From a virus, in the IMG/VR virus record IMGVR_UViG_3300042307_002019, positions 1 to 48,430 of that record: a stretch of 48,430 bases of DNA. The stretch is one strand, 5' to 3'. Under the pieces are notes generated by a model. The model had not been told where the DNA came from. It worked only from the letters and a program-made list of their open reading frames with translations, and searched no databases. How positions within the stretch are numbered: the first letter of the stretch is position 1; each line of letters starts with the position of its first letter. Below are positions 1 to 48,430 of the stretch, piece after piece. The translations under genes were made by a program, and so were the position numbers.

Positions 1-2
1 AG

Positions 3-203
3 TTGAGTTTTGATTTGGACGACGATGACATACAAGACATTCTAGTTCTTATTAAATCTAAATTGAGTAATGATGCAAAAAAGGGATTTAAGACAATGTA
101 TACAGTTCTTGACGACAAATACGAAGATAGCGTCCAAAGCCGGGATTGGACTGATTGCAATTTTATTTGTAACGAAAAAGATTTACTAGAAAAATTAATA
201 TGA
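3..203 (+). CDS. Hypothetical protein, possibly 5'-truncated by window edge
   Basis: A 66-residue reading frame is open to the left edge. The TTG at base 3 is only the first possible start, so the true start may lie outside the window. The product is acidic (a DDDD run near the N-terminus) with no motif I recognise. Its stop overlaps the next gene's ATG in an ATGA junction, so the two are probably translationally coupled. Confidence 0.6.
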   Translation: MSFDLDDDDIQDILVLIKSKLSNDAKKGFKTMYTVLDDKYEDSVQSRDWTDCNFICNEKDLLEKLI

Positions 204-478
204 TCAAAAAAACTATAGAACCAACTGGAGATGTCTGTGTGAAATTCACCGAAGATGAACTGGCGCAACTCAACGTCAAACAGGGGGATAAATTCTCCAT
301 TAAAGAGACCGACGCAGGAATTTTGCTTGAAAAATTTGCCACAGTTGATATTAATTTATCTGAGCTTGACAGAGAACTAATAGAATTTCTTATTCAAGAA
401 TCTTGTGATAAAGATATTTCGGTTAATCAAGTTATTTCAGATCTTTTAGAGAAAGGACTTGAGCAATACAAACCATGA
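200..478 (+). CDS. Hypothetical protein with AbrB/MazE-like N-terminus
   Basis: The 92-residue product has a beta-rich N-terminal half (residues about 10-45, including the stretch LNVKQGDKFSI) that resembles the swapped-hairpin SpoVT/AbrB fold of antitoxins and transition-state regulators. A helical, ribbon-helix-helix-like C-terminal half contains DISVNQVISDLLEKGLEQ. This could be a DNA-binding regulator or an antitoxin-like protein; no toxin partner is obvious next to it. It overlaps both neighbours by 4 bases. The fold assignment is an inference. Confidence 0.7.
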   Translation: MIKKTIEPTGDVCVKFTEDELAQLNVKQGDKFSIKETDAGILLEKFATVDINLSELDRELIEFLIQESCDKDISVNQVISDLLEKGLEQYKP

Positions 479-627
479 GAATCTATCACAAAGACGTTTG
501 GGGGCTTTGGTTTTTCAAGCGTTATTCTTTCTATGTGGAGGATGAAAGCGAAGGTCTAATAGAAATATTGGTTGACAAAAATACTTGGGTACGTTATAAC
601 GTAGGAGATTTTTATGAAATATCTTGA
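475..627 (+). CDS. Small hypothetical protein (50 aa)
   Basis: The ATG overlaps the upstream stop (ATGA) and the frame runs 50 codons to TGA, overlapping the next gene by 14 bases. The product is aromatic-rich (WGLWFFKRYSFYVEDE) and unrecognised. It fills what would otherwise be the only gap in a series of coupled genes, which supports it. The next gene's Shine-Dalgarno (GTAGGAG) lies inside its 3' end. Confidence 0.6.
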   Translation: MRIYHKDVWGLWFFKRYSFYVEDESEGLIEILVDKNTWVRYNVGDFYEIS

Positions 628-1060
628 ACAGCGCGTAGAAGACTTGGAAAAAGAAGTAGCTTTTCTTAAAGCGCTTGGGTCAAAAATATCTAATAATATT
701 GCTATTGAATCTAAAGAACTGACAAAAAGCGAATTAGAGAATACTACATCACATTTTAATATTACTCTTGATAAATATCCAGAAATAGTTGGATCCTGGG
801 ATGATTTGACTTATTCAGACTCCATAGAAAAAAAGATAGAAAAAGACTTTGGAAAAATTATTTCTAAATTTAAAATCTTGAATCACGAATGGGAAATGGA
901 TGGATATGGATATGTTATCTATAACGGCTACTTTCGTGATTTGGTAATAACTGATCACGGTAAGGTAAAAATTGTAGATAAAGATTATTTGCATAATAAA
1001 GTATCAGAATACAAAGAAACAATTCAAGAAACTCAGCGCGCTCTATCTTTAATAGAATGA
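614..1060 (+). CDS. Hypothetical protein with N-terminal coiled coil
   Basis: The 148-residue product begins with a heptad-like amphipathic segment (MKYLEQRVEDLEKEVAFLKA) that probably forms a short coiled coil. A mixed alpha/beta body contains the aromatic stretch WEMDGYGYVIYNGYFRDLVI. A good Shine-Dalgarno, GTAGGAG, lies 6 bases before the ATG. Its stop overlaps the next ATG. No function is recognised. Confidence 0.75.
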   Translation: MKYLEQRVEDLEKEVAFLKALGSKISNNIAIESKELTKSELENTTSHFNITLDKYPEIVGSWDDLTYSDSIEKKIEKDFGKIISKFKILNHEWEMDGYGYVIYNGYFRDLVITDHGKVKIVDKDYLHNKVSEYKETIQETQRALSLIE

Positions 1061-1260
1061 AAGACTGGATAAAAATTTTAAGCGAAAAGTCTTTGGAGGG
1101 TCAAGCGATAAAAGAAAGCGAGATCCTTATAAATATTCCATTTGAATTGCGAGAAACTTGGGATAACTTTATGAGAGGAAAGACTTGTCCTGTACTTGAC
1201 GATGGGGATTATGGAGTTTATAGCTGGGATTTAACTCAATTTTTGCAAAAATACAAATGA
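1057..1260 (+). CDS. Small hypothetical protein (67 aa)
   Basis: This 67-residue protein is coupled on both sides through ATGA overlaps. The C-terminal half is rich in acidic and aromatic residues (LDDGDYGVYSWDLTQF). I recognise no family. Its place directly before the phosphatase gene suggests co-expression with it. Confidence 0.65.
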   Translation: MKDWIKILSEKSLEGQAIKESEILINIPFELRETWDNFMRGKTCPVLDDGDYGVYSWDLTQFLQKYK

Positions 1261-1811
1261 TTAATAGCGTAATTATAACAAATCTTTCAGATGCGGTTTC
1301 TGCTTCTTTTAAAGAAGGAAAAGAAAACGTTTGGATATCCGCTGTAGACGAAGAGGATAGAAATAAGATTCGCGTGATGAAAAAAAATTTCACAAAACGA
1401 AACATTCCACATTTCGTTCAATATTTTTATGATTGGTCGGATGAGGATAATGACGTTTATATTCAAAAATATCTAGAAGAAAAAGGACCAAGGGAACAAC
1501 ACGTCAACAGTATTATATCTTTTTTACAACCAATTGTGGAGTCTGATAAAGTATACAATCTTGGGATCAACTGCTTTGCTGGCGTTTCCAGATCAACTGC
1601 AATAGGAATTATTGTTTGGGTTATGCAAGGAAAATCTCCAGTAGAAGCTCTTGATGAAATAATTACTGTTCGTTATCAAGCTTGGCCAAATTTACGTATG
1701 CTTAAATTTGCCTCAAAAAGACTTAATCAAGATTTAGTTACTCCAGTAAAACAATGGAAAGAGCATCAAGGAGGCAATTTGTTTGTTCCTCATGGTGGAT
1801 GGGTTTGGTAA
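1257..1811 (+). CDS. Protein tyrosine / dual-specificity phosphatase-like protein
   Basis: The 184-residue product has the cysteine phosphatase loop CX5R at residues 106-112 (NCFAGVSRSTA), with Cys106 as likely nucleophile and Arg112 as phosphate binder, followed by the usual Ser. An upstream DWSDED segment (about residues 59-64) could supply the general-acid Asp. The downstream segment GKSPVEALDEI...YQAWPNLRML matches the helical region after the loop in small DSP-like phosphatases. The usual His before Cys is Asn here. The substrate is unknown: it could be a host phosphoprotein, RNA 5' end or nucleotide. It is the last coupled gene of the left-end operon. Confidence 0.8.
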   Translation: MINSVIITNLSDAVSASFKEGKENVWISAVDEEDRNKIRVMKKNFTKRNIPHFVQYFYDWSDEDNDVYIQKYLEEKGPREQHVNSIISFLQPIVESDKVYNLGINCFAGVSRSTAIGIIVWVMQGKSPVEALDEIITVRYQAWPNLRMLKFASKRLNQDLVTPVKQWKEHQGGNLFVPHGGWVW

Positions 1812-1829
1812 GGAATTATATATTTTAAA

Positions 1830-2216
1830 ATGATTACAAATACATTTATTAATATCGAAAAAGCAATCGAGCTTGTAAATAAAAAAAGCACTACGGTGGA
1901 TCAACTTTGCAAGTTTTTGTACGATGATATTCAAAAATATCAAGACAGTCGAGAAAGTTTTTACATGAAAGAATTTAAAGAATTATGTGAAGACGGAGAA
2001 GTTGAACCTAATTCTTATTATTTTGCTGATGGATATGCAAACACAATGCTAAAAAAAATCCAAAAAGACGTGAAGAAATTTTCAATTGATTATGCTAACA
2101 AATCTATTGATCTTGTTTTGGATTCAGTGAACGAAAATAAATTCAAAACCAAAAAATCATCAAATAATCTTTTGGTTTTATTGGATACTCTTAAAGAGAT
2201 TAACGAAGAGATCTAG
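1830..2216 (+). CDS. Hypothetical helical protein
   Basis: The 128-residue product is Lys- and Glu-rich, probably all-helical, with no recognised motif. It starts 18 bases after the phosphatase stop and converges with the minus-strand gene ending at 2200, overlapping it by 17 bases tail to tail. Confidence 0.7.
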   Translation: MITNTFINIEKAIELVNKKSTTVDQLCKFLYDDIQKYQDSRESFYMKEFKELCEDGEVEPNSYYFADGYANTMLKKIQKDVKKFSIDYANKSIDLVLDSVNENKFKTKKSSNNLLVLLDTLKEINEEI

Positions 2217-2628
2217 CAATTCCAGCTAGATTGTCCATTGCAATTGCTAGTTTTTGACGAGCCCAACCTTCAAGATGATTTCCGGAAGCACAGTGGGAGG
2301 CAATTTTCATAATAGATTCGCGAATTGAATTTAAATTATCAATATCCATTTCGTGGTCTTCGTCGCATCCACAGCTTTCTTCAGAATCCATGACGCCAAT
2401 TGAAACAGGTACTCCAGTTGTGTCTTTATCTTGCGGCTCTACATCGCTAACTTCAGAATCGATCATATCCATGCTAACTCCTGGAGCTGGCTCATTCATT
2501 GGACCAGCACTAACTACTTCATTTGGTTCAGTGGTAACCATTTCTTTATCAGAAGGAATGGTTTGAGTTTTTTTAGAAATCGAGAGATAAGCTTCTTCGA
2601 GAAGTTCAGAGTCTTTTTTAGTTAGCAT
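2200..2628 (-). CDS. Hypothetical acidic virion-associated protein
   Basis: The 142-residue product has an N-terminal helix (KKDSELLEEAYLSI), a low-complexity acidic/Pro-rich middle with a Cys pair (ESCGCDEDHEMD), and a helical C-terminus. The N-terminal helix with LLEEAY resembles the short helices at the start of other late genes here (see findings). A late promoter-like GATAAATA sits 6 bases upstream of the ATG. The role is unknown; a minor head or virion protein is an inference. Confidence 0.7.
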   Translation of the reverse strand: MLTKKDSELLEEAYLSISKKTQTIPSDKEMVTTEPNEVVSAGPMNEPAPGVSMDMIDSEVSDVEPQDKDTTGVPVSIGVMDSEESCGCDEDHEMDIDNLNSIRESIMKIASHCASGNHLEGWARQKLAIAMDNLAGIARSLR

Positions 2629-2633
2629 ATATT

Positions 2634-2641
2634 TATTTATC
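2634..2641 (-). promoter_or_regulatory. T4-type late promoter (GATAAATA)
   Basis: The minus strand reads GATAAATA immediately upstream of the gene starting at 2628, close to the T4 late consensus TATAAATA. The leader would be very short, which suits the ATG placement. Confidence 0.6.
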
Positions 2642-2723
2642 TATATTGTGAGTTTTTATTTGCTATTAACAAATATTTTTAACGCGTCAGCAATATACTT
2701 CTAGTAATATTTTTTTATATACA

Positions 2724-4946
2724 TTACCAACTTGCAATTTGACGCCACGCTCCCTCAGCAAATATTTTAATATTGTTGTCTTCGTTATTAATTACAGTCT
2801 GTCCTTCTCTACCGCCAGAATAGTCTCCAGTAGTAGGTTTAAACAGAGCTCCGTTTCCTGGAAAAAATTCAGGCCCTAGTATTTGACTTGTAATAACAGG
2901 ATCAACAATAGCAGAAAGATTAGGCACTACCTGTACATATGTAGTATTTCTTGAATATATTTTAGCATATGAATCAGTATAACATTCGGTGCCGCTAGTT
3001 GAAGGAACGAGATTCAAATCAAGAAACATTGGTTTTGGGCCCGAAATGTTTGGTGTCCGCATACGAATAGCAGAAAGCAGACCGTAGTCAGTTGCAATTT
3101 GCGAAACAGGAAAAAAGTTATTTGAAGTTCCGCTATTGTCATAACCATCAATAATAAAAAACAATTTAAACGACGAAAACGCACCAAAATCAGATGATAC
3201 GAAAGCAGTAAACTCGATATGATGTCTTTGTCCTACTGCTGGAAATTCTGCTACTTGCACCCATTTACCATTGGGATTAAAATATTGACGCTCAGTAAGT
3301 TGTGGAACTATAGCGTTGTAATATCTAGTATCTAATGTTCCTACATTGGCAACCTGGTCGCTAAGAACAGACGATGCATTTGGAGCAGTAATTGTGCCAT
3401 TAATTGTAATATTACCTGAAACGGTTCCTCCGCTTGTTGGAAACATGTTAGACCAATTTGCTGAACCAGATTGAACATTGGAATATACAGAATTCCAATT
3501 AGCTGAAACGTTCTTAGTGGAACTATAAACAGAATTCCATTGATTAGAATTTCCTTCAGAATCCCAAATTGTGCTACTGGCACTTATTTCGCCTTTAACT
3601 GTAAATGTCTTATTTGGAGTAGATGTTTTAACACCAACGTTTGGATATGTAGAGTTGACACCCCCGACATGCAACATTTCAATTCCTTGATCAATATCAT
3701 TAAAAGATGCAATATCCCCAGTACCATTATTACCAACCCATATTGCAGGCCCCGCACCAATATGCACAACGCTCAGCGAGCTTGTGGTCGAAAAAATTGT
3801 ATTAGCAAACGTTTGAGTACCTGTTGAAGTTAGATCACCAAAGATTGTTACGTTTCCGTCAATTCTTCCGCCAGATAAGGCAAAAAATTTATTGTTAGTA
3901 AAATCAATTGTAGCATACGAAGCGGAATTTGATTTTACGTTAGAATATACAGAATCCCAATTAGCAGAAGTTGATTTTACAGAACTATAAACAGAATTCC
4001 AATTAGCAGAAGTGTTGGCAGTAGAACTATAAACAGAATTCCAATTAGCAGAAGTTGACTTTACACTAGAATATACAGAATCCCAATTAGCAGAAGTTGA
4101 CTTTACACTAGAATATACAGAATCCCAATTAGCGGAAGTATTCTTAGTAGAACTATAGACAGAATCCCAAGTAGCAGAAGTCGTTTTTACTGAACTGTAA
4201 GTGGAATTCCATTGATTAGAATCTCCGTTGGGATCAAAAATAATATTATTTGCGCTTATCTCACCGTTTACTGTAAAGGTTTTATAAGGAGTAGTAGTTC
4301 TGATACCAACTTTATTAGTACTAGAATCAACAAACAGCGTATCGTTATCGACTTGTAAATTGTCTTCGATGATACTATTACCAGAAAGATACACGCTTCC
4401 TTTTACAATTAGATCATCTTCTGTGATGCTATTACCAGAAAGGTAGGTATTTCCTCTTACAATTAAATTACCAGTAGCGCTAACATTTCCAATAACTGTT
4501 AATTTTTCATTTGGGGACATTGTTCCCAAACCAACGTCTCCGTTGTCAGCAAAAATAATATCATCGCCGTTATTATCAATAAAATGCGCAATTGGCTGAG
4601 ATCCTGATTGTGCGACTCTGAGGGCTGGTCCAGTGCCTACATTTGAAATGTCTAGCGCTGATGTAATATAAACAAACGTGTTAACTTCTGTTGTATCACC
4701 TAAAACGGTTAAATTTCCTTGAATTGTCACATCTTCTCCAAACGTTGCATTAGAAGCATAAACGTTTCCTGAAGCAGAAATAGAAGAAAGCGTTGTTACG
4801 TTTCCGTCAACATAAAACTCCCCTTGAAACGGAGATTCTGGAGAGGCAATTGGATCATAAGCAGAATCTGGATACAATCCATCTCTGTCCGTAGGCTTTG
4901 TATGGTGATTGTGCCTGTGAAATTTGTTGTGAAATCTATTAGACAT
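2724..4946 (-). CDS. Tail fibre protein with tandem 14-residue repeats
   Basis: The 740-residue product starts with a His/basic segment (MSNRFHNKFHRHNHH). A fibre shaft of beta repeats follows, with recurrent phrases such as GDVGLGTMSPNEKLTVIGNV and NKVGIRTTTPYKTFTVNGEI, typical of phage fibre shafts. Next come about seven copies of a 14-residue repeat SVYSSVKSTSANWD, a module shared with the fibre at 38736-40094, and a C-terminal globular domain (about residues 560-740) ending in GGREGQTVINNEDNNIKIF. There is no C-terminal chaperone or peptidase motif I recognise. It probably acts in host recognition or as a baseplate/whisker fibre. It lies apart from the main fibre cluster. Confidence 0.85.
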   Translation of the reverse strand: MSNRFHNKFHRHNHHTKPTDRDGLYPDSAYDPIASPESPFQGEFYVDGNVTTLSSISASGNVYASNATFGEDVTIQGNLTVLGDTTEVNTFVYITSALDISNVGTGPALRVAQSGSQPIAHFIDNNGDDIIFADNGDVGLGTMSPNEKLTVIGNVSATGNLIVRGNTYLSGNSITEDDLIVKGSVYLSGNSIIEDNLQVDNDTLFVDSSTNKVGIRTTTPYKTFTVNGEISANNIIFDPNGDSNQWNSTYSSVKTTSATWDSVYSSTKNTSANWDSVYSSVKSTSANWDSVYSSVKSTSANWNSVYSSTANTSANWNSVYSSVKSTSANWDSVYSNVKSNSASYATIDFTNNKFFALSGGRIDGNVTIFGDLTSTGTQTFANTIFSTTSSLSVVHIGAGPAIWVGNNGTGDIASFNDIDQGIEMLHVGGVNSTYPNVGVKTSTPNKTFTVKGEISASSTIWDSEGNSNQWNSVYSSTKNVSANWNSVYSNVQSGSANWSNMFPTSGGTVSGNITINGTITAPNASSVLSDQVANVGTLDTRYYNAIVPQLTERQYFNPNGKWVQVAEFPAVGQRHHIEFTAFVSSDFGAFSSFKLFFIIDGYDNSGTSNNFFPVSQIATDYGLLSAIRMRTPNISGPKPMFLDLNLVPSTSGTECYTDSYAKIYSRNTTYVQVVPNLSAIVDPVITSQILGPEFFPGNGALFKPTTGDYSGGREGQTVINNEDNNIKIFAEGAWRQIASW
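3590..3910 (-). repeat. Fibre module, copy A (duplicate at 39598-39930)
   Basis: This coding module (SASYATIDFTNNKFF to NKTFTVKGEIS) is repeated in the fibre gene at 38736-40094. Bases 3778-3824 and 39784-39830 are identical over 47 nt, and the flanks are strongly similar. Such DNA identity implies recent duplication or gene conversion between fibre genes. Confidence 0.85.
3921..4214 (-). repeat. About seven tandem 42-bp coding repeats
   Basis: The phrase SVYSSVKSTSANWD is repeated in frame about seven times, with D/N and V/T substitutions. Some neighbouring units are nearly identical in DNA. It forms a regular segment in the fibre shaft and could vary in copy number by slippage or recombination. 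Confidence 0.85.
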
Positions 4947-4954
4947 TGATAATC

Positions 4955-5134
4955 TTAATTATCAAAAAAAGTTTTAAAAATCTTAGGATCCAACTCTTCT
5001 AGTTGAGAAATTAACACTTCCATAGCAAGTTCGCATTCTTTTTTAGAAGAAAAAGAATCCGCAAATAATTCTATGATTGTGTTTTCAATTAAATCTTCAA
5101 CTATTGCTTCAATTTCGTGTTGTTTGCTGTACAT
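4955..5134 (-). CDS. Small acidic helical protein (59 aa)
   Basis: A 59-codon frame starts ATG TAC AGC on the minus strand and ends 8 bases before the fibre start codon, which fits co-transcription with the fibre. The product is helical and acidic (EIEAIVEDLIENTIIELF, then LISQLEELDPKIF). It is unrecognised; a regulator or assembly factor for the fibre is possible. Without it, 4947-5198 would have no gene. Confidence 0.6.
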   Translation of the reverse strand: MYSKQHEIEAIVEDLIENTIIELFADSFSSKKECELAMEVLISQLEELDPKIFKTFFDN

Positions 5135-5198
5135 AAAGTGCTCGTAATTATCTCTTCATGAACATAATTAAAGGTTAATGGAAGGAGAATTTTAAAAA

Positions 5199-6737
5199 AT
5201 GGCCTCAGAAGCTAACAGATTAGCCACACTTGCTGACCTGCGAAATAGTACTGCTACTTGCAAACAAGGCAGTAGCAAATACAATTATTATTTAAAACAA
5301 TATAAATCCCTTGGTGGGACCGTTAATGGAGCAGCTACAGGTGATGATTTTTCAGAACCTAATAATAGTCATTGGATGATCGTTCAAGCGCAGCAACGAG
5401 CAAGAAAATCAAACTATATTGCTGCGGGAATTGCACAAGCTTCAACAAATATTTCATCTAGTATTTCAAATACAGGTGATGAAATTTTAGCTGAAGTTCA
5501 GGGGTGGAAACAAACAATGAGCAAAACCCTTGAACCTGTTTCGACTGCAATGGGATCTCATGTTGATACAGCAACAGCCATTGTTAAAAATCCTTTATTA
5601 GCTCCTCAGCTTTTAGGAAATTCTTTAGTTCAGCTAGTAGACAAAGTTAATCCAAATTTCACAAATGAAATGGATGGAGCTTTTAAATCTGTAAATTTGG
5701 ACAACCTACAACACCTTCCAAGCAAAGTGATGGGAAGTGTTAGAAACTTAGCAACAGCTGCTGATGCAATCCTATCAGTTCCTTTTGAAATTACTTCTGA
5801 CATATACAACGGTTTGATGGAAATTTTAGATGCAATTGGAGATTTGATTGACAAAATGATGAGCGCTGTCATGGATTTTATTTTTGGTCCACAGGGATTG
5901 TTAGATAATATTTTACCAATGTCTGAGCTAATGGATTTTTTTGATGCTATTGCTGAAATGGCTTCATTTGTTGGAAATATTAGTCAACAGGCTGGAGGAT
6001 TTACAGCTATCTCTGATATAGCAGGACAAGTAGGCGATTATGCTTCAGATGCATCTTCAATTTTAGGCAATCCGGAACAGCTTGCATTATCCTATATTCC
6101 TCAACAAGCAAGCATTGCTTATTCTGAAGGAATGGGATTTCTTCGTGATCCAGAACAATATTTGCAATCCGCATTGCCTCCAGAAATTAGCAAACAAATG
6201 CAAAATATCAGCCAAATTCCTGGATTTGGATTTGTCGGTAATTATGGGTTCAGTATCGGAGATACGCTGGATACTTTGTCTAATGGAGTTTTTGTGACAG
6301 CATTAGATAAATTTTCTGATAAAGCAGGATTTCTTGGACCTCTTTTTAACAAGCAAGCTCCTCCTCCAGATGTTGACAATCAAGAAAATTATCCAGATAC
6401 TTTTGAACAACCAAAAGTTGGAGTAAATTCTACTGCTCAAGGAATACCAGCTGTTGCAGACACTTCTTCTTATAAAGTGCTGCCATCAGACAACCAACCA
6501 GAATTAAATGTGCAAAATTTAAATAAAAATTCATCAAATGCCTTATTAGGAGCTGCTCCAGAAAAACCTTGGCTCACTAAAACTCCAGTAGAAAGCGGAA
6601 CTGGACCGACAATTAAAAATGCTAAAAATTTAAAGAGTTCAACTATTACTGCCACAATGCCTGCTGAAGATAATACGTATCCTGTAACAGGAGGCTCGGT
6701 AACGATACCAAGCTCTTTTAATTTACCTCCGCGTTGA
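5199..6737 (+). CDS. Putative baseplate/tail structural protein
   Basis: The 512-residue product has a strong Shine-Dalgarno (AAGGAG) 12 bases upstream of the ATG. The N-terminal 60 residues contain KYNYYLKQYKSLGGTV. The middle has long amphipathic and hydrophobic helices (about residues 180-270, including DIYNGLMEILDAIGDLIDKM). The C-terminal 130 residues are low-complexity and Pro/Asn/Ser-rich. It lies directly before the gp5-like hub, so a baseplate or hub-associated role is likely from context. The helical central part could contact a membrane during infection or act as a hub plug; neither is proven. Confidence 0.7.
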   Translation: MASEANRLATLADLRNSTATCKQGSSKYNYYLKQYKSLGGTVNGAATGDDFSEPNNSHWMIVQAQQRARKSNYIAAGIAQASTNISSSISNTGDEILAEVQGWKQTMSKTLEPVSTAMGSHVDTATAIVKNPLLAPQLLGNSLVQLVDKVNPNFTNEMDGAFKSVNLDNLQHLPSKVMGSVRNLATAADAILSVPFEITSDIYNGLMEILDAIGDLIDKMMSAVMDFIFGPQGLLDNILPMSELMDFFDAIAEMASFVGNISQQAGGFTAISDIAGQVGDYASDASSILGNPEQLALSYIPQQASIAYSEGMGFLRDPEQYLQSALPPEISKQMQNISQIPGFGFVGNYGFSIGDTLDTLSNGVFVTALDKFSDKAGFLGPLFNKQAPPPDVDNQENYPDTFEQPKVGVNSTAQGIPAVADTSSYKVLPSDNQPELNVQNLNKNSSNALLGAAPEKPWLTKTPVESGTGPTIKNAKNLKSSTITATMPAEDNTYPVTGGSVTIPSSFNLPPR

Positions 6738-6755
6738 AATAAAATTTAATAATTT

Positions 6756-9008
6756 ATGCAAGTATACAATTCACATTATTTAGGAATGGTTATTAATTCT
6801 GCAGATCCTGAATACAGAGGAAGAGTGCAAGTATTCATTCCTCATATTATGCCGACTCTATATGAAGGTTGGAATAAGGATGGAAAAGATATCGACATTT
6901 CTTGTGTTGGAAGTAATATTCCCGATGGATTGGATCCAATAGTTCATGCACGGTTATGTCAAATTTTACCGTGGGCTGAAGCAGCTTCTCCGATTATTGG
7001 ATCTTCTGCTCCAGGTAATTTATTTTCAGACGTTGCTCAAGGCGTAGTAAACGCTGCTAATGCTGCTGTAGGAGCTGTGCAAAGCTTATTTGTTCAAACG
7101 CCAACTGCCGGCCCTTTTACTCCTTCCGGAGTAAGCGGAGAAGATTTAGCAAATACAGCAAAAAGTATGGTTGGTGTATCCACAGTAGACATTCCAGGCA
7201 CTCGAGGAGGGAATGTAGGTTGTGCTGCAGCAGTTAGTTTAGTATTCAATAAAGCTACTGGACAAGATATAATTCCTGGACAAACAATTGTTTTGAGTAC
7301 ATCTCAGTTATATCAACATATGTCCAACAGCAAAGATTGGGTAGTCGTACCAGCTAATCAAGCTCAACCAGGAGACATTATAGTTACATCATCAAATTCT
7401 AGTACAGGAGCGAATGGCCACACTGGCTTTATTCAAGAAAATAATGTTATTACGAGCAATAGTAGTAGCGGGTTTACTGGTACAGTTACAGATCCTTCTG
7501 CAAGAGGAACTTTGCAAAACAATTACACTCTGAATTCATGGAACGAAAAAATTACACCAAGAAATGCAGCTCAAACAGGGATATTCCGATATGTTGGTTT
7601 GACAAGCACGTCAACTAATTTTCCAAAACCATCTACAGGAGCAGAACAAGGATCCAGTAGCGGCTTGCAGGCAGCTCCAAACGAATTAGCTAAAGCAGAT
7701 GCAGCAACGGCAACTACCGCTCCAGCCCCTCAAACAACAATATCTGCGGGAGGACAAGGAATATCCGGAACCATTAGTGGAGGTGGAACTGTAAGTACGA
7801 CCACAGCAAGTCCAGGAATGAAAGCAGCTTTAGCTGCAATTGCTCAAGGAGAAAGCGGGTTTAGCGTAAAAGAAGCAAATACTAATTTTTACAACGCATT
7901 GGCCGGTCCAGGAAGAAACGCAAACGTTGTTAGAGAATACAACATTAATGGTGGAAATTTAGCTGACGCTCAAGCCAAATATGGTGATTATGGGTTTTTT
8001 CAAGCAAATGACGCTACCGAAGGACAGACAGTATATAATTATTTAAAAAGCCAAGGCAAAGACGAGACAACAGCTCAATATTACAGAGATGCTATAACTA
8101 ACAGCAAAGGTACAGGAAATTTTTCACTTCAAGATCAAACTCAAGCAGCAGTATATTTGTTTGCAGGAGATAGAAAATTAGCAGGAACAAAAGCCGCTTT
8201 AGATCAGCTTGATCCAAATGATCCTAATTTCAAACAAAAAGCTGCAAATTTAATAATGCAGCACAAAAATAAATGGTTTGGCATTGACGAGGGCGTAGCA
8301 GCTGGTGCAACAGACCCTAATAGCTCGTCTTTTGCTAAGATCAACGGAACAGAACTAGTAAATGCCCAAAACATTGTCGCAGCAGGTATTTCTTCTTCTG
8401 TAGTCAACAACACAGACGGTAATGGAAGAACACCAGTTATAAACACAAACGATATGGCAAACGGACTATTTGCTTATCCAAATCCAGGAGCAATGGTTTG
8501 GGTATTTTTTAGAGAAGGTAATCCACTCTTCCCTGTATATTTTGCGGCTAGCTATAGTTCTGCAGAATGGAAAAGCGCATACAGAGGAGGAAGTCCAGCA
8601 GTTGGACAAGACTATGACAAGTCAGGAATAAGAGGAACAGGATCAGTCATGAAGCTTGGCCCAGAAGGAGGAATCTTGTCTCAGAATCGCACCAATATAA
8701 ATGATCCGTTAGATAGCGGTTCATCGCTTTCGTTGTTCCACGGAGAAGGTTCAAATATCACATTTAAAAATGGTTGTGATTTCCATTACTCAAAAAATAA
8801 TAAAAGAGACGAAGTTGAAGGAGATAAATTTGTTATAACAAGAGGATACAAAGAGCAATGGGTTGAAGGAGACGACAGCTTAAATGTTAGAGGAAACGTG
8901 ATAGTAAAAGTAGGAAAATTTGATCAAGAAGCTCTTGATGCTATGAAATTTATTTCAGATTTTTCAAACGAGCTAAATCAAACCCTTATGCAAAACTCTA
9001 AAGCTTGA
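6756..9008 (+). CDS. 5: gp5-like baseplate hub protein with two inserted cell-wall-lytic domains
   Basis: Residues 1-80 match the first half of the T4 gp5 OB-fold (GMVINSADPEYRGRVQVFIP, then QILPWAEAASPI). The second half appears only near residues 565-605 (GLFAYPNPGAMVWVFFREG, then NPLFPVYFAASY). About 480 residues sit between the halves. Residues about 128-285 look like a CHAP/NlpC-type cysteine peptidase or amidase (Cys156 in GGNVGCAAAVS, PGDIIV, His222 in GHTGFI). Residues about 355-530 look like a lysozyme or transglycosylase domain (Glu366 in AIAQGESGF, then KYGDYGFFQAN). The C-terminal 100 residues (GSVMKLGPEGGIL onward, with a GDK/GDD-type repeat) resemble the start of the gp5 needle beta-helix. 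It should help the tail tube cross the cell wall. The lytic activities are inferred from motifs. Confidence 0.85.
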   Translation: MQVYNSHYLGMVINSADPEYRGRVQVFIPHIMPTLYEGWNKDGKDIDISCVGSNIPDGLDPIVHARLCQILPWAEAASPIIGSSAPGNLFSDVAQGVVNAANAAVGAVQSLFVQTPTAGPFTPSGVSGEDLANTAKSMVGVSTVDIPGTRGGNVGCAAAVSLVFNKATGQDIIPGQTIVLSTSQLYQHMSNSKDWVVVPANQAQPGDIIVTSSNSSTGANGHTGFIQENNVITSNSSSGFTGTVTDPSARGTLQNNYTLNSWNEKITPRNAAQTGIFRYVGLTSTSTNFPKPSTGAEQGSSSGLQAAPNELAKADAATATTAPAPQTTISAGGQGISGTISGGGTVSTTTASPGMKAALAAIAQGESGFSVKEANTNFYNALAGPGRNANVVREYNINGGNLADAQAKYGDYGFFQANDATEGQTVYNYLKSQGKDETTAQYYRDAITNSKGTGNFSLQDQTQAAVYLFAGDRKLAGTKAALDQLDPNDPNFKQKAANLIMQHKNKWFGIDEGVAAGATDPNSSSFAKINGTELVNAQNIVAAGISSSVVNNTDGNGRTPVINTNDMANGLFAYPNPGAMVWVFFREGNPLFPVYFAASYSSAEWKSAYRGGSPAVGQDYDKSGIRGTGSVMKLGPEGGILSQNRTNINDPLDSGSSLSLFHGEGSNITFKNGCDFHYSKNNKRDEVEGDKFVITRGYKEQWVEGDDSLNVRGNVIVKVGKFDQEALDAMKFISDFSNELNQTLMQNSKA

Positions 9009-9045
9009 CTTGGAAAATTTTTAAATTTGTTTAAATATTGTTATA

Positions 9046-10611
9046 ATGACTTCCAACGATCCAAATAAGTCTCTTTACGATAAAAGTCAAAAAGACATAG
9101 CCCAGCAAACCGAAGCTCAAAGACAATCATCTGGAAACGTTGCTCAAAAAAAAGCTAGTGATCAAAAAGTAGTCAGTCAGCAAAAACTAGAATCAGCTAA
9201 TGAACCTAAATCAAAAGGTGTTCAAGGCTCTGCTGAACAAAGGGAGGTAACCTGCCCAACTTGCGGAGAGCAAGCTAAAATTAAAGACAGGGTTGCAGGT
9301 AAAAGATATTTTAAAATTCCGTTTCTTAGTTGGAAGGTTCCTAGAATATGGGAAACTGTTGTTCCGGCTAAAACCTTTGATGAAAATACAGAAGTTTGCG
9401 GAGCTTGTAAGGGAAAGAAAAAAATCAAAGACGTTACTGATGATTCAGCAAAATACAAACAAGTTCAGCAAAAGCTCGAACAAAATTCAGAAAAGCTTTT
9501 AGAAGCAGAGGCAAAACTTGGTCTTGGTGGATCTCGTACAACGTTTATTGCAGGCAGCGAACTACTCAATGTTGGTTTGGGTTTTAATAGAAATAAAACA
9601 TACGAGCAAATTAAAGACGGAGGAATTGCTCCTTCTGTAGGAGGAGGAGAAGGAAAACAAAAAATTCCTCAAGCAAATTCGAAACCATCAACAGCTACAG
9701 TTGGCAAACAAGGGCAAATTGCTTGGCCGCAGCATGTAGGAAACTATACAATCAAATGTGCGAATAGTTTTAAATTGCTTGCTGGTGCTGGTGGAATAAC
9801 TCTTGCAACAAACGGACCTTTAACGATAAGTGCTGGAATTATGAGATTTTCTGGTCCTCAATTGTCTATTGGAAGCTCAACCGGTCCTTTAACTCTCGAA
9901 GGAGAGTCTGTTGTAATGACAGGAAAGCACGTAGCAATTGCCCCAACTGGAGGACAAGCAGTTGTTAGAGGAAGTATAGCACATACAGGCAATTGTGTAA
10001 CTATCGGTCACACTCATTCTGAGGGCATATCATTTATAAAAGCTACTGCTGTCGGAGCGCCTAAACAATCTTCTACAGATAAAGCAAACATGGACGTCTT
10101 ACAAACTCAACCAGCAATTTGGGGAGGTCTTGGAATTAAAGGAATAGTAAACAGCATTTTAGATTTAAAACTATTTTATGATACAGTTCCAGCAAATTAT
10201 GAAACTGCAGCTCAGCGTTTGGTTTCGCCGGCTGAAATGGTCAACACCAGCGACAGAATGGCCACTCTCAGCAAAATGATGATGCCATTTGAACCAGCTC
10301 CGGTTGGCGTAGCTATAATACCTGGTACCCCTCCTATTACTATACCGGTATATCTTTATCCACACATTCACGGCATGCCGGCAATGCAGCATCAACACGA
10401 TACAAAAGTTCCAGATATTCAACTCGTAGACACGCCAGAACAACTAAGAGCACAAATTAATAACTCCTCTCTTGAATCTGGAGCTCCAGCGGATTTGCAA
10501 AAAGATAGCGCATCAAGATCCAAAGAAGAAGCAATGGGAATACCAGCTCTAGCTGCAAATATCAAAAAAGATTTAACTGAATCGACTTCCAGGCCTATTA
10601 AATTAGCTTAA
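9046..10611 (+). CDS. Putative central-spike / needle protein with zinc ribbon
   Basis: The 521-residue product has a Gln/Lys-rich N-terminus, then a four-Cys zinc-ribbon-like segment (CPTC at 70-73, CGAC at 118-121). A helical linker precedes a beta-helix-like region (about residues 240-320, with NSFKLLAGAGGITLATNG and GPLTISAG), then GHTHSEG, and further on PHIHGMPAMQHQHD. Paired His residues are typical of metal-binding spike tips such as P2 gpV and PAAR-like proteins. It follows the hub gene by 37 bases. A membrane-piercing spike extending the hub is the best inference. Confidence 0.7.
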   Translation: MTSNDPNKSLYDKSQKDIAQQTEAQRQSSGNVAQKKASDQKVVSQQKLESANEPKSKGVQGSAEQREVTCPTCGEQAKIKDRVAGKRYFKIPFLSWKVPRIWETVVPAKTFDENTEVCGACKGKKKIKDVTDDSAKYKQVQQKLEQNSEKLLEAEAKLGLGGSRTTFIAGSELLNVGLGFNRNKTYEQIKDGGIAPSVGGGEGKQKIPQANSKPSTATVGKQGQIAWPQHVGNYTIKCANSFKLLAGAGGITLATNGPLTISAGIMRFSGPQLSIGSSTGPLTLEGESVVMTGKHVAIAPTGGQAVVRGSIAHTGNCVTIGHTHSEGISFIKATAVGAPKQSSTDKANMDVLQTQPAIWGGLGIKGIVNSILDLKLFYDTVPANYETAAQRLVSPAEMVNTSDRMATLSKMMMPFEPAPVGVAIIPGTPPITIPVYLYPHIHGMPAMQHQHDTKVPDIQLVDTPEQLRAQINNSSLESGAPADLQKDSASRSKEEAMGIPALAANIKKDLTESTSRPIKLA

Positions 10612-11198
10612 TCTTTGTGAATAGATACAAATTGGCTCAATAATTTTTGAGCAACTTCTATAGGATTTTGAATAATATAATCGACAGGCAAGCCTCTAAC
10701 AACTTCTGCAAATGTTAATTGTTTTGCAACTTTGCTTCGATCAATAACCATTTCTTGTCCATTTGTAGTAGCTGACAACGTAGCAAATGCGTGTCCTAAA
10801 TGCTGAGAAGTAATTCCAGGAAAGTTTGTGTCAAATGCTTCTGCAGTTATTTGATGAAATTGCGTAAAAATCAAATTAGTATATTTTTGACTGACTTTAG
10901 CTAGATCTGCAGTAGTTTGTATTGGACAAAAATTTGTCGGAAGAGCAAGGTCATGAATAGTAGGGCAAATGTAATTCTTACCAAGATATTCCTCTAGCAT
11001 TTTATAGTACGGATGTGCAGGACCAGACGTTAAAGAACTGTTTAGCGTACTTCGAGTTTGATTAACAGAAGACAGTAAGGTCTGAATTGTTAGCTTAGCT
11101 TTTTCTTGATCTTCAATTATAAGATTTCGTAAAAGAGGAACAGTCAGCTGTTGGGATTCTGAGATTTCTGTAGACAAAGATTCCGTAAAAGTTTCCAT
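10608..11198 (-). CDS. Hypothetical protein, probably virion-associated
   Basis: The 196-residue product is largely helical with conserved-looking phrases (PVDYIIQNPIEVAQKLL, FPGITSQHLGHAFATL). I do not recognise a family. It converges with the spike gene (4-base overlap of stops) and sits at the end of a minus-strand set with PhoH, so it may be co-transcribed from the PhoH side. Confidence 0.65.
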   Translation of the reverse strand: METFTESLSTEISESQQLTVPLLRNLIIEDQEKAKLTIQTLLSSVNQTRSTLNSSLTSGPAHPYYKMLEEYLGKNYICPTIHDLALPTNFCPIQTTADLAKVSQKYTNLIFTQFHQITAEAFDTNFPGITSQHLGHAFATLSATTNGQEMVIDRSKVAKQLTFAEVVRGLPVDYIIQNPIEVAQKLLSQFVSIHKD

Positions 11199-11228
11199 AC
11201 TTTAACTTACTGCAAAATTAGCTAAAAA

Positions 11229-11720
11229 TCAAACAAACATTTCCCCTAGAAAATTTTCCCATTGTTCGTGATGTGCAGCAATATCAGATTGACCGTGAAG
11301 CTCAAACGTAGCTTTGGATATCTTTCTATAAAACGCTGGTGTAGGAGCTCCATGATGCCTCCAACGGTGTTCCATTGCTTTTAAGTGAAATGTTAGTGCT
11401 ATGAGAGCTTTGGTTGCAAAATTTAACCCCACGTCTTCTGATAACATTGGAAGCACGTTCTTGGGTTTATTAAAATATTGATAAACCATTAAAGCCATTC
11501 TTTGACACTCGTCTTCTGAATCAGCAAACTTTGCAGTTATGCAAACCATATAGAGTAGATCTATAGGATTAGATAATAATATTTTATCTTTATCTATAAC
11601 AACTCGAGAGCCTATTGCTTGTAAAATTAAATCTCTTGTCGTTTCCGGCTCGTTAGAAAATAATTCCTTAATAGCGTCGCACTCTTTTTGGGTATAAAGT
11701 TCTTCTATGAGAATTATCAC
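11229..11720 (-). CDS. Conserved hypothetical phage protein
   Basis: The 163-residue product begins at a GTG 4 bases after the PhoH stop, giving coupling. The C-terminus is His/Trp-rich (LKAMEHRWRHHGAPTPAF and DIAAHHEQWENFLGEMF) and reminds me of a conserved protein of unknown function in T4-like cyanophages. The clustered His residues could bind metal, but no enzyme family is evident. Confidence 0.75.
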   Translation of the reverse strand: MIILIEELYTQKECDAIKELFSNEPETTRDLILQAIGSRVVIDKDKILLSNPIDLLYMVCITAKFADSEDECQRMALMVYQYFNKPKNVLPMLSEDVGLNFATKALIALTFHLKAMEHRWRHHGAPTPAFYRKISKATFELHGQSDIAAHHEQWENFLGEMFV

Positions 11721-11724
11721 TCAA

Positions 11725-12513
11725 TTACTTATTATTTTGTGCTTTATAGTTTTCAATTTGTTCGACGATGAATTTAAGAATTTCCGAACGCATGATATCT
11801 TCTTTGCCGAACTCTATACAGTAAATTCCTTGATCACGAGCTTGTTCGGTATTAAAAATGTCAAACATTGGCTTAAAACCAGATTGATCTTTGTGCTTTA
11901 AGTCCGTTTGCATTGGATCTCCTAAGATAAAATACTTTGTAAACTTTCCAATGCGAGTAAGACAAGTTAATAACTCACCAAATGTGCTATTTTGAGCTTC
12001 ATCAACAATAACTGCTTTAGCGTTATATGATGCTCCTCTGAGATAGTTTACAGGCATGCCCTTGACTCGTTCGTCTGCGTGTAATTTTTTAATATCTCCA
12101 GCTGGCAGTAATTCTTCTAGTTTGTCGTTTAATACTGCAGTAAAAAATTGTAACTTTTGCTCGGCATCTCCAGGAAGCGTGCCCATAGAAGTAGAAGCGC
12201 TTTCAATAATTGTTCTGACATAGACAAGATCGCTCACTTTTTTTTGATTTAGTAAAAGCAATGCACAATAAACTGAAAGAACGCTCTTACTCGTACCCGC
12301 TGGACCAGACAGAAACACCATCTTAGTATCTTTGTGTGTAGCTAATTCAATAAAAGCTTTTTGCTTTTCCGTCCAATCTAATCCTCTTAAACATAAATTA
12401 AAGTCAATTTTTTCTCTTTGATGAACTCTCGGAGAAGTGTCTTTTGTTGGTTCTTTTGCAGAAGAAGTTTTTGCTGTTGCTCTTGCTTTTGTTGGTTTTT
12501 TTAATTTTTTCAT
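11725..12513 (-). CDS. phoH: PhoH-like P-loop ATPase
   Basis: The 262-residue product has a basic, Ala/Thr-rich 30-residue leader, then the PhoH core: Walker A GPAGTSKS at residues 70-77, VRTIIESASTSMGTLPGD (a PhoH hallmark) near 99-115, Walker B VIVDEAQN at 168-175, and ILGDPMQTD. PhoH proteins are common in marine phages and are RNA-helicase-related ATPases whose role in infection is unsettled. A hairpin lies 12 bases before its ATG (see the feature at 12526). Confidence 0.93.
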   Translation of the reverse strand: MKKLKKPTKARATAKTSSAKEPTKDTSPRVHQREKIDFNLCLRGLDWTEKQKAFIELATHKDTKMVFLSGPAGTSKSVLSVYCALLLLNQKKVSDLVYVRTIIESASTSMGTLPGDAEQKLQFFTAVLNDKLEELLPAGDIKKLHADERVKGMPVNYLRGASYNAKAVIVDEAQNSTFGELLTCLTRIGKFTKYFILGDPMQTDLKHKDQSGFKPMFDIFNTEQARDQGIYCIEFGKEDIMRSEILKFIVEQIENYKAQNNK

Positions 12514-12525
12514 ATGCTAAAAAGA

Positions 12526-12552
12526 AAGAGCAGCCTTTGAGGTGCTGCTCTT
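12526..12552 (-). terminator. Hairpin with T-rich 3' flank in the phoH leader (attenuator-like)
   Basis: The 9-bp arms AAGAGCAGC and GCTGCTCTT enclose a 9-base loop. Read on the minus strand, the hairpin is followed by TTTCTTTTT and then the phoH ATG 12 bases later. It has intrinsic-terminator architecture, yet no minus-strand gene lies directly upstream to end. Attenuation, transcript-end protection or translational control of phoH are all possible. Confidence 0.6.
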
Positions 12553-12650
12553 AAAAGTAGTTAGAATGTGTGACAGTAAGACTGACATCTAAATTTACTT
12601 ATCATTATTTGTTAGCAAATTTATTTTCTTAGCTTTCGATAAGTAAAATT

Positions 12651-12908
12651 ATGAGGCTTCCATTCGACCTTTCTGAATCTAAATTTGAGCAAGACGCAAG
12701 AGTTAAATTTTCTTTTACATCTCCAGAGCTCCACCAAAACATTGAAATCTCCATTGACGGCGAAGATACTTCTGTTGAAGCTTTGTTAGATGCATTTCAA
12801 AGATTTTTAGGAGCACTTGGAATTTGCACTCCTGAAAATGTCGTTCTTGGGTTTATTGAACTAAACGATGAAGACGAAAGCGACGAAGATTTAGACGACA
12901 AAGAATAA
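12651..12908 (+). CDS. Small acidic hypothetical protein
   Basis: The 85-residue product has a beta-rich N-terminal half (ARVKFSFTSPELHQNIEISI), a helical segment (VEALLDAFQRFLGALG) and an acidic tail (ELNDEDESDEDLDD). It resembles small phage proteins with a conserved FxRFLxAxG helix, of unknown function. It is divergent from phoH and precedes the late cluster. Confidence 0.7.
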   Translation: MRLPFDLSESKFEQDARVKFSFTSPELHQNIEISIDGEDTSVEALLDAFQRFLGALGICTPENVVLGFIELNDEDESDEDLDDKE

Positions 12909-12914
12909 AAAAAG

Positions 12915-12922
12915 AATAAATA
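12915..12922 (+). promoter_or_regulatory. Late promoter-like AATAAATA
   Basis: AATAAATA lies 6 bases before the ATG at 12929, in the same position as the other late motifs in this window. It would start the late transcript of the nuclease-like/ligase-like/NMNAT cluster. Confidence 0.55.
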
Positions 12923-12928
12923 GTTTGA

Positions 12929-14497
12929 ATGGACTATCGCTTAAAATTATTGTATGAGCAGATGCTCAAAGGAGAACCTGTAAAACAAATTTCTAAAGAG
13001 CAACCTAAAAGCCTAACAGAAGCTTATAGAACGGTTTTAACTGAAAGAACAGCATTTTATGCCAAAGAAGTACCTTCGGATCAAGAAATACAACCAGAAA
13101 TATTAGGCTTAGATTCCTTAGGAACCGTTCCGCAAGCAGACAGAATTAAATTTTTAATTGCATCCCAAACAGCAAAGCCTGAAGTAAACAAATTAATGCT
13201 TGCTGCTGGCAACTGGACAAATGTTGATAACTACGAAGAAGATTTACTTGGTCCAATTTCAACTGAATTGTTTGCTGCTGGGTTTGGAATAAATGAAATT
13301 TCAAAATTAATTGAAAACAAATCAGTTCTTAATAATTTTTCCCAACAAGTGGCAGCAGAAAAGTTTTTTAACACGATGTCTGATTCTGTTGTTCCAAATT
13401 TAAATGCATTACTTCCAAAAATAAGCACTAGCAAGCTAAACGATTTGTACAAATATTGCTTTACGAAAAAATGCAAAATTAACGACATTGCTGTGGGGTT
13501 TGGAGAAATAGCGTTGTCGTTGTTTACTGATTGCAAAAAAGGCAAAGTTGGAGATTTAGACAGTCCAACAGCAGGAGCAATTGAAGTAAAAACAAATGGA
13601 GGAAGAATTGCTAAAAAAACACAAGTTAATACAAACTACAAAGAGTCTCTAATAGAATTTCTTAAAAATCAAGATGCTAAACAAAAAGTTAGCAAGTCAA
13701 TCTCTACATTGAAACACAACGTAGAGGAACAAATTGATCGAATTAAAGAGGATAATAAATTTGTTAATGTTTTTACAAACAAATACGAAAAATATATTAC
13801 CAACTTAATTGCTAGTATTGGTACAAATAACTTTTCTAAATTATATGCTAATAGCCCTTTCAAGGATGTTGTTCAAGGTAAGGCCAGCACAATTTATCAA
13901 AAAGCTTTACAGAACGGTTTTGTTGTCGGTCCCACAGAACACAGTTCTCCGGTACCTGAATCATTAAAACAATATGTGCTTGATACTCATAAACTATTGT
14001 CTCAAATTTTTAGAGACAAAAAACTTCACGGGCAATACGAATCCATACTAAGTACAAGTCAAGCTGTTGTCGATGTATCTAAATTATCCGTATGGGATTC
14101 TATTCAGTACTTCTTTTTTACTGATTTTGGTTTTACCACAAAACAATTAGCTGAAGGTTTATTGCTATTGGTTAACCCAAAGGCCAGAGCTACTGCTGAA
14201 GAATTTTTGCCAGAAATTGAACAATTTTTTAATTCTAAATATGCTAAATCTCTAAAAGCAGGAAATATGAGAGTTCTTAAGGGGTTAATTTTTGCATTAC
14301 AAGTTAGTATATACGCAAAAGGTTTATTCGATTATTTATTTGTTGTAAATACCTTAACGTTTGAAGGAATTGGATTTAAAACAGGGTCATTGTTTGATTT
14401 GTTTGAAAAATTTTATAAAAATGGCGATAGATTTTCGCTTGATATTGATTTGGATCCAGATAGAGGAGGCTCAGCAATTTCAGTTAAATCAGCTTAA
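12929..14497 (+). CDS. PD-(D/E)xK nuclease-like virion protein candidate
   Basis: The 522-residue product has a nuclease-like segment at about residues 188-226: VGFGEIALSLF, then GDL, then GAIEVKTNGGR. Glu193, Asp209, Glu219 and Lys221 match the order E...D...ExK of restriction-like PD-(D/E)xK folds. The remainder is mostly helical. The N-terminus (MDYRLKLLYEQMLKGE) is an amphipathic helix ending in Glu, like a capsid-targeting sequence cleaved by gp21-type proteases. A late-type promoter supports virion packaging. The nuclease activity and the packaging are inferences; a purely structural protein remains possible. Confidence 0.65.
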   Translation: MDYRLKLLYEQMLKGEPVKQISKEQPKSLTEAYRTVLTERTAFYAKEVPSDQEIQPEILGLDSLGTVPQADRIKFLIASQTAKPEVNKLMLAAGNWTNVDNYEEDLLGPISTELFAAGFGINEISKLIENKSVLNNFSQQVAAEKFFNTMSDSVVPNLNALLPKISTSKLNDLYKYCFTKKCKINDIAVGFGEIALSLFTDCKKGKVGDLDSPTAGAIEVKTNGGRIAKKTQVNTNYKESLIEFLKNQDAKQKVSKSISTLKHNVEEQIDRIKEDNKFVNVFTNKYEKYITNLIASIGTNNFSKLYANSPFKDVVQGKASTIYQKALQNGFVVGPTEHSSPVPESLKQYVLDTHKLLSQIFRDKKLHGQYESILSTSQAVVDVSKLSVWDSIQYFFFTDFGFTTKQLAEGLLLLVNPKARATAEEFLPEIEQFFNSKYAKSLKAGNMRVLKGLIFALQVSIYAKGLFDYLFVVNTLTFEGIGFKTGSLFDLFEKFYKNGDRFSLDIDLDPDRGGSAISVKSA

Positions 14498-14515
14498 ACT
14501 TTTATAATTACTCGT

Positions 14516-15766
14516 ATGCTTAAAACATCCTTTCGTCAATTTTTTAAAGAATCTTCTGATCATCTTATTACAGAAGAAACTGAAGGAGTTTTAAAACACC
14601 TTACACATTTGGAGGAACTTATTCTTACTTCTAAACAAGAAGGTTTGAATATTGCTATACAATTTTTGAAGGAGCTTTATGATACGTTTAAAGGAAAAGT
14701 TGACTCAAAAACGTTTACAAGTATTAAAATTGATGGAAGTCCCGCCGCAATAGTTGGAATTAATCCAGAAAATGGAAAGTTCTTTGTATCAACAAAAAGT
14801 ATCGGAAACGTTAATCCAAAAATTAACTATACCGATGAAGATATTGACAGGAATCATGGCCATGCTCCTGGACTTGTAAAAAAACTTAAGTTAGCATTAA
14901 AATATCTTCCTGCTGTTATTAAAGATGGTGTTTATCAAGGAGACTTCATGTTTGACCAAGAAGATCTCAAAAAACAAAACGTTGAAGGAGAAGATTTGAT
15001 TTTGTTTAAGCCAAATACTATAACATATGCTGTCGAACAACATAGTCCGCTTGGCCAAAGAATTTTAAATTCAAAAATTGGAATTATCTTTCACACAAAA
15101 TATTCAGGACCAAATTTACAAAACCTTAAAAAAAGCTCGGATGTTAATGTTTCCGAATTTAATCAAACACAAGATGTTTTTGTAGATGATGCTAAATTCA
15201 AAGACGTTTCTGGAGTTGCTACGTTCACAAAACAAGAATCTGATAAAATTCAAACGCTGATTGATGCTTCTGTTACAGCTGGAAATAGAATTAAATGGGA
15301 TGATATTCCTGATAACGTTTATTCGTTTCTCAATGCTTTTATTAACAGTTTAATTCGTCAAGGAAGGTTTGTAGAAAAACCTCAAGAAGAATATGATAAT
15401 TTTGTTCAATGGATTACAGCAAAAGCTAACAAAGATATCGAAAAAATGAAGACAGAAAAGGGCAAAACTCAGAAACGACAAGCTCTTAATTCATTCTTAT
15501 CCAAACTTGAATCTTCTAAGATGGATATACTTAACTTGTTTAATCTTACAAAGAAGTTAGAACAAGCAAAGTCGATGTTTATTACGAAGTATAATTCTGC
15601 AATTAAAACTAAACAGTTTCTTACTCAACCGGACGGAACACTAAAAGTGACTGCTCCTGAAGGGTATGTTGCCGTAGATCATCTTGGCAATATGGTAAAA
15701 TTTGTCGATCGACTTTCTTTTTCTGCAGCCAATTTTGCAATTTCAAAAGGAGAAAAGTTTAAATGA
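14516..15766 (+). CDS. Ligase-like nucleotidyltransferase (KxDG) with capsid-targeting-like N-terminus
   Basis: The 416-residue product contains IKIDGSPAAIVG with the KxDG signature of DNA/RNA ligases and capping enzymes (Lys71 as candidate adenylated residue). GVYQGDFMFD (about 138-147) resembles motif III, and EDLILFKPNTITYAV and KIGIIFHTKY could hold later motifs. The N-terminus MLKTSFRQFFKES resembles the MKTYQEFIAEA-type capsid-targeting peptide of T4 internal proteins. The C-terminal 120 residues are Lys-rich and helical. It overlaps the NMNAT-like gene by 4 bases. It may be a member of a phage family known only by a DUF number; ligase activity is not proven. Confidence 0.75.
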   Translation: MLKTSFRQFFKESSDHLITEETEGVLKHLTHLEELILTSKQEGLNIAIQFLKELYDTFKGKVDSKTFTSIKIDGSPAAIVGINPENGKFFVSTKSIGNVNPKINYTDEDIDRNHGHAPGLVKKLKLALKYLPAVIKDGVYQGDFMFDQEDLKKQNVEGEDLILFKPNTITYAVEQHSPLGQRILNSKIGIIFHTKYSGPNLQNLKKSSDVNVSEFNQTQDVFVDDAKFKDVSGVATFTKQESDKIQTLIDASVTAGNRIKWDDIPDNVYSFLNAFINSLIRQGRFVEKPQEEYDNFVQWITAKANKDIEKMKTEKGKTQKRQALNSFLSKLESSKMDILNLFNLTKKLEQAKSMFITKYNSAIKTKQFLTQPDGTLKVTAPEGYVAVDHLGNMVKFVDRLSFSAANFAISKGEKFK

Positions 15767-16410
15767 AAACTTTTAAGCAATTTTTTACGGAACAATCAGA
15801 AAGCAAGATTGTTGTAATTTTTCCTGGAAGATTCCAGCCATTTCATATCGGTCATAAAAAGCTATACGATTTAGCAAAAAGCAAATTTCCTAATGCTGAT
15901 TTTTATATTACTACAGCAAATCCAACTGCTCAGCAAATTGCTCAAGAACCAGATCGTTATCCATTTACATTCGAAGAAAAAAGCAAAATAATTCAAGCAA
16001 CCGGAATTCCGTTAGACGAAATTATACAAACGTCTACTCCATACATACCAAAAGATTTACTTTCTAAATACAACCCAGAAACAGATAAGGTTGTGTTTTT
16101 AGTTGGGGAAAAAGACATGAAGGAAGATCCTCGTTTTGGTTTTAAACCTTTAAAGTCGGGAAAGCCAAGTTATTATCAACCACTTCAAAATGTAGAAGAG
16201 ATGGTTTCTTTTAAAGATCACGGTTACATCTATGCTCCATCTACAATTACATTCGTAGTTAATGGCAAAACAATTAAGAGCGCTTCTGAGCTCAGAAATA
16301 TGTTTGCTACAGGAGAAGAGCAAGTCAGAAAAGACATTGTCACTGCTTTAGTTGGAAAATATAATCCTGAGGTATACAAAATTCTTTCTAGCAAGTTAAC
16401 AAAAGCTTAA
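15763..16410 (+). CDS. NMNAT/cytidylyltransferase-like protein (HxGH) with capsid-targeting-like N-terminus
   Basis: After a 13-residue N-terminus (MKTFKQFFTEQSE) very like T4 internal-protein targeting peptides, the sequence reads IVVIFPGRFQPFHIGH. This is the class I nucleotidyltransferase signature (GRFQPFHxGH, His28 and His31) of NMN or pantetheine-phosphate adenylyltransferases. Later, SASELRNMF fits the C-terminal (I)SxSxxR motif. The 215-residue length fits the family. Members transfer AMP or CMP to a phosphorylated small molecule, often making NAD. T4-like phage KVP40 also encodes an NMNAT. It is coupled to the ligase-like gene, which suggests a joint role. Confidence 0.85.
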   Translation: MKTFKQFFTEQSESKIVVIFPGRFQPFHIGHKKLYDLAKSKFPNADFYITTANPTAQQIAQEPDRYPFTFEEKSKIIQATGIPLDEIIQTSTPYIPKDLLSKYNPETDKVVFLVGEKDMKEDPRFGFKPLKSGKPSYYQPLQNVEEMVSFKDHGYIYAPSTITFVVNGKTIKSASELRNMFATGEEQVRKDIVTALVGKYNPEVYKILSSKLTKA

Positions 16411-16424
16411 TAAATAAATAAATA
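16409..16424 (+). promoter_or_regulatory. Tandem TAAATA late-promoter-like motifs
   Basis: Overlapping TAAATA units (AATAAATAAATAAATA) fill the space between the NMNAT-like stop and the ATG at 16430, consistent with a T4-type late start for the next gene. The exact functional unit cannot be chosen by eye. Confidence 0.5.
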
Positions 16425-16429
16425 AAATT

Positions 16430-17299
16430 ATGACTAAAAATTTCGACACGCTTCTTGAATCAATGCTAGCTGAAATGATGCCAGCAACAATGATGGATGA
16501 CATGGGAACAATGACTTCAAAGGTAACAAAAAAACTCGAAGAACTTCCTGGCAAATCTCAGCACTGGGGCCCTCTTCAAAAGCTCAGTCCCGAAACTCGT
16601 GGAGAAATCGTAAAAACAATTATTAAAAACGTATTTGCTGATAATGACGAAAACACCTATTCAACTACAATTGACAATCCAGAGCAATTAAAAGATGCTG
16701 TTAAGACTGCAATTAAAACCGTAGCTGAACAAAATCCAGAATTTAAAGCAAGCGGTAAATGGGCTGTACAATTCCTTGCTGATCGTCTAGCTAATAAAGA
16801 ACTTTTGGGCAATGTAAAATACACAACAATGAGCGGAGACGACATTCTTCAAAAAGACGCTACACAAAAAGAAATTAAACAAGCTCTCAGAAAAGCACTT
16901 GAACAAGCCCCAGCAAAAGAAGAAACAGCTGTTGCGCAAGAGCCTGAACAAACAGAAGAAACTGACGCAGAAACAGAAAAAGAAGTAGAAACTGTTTACG
17001 TAAAAGCAGCAGATCTTAATTCTGATGATTCTGATTTACAAAAAGCTTTCAAAAAGCTTCCAGATGATAAAGAAATGTCTTGGGAAGAAGTTCTTAAATC
17101 AATTGGCATGACAAAAGGTATGGCTTTAATTGACGCAGGAGGCCTTTCTGAAATCGAAAAAGAAAAAGAAGTTGGAGAAGAGGAAGACGTACAAGCTTTA
17201 GAATTTGACGACGAAGATACAGCAGATTTGTCAAATTTTGATAAACTGATTGACCCATACTTTAGCACAACTAAAGGAAGCTATAGTTATGAGGATTAA
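16430..17299 (+). CDS. Acidic internal/core-type protein candidate
   Basis: The 289-residue product begins MTKNFDTLLESMLAEMM, a helix with an LAE site that suits T4-type prohead protease cleavage. The body is helical to about residue 160. A Glu/Thr-rich acidic linker follows (EETAVAQEPEQTEETDAE), then a folded-looking region with MSWEEVLKSIGMTKGMALI, then an acidic tail. It resembles scaffold or internal head proteins in composition but I know no specific family. A strong terminator follows, closing the cluster that starts near 12929. Confidence 0.65.
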   Translation: MTKNFDTLLESMLAEMMPATMMDDMGTMTSKVTKKLEELPGKSQHWGPLQKLSPETRGEIVKTIIKNVFADNDENTYSTTIDNPEQLKDAVKTAIKTVAEQNPEFKASGKWAVQFLADRLANKELLGNVKYTTMSGDDILQKDATQKEIKQALRKALEQAPAKEETAVAQEPEQTEETDAETEKEVETVYVKAADLNSDDSDLQKAFKKLPDDKEMSWEEVLKSIGMTKGMALIDAGGLSEIEKEKEVGEEEDVQALEFDDEDTADLSNFDKLIDPYFSTTKGSYSYED

Positions 17300-17326
17300 T
17301 ATATTTTAATAAAACAACTCACAAAG

Positions 17327-17354
17327 GAGCTTGGAGCAATTCAAGCTCTTTTTT
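17327..17354 (+). terminator. Rho-independent terminator
   Basis: The stem GAGCTTG/CAAGCTC (17327-17333 with 17342-17348) has an 8-base loop and is followed by six T residues. It lies 28 bases after the stop at 17299 and just before a new late promoter. Confidence 0.8.
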
Positions 17355-17355
17355 G

Positions 17356-17363
17356 TTAAATAG
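17356..17363 (+). promoter_or_regulatory. Late promoter-like TTAAATAG
   Basis: TTAAATAG sits 8 bases before the gp15 ATG and directly after the terminator at 17327, so gp15 likely has its own late start. Confidence 0.5.
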
Positions 17364-17371
17364 ATATACAA

Positions 17372-18523
17372 ATGATACGTTACACTTTTGATTTTGAACT
17401 GCAGACGATGAGTACTATGTTTCTTAATAGTATGTCGGATATCATGATTAAACGGTTCAATGTTCACAAAGAATCCCGAGATCAAATTAAAACTCGTATT
17501 GTTTATGCTCCAAAGCAACGAGTTTTAGCAGACCTTTCAGACAAAGATCAAAACCTCCAGCTTCCCGTAATTTCTTGTTATATTGGAGGAATAGCTCGAG
17601 ACCAAGGCAGAGTTTTTAATAAAATTCTTGGTACATTTCACACTCCACCTCAAAGTACTTCAAGCATTAATGAAAAGGGAACTCTTCCGATCGACGTAAC
17701 ATACAACGTTTCTATAATGACAAGATATCAGCAAGATATGGATCAAATCTTGTCCCATATATTACCATACGTTAATCCATATTTTACTGTTTCGTGGAGA
17801 ACGCCGAGTAGGCCAGACTTCGAAATTCGTTCGAACGTATTTTGGAACGGTAATGTTAATATTCAGTATCCATATGATATTGCTGCTACTCAAGTTGCAA
17901 GAGTCGTTGCAGATTTATCCTTTACGTTTAAAGGCTGGTTGTTTCAAAATCCAGATGAAATTGGTAATACGTTTACGTTCAATACTGCATTTACAAATAA
18001 CATAGCAAATATTCCAATAGAGTATTTGCTTGAGTCTTCTATCAGTGAATCTACGGATAATGTTGATTATGTTACATATAGCGCAGCTCCTCCTGAACCA
18101 AAAGTGATTGAACCGTACTATTCTTATGTAGGCACGTTTCAACAATTCAATGTTTGGGGTTCTGGCTTTGAGCGAATTGAAAACGTTTATTTGTCTGGAG
18201 CTCCATTGAGCAGTATATCTACCACACAAAATCCTTTTTCAGCTAGCTCAACTCTTTCTGCAGATTATCCTTCATTCTTTGCTGTTAAATTGCTATCTTC
18301 TGAATGGTCTTTTGATAGAGAAAATTTCATGACTTTTGTCATGCCTTCTGCTAATATACCAGGCAAACTCGACATAATTGTAGAAAACCCTGTTAGTTAT
18401 GGAAAATTAATCGGAAACGTAAAAGTTAATAGTTTCAACCCGTTCCCTGTAGGAAGTCACGAGTACAATTCATTTGTTCCATATCAAATGCCGTATCTTT
18501 CAGGAATCGACATTAGACAATAA
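17372..18523 (+). CDS. 15: Tail sheath stabiliser gp15, with C-terminal Ig-like extension
   Basis: Residues 1-200 align by eye with T4 gp15. SIMTRYQQDMDQILSHILPY in this protein corresponds to the T4 segment SIFTRYEDDMFQIVEQILPY, and LSFTFKGWLFQNPD corresponds to LTFEVNGWMYPPVD. gp15 caps the sheath and joins the tail to the head. The protein has 383 residues against about 270 in T4. The extra C-terminal part (about 245-365, with SYVGTFQQFNVWGSGFERIENVY) resembles an IPT/TIG-like Ig fold that could decorate the neck. It stands alone between a terminator and a small gene. Confidence 0.88.
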   Translation: MIRYTFDFELQTMSTMFLNSMSDIMIKRFNVHKESRDQIKTRIVYAPKQRVLADLSDKDQNLQLPVISCYIGGIARDQGRVFNKILGTFHTPPQSTSSINEKGTLPIDVTYNVSIMTRYQQDMDQILSHILPYVNPYFTVSWRTPSRPDFEIRSNVFWNGNVNIQYPYDIAATQVARVVADLSFTFKGWLFQNPDEIGNTFTFNTAFTNNIANIPIEYLLESSISESTDNVDYVTYSAAPPEPKVIEPYYSYVGTFQQFNVWGSGFERIENVYLSGAPLSSISTTQNPFSASSTLSADYPSFFAVKLLSSEWSFDRENFMTFVMPSANIPGKLDIIVENPVSYGKLIGNVKVNSFNPFPVGSHEYNSFVPYQMPYLSGIDIRQ

Positions 18524-18572
18524 ATTTTAGTTGACTTTATTCGAATATTTGGGATTCTTAAATCCTAAACAA

Positions 18573-18794
18573 ATGAATACAGTAATTAAACCAATCGGAC
18601 AAATCACCGGCAAGAAGAACCTCGACTCTAGTCTTACTCTGACTAAAAAGCAAAAGATGCTTGCTCGTCATTTGAATCCTTCGAAGTACGAGTTCATTGG
18701 CTTTGTTGATCGCACCAACGATGCTATTCTTCGTCCTCGTTTTCACAATGTGCGCGACAGCCTTGGCCGCTTTGCAACAGTAACTGAAGCTTAA
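18573..18794 (+). CDS. Small basic hypothetical protein
   Basis: The 73-residue basic product starts at the ATG at 18573. A TTG at 18531 would add 14 residues but has no better ribosome site. It contains MLARHLNPSKYEFIGFVD and FHNVRDSLGRFATV. The codon mix looks more GC-rich than its neighbours, and a strong terminator follows, as for a well-expressed monocistronic gene. TTGACT at 18531 could be a -35 box, but no convincing -10 follows. Function unknown. Confidence 0.7.
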   Translation: MNTVIKPIGQITGKKNLDSSLTLTKKQKMLARHLNPSKYEFIGFVDRTNDAILRPRFHNVRDSLGRFATVTEA

Positions 18795-18813
18795 GAAAAA
18801 ATAACAGAAAAAG

Positions 18814-18843
18814 GCCCTTTGCATGTTGTAAAGGGCTTTTTTT
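18814..18843 (+). terminator. Rho-independent terminator
   Basis: The 7-bp stem GCCCTTT/AAAGGGC (18814-18820, 18830-18836) has a 9-base loop and is followed by seven T residues. It separates the small gene at 18573 from the modification-like operon. Confidence 0.9.
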
Positions 18844-18861
18844 CGTTTATAGTAAGACCAC

Positions 18862-19209
18862 ATGGAAACAACTACTGTTATTATTACACTACAATACGAG
18901 GCCTTTCATAACTGGCAAGGAGTCAAAGAAGCGCTTCCAGACAACCCAGAAATTTTTTTCCTCTTTGATAGACACAGGCACATTTTTCACGTCAGACTAG
19001 AAAAACATGTAACTCACTGTGATCGCGACATAGAAATAATTCTTTTTAAACGTCAAGTTCAAAATTATCTCGAAACCAAATACGGTCGGCCAGGAGAACT
19101 TGGTTCGAGAAGCTGTGAGATGCTCGCAGAAGAACTTCTAACAAAATTTGATTGTTTGACAGTAGAAGTGCTTGAAGATAACGAAAACGGAGCTAAAGTA
19201 TATAAATGA
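18862..19209 (+). CDS. QueD / 6-pyruvoyl-tetrahydropterin synthase-like T-fold protein
   Basis: The 115-residue product has FHNW (His16) and HRHIFHV (His38, His40, His43), which could form the zinc site of QueD/PTPS T-fold enzymes. SRSCEMLAEELLTKF and VEVLEDNENGAKVY match the family's C-terminal half (normally SENLAxxI...VxVxET). The catalytic Cys position differs from classic QueD, so it may be a divergent subfamily with another substrate. QueD makes 6-carboxy-tetrahydropterin on the 7-deazaguanine route. It is the first gene of a coupled operon with a TGT-like protein. Confidence 0.65.
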   Translation: METTTVIITLQYEAFHNWQGVKEALPDNPEIFFLFDRHRHIFHVRLEKHVTHCDRDIEIILFKRQVQNYLETKYGRPGELGSRSCEMLAEELLTKFDCLTVEVLEDNENGAKVYK

Positions 19210-19631
19210 TTTCATTTGTTTGTGGTCAACTTTGTTCTGGAAAGACTCTTTATTCAAAAGCTCTAGCTCATATTTGTGGCGGTATTTATGTAGAGATTGG
19301 AGATATCGTTCGAACTATTAAAGCAACAGTTGATAGAAAAGCTCTTCAGAATTCTAAAGAATTATTCAACAACATTCTACAACATTTAAAAAATCAAATA
19401 AAAGATAATCCTGACACAGATTTTGTGATTTCTGGTGTTAGACAAAAGGAGATTTTAGAGCATTTTGATGATGTAACGTTTCTGTGGGTTGAATGTCCAG
19501 TAAACGAAAGAAAGCGTCGTTACGAAAATCGAGCTCGAGAAGGAGACTCTCAGACGTTTGAAGAAGCTGAGCAAGGAGACATTGAACTTGGAATACTCGA
19601 AGTGAAGAACTATATTTTTAATCAACTATGA
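19206..19631 (+). CDS. P-loop nucleotide/nucleoside kinase-like protein
   Basis: The 141-residue product begins with a Walker A (GQLCSGKT, residues 7-14). FVISGVRQKEILEHF and VTFLWVECPVNERKRRYENR resemble the LID/NMP-binding arginine region of dephospho-CoA and (d)NMP kinases. It overlaps both neighbours by 4 bases. In a putative base-modification operon it could phosphorylate an altered nucleotide, but the substrate is unknown. Confidence 0.75.
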   Translation: MISFVCGQLCSGKTLYSKALAHICGGIYVEIGDIVRTIKATVDRKALQNSKELFNNILQHLKNQIKDNPDTDFVISGVRQKEILEHFDDVTFLWVECPVNERKRRYENRAREGDSQTFEEAEQGDIELGILEVKNYIFNQL

Positions 19632-20419
19632 AATTCTTTTGCATACCACCAAATAAACATCTTGACTTAATGGATAACGGAGACCGCTATTTTGCTTTAG
19701 CGCACATCTACATGCAAGATGAAAACTACAAACGAACATTTTTGAAGATTCGTAGTAGATCACCAAAGGCTTTTATATGCCTCGATAACGGATGCGCTGA
19801 ACACAGTCTTGTTACTGAGGAAGTTCTTTTGAAAATTGTAGCAGAGCTTAAACCAGATGAAGTAATTGCTCCGGACGTTTTGTTTGACAAAGAGCAAACG
19901 CTCAAAAACTTTAAGTCTTTTATAGCAAAGATGTATGAAAGAGGTTTGTTGTCTCATACTTCAATTTTTGCTTGTCCACAAGGAGCAACAAAGGAAGAGT
20001 GGCTGGAATGCTATTCTCAGATGTTAGTTAATCCATTCGTGAAATGCATAGGACTAAGCAAAATAGCAGTTCCTAAGTGCTGGAATAACGCTGAATGGGA
20101 CACAATGATAGGAGAATCTCGCAATCAATGTGTTGCTGAGCTCATGAAACGTCATTGGCTATCAAAGCCGGTACATCTCCTTGGGATGGGAGAACATACA
20201 GAATTTGACTACTATTTGCAAAATAAAATTCCAAATATTCGTAGCTCTGATAGTTGTTATACTATTCTTGCTGCAATTAATGGAATTAATTTTGAAGAAG
20301 GGAATACTACGAGAATTCCTACAACTAATGCATATTTTGATGCAACTCTTAGTAAAGAACAGCAACTGCTTGCTAAGAAAAATATTGAATACCTAAAACA
20401 AAAATACAAAAACGTATGA
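19628..20419 (+). CDS. tRNA-guanine transglycosylase / DpdA-like protein
   Basis: The 263-residue product has motifs in TGT order. CLDNGCAEHS (Asp53, like the TGT DSG site) is followed by PDEVIAPDVLFD (Asp83), FACPQGATKEEW (Gln118), KCIGLSKIAVP (Gly142), PVHLLGMGEH and IRSSDSCYT (Asp208, at the position of the nucleophile Asp in TGT). The TGT superfamily swaps guanine for 7-deazaguanines in tRNA, and the phage DpdA branch does so in DNA. The protein is shorter than bacterial TGT (about 375 aa) and has no Cys-rich zinc site that I can see, which favours a DpdA-like branch. The substrate is inferred. Confidence 0.68.
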   Translation: MKFFCIPPNKHLDLMDNGDRYFALAHIYMQDENYKRTFLKIRSRSPKAFICLDNGCAEHSLVTEEVLLKIVAELKPDEVIAPDVLFDKEQTLKNFKSFIAKMYERGLLSHTSIFACPQGATKEEWLECYSQMLVNPFVKCIGLSKIAVPKCWNNAEWDTMIGESRNQCVAELMKRHWLSKPVHLLGMGEHTEFDYYLQNKIPNIRSSDSCYTILAAINGINFEEGNTTRIPTTNAYFDATLSKEQQLLAKKNIEYLKQKYKNV

Positions 20420-21087
20420 GTAAACTATTAATTGTAACTTGCACAAAAGCTAAAACTGATAAAGAATTTGAACAAAGACCAATTTTTCAAAGTCTTAAAA
20501 AGCAATACGAAGCCAATTCAAATATTAGTTTTCATATTTTTAAAGACAATCAGCGGGGGTTGTCTGACTGCTATAACGATGTTCTAACGGATCCTGCAAA
20601 CGACGACAAAACTGTTTTATTTGTTCATGATGACGTAGTTCTTGAAGATGTATTCTTGTATGAGAAGCTTATTCATAGTCCGTATTCAATTACCGGTCTT
20701 GCTGGTGCTAAAACATTCAATACGCACTCCCACAAGCTAGCCTGGCACTTATCTGCAGAACGCAAAGATTTTGTTGGAGAAGTTGCTCATTATAAAGATG
20801 GAAATGTGTGGACGACCGTGTTTGGCCCTACAAATAGTAGAGCTCTCGTTTTGGATGGATTGTTTATTGCGTGTAAAGTAAAAGATCTTAAAGAAACAGA
20901 GCTAACATTTGATAAGAACTTTAATTTTCATTTTTACGATATAGCTTTTTGTCTGAGGGCAAACGAAAAGAAAATTACGTGCGGAGTTCTTCCTATTCGC
21001 GTTATTCATTACGGAATCGGAGATTCTATGTTGACTCCACAGTGGGAAGAAGCTAATGTCAAGTTTAAACAAACGTATTGCAAATGA
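20416..21087 (+). CDS. GT2-like glycosyltransferase
   Basis: The 223-residue product has a nucleotide-binding start (KLLIVTCTKAK), a DXD-type motif in FVHDDVVLED (residues 69-78), SITGLAGAK, and the C-terminal FHFYDIAFCLRANE plus IRVIHYGIGDS typical of StrF/GT2-family enzymes. It probably transfers a sugar. In this operon the acceptor might be a modified DNA base (compare T4 glucosylation), although T4 enzymes are GT-B; LPS or a virion protein are alternatives. It is coupled by ATGA overlaps. Confidence 0.78.
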   Translation: MSKLLIVTCTKAKTDKEFEQRPIFQSLKKQYEANSNISFHIFKDNQRGLSDCYNDVLTDPANDDKTVLFVHDDVVLEDVFLYEKLIHSPYSITGLAGAKTFNTHSHKLAWHLSAERKDFVGEVAHYKDGNVWTTVFGPTNSRALVLDGLFIACKVKDLKETELTFDKNFNFHFYDIAFCLRANEKKITCGVLPIRVIHYGIGDSMLTPQWEEANVKFKQTYCK

Positions 21088-21611
21088 TTTTAAGCGAGCA
21101 ACACATACAATCGATTACTAATGAGGATGGCGTATACCAGTGCGGTTTAATTAATCGCAGATTTGCTCATTTGTTTTTTGGAGAAGACACTTCTCCAATT
21201 GGTAATGTAGTTGTATTTGAGTCAAAAACTGAGATTGGGTCTTTGAGCTTAGAAAATGCGTTAGTTGTTTGCGGAGAATTGCCGAATACTAGTATGTTTG
21301 GGGGAGTGTGCTTTCAGAGACTATATGCTACTCAGCTTGGATCATTGTTATCCGTAATTACAGGAAAAGAATGCTTCGTAGACGAGAGCTGCATATTTGC
21401 TGACGGTGTTCAAGCATCTCTTTCTGTAACTAATAAAGTTAAAGACTCTATTGTATTTCACATTATATTTCCTATTGACTCAGCAAGAGAAGAGCTTTGC
21501 AGTCTTGCTTTAAAAGAAGAAGATATGAATACGTTTAAAGAAAACGTAATAGAAGCATTTAAGCATTTAACAAAGAGCATTTTTTTGGAGACTCAGCGTG
21601 ACAATTTTTGA
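21084..21611 (+). CDS. Conserved hypothetical, possibly DUF366-like
   Basis: The ATG at 21084 overlaps the upstream stop and is preferred to the TTG at 21078. The 175-residue product follows a pattern I associate with DUF366: RRFAHLFFG, then VVVFESKTEIG, CFQRLYATQLGSLL, and SLSVTNKVKDSIVFHIIF. DUF366 is seen mainly in archaea and its function is not established. The resemblance is from memory and weak. Confidence 0.6.
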   Translation: MILSEQHIQSITNEDGVYQCGLINRRFAHLFFGEDTSPIGNVVVFESKTEIGSLSLENALVVCGELPNTSMFGGVCFQRLYATQLGSLLSVITGKECFVDESCIFADGVQASLSVTNKVKDSIVFHIIFPIDSAREELCSLALKEEDMNTFKENVIEAFKHLTKSIFLETQRDNF

Positions 21612-21942
21612 TTATCTCAAAGACATAATTGTGACCAAACGAGGAGATTTGCCTCTTGATAACTATGTTCCGTTTTTAGTAAACCGTTGGTTGAGTTTTA
21701 TCAATCCAACAGTTTGCTCTGTTATTAATCAGGTAAATCAAAAAACATTACTAGAAGACAAAGAATTACACTACAAATTGCTAATATCATTGTTTCCTAA
21801 AATGAAATACAGTCCCAAAATTAACTACATCAAAAAAGTCAAAGAGGACGAAAAAGACGAAGATGTCAGAATCAAAATAATTGCAGAAAACTTTGAGATT
21901 TCTACAAGAGAAGTAAAAATGCTTTTAAGCGTCGTAGACTGA
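21598..21942 (+). CDS. 62: DNA polymerase clamp-loader small subunit (gp62-like)
   Basis: The 114-residue product starts at GTG 21598. FDYLKDIIVTKRGDLP, FLVNRWLSFINPTVCSVINQ, LLISLFPKMKYSP and the C-terminal alternation of acidic residues and helices follow the short gp62 family of T4-like cyanophages, whose consensus contains NRxLSxxxDxxxxxNxMN and RxRFxKW. With gp44 it would load the gp45 sliding clamp. gp44 is not in the window, so here the gene ends the modification-like operon. Confidence 0.82.
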   Translation: MTIFDYLKDIIVTKRGDLPLDNYVPFLVNRWLSFINPTVCSVINQVNQKTLLEDKELHYKLLISLFPKMKYSPKINYIKKVKEDEKDEDVRIKIIAENFEISTREVKMLLSVVD

Positions 21943-22608
21943 ATCTGTTTCAACTCCTTCTGGATAAGCTACTCTAAGAGAAGCAATTTGGTCCAACATA
22001 TGTTTGACTGATTCCCCTTTTAGAGGTTTTTTTGAACCGTCTTTTAGGGTTGCTACATAAGGACTTTCAGGATCTATGCTGCTAATTTCTCCGTTGCTCA
22101 ATCTACGAAGTGTGAGTACTAGCTTATCGTGTTCAAGAGGACCAGAAATTGGAGCTTTTGTGCTTAAGTCTGGTTTATACTCGCCTTCAGTCATTATGGC
22201 ATTATAGAGATCTTTAAATGAAAATCCTTCTTTCATTGCTTTTTTCTTTTTCAATGCAGCAAAATCAGAGCCAGTAATTTCATCTGGAGGAGGAGCTGCT
22301 TGTGCAATTTTCTTTTGAGCTGAGGAGAGTTTTTTAGTCTTCTTAGCTTCATCTAAATGCTCGTGATTATCCCTACAATCTTGGCAACCATTACAATCAC
22401 ATCCTTTTGCTGCATGTTTGCATGTGCATGTTTTAGTTCCGCGATTGGTCATTACCTCATAAGCTTCAGCTAGCATGTCTTGATCCTTGGATAGTTCCGT
22501 TCTGCTAAGCGTTGGAGCTTGTCTTGTGAGTTGATCTTTAGAAGGAATTGCTTGTTTAGTGATACCTTCATAAAGGTCTGTTAGAGATTCGTTATCTTTA
22601 AATACCAT
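21925..22608 (-). CDS. Hypothetical virion-associated protein with Cys-rich cluster
   Basis: The 227-residue product carries three helix phrases of the same type: SLTDLYEGITKQ, QDMLAEAYEVMTNR and SFKDLYNAIMTE. It also has a Cys/His cluster (CTCKHAAKGCDCNGCQDC) that could bind zinc or iron-sulfur. The late promoter-like motif upstream (22613) suggests late expression. It converges with gp62 (18-base overlap). A head or core protein is suggested by the leader-like helices, but the function is unknown. Confidence 0.68.
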   Translation of the reverse strand: MVFKDNESLTDLYEGITKQAIPSKDQLTRQAPTLSRTELSKDQDMLAEAYEVMTNRGTKTCTCKHAAKGCDCNGCQDCRDNHEHLDEAKKTKKLSSAQKKIAQAAPPPDEITGSDFAALKKKKAMKEGFSFKDLYNAIMTEGEYKPDLSTKAPISGPLEHDKLVLTLRRLSNGEISSIDPESPYVATLKDGSKKPLKGESVKHMLDQIASLRVAYPEGVETDSVYDA

Positions 22609-22612
22609 ATTC

Positions 22613-22621
22613 TTATTTATC
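22613..22621 (-). promoter_or_regulatory. Late promoter-like GATAAATAA
   Basis: The minus strand reads GATAAATAA a few bases before the ATG at 22608, the same spacing class as the gene at 2628. Confidence 0.6.
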
Positions 22622-22656
22622 AGTTGACGTAAGATTTTCTGCGTCTAATTACCCGT

Positions 22657-23043
22657 ATGGAACAAACTCCACATTCACATAAACTAACTAGAGAAAATAA
22701 CGGCCTTCCTGATCTTGATCAATATAAAGATTGTCCACTTCCGGAAGATTATGAAATTACCGAACTTCTTGGTGATGTAATTTTAGCAGAATATGCAGAC
22801 GTTGCAGAAGATGGCAAGAGCCTAGTCCGTAACGGTATAATTTTACCTCATGCTATAGTTGACCAAAAAGCTTGGAGAATCGGCAAAGTACTGTTGGTTG
22901 GACCAGATGCACGCCAAGTAAAAGTTGGACAAAACATTATCTTCCCCGGAGATAAAGGTATTGTTGGTATTCAACGAGGAGGCAGAACTGTTATTTTCCT
23001 CAACGAACAAAGAATTTTCGGTATTTGTTCTGCTAATAATTAA
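22657..23043 (+). CDS. 31: GroES / gp31-like co-chaperonin
   Basis: The 128-residue product has a Cpn10-like core: LLGDVILAEYADV, a probable mobile loop SLVRNGIILPHAIVDQKAW whose IIL tripeptide matches the GroEL-binding IVL, then GKVLLVGPDARQVKVGQNII and a C-terminal VIFLNEQRIFGI. T4 gp31 replaces GroES so that GroEL can fold gp23; the gp23 gene lies 1.4 kb away on the other strand. The N-terminal 30 residues are extra. Confidence 0.82.
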   Translation: MEQTPHSHKLTRENNGLPDLDQYKDCPLPEDYEITELLGDVILAEYADVAEDGKSLVRNGIILPHAIVDQKAWRIGKVLLVGPDARQVKVGQNIIFPGDKGIVGIQRGGRTVIFLNEQRIFGICSANN

Positions 23044-23048
23044 TTTAA

Positions 23049-23435
23049 ATGCGTTTAGGAAGAACAGCTTTGTGGATGTTGCTAATGACTAATGCTGCAG
23101 AGCTGCGCTTTCTTCGTAGACACAAAAAGTCAGGGTTTAATGATTATAGAAGAATGCTTTGCACAAATGACCAAAAGCTTCTTCAATCAGCTCCAGGCAA
23201 AAGAGTGTTTAACTACAAAACACCTTACGGTTCATTAAAATATGATCCAACTTCTAAAAACTTAGTTGTTGCTTACGATATCTTTTATCAAGATTGGAGA
23301 ATGATCAACTGTAATGACGTCGAAGTAATTGCAGTAATTAAAACAAGTCCTGATCCAGCTCCATTTTGGAAATATTTTTATGAGCGATTGGCAGATATGT
23401 CTGCTGGACAAAAAGCTCAATTCATGAACACATAA
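23049..23435 (+). CDS. Conserved phage protein, SH3/Sm-like fold
   Basis: The 128-residue product has a conserved phrase set (RRMLCTNDQKLLQSAPGKRV, YGSLKYDPTSKNLVVAYDIF, QDWRMINCNDVEVI) familiar from T4-like marine phages. It is probably a small beta barrel like the WYL_2/DUF2693 group, which also includes the protein at 38473. It follows the co-chaperonin by 5 bases. Function unknown. Confidence 0.72.
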   Translation: MRLGRTALWMLLMTNAAELRFLRRHKKSGFNDYRRMLCTNDQKLLQSAPGKRVFNYKTPYGSLKYDPTSKNLVVAYDIFYQDWRMINCNDVEVIAVIKTSPDPAPFWKYFYERLADMSAGQKAQFMNT

Positions 23436-23436
23436 T

Positions 23437-23787
23437 ATGCTTACAACATCTTCAAATTATTTAGATCAAGTTCCAGGCGAGCCATTTTTAGTATCTTGCT
23501 TACAAAAACCTATCAATTTTTCAATTAATAACAAAACAATTAAAAAAGGCAGGTTGTTATTGTTCCGTAAAGCTCATTACTTTATACAAATTTCACTGTT
23601 AACAGAAAAAGGAACTAGAGAAAATTTTGAGATACCAATTCCGTTTAAAATTGAAAACTATGTGGATGAAGGCTTAATGTACTTTGATTATAGACTTAAT
23701 TCTTTAAACGTAGAATCTTTTCCTAGATTTCCGGAAAAAATAACTTCTATTTACTTTAATAGAATCTTAGAGATTACAAGCTCTTAG
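23437..23787 (+). CDS. Hypothetical protein
   Basis: The 116-residue product starts 1 base after the upstream stop, so it is in the same operon. It looks beta-rich, with an aromatic and basic middle (KKGRLLLFRKAHYFIQ). No family is recognised. Confidence 0.65.
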   Translation: MLTTSSNYLDQVPGEPFLVSCLQKPINFSINNKTIKKGRLLLFRKAHYFIQISLLTEKGTRENFEIPIPFKIENYVDEGLMYFDYRLNSLNVESFPRFPEKITSIYFNRILEITSS

Positions 23788-23789
23788 TA

Positions 23790-23936
23790 TTAATACTTGT
23801 AAGTAGTTTTACCTTTTTTAGTAACACTATTCTTTTGTTCTCTGCAAGGCGTCCAAACGATTTTATCAAAATTGTTGTTAAATGCCTTCTTATCTACGGG
23901 ACGAGGTTTGTCTCCTTTGCCTGCTTGATTATTCAT
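23790..23936 (-). CDS. Small conserved phage protein (NQAGKGDKPRP type)
   Basis: The 48-residue frame begins MNNQAGKGDKPRPVDKKAFN and continues NNFDKIVWTPC. This N-terminal phrase is widespread in tiny phage and bacterial proteins of unknown function, which makes the ORF convincing despite its length. It lies downstream of the major capsid gene after the terminator, and its stop is 2 bases from the end of the convergent gene at 23787. Confidence 0.75.
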   Translation of the reverse strand: MNNQAGKGDKPRPVDKKAFNNNFDKIVWTPCREQKNSVTKKGKTTYKY

Positions 23937-23983
23937 ATTAATGTAGTTTAACAGCTTCTAAATGTTTATCAACAATCCTGTGT

Positions 23984-24018
23984 AAACAAAAAGAAACCCG
24001 GCCTTGCGACCGGGTTTC
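23984..24018 (-). terminator. Rho-independent terminator after the major capsid gene
   Basis: The 9-bp stem GAAACCCGG/CCGGGTTTC (23993-24001, 24010-24018) has an 8-base loop. On the minus strand it is followed by TTTTTGTTT. It ends the head-gene transcript 33 bases after the gp23 stop. Confidence 0.92.
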
Positions 24019-24050
24019 GAATTTTGTTGTCTGAGAAACAACTATCTGTA

Positions 24051-25493
24051 TTAGAGATATGTTGCTGCTTGACCAGGAACGAACGATTGTCCGAGGCCTG
24101 TGCAGATTACCAAGTGGTAGTATAATGATGCACCAAAAATGTGATCAACTACACCATATCTTGTAAGCAATCCAACACGTGGGCTGAAGTCGTTTGGTCC
24201 GATTGTACGTTGAACCATTACAGGGATGTAAGGGCAATATACGATACCGGAATCGTAATACTCAGATCCTTTGTATCCGAGTAGTGCGTAATCTACGGGT
24301 TTCGTACGAGCTGTCGCATAACCGCCACCTGCATTTGTTGCAGTGTAACCAGCATTGATCTGAGCTTCTGTACGAGTGTCACGATAGATTTGGAAACGAC
24401 CACCGACCGAACCGACCTTAGCAATACCAACTGGTTGTGTGTTTACATTACCGTTAACTGGCATCCATGTGAAGTTTGGAAGAGTCTCGAGGATAGCGCA
24501 AATACGAGGTGTTGCAATGATGAAATTAGCAGCACCACGACGATTGCGGATAGCAACACGGTTAGCTTCAACAACGATTCTGTTGTAGAAGTCACGTGCG
24601 CGTTCTCCAGACCAACGACCGTCAGCAGAGATAGCAGACCAGGTAGAATAACCAACACCAGCGCCGGCATTGAGACAGACTTGGATCATACGCGCGATCA
24701 TTTCGCGGTCGATTTCAGCTTGAATCTCATATGACATAGCGTTAGTAAGCTCAGCATCGATATCGATACCGTTCATATTTTTAAGATCCTGTTCGAGTTC
24801 AACAGACCATTTAGCTGCTAACCTACGGGTAAGAGCTTCAACGGCTGTCTTTTCAAACGAAACAGTGATTTGAGGAATCTTCGAAGAAAGTTCGAATTGG
24901 CTGATAAGTGCACCAACACCAGCGTCTTCAACGAGGCTGTCCCATTCAGTTCCACCGCTAAGGGCAGCTGAAGAAGCACCTGTGAATGCTGTGTTGAGGT
25001 AGTTATAACCAAGCTCTTTTCCTTGTGAAGTTGCTGTGTTACCACCAGTAGCTCCAGATCCATTGGATCCGTCACCGTTAGCAGAATAACCGAGAGCGGT
25101 TTCTTCATACTTGTAGCGCATTGCGAATGCAAGGCCGACAGGTCCGGTCATTGGTTGTACCCCAACGATCTCATTTGTGATGAGTTCAGGGAAGGTACGA
25201 CGAATCATCGGAATAAGGACTTTTGGTAAACGTGCGTCACCAGTAGCATAATTGTCACCAGAGAATGTTGTTGCAGTACCTTGATGAGTACCGAAGACAC
25301 CACCTGTAGCGGCAGAGTTGCTGTTTTCACGTAAGCACCATTTTTCTTGGTTTTCAAGAAGAATTGCGGTGTTTAAGCGGGTTGTTTCGTTAGTGATCTC
25401 AGAAACTTTGTCGGACTTGAAATCCAATACTGGAGTCCACTTCTCGACGAGTTGTTGAGCGTAATCTTTGTTAATATGCATTAAGTTTGACAT
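24051..25493 (-). CDS. 23: Major capsid protein gp23
   Basis: The 480-residue product is T4 gp23-like: TAILLENQEKWC near residue 42, then ELITNEIVGVQPMTGPVGLA and FAMRYKYEETALGYSANG, and a C-terminal YDSGIVYCPYIPVMVQRTIG followed by SFVPG. T4 gp23 is 521 aa. The N-terminal 50-60 residues should be removed by the gp21 protease at an (L/I)xE site; LLE48 or LRE56 are candidates. It has an AAGGA Shine-Dalgarno about 20 bases upstream and a more GC-rich codon mix, as expected for the most abundant protein. Confidence 0.96.
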   Translation of the reverse strand: MSNLMHINKDYAQQLVEKWTPVLDFKSDKVSEITNETTRLNTAILLENQEKWCLRENSNSAATGGVFGTHQGTATTFSGDNYATGDARLPKVLIPMIRRTFPELITNEIVGVQPMTGPVGLAFAMRYKYEETALGYSANGDGSNGSGATGGNTATSQGKELGYNYLNTAFTGASSAALSGGTEWDSLVEDAGVGALISQFELSSKIPQITVSFEKTAVEALTRRLAAKWSVELEQDLKNMNGIDIDAELTNAMSYEIQAEIDREMIARMIQVCLNAGAGVGYSTWSAISADGRWSGERARDFYNRIVVEANRVAIRNRRGAANFIIATPRICAILETLPNFTWMPVNGNVNTQPVGIAKVGSVGGRFQIYRDTRTEAQINAGYTATNAGGGYATARTKPVDYALLGYKGSEYYDSGIVYCPYIPVMVQRTIGPNDFSPRVGLLTRYGVVDHIFGASLYYHLVICTGLGQSFVPGQAATYL

Positions 25494-25531
25494 AATTTGT
25501 TGTGTTTTTTTCCTTGTTTATTGTGAGTGAA

Positions 25532-26494
25532 TTACCTAGCAAATCTGCTTAGGTTCTTCATCTCGTTCAGATAGCCGGTTACTTGATCACTTGATCCAGC
25601 ACGTTCAATCTCATTGTTAAAATCTTGTTTTTCCTCGAGGACCTGAGGACGATCGACTCGAGGAGCTTTTGTAAATTGGCTTTTGACAGATTCTTTGATC
25701 TCATCAACTTCTTCTTGTGTTTCTTTCTCAAACATCTCGACAACATATTGGAAATTTTCTTCAATATATTGAGGAGCTTTGTTTCCGAGAAGCTTAGTTA
25801 CGAATTGCTTTTTAGCAGAAGGCATATCAGCTGTTTTCTTTTCGAGGATGATAGAGGCTTCGGCTTTGTTTGCTCTATTGTTAAGTTGAGCATTTTCTTT
25901 GAGTGCTTCGTTGAGTTCAGCACGAAGAGAATCAATTGTCTTTTTACCATCAACCAAAGCTTCTTTGACTTCGTTGTCAATGAACTCTTCAGAAATACCA
26001 ACAATTTGGCGAATCTGAGCAAGTTGTTTTACTGCTTTGATGTTGTTGACAGCTTCAGTAATTTGTTCAGTTGGAATGCTCTTTTCGATGTAGAGATCAA
26101 GATAGTTAGAAACTTCTTCAACAAGACGCTCTTGGAAGCCTTTTGCTTCTTCTGCCATTTCACCTTCATACTTCTCAACTACTTGTTGGAGCATTTGTGT
26201 ATGCTTTTGGTCAATTCCTTTGATGAGCTTTTGAAGTTTAACCGCATGATCAGTATCGATTGCTTCAACAAGCTTTTTGAGCTTAGTAGTGTGATCAGCA
26301 TCAATTTTTTCGATTACCATTTCAAGCTTAGCTGTATAGGACTCATCAAGCTTTTGTTTGAGGTTTTCAGATTCAAGTTGAATCTTTTCTTGGGATTTTT
26401 CGTCGACTGCCTGCTGAAATGCCTCTTCGATTGTATTGAGAGTTTCTTCAGAAATCAGATCTTTGAACTGTTCGTTGAGAATATTCTTAATCAT
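25532..26494 (-). CDS. 22: Prohead scaffold (core) protein gp22
   Basis: The 320-residue product is almost entirely coiled coil (Lys/Glu/Gln-rich). It has an internal 14-residue repeat, KLEMVIEKIDADHT then KLKKLVEAIDTDHA then KLQKLIKGIDQKHT, at about residues 55-100. It sits between gp21 and gp23 as in T4. LVEE, LISEE and similar sites suit cleavage by gp21. The C-terminus ends GYLNEMKNLSRFA, a likely capsid-contacting helix. Confidence 0.93.
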   Translation of the reverse strand: MIKNILNEQFKDLISEETLNTIEEAFQQAVDEKSQEKIQLESENLKQKLDESYTAKLEMVIEKIDADHTTKLKKLVEAIDTDHAVKLQKLIKGIDQKHTQMLQQVVEKYEGEMAEEAKGFQERLVEEVSNYLDLYIEKSIPTEQITEAVNNIKAVKQLAQIRQIVGISEEFIDNEVKEALVDGKKTIDSLRAELNEALKENAQLNNRANKAEASIILEKKTADMPSAKKQFVTKLLGNKAPQYIEENFQYVVEMFEKETQEEVDEIKESVKSQFTKAPRVDRPQVLEEKQDFNNEIERAGSSDQVTGYLNEMKNLSRFAR

Positions 26495-26505
26495 GGTTGT
26501 ATTTT

Positions 26506-26513
26506 TATTTATC
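26506..26513 (-). promoter_or_regulatory. Late promoter GATAAATA upstream of gp22
   Basis: The minus strand reads GATAAATA 11 bases before the gp22 ATG. It would give a separate 22-23 transcript, as T4 also has late promoters in this region. Confidence 0.65.
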
Positions 26514-26522
26514 TAAATTGAT

Positions 26523-26660
26523 TTAATTTTTTGGAGTTAAAGAAGATTTAATTTGTTCTTTTAACTTATTTTCAATCATCTTCTGCAGAGATGTGTTAGC
26601 TTGACTATAATTTTTATCAGCAATGTTAGCAATAAACTTTTTGATTTCTTTGGTTTCCAT
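26523..26660 (-). CDS. Small prohead core protein candidate
   Basis: A 45-residue frame lies between 21 and 22. It is basic and helical, containing KKFIANIADKNYSQANTSLQ and KMIENKLKEQIKSSL. The pattern (a short helix, then xNxLQxMIxxKLxEQI) resembles small core proteins of the gp67/gp68 kind found beside 21 and 22 in T4-like phages. The ATG is 7 bases after the gp21 stop. Confidence 0.7.
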   Translation of the reverse strand: METKEIKKFIANIADKNYSQANTSLQKMIENKLKEQIKSSLTPKN

Positions 26661-26667
26661 AAAATTA

Positions 26668-27342
26668 TTAAGCAGACTTAAGGGCATTGATAAAATTAAT
26701 CAAATGTTCTTTTAGAAAAGCATCAGTCTCATGCTTTGGAAGTTTTACGAGACCTTCTTTGAGATTATTAAAAGCATTAGCAGAAATTTCGATAATTCTT
26801 CCATCGGTTCCCACCAACCATTCTTTAGATTCTAAAATAGATTCCAACATTGCATTTTGTACTGACGGTTGGTGAACAACGTCGAGACAAATAAGGTGGA
26901 AATTTGAAACGGTCTTACCACCAGAAGATTCAGAAAGATTTCCAAGACCACGAGTAGAGATACCCATTTGAATTTTGTCTTTAACCAAGCTCTTAAGAAG
27001 TTGGCCCATTGGAGTATCAAGAATCAAAGATTTACCCATGAAGTAGTTGCCGTTTTGTTTGAGTTCTGTAACAAGGTGACAAGCATTAACTGGATTAACT
27101 TCAGTTGACTGAGGATGGTTCATTTCGCCAATTGCTCGACGAGTTTTGACCATGGTATCTGTGTAACGAGCTATTTCTTTAGTCATCTCGTCGAGCTGAT
27201 AGATGCGGCCGTTTTGGTTTGGGCTATCAGCCATACAGTAAGGACCTGTAATATAATATTTTTGAGGCTCAGCAGAATTCTTTTCTTCAACAAGAAAGTC
27301 TAATTCTTCGTGCAATTCAGTAGTTAAAAACTTTAATCCCAT
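26668..27342 (-). CDS. 21: Prohead maturation protease gp21
   Basis: The 224-residue product has the herpesvirus-like serine protease pattern of T4 gp21: His76 in RAIGEMNHPQS, Ser129 in MGISTRGLG, and NFHLICLDVVHQPS with a conserved Asp and His. The N-terminus (ELHEELDFLVEE) contains sites for self-cleavage. It cleaves scaffold, capsid and internal proteins at (L/I)xE, linking it to the leader-like N-termini noted in this window. Confidence 0.94.
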   Translation of the reverse strand: MGLKFLTTELHEELDFLVEEKNSAEPQKYYITGPYCMADSPNQNGRIYQLDEMTKEIARYTDTMVKTRRAIGEMNHPQSTEVNPVNACHLVTELKQNGNYFMGKSLILDTPMGQLLKSLVKDKIQMGISTRGLGNLSESSGGKTVSNFHLICLDVVHQPSVQNAMLESILESKEWLVGTDGRIIEISANAFNNLKEGLVKLPKHETDAFLKEHLINFINALKSA

Positions 27343-27357
27343 AAGTGTCGTTAATTT

Positions 27358-27365
27358 TATTTATC
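27358..27365 (-). promoter_or_regulatory. Late promoter GATAAATA upstream of gp21
   Basis: The minus strand reads GATAAATA 15 bases before the gp21 ATG. It is one half of a back-to-back pair with the motif at 27370. Confidence 0.65.
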
Positions 27366-27369
27366 TATA

Positions 27370-27377
27370 TATAAATA
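27370..27377 (+). promoter_or_regulatory. Late promoter TATAAATA (perfect T4 consensus)
   Basis: TATAAATA on the plus strand is identical to the T4 late consensus and points toward the ORF at 27423. It lies 4 bases from the oppositely directed GATAAATA of gp21. Confidence 0.65.
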
Positions 27378-27422
27378 ATTTTCTGCAGTTAACACAATTT
27401 TTTTGATAAATATTCGGACAGC

Positions 27423-27644
27423 ATGACATGCATTATTAAAAATATTCCGCCTTCGACATTTGGTATTTCAGGAAACAGAGGTGTTGGTTTTCCTTTGACC
27501 GACTATTGCTCTACTCTTACTCAGCCACCTGCGCCAGATCTTAATTGTTTCTTAGTAAAAGAAGAAAGTATACTAACCACTTCGGAATTGATAACAAGCG
27601 TTAATACAGAAGCAGACAATACTATTTTGGTAGTTTGTGTTTAA
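27423..27644 (+). CDS. Small hypothetical protein inside the head block
   Basis: The 73-residue product, with the phrase PPSTFGISGNRGVGFPLTD, is encoded on the plus strand between minus-strand head genes. The only support is an open frame, the consensus late promoter 45 bases upstream and the lack of any gene opposite. There is no clear Shine-Dalgarno. It could be a minor virion protein. Confidence 0.5.
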   Translation: MTCIIKNIPPSTFGISGNRGVGFPLTDYCSTLTQPPAPDLNCFLVKEESILTTSELITSVNTEADNTILVVCV

Positions 27645-27649
27645 ATTAA

Positions 27650-28096
27650 TCAAAGACCAAGTTGCTTTTCAGTAATGATAATAAAAGTCGAACCTTTGGC
27701 CTTGCAGAATGCTTCGGCAGCTTGCCATTTTGCTTGATTTTTAACATATTCAGCTTGTTGGTAAATCAATGATTTGGTCTTTTTGTTCTTCTGAACTGGA
27801 GGAAGGGTTTGAGAGTAGGGTTTGACTTCAATAAGAAACTTTTTAATTTCTCCGTTTTTGTCCCGCATAGTAATATTAAAATCGACAAAATATCTTGAAA
27901 TTCTTCCCGTCAATGGATTTTGATAGGGTATAACGATTGATTCCGAACCCCAAGAAAGAACGCTGGGATTGAGGTCGAAGAAGCGCATCGCCTTGCACTC
28001 CCAAGAAGACCTCCATAAAATCGGGAATGACCCTTTGTACTTTTCTTTGTTTATGGGATTGAAAATGCCTTGTCTATATTTAGAGTTCTTTTTCAA
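27650..28096 (-). CDS. 4: Head completion nuclease-like protein gp4
   Basis: The 148-residue product matches T4 gp4-type head-completion proteins: FNPINKEKYKGSFPILWRSS, WECKAMRFFDLNP, SVLSWGSESIVIPYQNPLTG, RYFVDFNI and KKFLIEVKPYSQTLPP. The order E(43)...D...ExK fits a restriction-like nuclease fold. gp4 acts late in head assembly before tail joining. The stop abuts the convergent ORF ending at 27644, and the start overlaps the upstream gene by 4 bases. Confidence 0.88.
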   Translation of the reverse strand: MKKNSKYRQGIFNPINKEKYKGSFPILWRSSWECKAMRFFDLNPSVLSWGSESIVIPYQNPLTGRISRYFVDFNITMRDKNGEIKKFLIEVKPYSQTLPPVQKNKKTKSLIYQQAEYVKNQAKWQAAEAFCKAKGSTFIIITEKQLGL

Positions 28097-28647
28097 GCTT
28101 CAAAAATTTTATTATATAGCTTTTCGAATTGTAAAGATTCTTCGTAAGGATCTTGAAGTGCTTTAGAAGGACTAAAAATTTTATCTTCGATTCTTTCATG
28201 TGCATCTTGTCCAGCCATTTCTACATCATCTGCAGAAAGATCACAAACGCTAAGAATTTTCTCAGCTTCATTGGAAGACGGATCTTCGAATTTTTGAGGA
28301 CGTCCCTTTGGATTGCGCTTGTCATAAACTACACTGTAAAGATAATCCGAATCTTCAGCAGTTTGTCCAAGCTTATAAATCAAAACAAGATCGGTACCTG
28401 GATCGCTTTTAACACCATAAAATACAGAAACTTCAGTTTTATCAGCTGTCGGAATGACACTTTTGAACTCAAGGTTTGAACCGACACTAGAAGTATTAAG
28501 AGATTCATTAGTAGCTTCTGAAGCATAAAGTGCTTTTACTTGAGCCTCTGCGCGTTCTTTTGGAAGACTCTTTTTAGAAAAACATTTTTTTCCTCCAACT
28601 TTACATGCTTTGTACCCAGATCCTTTTTTGTAAGTTTTGTATGGCAT
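28093..28647 (-). CDS. Conserved hypothetical head-region protein
   Basis: The start at 28647 (MPYKTYKKGSGYKACKVG) is preferred: an upstream Met at 28722 would overlap the previous gene heavily, while ATTAAATA-like late sequence sits just before 28647. The N-terminal 45 residues, with KCFSKKSLPKERAEAQVKAL, resemble a common phage motif (YKxxxV...GKxFSKKPLxKxxAxxQxxAL). The remaining 130 residues look like a separate alpha/beta domain. Function unknown. Confidence 0.72.
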   Translation of the reverse strand: MPYKTYKKGSGYKACKVGGKKCFSKKSLPKERAEAQVKALYASEATNESLNTSSVGSNLEFKSVIPTADKTEVSVFYGVKSDPGTDLVLIYKLGQTAEDSDYLYSVVYDKRNPKGRPQKFEDPSSNEAEKILSVCDLSADDVEMAGQDAHERIEDKIFSPSKALQDPYEESLQFEKLYNKIFEA

Positions 28648-28663
28648 AGTATTATTTAATGGT

Positions 28664-28930
28664 TTACCAATTTTTGCAAGAAAAATATTTTGGCGTACCA
28701 GGTTTAGCATTTTTGCAACCATGTCTTGCTCTGAAACTTTTTCTTTTTTTAGAATTTGATTTTTTAATTCTTAGATTAGGATCACCATAATGAACTCGTT
28801 TAAGTTTTCCATTAACTCGAGCACACCTCATATATTTTTTATCCTTACGAGTAGACGCCATCTGCCCAGTAACTTTTGTGCATCTTCCAGCTTCTTCTAA
28901 AACTTGTTCGACCAATAATTGAAAGTTCAT
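28664..28930 (-). CDS. Small basic virion protein candidate
   Basis: The 88-residue product begins MNFQLLVEQVLEEAGRCT, a helix with an LEE/A site like those cleaved by gp21. The very basic body (KRVHYGDPNLRIKKSNSK, KRKSFRARHGCKNA, PGTPKYFSCKNW) follows a phage pattern seen in T4-like marine viruses. The four Cys residues might bind zinc. After leader removal it would be a small basic DNA-binding internal protein. The packaging is inferred. Confidence 0.7.
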   Translation of the reverse strand: MNFQLLVEQVLEEAGRCTKVTGQMASTRKDKKYMRCARVNGKLKRVHYGDPNLRIKKSNSKKRKSFRARHGCKNAKPGTPKYFSCKNW

Positions 28931-28945
28931 AAAAGTAATTAAGAC

Positions 28946-29803
28946 TCAACCAATAAACCAACTAGGGACGTTTGCGTCCTGATATGAATTCATTAATTCT
29001 TGCTCTAATGTTTCTTTTTCTTTAAGTCCTTCTGCAAGTAAACCAGCATTAACAGAACCACCACCAAATAAATTAGTTCCAGTATATTTTTCCCTTACTC
29101 TTGCAATAGAAATTTTTGTCAAAGCCAGTGCGTATTTTTGTACCCATCTTTCCCTTATAACATCTTTAATTGGTCTTTCGAGATAACAACCAACTACTCC
29201 CAAATATGTATGAGTATCACGTGGTTCTGGAATAATTCTGAGGTTCTGAGTTCTTGAATCAAATCTAAATTGGTCTTGCATTGCTAGAACTTTGTTACGA
29301 GTATCAATAAATCCCTTAAGAACTTCCCAAGTAATAAGATCGAACCCGAAGTTTCCGATCATATATGAACTGTAAATTTGATTCGCCATTGCTTGCTCTA
29401 ACGTAAACAACGTATTGATGCCGGTGTCCTCACCTTTAGAGAACTCAAATACGTCTATTACTTTTCTTTGAGAAGCAAGATCATAATCAAAGCTTGCAGA
29501 CAAAGAACTAACCCCACTAGTGCGCATTTCAAATGATTTGGTAAATAAGTCTCCGATGTTAATTCCAACTCCGCGAGTATAAAGTCTAGAATCAAACACT
29601 AAATATTCTTCAGTATAACCAGCCCATTTTGTAAAGTACTCAATGGAATCAGTAATGTTGTCGTAAACTTGCTCGTCTGAAATTTCTAAATTAATGAGAG
29701 GAGCGCCAAGCTGGTGTTGAATTCTTACAGAAAGTGTTTCATAAGAAGTAACGGAAGAAGTTAAAGTTGTTCCTCCTCTATAATTTGCTGGAAGTACGCT
29801 CAT
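28946..29803 (-). CDS. 13: Neck protein gp13-like
   Basis: The 285-residue product ends like T4 gp13 relatives: RWVQKYALALTKISIARVRE, GGSVNAGLLAEGLKEKETLE and a C-terminal PSWFIG (often VDFFIG). An N-terminal segment (LGAPLINLEISDEQVYDNIT, then EYFTKWAG) resembles the head-tail connector fold. gp13 and gp14 form the neck collar. The gene sits 14 bases downstream of the portal, unlike T4 where 13 is distant, but consistent with its role at the portal vertex. Confidence 0.75.
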   Translation of the reverse strand: MSVLPANYRGGTTLTSSVTSYETLSVRIQHQLGAPLINLEISDEQVYDNITDSIEYFTKWAGYTEEYLVFDSRLYTRGVGINIGDLFTKSFEMRTSGVSSLSASFDYDLASQRKVIDVFEFSKGEDTGINTLFTLEQAMANQIYSSYMIGNFGFDLITWEVLKGFIDTRNKVLAMQDQFRFDSRTQNLRIIPEPRDTHTYLGVVGCYLERPIKDVIRERWVQKYALALTKISIARVREKYTGTNLFGGGSVNAGLLAEGLKEKETLEQELMNSYQDANVPSWFIG

Positions 29804-29817
29804 ATGACACTTACTTA

Positions 29818-31713
29818 TTAAACTTCAGGCGTTGCTGGAGCTCCTCCGGCTCCTTCGCCTGCTGGAGTAGTTGTAGCTGCTGCCGGACCACCAGCTTCAG
29901 CTCCTGCTTCTGGTGCCGCTTCAGGTGCAGCTCCTCCAGCTTCTCCAAAGTCTGGAATAGTTTCCCCACCTGGAGCTCCACCTCCACCACCAGCTCCAGC
30001 ACCCATCATTCCTTCACCACCAGTTCCATCTGCTTCTACTCCAGTAGCTAAAGCCAATTGTTCCCTAAAATTTGGACCCATTTCTGTAATTTTACCAAGT
30101 TCCCAAGTTAGTGCAGCGTCCTTTCTGAGCCATTCGCGATTTTCTTTCATTTCATCAGCAGACATATCCAAATAATATTTCTGGGCGTATGATTTGGAAA
30201 TTGCTTCAGATTGTGTGGCAGTATTATAGTTTTCAAACTTCATTGACAACAATTGCTGATTGCGCATTGTCATGAACGATGTTGGTTCGTTGAATTTGAG
30301 CTTTATGGCTTGCTCTTTGAGTTTATACTCTTTCCAAAATCCTTTTAGCTTTAAATGAGTAATAAAGGTTTCTTTAATGCCTATTGCAAACTGAGCTTGC
30401 ACGCGCATAATAAACCTTGCAAATCTTAGCTCTTCACGAGTAATCTCAGCTCCATCTTTAAATGGATCACCAGGAGCTAAAAATCTCGAGGAAGGAACTT
30501 TTAAACTCTTGTATAATTTAGAAAGGAAATAATCCAGATCTTTAATTTCTCCTAATTGTCCACCGGAAGCTAAAGTAGAAACATCAGTTCCCTTTCCTTG
30601 TGCATCAACAGGAAACCAATATGAATCTAACATTGATTGCGGGTCGTATACATTTGATACTCTTGATTCCAAACCATTGTAGGTCTTCTTAGACCAATAC
30701 TTCATCATCAAGCCCTTAATGTATGACTCGGCTTTTGGAGCTGGCATGTTGCCTGTATAAACTTTGAATACGAGTCTTTCTGGGGCTCTTACCAAACGGT
30801 AGATAACAACTGAATCTTCAATTAAGCTTAATTGTCTATAAGCTCTTTTAGCATTTTCGATAAACGGCAAACGGAATGTTTTAAATTCGTTCCACATTCC
30901 GGAATTAACATAAGAGACTTGAGCTTTTTGTAAGAACAACAATTGCTGTTGGTCTTCTGTATTAATAGATACTGTTGGACCAATAATTGGTTTTTGCAAC
31001 AAGAATCCTTTCAGCAATTCGTTTTGAACATTATGAAATACCGGATTAATAAGTTCAGAAGGAATAGCCATTAAACCAAGAACGCCAAGTTCTTCTTTTC
31101 CTTCTTTAATAAGATTTTCGTAAAACAACTCACCTTCAACAAGCATTTGACGAAACTTTTCCCATCCAGTATTTTCTAAGTCATATATCTCAACAAACTT
31201 TTTAAATTCTTTTTGAATTTCGTCTTGAATGGTTTTTGAATAACTCCCTTTTAAGTCAAAAGTAACAATGTCTCCGTTATCATCTCTTACTATACATTCA
31301 TCACAAATTTCATCTAAACAATCAGCAAGTTCCGCATAAGCAGCCATACGACGATAATCCATCATTCGACGGCCTTTGTCTTTATCTAAAGAAGCATATA
31401 CAAAAGCTTGATAGTCTTTGTTGATTGCAAATGACCCTGGATTGCCTGTGCTGTAGTTATCAACGTTTGGTTGAGACATGAAGACCGATTGGTCTTCCAA
31501 CATTTCGTCTCGAAGAGAAGCTTGATTCTTGAACGAATAAAACTTCGGATTGTTCGCGATCATGGAATTTATGATCTGGTAAGCAAAAGGAAGTCTTGAA
31601 ATGAAACTACTAAGCAAAGGGCTGTTAGGAGCCCCTGGGTTTTGTTTCACGTTTGAAACGTTTCCTGATGGCGGGACTCCAGTAGCCCCGGCGTTATAAG
31701 ATCTATAAATCAT
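29818..31713 (-). CDS. 20: Portal vertex protein gp20
   Basis: The 631-residue product has typical gp20 phrases: DYRRMAAYAELADCLDEICD, DLENTGWEKFRQMLVEGELF, YRLVRAPERLVFKVYTGNMP and PSSRFLAPGDPF. T4 gp20 has 524 residues. The extra length is mainly a C-terminal Gly/Ala/Pro/Glu-rich tail (about residues 570-631) of low complexity. The dodecameric portal starts head assembly and is the DNA channel. A late promoter-like motif lies about 17 bases upstream. Confidence 0.95.
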   Translation of the reverse strand: MIYRSYNAGATGVPPSGNVSNVKQNPGAPNSPLLSSFISRLPFAYQIINSMIANNPKFYSFKNQASLRDEMLEDQSVFMSQPNVDNYSTGNPGSFAINKDYQAFVYASLDKDKGRRMMDYRRMAAYAELADCLDEICDECIVRDDNGDIVTFDLKGSYSKTIQDEIQKEFKKFVEIYDLENTGWEKFRQMLVEGELFYENLIKEGKEELGVLGLMAIPSELINPVFHNVQNELLKGFLLQKPIIGPTVSINTEDQQQLLFLQKAQVSYVNSGMWNEFKTFRLPFIENAKRAYRQLSLIEDSVVIYRLVRAPERLVFKVYTGNMPAPKAESYIKGLMMKYWSKKTYNGLESRVSNVYDPQSMLDSYWFPVDAQGKGTDVSTLASGGQLGEIKDLDYFLSKLYKSLKVPSSRFLAPGDPFKDGAEITREELRFARFIMRVQAQFAIGIKETFITHLKLKGFWKEYKLKEQAIKLKFNEPTSFMTMRNQQLLSMKFENYNTATQSEAISKSYAQKYYLDMSADEMKENREWLRKDAALTWELGKITEMGPNFREQLALATGVEADGTGGEGMMGAGAGGGGGAPGGETIPDFGEAGGAAPEAAPEAGAEAGGPAAATTTPAGEGAGGAPATPEV

Positions 31714-31729
31714 GACGTATATTTAACTT

Positions 31730-31736
31730 TATTTAT
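31730..31736 (-). promoter_or_regulatory. Late promoter-like ATAAATA upstream of gp20
   Basis: The minus strand reads AATAAATAAAG about 17 bases before the portal ATG, in the 30-base gap after the HNH gene. Confidence 0.55.
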
Positions 31737-31744
31737 TAAAAATT

Positions 31745-32662
31745 TCAAGGCTCGTAATTATCTTTTTTGCGTAAATTATCTTCACTCCACAAAGGTTGTA
31801 AATTTTCAATTAAATTCATTAAATGTAATTCATCTTCACCAAAAGAAGCGACCGGTCTAATATGATCTATATGCCAACACTCGGTACCCACTCCATGGTT
31901 ATCCCAAGACATTCCTTCTACCCAAAGAGCTTCAATATGATCCTTAGCTTCTTCCCACGTACACCCTAAAAGAGTTTGAGTGTTTGTTGGTTTGTTCTTT
32001 TTAATTCGTTCAAAACTACTATGAACTGTTTTTCGAAGTTTTTCCTTAGCAGCAAACAAAGGATCTCTTTTGGCTCTTTCTTTACGATACTTTATATTTC
32101 GCTTAACGCATTCTTGTTTATTTTTGTGAAAATATTCTTTTTCTCGTTTATTAAAAACTTCTTTGTTCTTTTTCCTATATTCCTTTTCTCGTTTGTTGAT
32201 AGCTTCTTTGTTCTTTTTTCTGTATTCTTTTTCTCGTTCAATAACAGCTTCTTTGTTTTGTTGTCTTTTAAGCTTTCGTTTTGCAGATATTGCTTCTTTA
32301 TTCGTTTCTCTGTATTGTTTACGTTTTAGTTTTTCTTGTTCTTTGTTGTCTTGATATCTTTGAGCTCTTTTTTCTTTAGTTTTATCATTATAAGTTTTTG
32401 ATTGAGCTTTAATTTTTTCGGGATGTCGCTGTCTATACAATCTGTTTTGCTTTAAGATATATTCAGGATCCTCTTGTTTGAGTCTTTCGTATCTAGCTTT
32501 ACGTTTTTCTTTATTCTTTTCGTTATATTGTTTACGATAAGCTTTTAAATCTTCTTCTTTTTTCTTAGCATATTTCGTACTATACTCGACTCGTTTAGCT
32601 TTTAATTTTTCTTCCTCAGAAGATATAGTTTGAGCGTTATTAGTTTGATTTTGTTCTGTCAT
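31745..32662 (-). CDS. HNH homing endonuclease-like protein with Lys/Glu repeats
   Basis: The C-terminal 80 residues carry an HNH nuclease: WHIDHIRPVASFG, then NLIENLQPLWSEDNLRKKD, with LLGCTWEEAKDHIEALW as the preceding specificity helix. The first 200 residues are a highly charged coiled region built from repeats such as NKREKEYRKKNKEVF. Free-standing HNH genes of this kind are common selfish elements in T4-like phages. No intron is evident in the portal gene. Short direct repeats near its start (32655 and 32704) may mark insertion. Confidence 0.88.
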   Translation of the reverse strand: MTEQNQTNNAQTISSEEEKLKAKRVEYSTKYAKKKEEDLKAYRKQYNEKNKEKRKARYERLKQEDPEYILKQNRLYRQRHPEKIKAQSKTYNDKTKEKRAQRYQDNKEQEKLKRKQYRETNKEAISAKRKLKRQQNKEAVIEREKEYRKKNKEAINKREKEYRKKNKEVFNKREKEYFHKNKQECVKRNIKYRKERAKRDPLFAAKEKLRKTVHSSFERIKKNKPTNTQTLLGCTWEEAKDHIEALWVEGMSWDNHGVGTECWHIDHIRPVASFGEDELHLMNLIENLQPLWSEDNLRKKDNYEP

Positions 32663-32744
32663 GGTATAATTATTTATGCTTGAGCGTTTATTTTTTCAAG
32701 TTGTCTGTCATGGTAAACCGCTGACTTGATTTAAACGCTTGAGC
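32655..32744. repeat. Paired direct repeats at the HNH gene border
   Basis: TCTGTCATGGTA occurs at 32655-32666 and 32704-32715, and GCTTGAGC follows each copy (32678 and 32737). The first copy includes the HNH start codon. An imperfect inverted repeat (CGTTTA...CAAGT with ACTTG...TAAACG) spans about 32685-32736. The intergenic strip therefore looks duplicated, possibly during insertion of the HNH gene. Confidence 0.6.
32671..32677 (-). promoter_or_regulatory. Late promoter-like ATAAATA upstream of HNH gene
   Basis: The minus strand reads CATAAATAATT 8 bases before the HNH ATG. Confidence 0.5.
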
Positions 32745-32774
32745 TTTTCTTTTTTTGTAATAAACTTACTTTTT

Positions 32775-33080
32775 ATGTTCAAAAAGAAACATCAAACCAA
32801 TTTAAGCTTTCAACCAATTCCAAAAGGAATGTATGCTTGGACGTCTATCCATGCTGGAAGCTTTTTGTTGTTCGTAGAATCACTTAAAGATTGTTATAAA
32901 TTTATTTTTCTTCCTGGTCCTTCCGAGTATTTTTTAACAATTGAAGATTTTTCAAAATGTATTAAAGCTGGTACATTGGAATTTGTAGAAGAACTGCCTG
33001 ATGATATTTTTGAAGAGACAATAAAGATTTCGTTGTCTTGTCCATCAAATAAGCTGAATATTATCACGAATGAAACATAA
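32775..33080 (+). CDS. Hypothetical protein
   Basis: The ATG at 32775 (MFKKKHQTNLSF) is preferred over an upstream TTG that adds a hydrophobic, poorly supported N-terminus. The 101-residue product is alpha/beta with PKGMYAWTSIHAGSFLLFVE; a short SH3-like barrel is possible. It overlaps the next gene by 11 bases. Confidence 0.65.
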   Translation: MFKKKHQTNLSFQPIPKGMYAWTSIHAGSFLLFVESLKDCYKFIFLPGPSEYFLTIEDFSKCIKAGTLEFVEELPDDIFEETIKISLSCPSNKLNIITNET

Positions 33081-33333
33081 AAATAAAAACAACAAAAAGT
33101 CCCAACAATATCCTAAAACAACTATCAGCATTGACGGCATGAGTTTGTATGAACTGTGTAGGTGGGCCTCATTGAAGGATGCTGTAGATATCGTTGGAGA
33201 AAAATGTGATGACCGAAAGATTGATTTTTCAACATTTGATCTAAAACCACTAGATCTTCTTAAGTATGTTGACTCTATGACTGATGAGTTGTATCATAAA
33301 GCCTTGCAACAAGAATCAAAAGTACATGAATAA
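33070..33333 (+). CDS. Small hypothetical protein
   Basis: The 87-residue product has a basic N-terminus (MKHKNKNNKKSQQYPK) followed by an acidic helical body. It overlaps the preceding gene and the membrane-protein gene that follows, suggesting one operon. No family is recognised. Confidence 0.6.
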   Translation: MKHKNKNNKKSQQYPKTTISIDGMSLYELCRWASLKDAVDIVGEKCDDRKIDFSTFDLKPLDLLKYVDSMTDELYHKALQQESKVHE

Positions 33334-33763
33334 ATTTACATTAACAGTATTAGGAACATCAATAGGAATAACTTGTTTAATATCAACATTATTTGGATTT
33401 GCAGGAAGTACTATAATTGGAACATTTTGGGGTTGGTTTTGGATTTCTTTGCTGGTTCAATTCTTGGCATTTCTTGCAATTAATTCGTTCCTTATTCAAC
33501 GAGACAATGCTTTAACTCAGCAAGCAGAGATGGAAACCCTTAATGCTTTGTCGAAGTTTACAGTAAAGCTTACTTGTGCATATTGCCAGCAAGCCAATGT
33601 TGCTCCAATTCAATTAAATCAACGCAACACGTTTAAATGCGAGAGCTGCAACCAGGTTAATGGAATTTCTATGCAATTTATGGCTACAACATTAACTAGC
33701 CCAATTGAATCAGTTAAAATCCCAATTGAAAACTCAGGTTCTGTAGAATTTAAAATAACATAA
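33326..33763 (+). CDS. Membrane protein with cytosolic zinc-ribbon
   Basis: The 145-residue product starts at ATG 33326; a TTG further upstream is less likely. It has two hydrophobic spans (about residues 5-25 and 30-52, including GTFWGWFWISLLVQFLAFLA). The soluble tail has a four-Cys ribbon (CAYC at about 83-86 and CESC at about 104-107). Similar two-TM/ribbon proteins occur in marine T4-like phages without known function. Superinfection exclusion is one possibility, but nothing shows it. Confidence 0.72.
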   Translation: MNKFTLTVLGTSIGITCLISTLFGFAGSTIIGTFWGWFWISLLVQFLAFLAINSFLIQRDNALTQQAEMETLNALSKFTVKLTCAYCQQANVAPIQLNQRNTFKCESCNQVNGISMQFMATTLTSPIESVKIPIENSGSVEFKIT

Positions 33764-33820
33764 GCGTTGAAGTGTCCTAAGCATTCTTTGATGATATATG
33801 CATAGTGAGTTTAAAATAAA

Positions 33821-34024
33821 ATGAAAACTAAATCCCCTACTAAATTTGTCGAAGATCTTCTTTTGGAAGAAGAAATTGATTCCCAGGCAGTTCTCAACGG
33901 GAATTTCAAACATCCTCTTGTCCATTGGATTAAAGTGCAATTATGGTTTTTTATTAATGATTTGCAACTAAAAATTGCAGATTTTGTATTTTTTATTAGA
34001 AGTTTTCTCAACAAAGATAAATAA
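33821..34024 (+). CDS. Small hypothetical protein
   Basis: The 67-residue product has an acidic N-terminal helix (KFVEDLLLEEEIDSQAV) and an aromatic/hydrophobic C-terminal half (WIKVQLWFFINDLQLKIADF) that could be membrane-associated. Its end overlaps the late promoter of the next gene. Confidence 0.55.
   Translation: MKTKSPTKFVEDLLLEEEIDSQAVLNGNFKHPLVHWIKVQLWFFINDLQLKIADFVFFIRSFLNKDK
34016..34023 (+). promoter_or_regulatory. Late promoter GATAAATA
   Basis: GATAAATA lies 5 bases before the ATG at 34029, matching the late motif and spacing elsewhere in the window. Confidence 0.6.
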
Positions 34025-34028
34025 CTGC

Positions 34029-34328
34029 ATGCCTTCAATCAATTTTTTTAGCTTATGTGAATCTGTTTTAGAAGAAGCTGCAACCAAAGCACACTTGCTT
34101 GATATAGCAAGACAAGCTAGAACTTGGAGAGCTAAATATAGTCAGGGAAAAACTGCGGAACAAAAAAAACTTGCAAGACAACACTTAATTGTGCTTCGAG
34201 ATTTTTTGTGGGATGAATTTGGTAAAAATTTAAGTAGCGAGGAGTTTGAAAAAGCAATTATCAAACACAGTTTAGCGGACCTCGGTCTTCTCAACTTAAC
34301 TTCAATTGCAATAGGCAAATTAAAATAA
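34029..34328 (+). CDS. Small virion protein candidate with capsid-targeting-like leader
   Basis: The ATG at 34029 is chosen because GATAAATA immediately precedes it; an upstream start would include the promoter. The 99-residue product begins MPSINFFSLCESVLEEAATK, a helix with an LEE/A site like that of the protein at 28664. The rest is a basic helical domain (RQARTWRAKYSQGKTAEQKK). It is a candidate internal head protein; the function is unknown. Confidence 0.65.
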   Translation: MPSINFFSLCESVLEEAATKAHLLDIARQARTWRAKYSQGKTAEQKKLARQHLIVLRDFLWDEFGKNLSSEEFEKAIIKHSLADLGLLNLTSIAIGKLK

Positions 34329-34331
34329 ACA

Positions 34332-34619
34332 ATGAAATCCATATCCGATTACACTATTTTTAATTCAGTTAATCCTGATTGTCTGACACCAAAGGCCAAA
34401 AAGCCTATGCCATTTCCATTAGAAAATTTTGATGAAGAAATTGGTGTGGCGTATCAACACGTAGATAGAATTCTGACTAAACTTCAAGCAGCTGAACGTA
34501 ATCCTATTAATGATACACCAGCCAAAAAAAGACGTTTGAAGTCTTTGAAATATAAAACTAAAACTTGCTTGCAGTTGTTAAAAGAAATTTCAGTTTCTTG
34601 TTCTGAGCTTTGGTTTTAG
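34332..34619 (+). CDS. Hypothetical protein
   Basis: The 95-residue product starts 3 bases after the preceding stop, so it is probably co-transcribed. It is helical and basic toward the C-terminus (PAKKRRLKSLKYKTKTCLQL). No family is recognised. Confidence 0.6.
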   Translation: MKSISDYTIFNSVNPDCLTPKAKKPMPFPLENFDEEIGVAYQHVDRILTKLQAAERNPINDTPAKKRRLKSLKYKTKTCLQLLKEISVSCSELWF

Positions 34620-34653
34620 TAGACATTTTTAAAAATTGGTTTAAATTATCTAA

Positions 34654-34914
34654 ATGGACAACGCACCCATCTATATCGTAAAGCAAGAACAAGTAGGATC
34701 AGACGACCTTGGAGATTTTCTTCGACGGGCAATTGCGAGGCAATTTGATGGCAAAGAATATTACGTTGCTAAAGAAGAAATTGTTGAACGACCAACGCAT
34801 TACTCTAAAACTCCTCGAAAGCTGAGAGGATATATGATTAATGAAAATAACTCGATTGGACACGCAATCTGGTTTGATATTACTGATATTAAAACAGTAA
34901 CCTGGGTTGGCTAA
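34654..34914 (+). CDS. Hypothetical protein
   Basis: The 86-residue alpha/beta product contains GSDDLGDFLRRAIARQFDGK and ends ITDIKTVTWVG. It ends 1 base before the next ATG. No family is recognised. Confidence 0.65.
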   Translation: MDNAPIYIVKQEQVGSDDLGDFLRRAIARQFDGKEYYVAKEEIVERPTHYSKTPRKLRGYMINENNSIGHAIWFDITDIKTVTWVG

Positions 34915-34915
34915 T

Positions 34916-35215
34916 ATGGCAAACGAATTCATCAATCACGCTACCAATACAATTAAAGAGGTAGCAAAGACAATGCAAGAGCGTGGATCGCAATATGCTG
35001 ATACTTGGGGTAAAGACGGTTGTTGGCATCTAACGAAAGCAATCGTACAAAAATATACTGAAAAGGAACTAGACGACACAGCTCTAAAGGCAATCGCATT
35101 GGCATCATTTTGTGATCAAAAATATTCCAGGTTTGCAGGAGGATATAAACAAGACACTGCGATTGATTTAATTCCCTATCTGGGAGCTCTTGCTGACGTA
35201 GTAAAAGAACAATAA
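34916..35215 (+). CDS. Conserved hypothetical, possibly MazG-like helical protein
   Basis: The ATG at 34916 is used, directly after the upstream stop. The 99-residue all-helical product has a conserved-looking core (MQERGSQYADTWGKDGCWHL, KAIALASFCDQKYSRF, GGYKQDTAIDLIPYL). It recalls phage DUF6378-type or MazG-like proteins. The acidic ExxE pairs needed for MazG catalysis are not obvious, so the enzymatic role is doubtful. Confidence 0.68.
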   Translation: MANEFINHATNTIKEVAKTMQERGSQYADTWGKDGCWHLTKAIVQKYTEKELDDTALKAIALASFCDQKYSRFAGGYKQDTAIDLIPYLGALADVVKEQ

Positions 35216-35223
35216 TTAGACTT

Positions 35224-35949
35224 GTGAGCTTTGCTGATCATTATTATCTACTAGAATCCAAAGAGCGAGAATCTTTGGAGAGAACGATAAAATACCTTCA
35301 AACTAAAGAAAACGTTTTGTTGTTGACTACATCCAATCGTTGGGAAGGCTCTGATGATGTTCCAAAGTCTACTCTGTTAGCAAGACATATTGAACAACAA
35401 TTGGCAGGCAAGTGCAAACTGATTGACGTTTCAAAGCTTAAAATTTATGATTGCGAAGGAAACGTCAGCGATGCAGTTAATGGATATCATTGCGGAACCA
35501 AACAAGCAAATTTAAAAGACAAAGATAAAAACCCTTCAGGGTGTCATCGTTGTTGGGCTTCAATAAATCACAAAGATGATGAGCTTTGGAAGGTATCAAA
35601 GGCTCTGTTAGAATCGAATGCTGTGTTGTTCTTAGGTTCCGTTCGCTGGGGTCAAGCTAATGCAATATATTCGAGGCTAATTGAACGGCTAACATGGCTG
35701 GAGTCAAGACACTCTACATTGAGAGAATCCAATATTATTAAAGATATTGAAGCTGGAGTTATTTTTATAGGACAAAATTGGAACGGGCAAGATGTCATTG
35801 AAACACAAAAACAAGTATTAAAATTTTTTGGCTTCAAAGTTCCAAATGTCTTGTCATGGAATTGGCAATTTACAAAAGATGCTAGTGATGAGACAATGAA
35901 GTCTTATAAAGAAGCATCTTCTGAATTTAAAAAATTAATATTGAAGTAA
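35224..35949 (+). CDS. Flavodoxin-fold NAD(P)H-dependent FMN reductase-like protein
   Basis: The 241-residue product starts at GTG 35224. The N-terminal phosphate loop region TTSNRWEGSDDVPKSTLLAR, LIDVSKLKIYDC, a Cys pair in GCHRCWASI, and NAVLFLGSVRWGQANAIYSR match flavodoxin-like reductases and iron-sulfur flavoproteins. It would bind FMN and transfer electrons. Possible links are to ribonucleotide reduction or redox stress, but no partner is visible nearby. It is the last gene of the plus-strand accessory run. Confidence 0.75.
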   Translation: MSFADHYYLLESKERESLERTIKYLQTKENVLLLTTSNRWEGSDDVPKSTLLARHIEQQLAGKCKLIDVSKLKIYDCEGNVSDAVNGYHCGTKQANLKDKDKNPSGCHRCWASINHKDDELWKVSKALLESNAVLFLGSVRWGQANAIYSRLIERLTWLESRHSTLRESNIIKDIEAGVIFIGQNWNGQDVIETQKQVLKFFGFKVPNVLSWNWQFTKDASDETMKSYKEASSEFKKLILK

Positions 35950-35968
35950 CTAATCGTAACATATTTTG

Positions 35969-36172
35969 TTACATAGAATAATAAAGTTGGTTATTTAAAA
36001 TATATTGATCCAATTCTTCTTTGGTATCTGCAACAACTAAATTATTTGCACATGTATGTGAGCCAGAACACTTTTGCGGTTCTATTAAAATATTTTTATT
36101 TTCTTCATTATATAGCATTATCCATTGATCTTCTGAAACATCTATAACTGCACGTTTATATACATTAATCAT
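35969..36172 (-). CDS. Small hypothetical protein
   Basis: The ATG at 36172 (MINVYKRAVIDVSEDQW), 5 bases after the LRR gene stop, is preferred to one at 36205 inside that gene. The 67-residue product is acidic with two Cys (CSGSHTC). No family is recognised. It is the last gene of the fibre transcript. Confidence 0.6.
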   Translation of the reverse strand: MINVYKRAVIDVSEDQWIMLYNEENKNILIEPQKCSGSHTCANNLVVADTKEELDQYILNNQLYYSM

Positions 36173-36177
36173 AAGCT

Positions 36178-37386
36178 TTACGGTTGATTTATTTGAATAT
36201 CCCAAGGACCACCTACTCTAGAAACTAGAGCTAAGTTTTGATATGAAGCATAACCATCAGAATTGTTGGTTGTTCTTCTCATTCTTACTGTTCCTGCTCC
36301 TGTAGCAGTCCCTGAAGAGATTGTATTATATTGAAATTGATTAGGACCGTTAACTGTTACAGTGAACGTTCCTTGAAAAGCGGTAGGAGTAATTCCAGTA
36401 ATCGTGACGATATTTCCGCTAGTGTGGTTATGATTCGTCACGTTTGCTGTTACTAAAGTTCCCGATCTAGTAAAATTAGATCCAAGCGATGTAGTAGTTA
36501 CACCACCAGTATAACTTGGAGCAGCATTTCCGCTTCCTCCAATATACAATATCTTTGTTCCAGATGTTCTATTAGCTGCCCAAAAAGCATGTAAAATTAA
36601 ATCAACAGCAGATGTTGTTAGTTGATTATTTTGAGCATTGAAGGTTCCAGTATTTATTGAAATGCCTCCTGCGTTGTATCCTGAAAGAGAATTATAATGA
36701 CAATAAAAAGATAATAAATTAATATTTGCAGTCAAATCGGGTATGTTTCCAGACAATTGGTTATATCCACAATGAAATCTATTTAAATTTACGTTATTGT
36801 CTAAGCTTGGAATTGAACCCGTCAAAGAATTAGTATGACAAAAAAAATTAGACAGCAGTATATTATTCGAAAGATTAGGGATTGGTCCCGATAAAAAATT
36901 AGTATCACAATTTAACGTCAACAAATTAGGTAACCCACTTAAACTTGGAATAACTCCTGTTAATTCGTTTACTGAACACAGAAAATATTTTAATTGAGGG
37001 TTGTTATTTAAATTTGGAATTGGACCAGTAATGTTATTATTATGACAATAAAATTCTACCAGTTCATTATTTGCATTTAAATTTGGAATATTTCCAATTA
37101 AATTGTTATTTTGTACATGAAAAGATACAAGTTTAATATTTGAACTAAGACTCGGTATATTTCCTGTTATTTTGTTGTCGTTGCACTTTAATATTTTTAA
37201 ATTTGAGTTTTCATTATATCCACTTAAACTAATAATATCGTTACTAATACAAGTAAAGGACGTCAAATTTGGAAAATATGTTAAATTAACAGAACCGCTC
37301 AATTTTGGTAAACTCGTTCCGCAATTGATACTTGTTACTTGATTGCTGTTATATTGCGGATAAATTGTTATAGACGTGTTTGCCAT
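36178..37386 (-). CDS. Leucine-rich-repeat fibre/adhesin protein (C-terminal part of a split gene)
   Basis: The 402-residue product has about ten LRRs of 20-23 residues, with unit forms such as NLLTLNCDTNFLSGPIPNL and NLNRFHCGYNQLSGNIPDL. The GxIPxL spacing is plant-type (PS-LRR). A beta-rich C-terminal domain follows (FQGTFTVTVNGPNQFQY), ending WDIQINQP. It is probably a receptor-binding or decoration protein. It lies in frame after the 37390-37632 ORF, separated only by TAA and TTT, so it may be the remainder of a single protein (see findings). Confidence 0.82.
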   Translation of the reverse strand: MANTSITIYPQYNSNQVTSINCGTSLPKLSGSVNLTYFPNLTSFTCISNDIISLSGYNENSNLKILKCNDNKITGNIPSLSSNIKLVSFHVQNNNLIGNIPNLNANNELVEFYCHNNNITGPIPNLNNNPQLKYFLCSVNELTGVIPSLSGLPNLLTLNCDTNFLSGPIPNLSNNILLSNFFCHTNSLTGSIPSLDNNVNLNRFHCGYNQLSGNIPDLTANINLLSFYCHYNSLSGYNAGGISINTGTFNAQNNQLTTSAVDLILHAFWAANRTSGTKILYIGGSGNAAPSYTGGVTTTSLGSNFTRSGTLVTANVTNHNHTSGNIVTITGITPTAFQGTFTVTVNGPNQFQYNTISSGTATGAGTVRMRRTTNNSDGYASYQNLALVSRVGGPWDIQINQP

Positions 37387-37389
37387 AAA

Positions 37390-37632
37390 TTAAATGGTAT
37401 ATGTTTTATTTGTTGTTTGGCTAGAATTTATAACATTTTGGCTTCCATCTCCCCAATCAATTGTAATTGTACCAGAAGGAACAGTAGTAACAGAAAAACC
37501 AGTAATTGTGGAATTAATTTCTGTAAATTGCCAAAATCCACTTAAAGCAGGAAAAATTAATTTATTTCCAACATAGATCCTAGAAATTTCTCGATTTCCT
37601 ATATAACCATTTTTAATGTCATTAAGAAGCAT
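37390..37632 (-). CDS. N-terminal part of the LRR protein (WGDGS domain), ended by in-frame stop
   Basis: The ATG at 37632 (MLLNDIKNGYIGNREISRIY) gives 80 residues ending in an incomplete Ig/PKD-like domain (TVPSGTITIDWGDGSQNVI). PKD-like domains normally have more strands after the WGDGS loop, and the matching strand (NTSITIYPQ) is at the start of the downstream ORF. The start at 37632 lies within the stop region of the next upstream gene, giving coupling. The readout could be a short product, readthrough or a disrupted gene. Confidence 0.7.
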   Translation of the reverse strand: MLLNDIKNGYIGNREISRIYVGNKLIFPALSGFWQFTEINSTITGFSVTTVPSGTITIDWGDGSQNVINSSQTTNKTYTI

Positions 37633-37636
37633 GGTT

Positions 37637-38134
37637 TTAAATAACAATATATAAAGTTGATGGATCAGGAAATACAGGTAAAGCAGACACAGCAACTATA
37701 TTACTAATAGAACTAACGCCAGCTATAGTTGTTTGTGGTGTTAAAATTGATTTATTTGTTCCTGAAAATAAATTCTGTGTTGCAGAAATATTTCCCACAA
37801 TCGTCGCGTTGCCACTAATTTCAATATTGCCTGTGATTAGACCTCCAGAAAGAGGAAAAAACTTATTATTAGTAAAATTAATAGTTGCATAAGAAGCACT
37901 ATTAGATGCTATAGTTGAATATGCCGATTCCCATTTTGCAGAATTATCATCAACGGTTGTGTAAGTATTTTCCCAATTAGCAGAAAGAGTTTTTAATGTT
38001 GCGTCTGGATTAACAAAAGATGCTAATGTATCAGCTTTAACTTTTTTAGTAATTCCTCCAGCTACAATTGGAAGAACATCAGTTCCTATAATTAACGTTG
38101 CTTCCGTCAATTCTGTAATTTTTTTGTTAGCCAT
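37637..38134 (-). CDS. Tail fibre/adaptor protein with shared N-terminal domain
   Basis: The 165-residue product begins MANKKITELTEATLIIGTDV and LPIVAGGITKKVKADTLASF, a common phage fibre-adaptor N-terminus also present in the protein at 45350-45697 (MADKKISQFDETLNPT). It then has the NSASYATINFTNNKFFPLSG module shared with the fibres at 2724 and 38736. It ends in a short beta segment (PDPSTLYIVI). It probably attaches a fibre or carries receptor-binding parts. Confidence 0.8.
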   Translation of the reverse strand: MANKKITELTEATLIIGTDVLPIVAGGITKKVKADTLASFVNPDATLKTLSANWENTYTTVDDNSAKWESAYSTIASNSASYATINFTNNKFFPLSGGLITGNIEISGNATIVGNISATQNLFSGTNKSILTPQTTIAGVSSISNIVAVSALPVFPDPSTLYIVI

Positions 38135-38168
38135 ATTTTTATTTAATTAACTTAAAATTTTAGATTTT

Positions 38169-38363
38169 TTATTCGTTTAGCGTGATCGCATCTCCATTTT
38201 CTTGAAGCAATAAACCATATTCCCCGTTCAATTCTAATGAATTGTCAAATGATAATGGTTGCATCAAATTTTGACCTAAACGTTTTTTTGAAGGCAATGG
38301 AGCAACAAATTGCTTGCGCAATTTTGAAACTCTATCAGTCATGTCAAATCGGAACTTATTCAT
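38169..38363 (-). CDS. Small hypothetical protein
   Basis: The 64-residue product has a basic N-terminal half (MTDRVSKLRKQFVAPLPSKK) and an acidic, Leu-rich C-terminal half. Its place between fibre genes suggests a virion or assembly role, but no family is recognised. The 109 bases upstream to 38473 are AT-rich with no gene. Confidence 0.55.
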   Translation of the reverse strand: MNKFRFDMTDRVSKLRKQFVAPLPSKKRLGQNLMQPLSFDNSLELNGEYGLLLQENGDAITLNE

Positions 38364-38472
38364 AGGGAATGCTGTGTTTAGATATTTTTTTTTGTGTCAC
38401 ATCCAAGCAACTATATACGCATACTTATCATTTTTTTGTTGAAAAATTGCAAACGCAATGTAATATTAATTC

Positions 38473-38739
38473 ATGATCACTAAAGATAAATTAAAAGATA
38501 TTCTTAAGCAAAACGTAGTTAAAATTTCTTTCACAAAAACAGACGGAGCGGATCGAACGATGCTTTGTACTTTGAAGAGCGACCTTCTTCCAGTTGTTGA
38601 AACAAAAGAAGTTACTAAGAAAAAAGCAGAAAATGAAAACGTTCTTTCGGTTTGGGATCTTGAAAAAGACGCTTTTCGGTCATTTCGTCTTAATGCACTA
38701 AAAAGCTATGATTTGATTGAGGAAGCCTACGAACTTTAA
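38473..38739 (+). CDS. WYL_2/DUF2693-like SH3-fold protein
   Basis: The 88-residue product matches the small phage family with VVKISFTKTDGADRTMLCTL, then LSVWDLEKDAFRSFRLNALK. This is a Sm/SH3-like beta barrel of unknown function, found in T4-like phages. It is a plus-strand gene isolated within the minus-strand fibre region; its last bases overlap the end of the fibre gene at 38736. Confidence 0.75.
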   Translation: MITKDKLKDILKQNVVKISFTKTDGADRTMLCTLKSDLLPVVETKEVTKKKAENENVLSVWDLEKDAFRSFRLNALKSYDLIEEAYEL

Positions 38740-40094
38740 ACGTAAGTTGCTGTCAGTCTTTCATTCCAAGTTACGTTCTGAGCAATTCCAGTTGCTGAAA
38801 GTGAACCTGTATCGCTAAAAGCAAGACGAGTAATTTTCCAAAAAGGATCTGTTTCAACAGTTCCTTCGGGAGCAATTCCTGAATAAGAATAATCTATTCC
38901 ATTAGCAATATAATCAAAGTTTTTTGTATAAGAAACTACAGATGACCAAACTGCAGAATTTGCCAGAACTGTTGTGAATGATGTATTCCATTGATCAGAA
39001 TTACCGCCGCTTGCGTAAATTACAGCAGTAGAACTAATGTTTCCGACGACAGTTAACTTTGCATCCACTGAGCTTAATGAGCTTAAACCAATGCCGACAC
39101 TACCTAGAGCATCAACAACAAAGGGAGTTGCGTCTGGATTTGTAGAATCTTCAACGACAATTGCGTTTCCTGTTCCCGTTTGAGTAATTCTTAGGGCTGC
39201 AGAAGTTCCTTGTGCCGTAAGCACACATGCAGTACCAACACCAGTATTTGCAACAGTAAGAAGAGTTAATGGTGTCCCAGCACTGATTATTTGTTGTTGA
39301 TTGAATGTATTTGTTTGTGATAACCCTGCTGCATTGACTACGTTTCCGTTAGTTTTCCATGCTAGTTTATTTTGGTTAGTAATCCAAACGTCACCATCTA
39401 CGGTTACAGATGGAGATGGATTAACAATTGCATTGCCGATGTTTAATTTGCTTGATGTGGCATCAGCTGCAGCACTCAATTTGCCAGTCACTGTTCCTCC
39501 ACTTAAAGGAAGATATGCTGTTTGATTTAAATAAGCAAAATTCCAATTAGTAGAATTACCACTAACATCGTATATAACACTCGACGATGAGATTTCCCCA
39601 TTAACTGTAAAATCTTTATTTGGTGAAGAAGTCTTAACACCAACATTTGGAAAGTCTCCGTTTGCTCCACCAACATGAAGCACTTCGACGCCTTGATCCA
39701 TATCATAGAAAGAAGCAATGTCGCCTGATCCGTTGTTCCCAACCCATACTGCTGGACCACTTCCAACATGCACAACGCTCAGTGAGCTTGTGGTCGAAAA
39801 AATTGTATTAGCAAACGTTTGAGTACCTGTCGAAGTGAGATCACCAAAGATTGTTACGTTTCCGTTGATTCTTGTATTACCAGTAATTTGACCTCCAGTT
39901 AATGGAAAAAATTTATTATTTGTAAAGTCAATAGTTGCATAAGAAGCGCTATTTGCTTTATAAACTGTACCTGTTTCATAAGCATCTACCCAAGTTGCTG
40001 AATTTGAAACAAGATTAGAATATGCTGTATCCCCCTTCAACGTTGAAGGAGTATTATCAAAATTACCAGAAAAGGGGTTGAAGGAATAAGGCAT
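38736..40094 (-). CDS. Tail fibre protein
   Basis: The 452-residue product starts MPYSFNPFSGNFDN, a common fibre N-terminus. It has the SASYATIDFTNNKFFPLTGG to NKDFTVNGEISS module shared at DNA level with the fibre at 2724-4946. Shaft repeats follow (GSVGIGLSSLSSVDAKLTVV). The C-terminal domain (FWKITRLAFSDTGSLSATGI to WNERLTATYV) recurs at the ends of two other fibre proteins here. It is likely a receptor-binding or shaft component. Confidence 0.85.
   Translation of the reverse strand: MPYSFNPFSGNFDNTPSTLKGDTAYSNLVSNSATWVDAYETGTVYKANSASYATIDFTNNKFFPLTGGQITGNTRINGNVTIFGDLTSTGTQTFANTIFSTTSSLSVVHVGSGPAVWVGNNGSGDIASFYDMDQGVEVLHVGGANGDFPNVGVKTSSPNKDFTVNGEISSSSVIYDVSGNSTNWNFAYLNQTAYLPLSGGTVTGKLSAAADATSSKLNIGNAIVNPSPSVTVDGDVWITNQNKLAWKTNGNVVNAAGLSQTNTFNQQQIISAGTPLTLLTVANTGVGTACVLTAQGTSAALRITQTGTGNAIVVEDSTNPDATPFVVDALGSVGIGLSSLSSVDAKLTVVGNISSTAVIYASGGNSDQWNTSFTTVLANSAVWSSVVSYTKNFDYIANGIDYSYSGIAPEGTVETDPFWKITRLAFSDTGSLSATGIAQNVTWNERLTATYV
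39598..39930 (-). repeat. Fibre module, copy B (duplicate of 3590-3910)
   Basis: This copy is nearly identical in DNA to 3590-3910 over long runs; the 47-nt identical core is at 39784-39830. The amino-acid differences are conservative. Confidence 0.85.
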
Positions 40095-40096
40095 GA

Positions 40097-40660
40097 TTAG
40101 AGTTTTTTAACTTTTAGGATTCTGTTATCAGAACTTGTTGGAGGTTCAGTAACATAAACAAACGACAAAGCTAGAACTGCTGTTGAGCTTTCTAAATAAG
40201 AAACTTTGCGAAGATAATCAGTTGTTCCTTCATATTCTAAATTAATTTCGTCGTATGGAGGAATGTTAAAACCAGCAACGTGAATATTTGAAGAAGTAAG
40301 TTCGTTGAGTAAAGTTACAGAAGACGAACTATTAATGCTAATTTGTTGATTGCTGCTCGTTAAAGAATCAAGAAGCGTATTTGTAGTTGTTTGCTGCTCA
40401 TCATTGATGCCTGTTAGTGCATCAAGAAGAGTTTCAATGCGATCCAAGCTATCTTCAACACCATCAAGACTAACGTTAATGTTTCCAGCAGAAAGAGAAA
40501 CGGAAATATCAGAAGCATTTGTCAAATAAGTTGCTCGAGCAAAAATTGGACGTTCAGCATCATTTTCAACAGGAATCCATGAAAAAGTTTCAGCCATTCC
40601 AACATTGTATGTCAGTGGATTTCCAGGAGTGGCGGTAAGAATTGGATTGAGTGTAGCCAT
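40097..40660 (-). CDS. Putative structural (fibre-region) protein
   Basis: The 187-residue product has an N-terminal beta domain (GNPLTYNVGMAETFSWIPVE), a helical Ser/Asn-rich stalk (LDRIETLLDALTGIND, then LLDSLTSSNQQ), and a beta C-terminus (FNIPPYDEINLEYEGTTDYL). This looks like a trimeric stalked virion protein. It abuts the fibre gene by 2 bases. Confidence 0.72.
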   Translation of the reverse strand: MATLNPILTATPGNPLTYNVGMAETFSWIPVENDAERPIFARATYLTNASDISVSLSAGNINVSLDGVEDSLDRIETLLDALTGINDEQQTTTNTLLDSLTSSNQQISINSSSSVTLLNELTSSNIHVAGFNIPPYDEINLEYEGTTDYLRKVSYLESSTAVLALSFVYVTEPPTSSDNRILKVKKL

Positions 40661-40685
40661 TTAATTCTACTTATCAAAAATTGTT

Positions 40686-40711
40686 TAAAAAAAGAAAGCC
40701 AGAAAACTTTC
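40686..40711 (-). terminator. Weak terminator-like hairpin
   Basis: The 5-bp stem GAAAG/CTTTC (40694-40698 and 40707-40711) is followed on the minus strand by seven T residues. It may partly end the transcript from the adhesin cluster before the 187-residue gene. The stem is short, so confidence is low. Confidence 0.35.
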
Positions 40712-40746
40712 GTAATTTAGTTTTCAATATTATGACTCACAAAATG

Positions 40747-41853
40747 TTAATTCGAGAAGCTTGCAATAATTCTTCCGATAGATTCAACAGTTGCGGAATT
40801 TTTTAATCTTACTCCTACAGAATCTGTAGCAGCTAGAGAAGCAAGAGATATGTTAAACAATTCATTGCTTGTAATTGCTGCAGTTCCTGTTGTATTATCA
40901 ACAAGAGCTCCAAAAGCCACAGAACTAAGTGTAGGAATTTGACAAGTTCCTGTTAAAGTGTTGTTAGCATATTGTAAGCCAGCTCTAACGGCACTCACAG
41001 GAGGTATTGAGAAAGCACTCAATGAATCAGTTGTATAATAATAGAGATAAGCATCTGAACCAACCCCGGTTCCGTTATTAGCATATCTAATATAACTTTG
41101 ATTAGGAACTGGATTTACTGTATAAGAAGCAGCATAAACAGCAGGAATACCATTTGGAGCACCAATTAAGTTTCCAGAGATTCTAACATTTGCAGCAGCA
41201 TTTGTTGAGGTAATTCCAGCACTTCCGCGAGAATCTCCGAAAACGTTCCCGAGAACTGTTACTGAGCCCGTAGAAGTATTTGAAATGCCAGCAGTAGCTG
41301 CTCCGTTAATGATCCCGTAGAATGTTACAGAACCTGTAGATGTATTTGAAATAGCAGCAGCTGCAGAAGGACCTGGAGGAGCTCCGTTCGCATTTCCGGT
41401 ACTAATTAAAGCACCGCTTCCGTTATTCGATATTGCTTGACAACCGTTGTATCCGCCAAGTGTGGATCCAGTGTGAGTTAAATTTCCGGAACCTGTGATC
41501 GTCACCCCGTTTACACCTATTCCAAATCCGCCTGTAATATTTCCAATAATAACTGACGAATTTGTTCCAGAAAGAGTTACGGTTTCTATACCCCCCGATC
41601 CACCTCCAAAAATGTTGGCAACTAAAGTAGTTCCGTTATTTAGATTAAATCTTCCGCTATTAGATCCACCATAGGCAATTCCATTTGTAATATTATCACA
41701 AGTAACATTTCCAGTAATCTGAATTGTAAAAGTATTAGCAATAGCATTATCACCAATTGTCGGAACAGTTGTAGCAGACATACTTCCAGCTAGTAACGAC
41801 CAGATTGATGGGTTGTTAAAGTCTCCATTAGATCTTGCAAATTTGTTAGCCAT
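40747..41853 (-). CDS. Beta-rich adhesin-like virion protein, paralogue 1
   Basis: The 368-residue product begins MANKFARSNGDFNNPSIWSL with DNAIANTFTIQITGNVTCDN (a G8-domain-like start). Gly/Asn/Thr-rich beta-helix repeats follow (for example STGSVTVLGNVFGDS), and the C-terminus VGVRLKNSATVESIGRIIAS is shared with its neighbours. It looks like a trimeric or solenoid surface protein for host or glycan binding. Confidence 0.78.
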   Translation of the reverse strand: MANKFARSNGDFNNPSIWSLLAGSMSATTVPTIGDNAIANTFTIQITGNVTCDNITNGIAYGGSNSGRFNLNNGTTLVANIFGGGSGGIETVTLSGTNSSVIIGNITGGFGIGVNGVTITGSGNLTHTGSTLGGYNGCQAISNNGSGALISTGNANGAPPGPSAAAAISNTSTGSVTFYGIINGAATAGISNTSTGSVTVLGNVFGDSRGSAGITSTNAAANVRISGNLIGAPNGIPAVYAASYTVNPVPNQSYIRYANNGTGVGSDAYLYYYTTDSLSAFSIPPVSAVRAGLQYANNTLTGTCQIPTLSSVAFGALVDNTTGTAAITSNELFNISLASLAATDSVGVRLKNSATVESIGRIIASFSN

Positions 41854-41862
41854 ATTATAAAA

Positions 41863-43053
41863 TTAGTTTGAGAATGATGCGATAATGTTACCAACGCTTT
41901 GAACCGTTGCCGAGTTCTTTAAACGAGCTCCCAAGGTATTAGAAGATGTCAAAGAAGCAACGGAAGTATCAAATAACGCTGCAGGGGTTAAGAAAGCTGT
42001 TCCAACTGTATTATCAACAGGAACGCCAACACTTACAGAATTTTGAGAAGGAACCTTGCAAGTCCCTATCAAAGTTCCGTCAGCAAAAGATGTTCCAAAT
42101 CTTACAGCAGAGACAGGAGGCATTGAGAAGGCACTCAACGAATCTATTGAGAATTGATTGACATTGGAGTATTGAATGAAAGAATTTTTAGGAATTGGAT
42201 CAACAACATAACGAGTGGCATAAATTGCTGCAGTTCCGTTTGAATGATTGATAATGTTTCCAGAAATTTTGTTAATTGCGGAAGCATTTGAAGAAACAAA
42301 AGCATTTGTTGCAGAGGTTGCTATAACGTTTCCAACAATGATTGCAGTGCCTGTTGAAGAATTGTTAATGCCATATGCAGTATTTCCGGTTCCTGCTGTG
42401 ACGTTTCCAATAACAATTGCGGTGCCTGCTGAAGAGTTGTGGATGCTGTATGCAGCACTTCCAGTTCCTGCTGTGACGTTTCCTGTTACAATAATGGTTC
42501 CTGCAGAAGTATTTAAAATGCCAGCATTACTTGATCCTGTTCCAGCAGTAATCGAACCAGTAAAATTAACAATTCCTCCTGCAGCGTTTGTAATACAACT
42601 GCAATTGCTTTGACTAGAGTTTGATCCAATTAGTGTGCCAACTACAGTAAGAGTTCCAGTTCCGGTATTTCTCGTCGTGCTGTGCCCAGCCGTGCCGGAA
42701 GCTCCGTTTATTGTTCCTGCTATTGTACCTGAATTTGTTCCCGACAAGCCAACGGTTTCGGTATTCGTAGTTATGCTGAGAATTGTAGCAGTCATTACAA
42801 CACCATTCAACAAATTAAAAGTACCACCTGCAGTTGCAGTAGTTGTTGCACCATCCTTCCAAAGTCTAGAAGTAGCAGAAGCATTTGTTACAGAATTTAC
42901 AGTAACATTCTGATCAACATGAATTATAAAGGTATTGGAATAAACATCATCATTAGCTGCAGGAGCATACAAAACTCCTCCAGTTCCCCAAGGAGATGTT
43001 GCAGGATTTGTATCTGACCAGTTTCCGGATCTAAAAGCTCTTACGTTTGCCAT
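41863..43053 (-). CDS. Beta-rich adhesin-like virion protein, paralogue 2
   Basis: The 396-residue paralogue of the gene at 40747 has N-terminal FRSGNWSDTNPATSPWGTGG and repeats of about 20 residues (GTAIVIGNVTAGTGNTAYGI), with at least four close copies. It ends LGARLKNSATVQSVGNIIAS, almost the same as paralogue 1. DNA in the repeated part is also internally repetitive (42350-42500). It starts 9 bases upstream of the next gene in transcription order. Confidence 0.78.
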   Translation of the reverse strand: MANVRAFRSGNWSDTNPATSPWGTGGVLYAPAANDDVYSNTFIIHVDQNVTVNSVTNASATSRLWKDGATTTATAGGTFNLLNGVVMTATILSITTNTETVGLSGTNSGTIAGTINGASGTAGHSTTRNTGTGTLTVVGTLIGSNSSQSNCSCITNAAGGIVNFTGSITAGTGSSNAGILNTSAGTIIVTGNVTAGTGSAAYSIHNSSAGTAIVIGNVTAGTGNTAYGINNSSTGTAIIVGNVIATSATNAFVSSNASAINKISGNIINHSNGTAAIYATRYVVDPIPKNSFIQYSNVNQFSIDSLSAFSMPPVSAVRFGTSFADGTLIGTCKVPSQNSVSVGVPVDNTVGTAFLTPAALFDTSVASLTSSNTLGARLKNSATVQSVGNIIASFSN

Positions 43054-43054
43054 A

Positions 43055-44095
43055 TTATAAATTTATATTTTGTAAAACGGTTCCAACATCAGAGACTGTT
43101 GCAGAATTTGCAAGTCTTTTGAAGATAGTTCCGTCAGTTGTTAAAGTGTTAACGTTCGTATTCCAGACATTTTGAATGTCTTGAGAATTTAAAATTGATG
43201 TTCCGGTAGTTTGTCCAACAAGAGTTCCGAAAGATACAGAACCAGCAGAAGGAACTACCATTGTTCCAGAAAGTTGAACAGGAATGTCAACAACAACTCC
43301 AGAAAGAGAAGAAACTGCTGCATAAGCTGTTCCAAGAGCTACTGAAGAAGCATGAGGAACATAAGTAGACGAATAAGCTTCCGGAGCAAAGTATGTGACG
43401 TATGTGCCTGTTCTATCAACAGATTGTACAGTTGCACTATCAAACATTTTTGGATGAACAAGATATCTTGCACAATAAACTGCTTGACGGCCACTAATAG
43501 AATTTACAAGAGTTCCTGTAAATTCATTCCTTGCAGCAGTGCTTGAAGAAACTACTCCATGAGCATTAACGGAAGATGTAATTGTTCCAGAAACTAGAAG
43601 AGTTCCAGTAGAGTTTTGAAATACTGCAGGAGCAGCAGAGCCTCCAATTAAATTGCCATTAATAAGCACAGTTCCAGCAGAGTTGTTAAAAACCCCATAA
43701 GCTGTTGCATTTGAACCGCCAGAAATTGCTCCTGTAACAGTAATACCTCCTAAGCCAGCATTTGAAACTCCATAAGCAGCTGCAGAGGAACCACCAAAAA
43801 TGCGTCCATATACTTTTACAAAATCAAATCCTGATGTGTTAACAGTCAAGCTTGTTGTTGTTCCTGCTATAACTCCGCTGTTTGAAGTTGTAATAGTATA
43901 AGGCCGTAAAACGTTAAATGTTCCACCAGCTACTGCATAACCAGAACTCAAAGTAGTCCTCAAAGAACCAACATTAACATTCTGATCGATTTCAACCGTA
44001 AAGTTATTCGCAAAGACATCATCTCCAACACCTGGAGTTACATCCCAAATGCTTTGCGACCATTTTCCTGATGCTGTAGCTTTGCGAGCTGGCAT
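43055..44095 (-). CDS. Beta-rich adhesin-like virion protein, paralogue 3
   Basis: The 346-residue product starts MPARKATASGKWSQSIWDVT, then DDVFANNFTVEIDQNVNVGS. Beta-helix-like repeats (GISNAGLGGITVTG type) follow, with a C-terminus related to the others (LANSATVSDVGTVLQNI). It is more divergent than paralogues 1, 2 and 4 in its middle part. Confidence 0.76.
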   Translation of the reverse strand: MPARKATASGKWSQSIWDVTPGVGDDVFANNFTVEIDQNVNVGSLRTTLSSGYAVAGGTFNVLRPYTITTSNSGVIAGTTTSLTVNTSGFDFVKVYGRIFGGSSAAAYGVSNAGLGGITVTGAISGGSNATAYGVFNNSAGTVLINGNLIGGSAAPAVFQNSTGTLLVSGTITSSVNAHGVVSSSTAARNEFTGTLVNSISGRQAVYCARYLVHPKMFDSATVQSVDRTGTYVTYFAPEAYSSTYVPHASSVALGTAYAAVSSLSGVVVDIPVQLSGTMVVPSAGSVSFGTLVGQTTGTSILNSQDIQNVWNTNVNTLTTDGTIFKRLANSATVSDVGTVLQNINL

Positions 44096-44097
44096 GA

Positions 44098-44379
44098 TTA
44101 AAGTCCTTTGACGTTGATGTAATTTTGAACAGCAGCATAAATGGCTGCCATTGCTTCTTGTTCAGCTCCGGAAATGCCTTGGGTAGTTCCAACGAGAACT
44201 GACTTAACATTTTCTTCTGAAGTAACACCATTTCCTTCTGCGTCTAAGCGAGTTGGAACCAAACGCATTGCTGCATTGGCTTCAAAAGCTCCACTCTTAA
44301 AAGAAGAACAAATTGCAAGGTTGGCTGAAAAGAAGGGAAATACTTCTCCGTCGACCGTGATTGGATTATTAGTTGTCAT
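44098..44379 (-). CDS. Small structural-region hypothetical protein
   Basis: The 93-residue product contains GEVFPFFSANLAICSSFKSG and a helical end (SGAEQEAMAAIYAAVQNYIN). It is set between two adhesin paralogues with only 2-13 base gaps, so it belongs to the same transcript. It may be a chaperone or a minor virion protein for them. Confidence 0.68.
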   Translation of the reverse strand: MTTNNPITVDGEVFPFFSANLAICSSFKSGAFEANAAMRLVPTRLDAEGNGVTSEENVKSVLVGTTQGISGAEQEAMAAIYAAVQNYINVKGL

Positions 44380-44392
44380 GTGTTTAATTTTT

Positions 44393-45343
44393 TTAGTTGT
44401 TAAAATCTAGTGAATTTGCTACTGCTGAAAGTGCTTGAGTCGTTACAACGTTCTTTAAACGAGCTCCAATTGAATTTGAAGTATTTAACGTTGCAATTGA
44501 TTGATTCAAGAGACCCTCAAGCGTTATCGAAGCTGTTCCTGAAGTTGTTCCGACAGGAGCTCCAAAAACAACTGCAGAAGCAGGAGGAAGAGCCATCGAA
44601 CCACTTAAAGTATTATTACTATAAACAGTACTTAGAACAACATCTGAAGAAGCTGGATAAGAGAATGTCGCATTTGATGTCCAGTAATCTGCATAAGAAT
44701 CATAACCATTTACAGCTTGTCTTGTATAAGTTGCAGAAATACCTGGGAAGACTTGATAACGAGGAGCATTAATGGCTTGACGACCATTTGGAGCGTTTAT
44801 GATGTTTCCACCAAAAACTGAAAGGGCAACAGTAGTCGAGGTTCTGAGTATGCCTTCAGCAGCATTAGATGAACTGATGTTTCCGTAAATTAAAATTTCA
44901 CTATTAGTTGTAGTGTTAATTCCTCTTGCTATAGAGCCAGTTCCTCCAAAAATATTCCCTGTAATAGAAAGCGTTCCTGTAGTATTTGTTAAGCTCAAGC
45001 AATGAGAGCTTGAACCAGTTCCTCCAGTAGCGTTGCCAATAATAGAGCCTGATGCTGTTCCTGATAAAAGCATGCAAGCTGTCGCGGTAGAACCTGCAAG
45101 CAAGTTGGATGCTATCACCGCTCCGTTATTAATTCCAAAAGTTCCTCCAGCAGTTCCTCCATATAAATTACTGTTTGTAATATTGTCACAAGCAACATTT
45201 CCAGTAATTTGAACGGTAAAGTTATTGGATATAGCATTATCCCCTACACTAGGAACAGTTGTGGCTGAAAGTCCAGTTGCTGACAAGGACCATATAGAAC
45301 TGTTATTGAAATCTCCGTTAGACCTTGCAAATTTGTTTGGCAT
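44393..45343 (-). CDS. Beta-rich adhesin-like virion protein, paralogue 4
   Basis: The 316-residue product has an N-terminus almost the same as paralogue 1 (MPNKFARSNGDFNNSSIWSL, NFTVQITGNVACDNITN) with a shorter repeat region (SIIGNATGGTGSSSHCLSL). The C-terminus GARLKNVVTTQALSAVANSL is recognisable but altered. It is the first adhesin gene in transcription order. Confidence 0.78.
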   Translation of the reverse strand: MPNKFARSNGDFNNSSIWSLSATGLSATTVPSVGDNAISNNFTVQITGNVACDNITNSNLYGGTAGGTFGINNGAVIASNLLAGSTATACMLLSGTASGSIIGNATGGTGSSSHCLSLTNTTGTLSITGNIFGGTGSIARGINTTTNSEILIYGNISSSNAAEGILRTSTTVALSVFGGNIINAPNGRQAINAPRYQVFPGISATYTRQAVNGYDSYADYWTSNATFSYPASSDVVLSTVYSNNTLSGSMALPPASAVVFGAPVGTTSGTASITLEGLLNQSIATLNTSNSIGARLKNVVTTQALSAVANSLDFNN

Positions 45344-45349
45344 ATTTTA

Positions 45350-45697
45350 TTAAATGTAAGAAGCAGTTAAACGGTCATTCCAAGCAACATTCGATGCAAC
45401 TCCAGTAGAAGCTACAGAGCCATCAAGGGCAAATGTTACTTTTGTGATTTTCCAAGCAGAAGCTGAGTTTGAAGAACCAGCAACAGCAACTCCGCAATAA
45501 GAAGAACTTCCAACAAGATCAAAATTTCTTGCAGGTTCAACCCACGAAGCAGAATTAGCATTGACAAAAGTTGAAGCTTTGTCAATAATTGTTTGAACGG
45601 TAACTCTTTGGTTTGCGGAACCTTCAACAATAGGAAGGAATGCTGTAAGAGTAGGGTTTAACGTTTCGTCAAATTGAGAGATTTTTTTGTCGGCCAT
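45350..45697 (-). CDS. Fibre adaptor-like protein with shared C-terminal domain
   Basis: The 115-residue product joins the adaptor N-terminus (MADKKISQFDETLNPTLTAF, LPIVEGSANQRVTVQTI) to the same C-terminal domain found in the fibres at 38736 and 45965 (AWKITKVTFALDGSVASTGV, ending WNDRLTASYI). It looks like a minimal fibre with no shaft between these parts. Confidence 0.8.
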   Translation of the reverse strand: MADKKISQFDETLNPTLTAFLPIVEGSANQRVTVQTIIDKASTFVNANSASWVEPARNFDLVGSSSYCGVAVAGSSNSASAWKITKVTFALDGSVASTGVASNVAWNDRLTASYI

Positions 45698-45710
45698 AAA
45701 AGCATATTTC

Positions 45711-45718
45711 TATTTATT
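45711..45718 (-). promoter_or_regulatory. Late promoter-like AATAAATA
   Basis: The minus strand reads AATAAATA about 13 bases upstream of the ATG at 45697, between it and the small gene at 45728. It would drive the adhesin cluster. Confidence 0.55.
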
Positions 45719-45727
45719 ATTTAAATT

Positions 45728-45895
45728 TCAATTTTCTTGTAATTCCAAAGCAATTTGTCCAGATAGTTCTTGAGTTACATAACCAGACTCATCTTCTAGA
45801 AGAATTGTGTCATAATCAATAGGAAGAGGTCCTGCTCGAAATATCACTTTTCCGCAAAATTTAGTATTATCGGTAATCTTAATAAAAGAAGCCAT
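45728..45895 (-). CDS. Small hypothetical protein (55 aa)
   Basis: A 55-residue frame (MASFIKITDNTKFCGKVIFR, then LLEDESGYVTQELSGQIALE) lies on the minus strand, in line with the fibre genes. It is beta-rich and has a TTAAATAAG late-like motif upstream. Without it, 45698-45964 would be empty. Confidence 0.6.
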   Translation of the reverse strand: MASFIKITDNTKFCGKVIFRAGPLPIDYDTILLEDESGYVTQELSGQIALELQEN

Positions 45896-45964
45896 ACCAT
45901 TACTTATTTAAAATGAATTAATTTTTTCTTGCAGAAGCAAAAAAACTCCTGTTAGAATGCGGCT

Positions 45965-46774
45965 TTACACATAACTCAGCGAAGTTCTGTTGTTCCAAAC
46001 CGCATTAGAAGCAATCCCTTGAGCAGATATTGTTCCTGTAGCAGTATAAACAATTCTTGTAATGGACCAAACACCCTGAGAAGTTAAAGATCCACTTGGC
46101 GCAATTCCGGAATAAGAAACTGTATTTGGAGAATAACTCATATCAAACTTTTTTAAAGAACTCCAGGTTGCAGAAGCAGATCTCACGAGAGTGTTAACAT
46201 TTTCATCACCACTTCCTTCACTATTTCCTGTAACTCCTAATAAGCTACTACCATCCCCATAAATCTTTCCGACAACACTCAGATTGTTTACATATGTAAA
46301 ATTTTCAGCATGACTTGTAATATTAGAGCCAACAATAAAACTGTTTGCATGATTTAAATTATTATCAGATCCTCCAATAATTGCTCCATACTCAGCCGAT
46401 AAACCAATTTTATTATTAATACCACTTCCAATAAAACTAAAATCCGAAGCAATATCATTATCTTCACCGTTTGCTATTGTTGATCCAGATCCTGAAACAT
46501 TGTTATTATTGCCGTTTAAAACACTTCCAAATACTCCAGTAACCGAACCGTTGCCATATTGAATATTGACTGAATTTAACGTTTGGTCAAAGATATAAGG
46601 AAGCTGTGAAGAATTTAAAAACGAGACAACTTCTTCATCTGTTGTTTTTGTAAACAATTTTCCATCTGCAGCATTTACAGCAAGCTCACGAAGTTCTATA
46701 GACGTAAGAGCAGGAACTTTGCTGGGAACATTACTTCCTTTTAGTAAAATTTTAGAGGCAGACAGCGCAGACAT
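45965..46774 (-). CDS. Tail fibre protein with YadA-like head repeats
   Basis: The 269-residue product has the fibre attachment segment ELRELAVNAADGKLFTKT, then YadA/trimeric-adhesin-like Asn/Gly repeats (GSVLNGNNNNVSGSGSTIAN, SFIGSGINNKIGLSAEYGAI). The shared C-terminal domain follows (VWSITRIVYTATGTISAQGI, ending WNNRTSLSYV). It is probably trimeric and receptor-binding. Confidence 0.82.
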   Translation of the reverse strand: MSALSASKILLKGSNVPSKVPALTSIELRELAVNAADGKLFTKTTDEEVVSFLNSSQLPYIFDQTLNSVNIQYGNGSVTGVFGSVLNGNNNNVSGSGSTIANGEDNDIASDFSFIGSGINNKIGLSAEYGAIIGGSDNNLNHANSFIVGSNITSHAENFTYVNNLSVVGKIYGDGSSLLGVTGNSEGSGDENVNTLVRSASATWSSLKKFDMSYSPNTVSYSGIAPSGSLTSQGVWSITRIVYTATGTISAQGIASNAVWNNRTSLSYV

Positions 46775-46780
46775 TGTTCT

Positions 46781-46788
46781 TATTTATT
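46781..46788 (-). promoter_or_regulatory. Late promoter-like AATAAATA
   Basis: The minus strand reads AATAAATA 6 bases before the ATG at 46774. Confidence 0.55.
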
Positions 46789-46951
46789 TGTTCGAAGAAC
46801 AATTTTCACGGAATTTTGGTTTAGTTCGATATCGAATTGGTCTTTTGCTTTGACGAGTGAATAATTTTTTTTGTTCTTTATAGTTAGAAATTGCACTAGT
46901 CGTTGTAGAAAAAGATTGCACCGAAAATAAATTTTTGAGTTTTTGCCACAT
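46784..46951 (-). CDS. Small basic hypothetical protein (55 aa)
   Basis: The ATG at 46951 is chosen (MWQKLKNLFSVQSFSTTTSA), 1 base from the preceding gene's stop. The basic C-terminal half is RQSKRPIRYRTKPKFRENC. No family is recognised. An in-frame start at 47029 would overlap the previous gene. Confidence 0.55.
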   Translation of the reverse strand: MWQKLKNLFSVQSFSTTTSAISNYKEQKKLFTRQSKRPIRYRTKPKFRENCSSNK

Positions 46952-46952
46952 A

Positions 46953-47129
46953 TTAAAAAAATCCTGGATCGTGTACTGCAGAAGGTTGAGGTGTGGTTGT
47001 TCCAATATAAAGAGTATTACTGACTTCATTAACAGCTAACTCACCATGAGATAATGAAGGAGGAGGACCAGAATCACCACTTACTCTTCTTTTAATGCAA
47101 ATTGTTGTGTAAATTCGTCTTTCCTCCAT
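46953..47129 (-). CDS. Fibre attachment (GELAVN-motif) small protein
   Basis: The 58-residue product, from ATG 47129 (MEERRIYTTICIKRRV), contains LSHGELAVNEVSNTLYIG. This is the short tail-fibre attachment motif (LxxGELAxNxxDxxLYxG) usually found at the N-terminus of fibre proteins. It may be a free-standing adaptor or the remnant of a larger fibre. A TTAAATA sequence lies upstream. Confidence 0.65.
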   Translation of the reverse strand: MEERRIYTTICIKRRVSGDSGPPPSLSHGELAVNEVSNTLYIGTTTPQPSAVHDPGFF

Positions 47130-47152
47130 TGCATTATTTAACAAGTTTTTGC

Positions 47153-47187
47153 AAAAAAAGAACCCTGAGCCATTGCTGACTCAGGGT
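47153..47187 (-). terminator. Rho-independent terminator after the LamG gene
   Basis: The 8-bp stem ACCCTGAG/CTCAGGGT (47162-47169, 47180-47187) is followed on the minus strand by a T-rich tract including seven T. It closes the transcript of the gene ending at 47216. Confidence 0.85.
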
Positions 47188-47215
47188 CTTTAATTTTTTA
47201 GTATCTGTTAATTTC

Positions 47216-48430
47216 TTAAGATACAAATTTTACGTTTCCGTAGAATTTTGCATTTCCTTGAATCTTAACGAATGCTGCAACTGGAGCAGAACCAATTTCG
47301 TAACCGGTTCCAGAGTTATAAAGAGCAGCAATTTCAGCGCTGTTCAATGCTCTGTCCCAGATACCAATTGCGTCCACAGACCCCTCAGTGTTTCCATCAG
47401 AACCATAACCTATTGTTAGTGTTGTTCCATTAGTTAATGTAGAGCGGTACTGCGAATCTTTGAGTTCACCATCAATATACAACATCCAAGTTTCATTGTT
47501 TGTTTTGAATAAAAGATGGTGCCAATTACCGTCATTTACTATTTCGCCAGAAGAAACTCCATCTCCATAAGGGCTTACAATAACAGACTGTGAGTCGACA
47601 TAAAACAACACAAGCTCACCCGCTGTCGGTGTTCCGTAATACAACGGTACCTGCGGATCCGTTTTTGTCGAATTGAACCAGAACGAAATTGTTCTGTTCT
47701 GTGCTCCTTGGGGTAGCGACGCCATATTAACATCCAAATAATTACTGCCATCAAACACAGCAGCATTTCCAATCTTGCCAGAGGCAAATGAGACGTTATT
47801 GTTGTTTGTTAATGTGTTTCCGTTTCCAGAAGAATCAGAAGTGTCATCTAGTTTGTAAAATGCTTGAAGACCGCTTTCTAAGTCAATAGGAGCAGGTAGC
47901 TCTAAACCGTTTCCAGAGTTATAAAGAGCAGCAACTTCTGCACTATTTAAAGCTCTGTCCCAGATACCAACCGCGTCGATTTGTTTTGCAGGGCCACGTG
48001 AAAAATCCGGCTCGCCGTTGATTCCGAATGGTCTATCTGAGTTATCGCTCAAATCTAATGTGTAGGAATTATCCGAAGCAACAGAAGCTCCATCAACATA
48101 CAATGTTCCGCTACCAGCGTTGGACACCAATACGATATGATGCCATGTATTCGTTGAGAGAACACCTGAAGAACTTGCTGCATTCCATGAAGCCATATCC
48201 CCAAACTGAATGCTTCCGTCCGCCATGGTATAAAATCCTGCTCCTGCAAATTGTTGGAGCAATATATCATAATCATTTAATTCAGGAGTGTTTACCCAAC
48301 ATCCAAAAGAAAACGAAGTTCCAAGGTCAAATGGAGAAACTGATAAACAATTTGTTCCATCAAACACAGCGGCATTTCCAATCTTGCCAGAGGCAAAAGA
48401 AACGCCGTCATTATTGGTAAGAGTTTTGTT
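47216..48430 (-). CDS. LamG/concanavalin-like lectin repeat fibre protein (5' end beyond window)
   Basis: The frame is open from the right edge, so the start lies outside. At least two LamG-like modules of about 203 residues are seen. Each begins near FASGKIGNAAVFDG and ends IWDRALNSAEVAALYNSG; the inner fold includes WHHIVLVSNAGSGTLYVDG and WHHLLFKTNNETWMLYIDGE. LamG/ConA-like folds bind glycans or form beta-sandwich adhesive units, so this is a likely receptor-binding protein. The C-terminus ends with a short VKIQGNAKFYGNVKFVS strand pair. Confidence 0.85.
   Translation of the reverse strand, partial: NKTLTNNDGVSFASGKIGNAAVFDGTNCLSVSPFDLGTSFSFGCWVNTPELNDYDILLQQFAGAGFYTMADGSIQFGDMASWNAASSSGVLSTNTWHHIVLVSNAGSGTLYVDGASVASDNSYTLDLSDNSDRPFGINGEPDFSRGPAKQIDAVGIWDRALNSAEVAALYNSGNGLELPAPIDLESGLQAFYKLDDTSDSSGNGNTLTNNNNVSFASGKIGNAAVFDGSNYLDVNMASLPQGAQNRTISFWFNSTKTDPQVPLYYGTPTAGELVLFYVDSQSVIVSPYGDGVSSGEIVNDGNWHHLLFKTNNETWMLYIDGELKDSQYRSTLTNGTTLTIGYGSDGNTEGSVDAIGIWDRALNSAEIAALYNSGTGYEIGSAPVAAFVKIQGNAKFYGNVKFVS
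47748..48430 (-). repeat. Tandem LamG repeat with near-identical DNA segments
   Basis: The segment starting CCATCAAACACAGC at 47748 recurs at 48357 with very few changes over about 45 bases, a period of 609 nt (203 codons). A second conserved part, around the IWDRALNSAE codons, also repeats (47311 and 47920). The duplication is recent or kept by gene conversion. Confidence 0.8.

Follow-up and report, generated by a model that had tools for sequence, protein, structure and literature searches.

A gene cluster with leader-like N termini

The locus described here raises the question of whether a phage of the T4 type carries a set of enzymes in its head and delivers them together with its DNA. 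The first-pass annotation of the window (the whole stretch of 48,430 nucleotides that was analysed) had pointed to four genes whose N termini resemble short helices ending in Glu. Inspection of the open reading frames confirmed that these four N termini are real and that the genes lie consecutively on the + strand at 12929-17299:

12929..14497, +, gene 1, 522 aa, orphan body in a candidate PD-(D/E)xK-like nuclease slot, with a GD(L)...(E)VK motif; N terminus MDYRLKLLYEQMLKGE
14516..15766, +, gene 2, 416 aa, DUF6267 (PF19782, E=1.5e-97), predicted to be covalent nucleotidyltransferase/ligase-like; N terminus MLKTSFRQFFKES
15763..16410, +, gene 3, 215 aa, predicted HIGH-superfamily nucleotidyltransferase, NMNAT/cytidylyltransferase-like (PF01467, E=1.3e-10); N terminus MKTFKQFFTEQ
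16430..17299, +, gene 4, 289 aa, acidic protein, an open reading frame with five homologues in genus loci; N terminus MTKNFDTLLESMLAE
17372..18523, +, gp15 tail sheath stabiliser, which adjoins the cluster (PF16724, E=7.5e-23)

The position of the genes agrees with the late character ascribed to them, but T4-type late promoters are not enriched in the window (two exact TATAAATA found, 3.7 expected), so that the label is one of position alone. A PADLOC search of the cassette gave no match.

CTS-like leaders and head-assembly genes occur in the same window

The internal proteins IPI, IPII and IPIII of T4, as well as Alt, carry capsid-targeting (CTS) propeptides that are cut by gp21. We used a strict CTS motif, [FY]xx[FY][hydrophobic]xE near the protein start, with aromatics at about positions 4 and 7, a hydrophobic residue at 8 and Glu at 10. 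Over the whole T4 genome it matches the internal proteins IPII and IPIII only. In the window it opens two genes (2 and 3), where its frequency at internal positions predicts 0.03. The leaders of genes 1 and 4 lack the strict motif and are of another, looser type (DYRLxxxYxQ and NFDxLLExMLxE, respectively), which is also conserved in the genus. The reading of the leaders as CTS-like is supported. A looser search pattern, in which any aliphatic residue could replace the aromatics, also hit several genes of S-SCSM1 that are not virion genes and was therefore abandoned. The leaders and the head-assembly genes of the window are as follows:

12929..12976, +, gene 1 leader MDYRLKLLYEQMLKGE, with LYE at residues 8-10; identified by leader identity among the window, L002 and L065
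14516..14551, +, gene 2 CTS-like leader MLKTSFRQFFKE, strict motif
14567..14575, +, gene 2 I-T-E (residues 18-20), best candidate prohead-protease site; (I/L)xE in the window and five relatives
15763..15792, +, gene 3 CTS-like leader MKTFKQFFTE, strict motif, in register with MKTYQEFIAE of T4 IPIII
16430..16474, +, gene 4 leader MTKNFDTLLESMLAE, ending in L-A-E; (I/L)xE there in the genus
24051..25493, -, gp23 major capsid protein with candidate LxE maturation site WCLRE|N (phrog_138, E=4e-87; PF07068)
25532..26494, -, gp22-type head scaffold protein (phrog_237, E=9.2e-5)
26668..27342, -, gp21-type prohead (head maturation) protease (phrog_207, E=1.6e-55)

Mutagenesis in T4 has traced targeting chiefly to residues 4 and 7, whereas residues 8 and 10 were assigned to processing (PMC9026906); these are the positions conserved in the leaders studied here. 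The canonical gp21 site, (L/I)xE, is present in gene 2 (ITE, at residue 20), gene 4 (LAE) and gene 1 (LYE), while gene 3 has FTE within an invariant leader site FFxE|Q that places Phe at P3 instead of the L/I of T4. The helix-end Glu proposed initially is therefore not always the likely cleavage point. Indeed, Glu12 of gene 2 is not conserved within the genus, whereas a canonical (I/L)xE close to residue 20 is found in the window and in 5/5 genus relatives (LITE/FISE/ILRE/NLNE/IIVE/LLITE). The leader of gene 4 likewise ends in (I/L)xE in 6/6 genus members (LAE, LAE, ISE, LNE, LSE, LSE), and the candidate site of gp23 reads CLxE, with variable x, in three.

The same leader precedes interchangeable bodies

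Comparison of leaders and bodies demonstrates that the CTS-like tag is modular. The gene 3 leader is kept in five genus relatives, where it also precedes two other enzyme bodies; in this nucleotidyltransferase slot leaders are 44-69% identical and swapped bodies 18-26%. In the gene 1 slot, leaders of the window, L002 and L065 share 44-50% identity and the remainder 19-23%, so that the L002 and L065 bodies show no more than background identity although a similar leader precedes them. The tag has thus been retained, and the body replaced, in two slots of the genus. In other phages the leader is also found before SAM hydrolase, kinase, HAD phosphatase-like, nuclease-like and nucleotidyltransferase bodies.

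Furthermore, all relatives of a virion-detected cytidylyltransferase (80/80) keep the tag. Its residues F4, F7, L8, E10 and A11 are invariant, and variation is greatest at position 9, which is the x of the LxE protease site. At the codon level F4, F7 and A11 vary synonymously while the residues stay fixed; A6, L8 and E10 each use a single codon throughout, and conservation of the leader as a DNA or RNA element is for this reason only partly excluded.

Gene 1 is the most doubtful member of the set. It carries a GDL...IEVK motif of the D...(D/E)xK type, in agreement with the proposed nuclease assignment. No Pfam, PHROG, NCBIfam or PADLOC family scored above chance, no relatives were found among phages or in contigs of viral or genome origin, and a single-sequence AlphaFold model was uninformative (pLDDT 36). 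With no homologue and such a model, the nuclease reading remains a motif, and gene 1 is possibly, on weak grounds, a fast-changing nuclease-like protein. The packaged set might then comprise genes 2-4 only; gene 1 would be an orphan without connection to it, and its nuclease reading mistaken, as its lack of a strict motif, homologue and confident model would suggest. We consider this unlikely, though it is the likeliest of the alternatives: in L002 and L065 the DYRLxxxYxQ leader also stands before unrelated bodies of this slot, strict CTS leaders occur at the equivalent place in other phages, and in S-SCSM1 the protein directly before the NMNAT has been annotated as belonging to the virion.

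Predicted activities of the putative cargo

The enzymatic reading of the KxDG and HxGH proteins is supported. The gene 2 product is a full-length member of DUF6267 (PF19782 / phrog_455), a family annotated as of unknown function and found in about 400 phage records. In a 29-sequence alignment, motifs I, III, IV and V (K71xDG, D143, E382G383, K395 and R399) are invariant:

14726..14737, +, gene 2 K71-I-D-G, nucleotidyltransferase motif I; K71, D73 and G74 invariant
15844..15855, +, gene 3 H28-I-G-H31 active-site motif, inside the PF01467 match

An AF2 model of the DUF6267 protein is confident (pLDDT 86), its N terminus consisting of a low-confidence helix (residues 6-12) and then disorder up to residue 26. 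In a Foldseek search of the PDB single matches are insignificant, the best being T4 Rnl2 (1s68, E=0.18), and ligases and capping enzymes are over-represented among the first 50 matches; among viral structures, matches outside the family include RNA and DNA ligases. A profile search of the PDB returned helical chance matches only, and hhalign aligned only the EGYVAV segment with T4 RnlB and RnlA and gave nothing useful with gp30. Taken together, motifs, model and fold lists support the placement of DUF6267 in the covalent nucleotidyltransferase/ligase superfamily. With T4 Rnl2, the adenylation domains of NAD+-dependent DNA ligases and mRNA guanylyltransferase it shares the KxDG of motif I, the Asp of motif III, the EGxV of motif IV and the Lys and Arg of motif V; it differs from them by a long helical insertion (approximately residues 239-362) and has no significant sequence or single-structure match.

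Gene 3 is, at the family level, a HIGH-type adenylyl/cytidylyltransferase, as read from profile matches: PF01467 lies above its curated cut-off, as does TIGR00125 (general adenylyl/cytidyltransferase domain), and phrog_395 (cytidyltransferase) matches at 2.6e-10. NMN as its substrate is not supported by the NMNAT equivalog models, all of which scored far below cut-off. Nor is the body of gene 4 recognisably an enzyme: no Pfam, PHROG or NCBIfam family scored above chance, no domain was recognised and tblastn against phages gave no match.

Tagged proteins in the virions of other phages

We then considered the strict-motif genes of three cyanophages whose virions have been analysed by mass spectrometry in published work. 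In the published lists, 6/9 such genes appear as virion proteins, against 1.7 expected (P=0.0019), and 3/9 are absent. All four strict-motif genes of S-CREM2 (SAM hydrolase, APH-like kinase, gp136 and cytidylyltransferase) are in its tabulated virion proteome (PMC10665884 Table 3). S-SM1 GC190, reported in virions (PMC3037559), begins with MKKFSAFLNEA in its sequence. This enrichment, and the presence of a gp21-type protease, a scaffold and gp23 in the window itself, make head packaging likely.

NMNAT-like proteins in cyanophage virions are already on record (PMC10665884, PMC9602691, PMC9146016, PMC3037559), so that what is new in the suggested co-injected module seems to lie in the targeting explanation and the cassette, not in the virion-borne enzyme; in the passages of these publications that were consulted, the leader is not described as a signal for targeting. 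Those proteins (S-SM1 GC190, S-SCSM1 ORF91, S-CREM2 gp154 and S-SZBM1_140) belong to the HIGH superfamily like gene 3, have a CTS-like leader when their sequences are read, and in S-SM1 and S-SZBM1 adjoin DUF6267 as in the window, whose own protein differs in being short (215 aa) and very divergent.

Most non-cyanophage DUF6267 members have the leader, which is spread over several clades of the family tree and not confined to one origin; the number of changes is rough, as the regular expression under-calls variants such as SFYKE. Homologues lacking the leader at the same position, which had been expected to speak against packaging, do exist among cyanophage DUF6267 proteins in the same gene order, but the next gene, a cytidylyltransferase, usually retains it. 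This counts in part against packaging, and packaging of DUF6267 is hence not universal. These leaderless proteins would fit ordinary intracellular enzymes, with the amphipathic helix serving oligomerisation or partner docking and virion detection reflecting carry-over; the S-CREM2 proteomics authors indeed state that packaged and co-purified proteins cannot be fully separated, and raise carry-over themselves (PMC10665884). We regard this as quite improbable, since one leader precedes bodies as unrelated as SAM hydrolase, kinase, HAD phosphatase-like, nuclease-like and nucleotidyltransferase proteins, tagged genes are enriched for virion detection, and docking leaves an invariant Glu beside a free residue unexplained. 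That the leaders are instead tail, neck or baseplate attachment signals, placing the proteins on the outer surface of the virion or in its tail, is very unlikely: the cluster adjoins gp15, S-CREM2 gp136 sits among neck and terminase genes and the mass spectrometry, as described, used whole virions (PMC10665884), but the residues and their register agree with the T4 propeptide that was mapped experimentally for head targeting (PMC9026906), LxE with a free x fits a prohead-protease site, and the strict motif starts no annotated tail gene of S-CREM2 or T4.

A probable cassette of packaged cargo

The cluster probably represents a cassette of packaged cargo in a divergent phage of the T4 type; its products carry CTS-type propeptides and would be cut and co-injected. 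By analogy with T4, the propeptide would bind the gp22-type scaffold core during prohead assembly; the gp21-type protease of the same window, judging from the site pattern, would cut it after Glu; and the mature protein would remain with the DNA and enter the host alongside it. The cargo would consist of the DUF6267 ligase-like enzyme, the HIGH-type nucleotidyltransferase, the acidic protein and possibly a nuclease-like protein. Its likeliest purpose would be to process nucleic-acid ends and to run nucleotide or NAD chemistry during the first minutes of infection, ahead of phage gene expression, and such early activity may serve damage repair or counter-defence.

The parallel with IPI, IPII, IPIII and Alt extends to leader length, to the aromatic/hydrophobic/Glu register, to a modular leader before unrelated bodies and to the gp21-type protease and gp22-type scaffold of the genome. 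It differs in the Phe at P3 of gene 3, in packaging being predicted here from genes, and in the cargo, which in T4 is small internal proteins or an ADP-ribosyltransferase and here nucleotidyltransferases and a ligase-like enzyme. What seems to be new is the CTS explanation, the superfamily of DUF6267 and the recurrence of a cassette made of a variable nuclease-like protein, a ligase-like protein and a nucleotidyltransferase. Fusions of a HIGH-nucleotidyltransferase to DUF6267, or to another KxDG ligase-like domain, were also found.

More tentatively, a widespread, recombining T4-like cassette with a common CTS tag could inject an end-processing kit (nuclease-like protein, DUF6267 ligase, HIGH adenylyltransferase and sometimes a polynucleotide kinase-related HAD phosphatase) for repair and counter-defence. 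If this is true, the tag could be used to tell which proteins T4-like phages of marine and fresh waters inject. A T4-type tag supplies a functional hypothesis for DUF6267, would explain why cyanophage virion proteomics repeatedly finds NMNAT-like proteins, kinases and SAM hydrolase, for which there is no accepted reason, and would make the sequence sufficient for predicting injected proteins in the abundant phages of oceans and lakes.

The leaders and their setting

Judging by its sequence, the source of the window, a virus fragment of 48,430 bases, is a divergent T4-like phage; its major capsid protein, gp23, shares about 33% identity with the capsid proteins of cyanophages. The four-gene cluster, with a gp15 gene directly 3′ of it, and the head genes are as follows:

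12929-14497, plus: gene 1
14516-15766, plus: gene 2 (DUF6267)
15763-16410, plus: gene 3 (nucleotidyltransferase)
16430-17299, plus: gene 4
24051-25493, minus: gp23
25532-26494, minus: gp22-type scaffold
26668-27342, minus: gp21-type prohead protease

A PhoH-like ATPase (11725-12513, minus; phrog_170, E=1.1e-55) lies just upstream of the cluster on the opposite strand.

In T4 IPIII (MKTYQEFIAE), residues 4 and 7 serve mainly targeting and residues 8 and 10 processing, and gp21 cleaves after (L/I)xE (PMC9026906). From these roles we wrote a strict capsid-targeting (CTS) motif, [FY]xx[FY][ILFMV]xE near the protein start, which returned only IPII and IPIII from the T4 genome (both strands, all start codons). 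In the window it found genes 2 and 3 against 0.03 expected, bearing out the T4-type leaders proposed in the first-pass annotation, whose four ORFs and N-termini match the window sequence exactly. The four leaders are confirmed as real.

Canonical candidate gp21 sites of the (L/I)xE type occur in the window genus around residue 20 in DUF6267 and, in gene 4, at residues 13-15. Gene 3 reads FFxE with Q after the putative cut. Because this P3 Phe departs from the T4 rule, cutting of gene 3 is less well supported than its targeting. In gp23 a CLxE whose x varies sits where such a site would be expected. Another type of leader, which ends in LxE and resembles those of genes 1 and 4, begins a small basic protein at 28664-28930 (minus; MNFQLLVEQVLEEA) and a protein at 2200-2628 (minus; MLTKKDSELLEEAYLSI).

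Enzyme classes of the four bodies

Of the enzyme classes, that of gene 3 is firm and that of gene 2 well supported; the case for gene 1 is weak, and gene 4 has none. Gene 3 encodes a nucleotidyltransferase of the HIGH superfamily (PF01467 and TIGR00125 above cut-offs), as its HxGH motif had suggested, but no NMNAT equivalog model passes its cut-off. Gene 2 belongs to DUF6267 (PF19782, E=1.5e-97), and its suggested KxDG ligase-like nature is well supported: residues invariant among 29 diverse homologues include K71-x-D73-G74, D143, E382-G383, K395 and R399, the arrangement that covalent nucleotidyltransferases show in their motifs I, III, IV and V. Its AlphaFold model is good (pLDDT 86, pTM 0.82) except for residues 1-26 and the last six; residues 1-26 form a short low-confidence helix followed by disorder, which is what a removable propeptide would be expected to show. 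In the PDB fold search T4 RNA ligase 2 ranks first, individually insignificant like every other PDB match, and much of the upper part of the ranking consists of mRNA guanylyltransferases, RNA ligases and the adenylation domains of DNA ligases. In a viral structure library, the weaker matches outside the family likewise include several ligases of RNA or DNA.

For gene 1 (522 aa) the proposed PD-(D/E)xK-like body keeps a compatible string, GKVGDLDSPTAGAIEVKTNGGRI, which would fit this fold, short of proof, but family profiles, phages, viral contigs and genome contigs gave no match and AlphaFold no usable model. Gene 4 is acidic, with no recognisable domain in family profile searches or tblastn against phages.

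Conserved leaders on exchanged bodies

In the five nearest relatives (L002-L005 and L065, same genus), the leader in the nucleotidyltransferase slot is 56-69% identical to that of the window (44-75% among all), and the bodies, window included, are of three types with 18-26% cross-identity. The gene 1 slot likewise shows leaders at 44-50% and bodies at 19-23% among the window, L002 and L065. In both slots the genus keeps the leader while the body is replaced. In more distant phages many unrelated proteins occupy the slot before DUF6267; most of them begin with a strict leader and show D...(E/S)xK patterns. Near DUF6267 such phages also have HAD phosphatase-like proteins whose leaders are CTS-like, the first of those below matching polynucleotide kinase phrog_415 (E=4e-9):

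L063:9116-9718
L033:1261-1893
L036:5850-6470
L050:5886-6551
L052:1661-2290

Homologues without the leader, named beforehand as evidence against packaging, do exist: cyanophage DUF6267 (S-SM1, S-SZBM1, S-CAM22, S-MbCM7) lacks it, as does the S-MbCM7 cytidylyltransferase. DUF6267 packaging would therefore be limited to some lineages, or entry would occur through binding to its neighbour, the nucleotidyltransferase. DUF6267 is fused to the nucleotidyltransferase in two compared loci (L006, L008) and in S-PM2 protein A0A0M6VVW4. In Microcystis phage Mel-JY01 (L177:2432-4351) a HIGH nucleotidyltransferase is fused to another KxDG domain (KLDG...EGIVF...YKLTG), a second ligase-like type.

Motif-bearing proteins in published virions

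Outside the T4 training case, the strict motif marks four annotated S-CREM2 genes; a fifth match, an internal start within nrdA, was left out:

gp6: SAM hydrolase
gp14: APH-like kinase
gp136
gp154: cytidylyltransferase

Table 3 of PMC10665884 lists 52 of 219 proteins as detected in the virion by mass spectrometry. All four appear on that list (P=0.003), and so do two near-matches:

L076:7704-10313: gp12 (Cas9-annotated, ...RFASFMAEA)
L076:10310-10546: gp13, its small neighbour (MKDLHSFLTEQ)

These two adjoin the kinase and SAM hydrolase, both with strict leaders; the four form a possible second injected cluster.

The virion lists hold one of two motif genes in S-SCSM1 (NMNAT, MKSFLQFLKEA) and one of three in S-SZBM1 (cytidylyltransferase, MRFRQFIIEA), so that the three phages combined give 6/9 against 1.7 expected (P=0.0019), in proteomics of relatives outside the window genus that may include carry-over. 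Homologous small proteins with strict leaders lie near the terminase large subunit genes of S-SCSM1 (L070:44215-44535, MKTFKQFMSES) and S-SZBM1 (L092:22311-22628, MKSFKSFLSES) and are absent from the virion lists. The S-SM1 cytidylyltransferase GC190, reported from virions in PMC3037559, begins MKKFSAFLNEA. The motif is kept in 80/80 of its viral-contig relatives, with F4, F7, L8, E10 and A11 invariant and position 9 the most variable of the eleven.

A candidate injected repair cassette

The cassette is probably packaged in the head, with higher likelihood for genes 2 and 3 and lower for gene 1. The DNA would then be accompanied into the host by two enzymes, one ligase-like and one adenylyltransferase-like, and by a variable protein that is possibly nuclease-like. 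Such cargo would be well fitted to mending cut nucleic acid or restoring NAD as infection begins. PMC9503650 discusses the depletion of NAD as a defence, its synthesis by phages, NAD enzymes packaged in heads, and RNA repair. The principle would be the known one of T4 CTS cargo, here with new cargo, and the CTS leader may offer a new explanation for NMNAT-like proteins in virions.

Follow-up and report, generated by a model that had tools for sequence, protein, structure and literature searches.

A QueC-free phage gene module with a QueD paralogue and a compact TGT/DpdA-like protein, a candidate variant of 7-deazaguanine modification

Gene content of the operon

The window, the 48,430-base viral record IMGVR_UViG_3300042307_002019, contains an operon of six overlapping open reading frames, ORF1 to ORF6, at 18862-21942 (Table 1). 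As the first-pass annotation had described, an ATGA is present at each of the first four junctions (19206, 19628, 20416 and 21084), and at the fifth the two genes share 14 nt (21598-21611), the second of them being the gp62-like gene, which starts with GTG. The order ORF1-ORF2-ORF3-ORF4 is repeated in other contigs, so the arrangement is not due to chance. A terminator-like hairpin and a promoter-like hexamer pair precede ORF1, neither type of match being more common than in shuffled sequence.

Table 1 Features of the operon and of the region preceding it
Feature	Positions	Strand	Basis
Terminator-like hairpin	18807..18843	+	would end upstream unit; weak, one site vs 2.3 expected in shuffles
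Promoter-like hexamer pair preceding ORF1	18826..18853	+	weak, fewer sites than in shuffles
ORF1, 115 aa, QueD-fold paralogue, phrog_17812	18862..19209	+	AF2 fold, alignments A7/A8, locus counts
ORF2, 141 aa, P-loop NMP-kinase-like protein (AAA_18)	19206..19631	+	Pfam E 5e-11
ORF3, 263 aa, predicted compact TGT/DpdA-type guanine transglycosylase without Cys zinc motif	19628..20419	+	fold and residues
ORF4, 223 aa, GT-A glycosyltransferase (PF13712)	20416..21087	+	Pfam 28.3 bits vs cut-off 27
ORF5, 175 aa, putative diverged DUF366 protein	21084..21611	+	13.8 bits vs gathering 29.9
ORF6, 114 aa, gp62-like clamp-loader small subunit	21598..21942	+	phrog_225 E 4.2e-11

ORF3 resembles TGT and DpdA

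ORF3 is, as modelled, a compact relative of TGT and DpdA that keeps the catalytic aspartates. The TGT motif series previously noticed in this protein is present in the right order, with DNG at residues 53-55, APD at 81-83, PQG at 117-119, HLLGMG at 183-188 and SSDS at 206-209. The active-site aspartates, on which the earlier reading had been made to depend, are retained: Asp53, Asp83 and Asp208 are each conserved in 87 of 88 distinct homologues, their equivalence to the TGT residues being assigned by motif order. Structural comparison recovered the TIM-barrel fold of TGT. The AF2 model (pLDDT 94.8) matched TGT in Foldseek (6.8e-7), and VIA Z values of 17.7 and 17.1 were obtained against TGT 1iq8 (rmsd 3.0 over 233 residues) and DpdA 7ui4 (rmsd 3.1 over 231 residues).

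Sequence families did not recover this relationship. ORF3 matched nothing in Pfam or NCBIfam, the Pfam TGT family (PF01702) had no match in the window or in 10 members of ORF3 alignment A1, and a PDB sequence search with that alignment returned weak unrelated matches only. An ORF3 homologue in Flavobacterium phage immuto is annotated as DpdA. The CxCxxC zinc motif of tRNA TGT occurs in 0 of 88 ORF3 homologues and is likewise missing from both larger DpdA-like families compared, so its absence counts against a tRNA TGT and not against a DpdA-like enzyme.

ORF1 is a QueD paralogue and ORF2 is kinase-like

The first protein of the operon had been called QueD-like from a T-fold histidine pattern. 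ORF1 is a QueD paralogue; it is neither QueD itself nor a CPH4 synthase. When profiles were compared, ORF1 and phage QueD could be aligned over no more than 38 columns at the C-terminus (probability 80), and a comparison of folds was therefore needed, in which the AF2 model (pLDDT 95.4) reached Z 12.3 to QueD. Alignments and model indicate that the T-fold, the Zn histidines and the ring-binding (pterin-anchoring) Glu are kept, but the catalytic Cys and the Asp-His pair of QueD are missing. The position of the Cys is occupied by Leu34, invariant in 39/39 sequences, whereas Cys27 and His79 are invariant in the 16 phage QueD proteins.

The QueC-free branch carrying ORF1 extends over at least 580 viral contig stretches, and genes of the module occur in isolated phages (the PA5oct group, ACP17, Phosso, X1, phiST and MA9V-3). 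The 29 ORF1 loci from cellular genomes lie nearly all on MAG contigs and are thus probably viral.

Judged by sequence, ORF2 is a nucleotide-kinase-like partner. It scores 43.5 bits against AAA_18 (gathering threshold 29.4), matches AdkA-like (1.2e-5) and UMP/CMP kinase (5e-4) entries in the PDB, and shares a GxxCSGK P-loop that is invariant in the 9 sequences of alignment A5.

ORF1 and QueC hardly occur together

The absence of QueC and FolE from the window, noted earlier, was confirmed by the lack of any family match, and none was found for QueD or radical-SAM proteins either. The record is an incomplete genome, and the lack of FolE, QueD and QueE from it counts against the proposal made below. 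When the search was carried to the rest of a genome, in a 217-kb sister contig, FolE, QueD and QueE were found away from the operon; QueC was absent. No QueC (PF06508, the PP-loop ATP pyrophosphatase with SGGMDS) was detected in G000, G002 or G004, contigs that may be incomplete. In phi13:1/phiST and MA9V-3, ORF1-ORF2-ORF3 adjoins QueD/QueE/FolE.

Locus sets comprised the best 80 matches by similarity and are biased towards the query. From the ORF3-anchored set, L009 and L010 were dropped as near-identical to L011, leaving 78 of 80 loci, or 77 without L170, which has no called ORF3. These 78 loci hold ORF1 (49), FolE (48), QueE (47), QueD (43) and an ORF2-type kinase (41). The 80 ORF1-anchored loci contain a TGT/DpdA-like gene in 74 cases, FolE in 57, a GT4 glycosyltransferase in 54, QueE in 50 and QueD in 47. 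QueC was found in none of the ORF1 loci (0/77 and 0/49) and in 11 of 29 ORF3 loci without ORF1. After thinning, this exclusion gave p=0.029 at 50% identity and was not significant at 35%. In Vibrio phage D479, ORF1 is accompanied by a match to the QueC family that is partial and scores above the cut-off. As the two genes hardly co-occur, ORF1 probably handles 7-carboxy-7-deazaguanine (CDG) in place of QueC, and this apparent replacement would account for the missing QueC.

ORF4 and its neighbours

Relatives of ORF4 score 31.0 and 32.7 bits against PF13712, and a relative of ORF5 (L238:6695-7282) matches DUF366 with 67.8 bits (E 1.1e-18); a search of the available literature found no published text on DUF366. 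The association with gp62, taken earlier as placing the operon in DNA metabolism, stands as far as the gp62-like neighbour is concerned, but in T4-like phages ORF4-ORF5-gp62 forms an independent unit, and ORF6 is probably no part of the modification.

Among the 79 ORF4 loci, which include near-duplicate contigs (e.g. L214, L215 and L246), the gene comes after ORF3 in 18 and after QueC-Gat in 37, with two different downstream contexts. The site held by ORF1-3 beside ORF4-ORF5-gp62 is occupied by QueC-Gat in sister phages, and by this module swap each of the two modules ties ORF4 to 7-deazaguanine. In 5 of the 79 loci the ORF4-ORF5-gp62 unit occurs without QueC, Gat or ORF3. One of these is G005 (210 kb), where no QueD, ORF1 or QueC was found. 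The retention of the unit by some relatives lacking detectable QueD or QueC counts against a link to glycosylation.

No relatives of ORF4 or ORF5 were found in isolated phages, also when an ORF4 relative served as query. The genes after ORF3 in MA9V-3 are similar in size to ORF4 and ORF5 and have no detectable homology to them; nor has c18, a GT-A-like protein encoded near ORF3 at some loci, any detectable relation to ORF4.

A proposed pathway and its alternatives

We propose that the ORF1-ORF2-ORF3 module exchanges guanine for a derivative of 7-deazaguanine, the target being most likely phage DNA, and we consider this proposal, including a possible sugar step by ORF4, likely as a whole. FolE, QueD and QueE, seen elsewhere in the genome of the sister phage and presumed here, would make CDG. 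ORF1 would act on CDG instead of QueC, as its fold and the non-co-occurrence suggest, and ORF3, given its fold and residues, would exchange guanine for the ORF1-derived base. ORF2 would phosphorylate an intermediate, probably a modified deoxynucleotide. In the least certain step, ORF4, which accompanies either ORF1-3 or the QueC-Gat module, may place a sugar on the inserted base. The first-pass reading of a 7-deazaguanine or hypermodification system is thereby upheld in its TGT/DpdA-like ORF3, T-fold ORF1, kinase, glycosyltransferase and gp62 neighbour, and corrected as to ORF1, a QueD paralogue and not QueD.

Related phage gene sets are also paired with sugar transferases, and sugar-coated 7-deazaguanine DNA is therefore possible. 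The glycosylated base suggested at first for DNA or tRNA is plausible and gains support from the gene neighbourhoods, namely GT4 near ORF1 in other phages and the ORF4 module swap, against which stand the relatives with ORF4 and no detectable 7-deazaguanine genes. More tentatively, it is possible, though slightly less likely than not, that a large set of phages glycosylates 7-deazaguanine in DNA. ORF1 would turn CDG into the base or a handle, a DpdA-type enzyme would install it, and a glycosyltransferase, either a GT4 protein or, in the branch of the window, the GT-A protein ORF4, would add a sugar, sometimes supplied via a phage-encoded NAD-dependent sugar epimerase.

It is quite possible, if somewhat doubtful, that the product is instead a plain, non-glycosylated 7-deazaguanine, with ORF1 decarboxylating CDG, ORF3 inserting the product, and ORF4-ORF5 belonging to a T4-like replication neighbourhood with another substrate. 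The QueC-free ORF1 loci, the ORF4-ORF5-gp62 units standing alone, and phi13:1 and MA9V-3, which hold ORF1-3 without a detectable ORF4 homologue, agree with such a product, as does the CDG decarboxylase reportedly described by Cui et al. 2023, DpdL. The recurrence of ORF4 after 7-deazaguanine genes in two downstream contexts and the frequency of GT4 in ORF1 loci argue against this reading.

A mononucleotide target, with ORF3 swapping the base of dGMP, the dNMP-kinase-like ORF2 phosphorylating the product and a polymerase incorporating it during replication, we regard as unlikely. In 49 of 77 loci the ORF3 homologue has a kinase gene at most four genes away, and in neither of the two larger DpdA-like families was one seen (0 of 29 and 0 of 25), yet only 8 of 28 ORF3 representatives keep it after thinning to 50%. 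D479 and Ahp1 have dNMP-kinase neighbours, and many siphophage-like loci carry MazG-like and polymerase-like (~800 aa) genes, so named from sequence, beside ORF3; MazG was rejected as an obligatory partner, being detected in only 4 of 17 records, the sister phage not among them. The small size of ORF3 and its lack of a zinc motif agree with such a target, but the compared DpdA-like families lack the motif too, and PMC6884629 describes DpdA as working on DNA. Very improbable is a tRNA target, where ORF3 would be a phage tRNA-guanine transglycosylase and ORF4 would add a sugar to a queuosine-like base, as happens in animals. The fold nearest to ORF3 is that of TGT, and galactosyl- and mannosyl-queuosine are reported from animal tRNA (PMC12518689), but the missing zinc motif, the frequent proximity of replication genes and the annotation of a relative as DNA guanine transglycosylase oppose it.

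Comparison with known systems

7-Deazapurines and sugar-coated bases have been regarded as separate strategies of DNA hypermodification. A branch that dispenses with QueC, relies on a repurposed QueD and is paired with glycosyltransferases, if true, would join them. PMC6884629 describes DpdA and DpdA2 as 7-deazaguanine DNA transglycosylases of phage and bacteria, and 7-deazaguanine bases as guarding phage DNA against restriction. ORF3 shares with DpdA the TIM-barrel TGT fold, the Asp residues and the partners FolE/QueD/QueE, whereas it is shorter (~265 aa vs 413 in 7ui4), lies outside Pfam TGT, and has kinase and QueD-paralogue partners but no QueC. ORF1 has the T-fold, His pattern and pterin-anchoring Glu of QueD, but an invariant Leu for the catalytic Cys and no Asp-His pair, and a genuine QueD is also present in the sister phage.

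QueC-Gat, the preQ0/archaeosine branch of phage 9g (PMC6884629), takes the place of ORF1-3 next to ORF4 and works at the corresponding step downstream of CDG; its proteins are unrelated to ORF1-3 and were not seen with ORF1 in the locus sets examined. The T4 alpha/beta-glucosyltransferases, which add a sugar to a modified base after replication, offer an analogy for ORF4, although ORF4 is a PF13712 GT-A protein whose acceptor would be 7-deazaguanine. Mannosyl- and galactosyl-queuosine are glycosylated 7-deazaguanines too, in animal tRNA as opposed to phage DNA. DpdL would, like the step proposed for ORF1, convert CDG in phages that lack QueC. Cui et al. 2023 are also reported to have described DpdA3/DpdA4, and ORF3 may belong to a published DpdA subfamily. 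Among phage systems for 7-deazaguanine modification the module would be a new variant, one that may overlap with the DpdA3/DpdL system reported by Cui et al. 2023.

Operon organization and the QueD-fold protein

The five ORFs and ATGA junctions of the first-pass annotation were borne out as given, and a gp62-like gene follows with an overlap of 14 nt. QueC and FolE had been described as missing from the window, and the 48,430-base contig is indeed without FolE, QueD, QueC or radical-SAM matches; no part of it matches the Pfam family of tRNA-guanine transglycosylases (TGT).

ORF1 (115 aa) had been read as QueD-like. Its AlphaFold model (pLDDT 95.4, from 39 sequences) aligns with E. coli QueD over 105 residues (Z 12.3, rmsd 2.7; Foldseek 4.9e-5), and the T-fold histidine pattern stands, with His16, His38, His40 and Glu105 invariant (39/39). 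The Cys and the Asp-His pair that we take to be catalytic in QueD are gone, however, with an invariant Leu34 at the Cys position; Cys27 and His79 are retained by 16 phage QueD sequences. ORF1 is therefore a QueD-fold protein with chemistry other than that of QueD.

In phages MA9V-3 and Bakedbeans, the annotated proteins are longer (293 and 383 aa), with ORF1 at the C-terminal end and no clear match in Pfam, which reflects either fusion or a wrong start call. Loci L009 and L011 carry an additional gene of ~213 aa between ORF1 and ORF2. A homologue also lies on a 147-kb contig, possibly a prophage, of the isolate Aurantimonas sp. VKM B-3413 (L336); the other ORF1 matches in genome_contigs are nearly all MAGs.

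A compact transglycosylase-like protein

ORF3 (263 aa) matches neither Pfam nor NCBIfam families. The top Foldseek match of its AlphaFold model (pLDDT 94.8, from 24 sequences) is a tRNA-guanine transglycosylase (E 6.8e-7), and the structural comparison proposed in the annotation places the fold close to both enzymes concerned: in a second alignment, archaeosine TGT 1iq8 gave Z 17.7 (rmsd 3.0, 233 residues) and the DNA preQ0 insertase DpdA 7ui4 gave Z 17.1 (rmsd 3.1, 231 residues). Homologues of ORF3 include a protein of Flavobacterium phage immuto that is annotated as a DNA guanine transglycosylase. Among 88 distinct homologues, Asp53, Asp83 and Asp208 are each present in 87 and Arg165, His183 and Gly186 in all; none has the zinc motif of TGT. 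From motif order it follows that the three aspartates would be the TGT catalytic residues.

In siphophage-like loci (L172-L200), a gene of ~800 aa with a uracil-DNA-glycosylase-like start, possibly a fused polymerase, directly follows ORF3, often with MazG-like genes ahead of it.

Two branches of gene neighbourhoods

A profile scan of viral contigs with ORF1 yielded 580 related stretches, of which 80 loci were kept and their 1,670 neighbouring ORFs clustered. FolE occurs in 57/80, QueE in 50/80 and QueD in 47/80; at least one of three TGT-like families is present in 74/80. The two larger families are putatively TGT-like by their motifs (DSGGxQ in 21/29; DSGA/DSGL in 20/30). A 354-aa family, assigned to GT4 glycosyltransferases from Glycos_transf_1 in 16/23 aligned members and PDB glycosyltransferase matches, is found in 54/80 loci, directly after ORF1 in 27 and second after it in 17. 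GT4 accompanies the two larger families in 30/30 and 22/25 loci and ORF3-type genes in 0/19 of this set, and is present in all 8 loci with a sugar-epimerase family (PF01370, E 5e-54). Among 50,697 isolated-phage records, 19 matched GT4; 15 of these fall in the 27 records bearing ORF1, and the other four are weak (25% identity).

Anchored on ORF3, 78 loci contain ORF1 (49), FolE (48), QueE (47), QueD (43), an ORF2-type kinase (41) and ORF4 (7); a dCTP-deaminase-like gene, mostly right before ORF1, occurs in 36 (e.g. L137-L161). The kinase lies within four genes of ORF3 homologues in 49/77 loci (7/21 in the ORF1-anchored set), and of the larger TGT-like families in 0/29 and 0/25. QueC is absent from loci with ORF1 (0/77 and 0/49) and present in 11/29 ORF3 loci without it. 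Representatives at 50% identity gave 0/9 versus 8/19 for ORF1 by QueC (p 0.029), 8/8 versus 0/4 for GT4 (p 0.002) and 0/8 versus 3/4 for the kinase (p 0.018), tests that lose power at 35%. QueC was not found in 8/10 named phage genomes with ORF1; D479 has a partial match above cut-off and X1 one below.

Apparent exchange of modules beside ORF4

ORF4 (223 aa) passes the PF13712 cut-off narrowly, its relatives more clearly. Within four genes upstream, 79 ORF4 loci have QueC and Gat (37), ORF3 (18), Gat alone (8), none of these (14) or a contig edge (2); QueC and ORF3 never co-occur there. QueC is certain (PF06508, E 2e-65, 1.8e-55, 5.6e-58), and Gat begins MCGI with a weak GATase_6 match in 2/3. 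QueC-Gat-ORF4 precedes ORF5/gp62 in 20 loci and the DnaB-like gp41 helicase in 17; because these are two downstream contexts, the tie is more than a gp62 neighbourhood effect. Against a dedicated link, ORF4-ORF5-gp62 occurs without ORF3, QueC or Gat in 5 loci, and the 210-kb G005 has ORF4 without QueD, ORF1 or QueC. At 50% identity, 8/16 representative loci hold a 7-deazaguanine gene.

QueD regions were examined in four sister genomes that have QueC-Gat: in three they also hold an ORF3-family gene, and in the fourth (G007) they hold none. ORF1-ORF2 thus appears to replace QueC-Gat, i.e. the step after 7-carboxy-7-deazaguanine (CDG).

ORF5 is probably a divergent member of DUF366 (relative in L238, E 1.1e-18). 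DUF366 occurs in 2/14 control genomes, both methanogens. In phages it adjoins QueC-Gat or ORF1-3, and it may be linked to archaeosine chemistry. Sisters G002 and G004 have a glycosyltransferase-like run, named from sequence starts, a few kb from QueD/QueE, which might also serve DNA glycosylation.

Coordinates of genes in the window and in related loci
Feature	Locus	Coordinates	Context
ORF3-family gene	L315	12075-12890	between polymerase-like and ThyX-like genes (named from sequence reading)
ORF3-family gene	L313	5990-6847	as for L315
ORF3-family gene	L314	6080-6991	as for L315
DUF366-like (ORF5)	window	21084-21611	
DUF366 relative	L238	6695-7282	
Glycosyltransferase-like run	L021	16420-19711	G002; between gp47-like and gp46-like
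Glycosyltransferase-like run	L022	83-1470	G002; as for L021
Glycosyltransferase-like run	L026	145-5247	G004; as for L021
~213-aa gene	L011	8871-9555	
ORF1-containing protein	L001	10647-11528	MA9V-3
ORF1-containing protein	L032	7224-8375	Bakedbeans

Proposed pathway and known systems

Beyond the window, where FolE, QueE and QueC were to be sought, a 217-kb sister contig supplied FolE, QueE and a QueD separate from ORF1, but no QueC. Its QueE falls under the cut-offs of the NCBIfam QueE models (best E 7.8e-13) and was not picked up by the Pfam radical-SAM search. FolE, QueD and QueE lead to CDG, which QueC converts to preQ0 (PMC13329287); CDG was already suspected in a phage lacking QueC alone (PMC6884629).

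The folds, residues, gene order and associations observed make the reading of the operon as a 7-deazaguanine system, put forward in the annotation, well supported, and from them we infer every reaction. ORF1 would most likely act at CDG. Likeness to AdkA-like and UMP/CMP kinases suggests a nucleotide substrate for ORF2 (141 aa). ORF3 would then insert the product of ORF1, exchanging guanine in DNA or on dGMP, and ORF4 would add a sugar last. Base glycosylation is plausible, less well supported for the branch to which the window belongs than for the one with GT4, and can be tested on existing isolates.

Cui et al. 2023 reportedly described DpdA3, DpdA4, DpdL, DpdM and DpdN, and ORF3 and ORF1 may already be named there. 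Searches of an open-licence library turned up no account of DNA that carries glycosylated 7-deazaguanine; in animal tRNA, glycosylated queuosine is known (PMC12518689).
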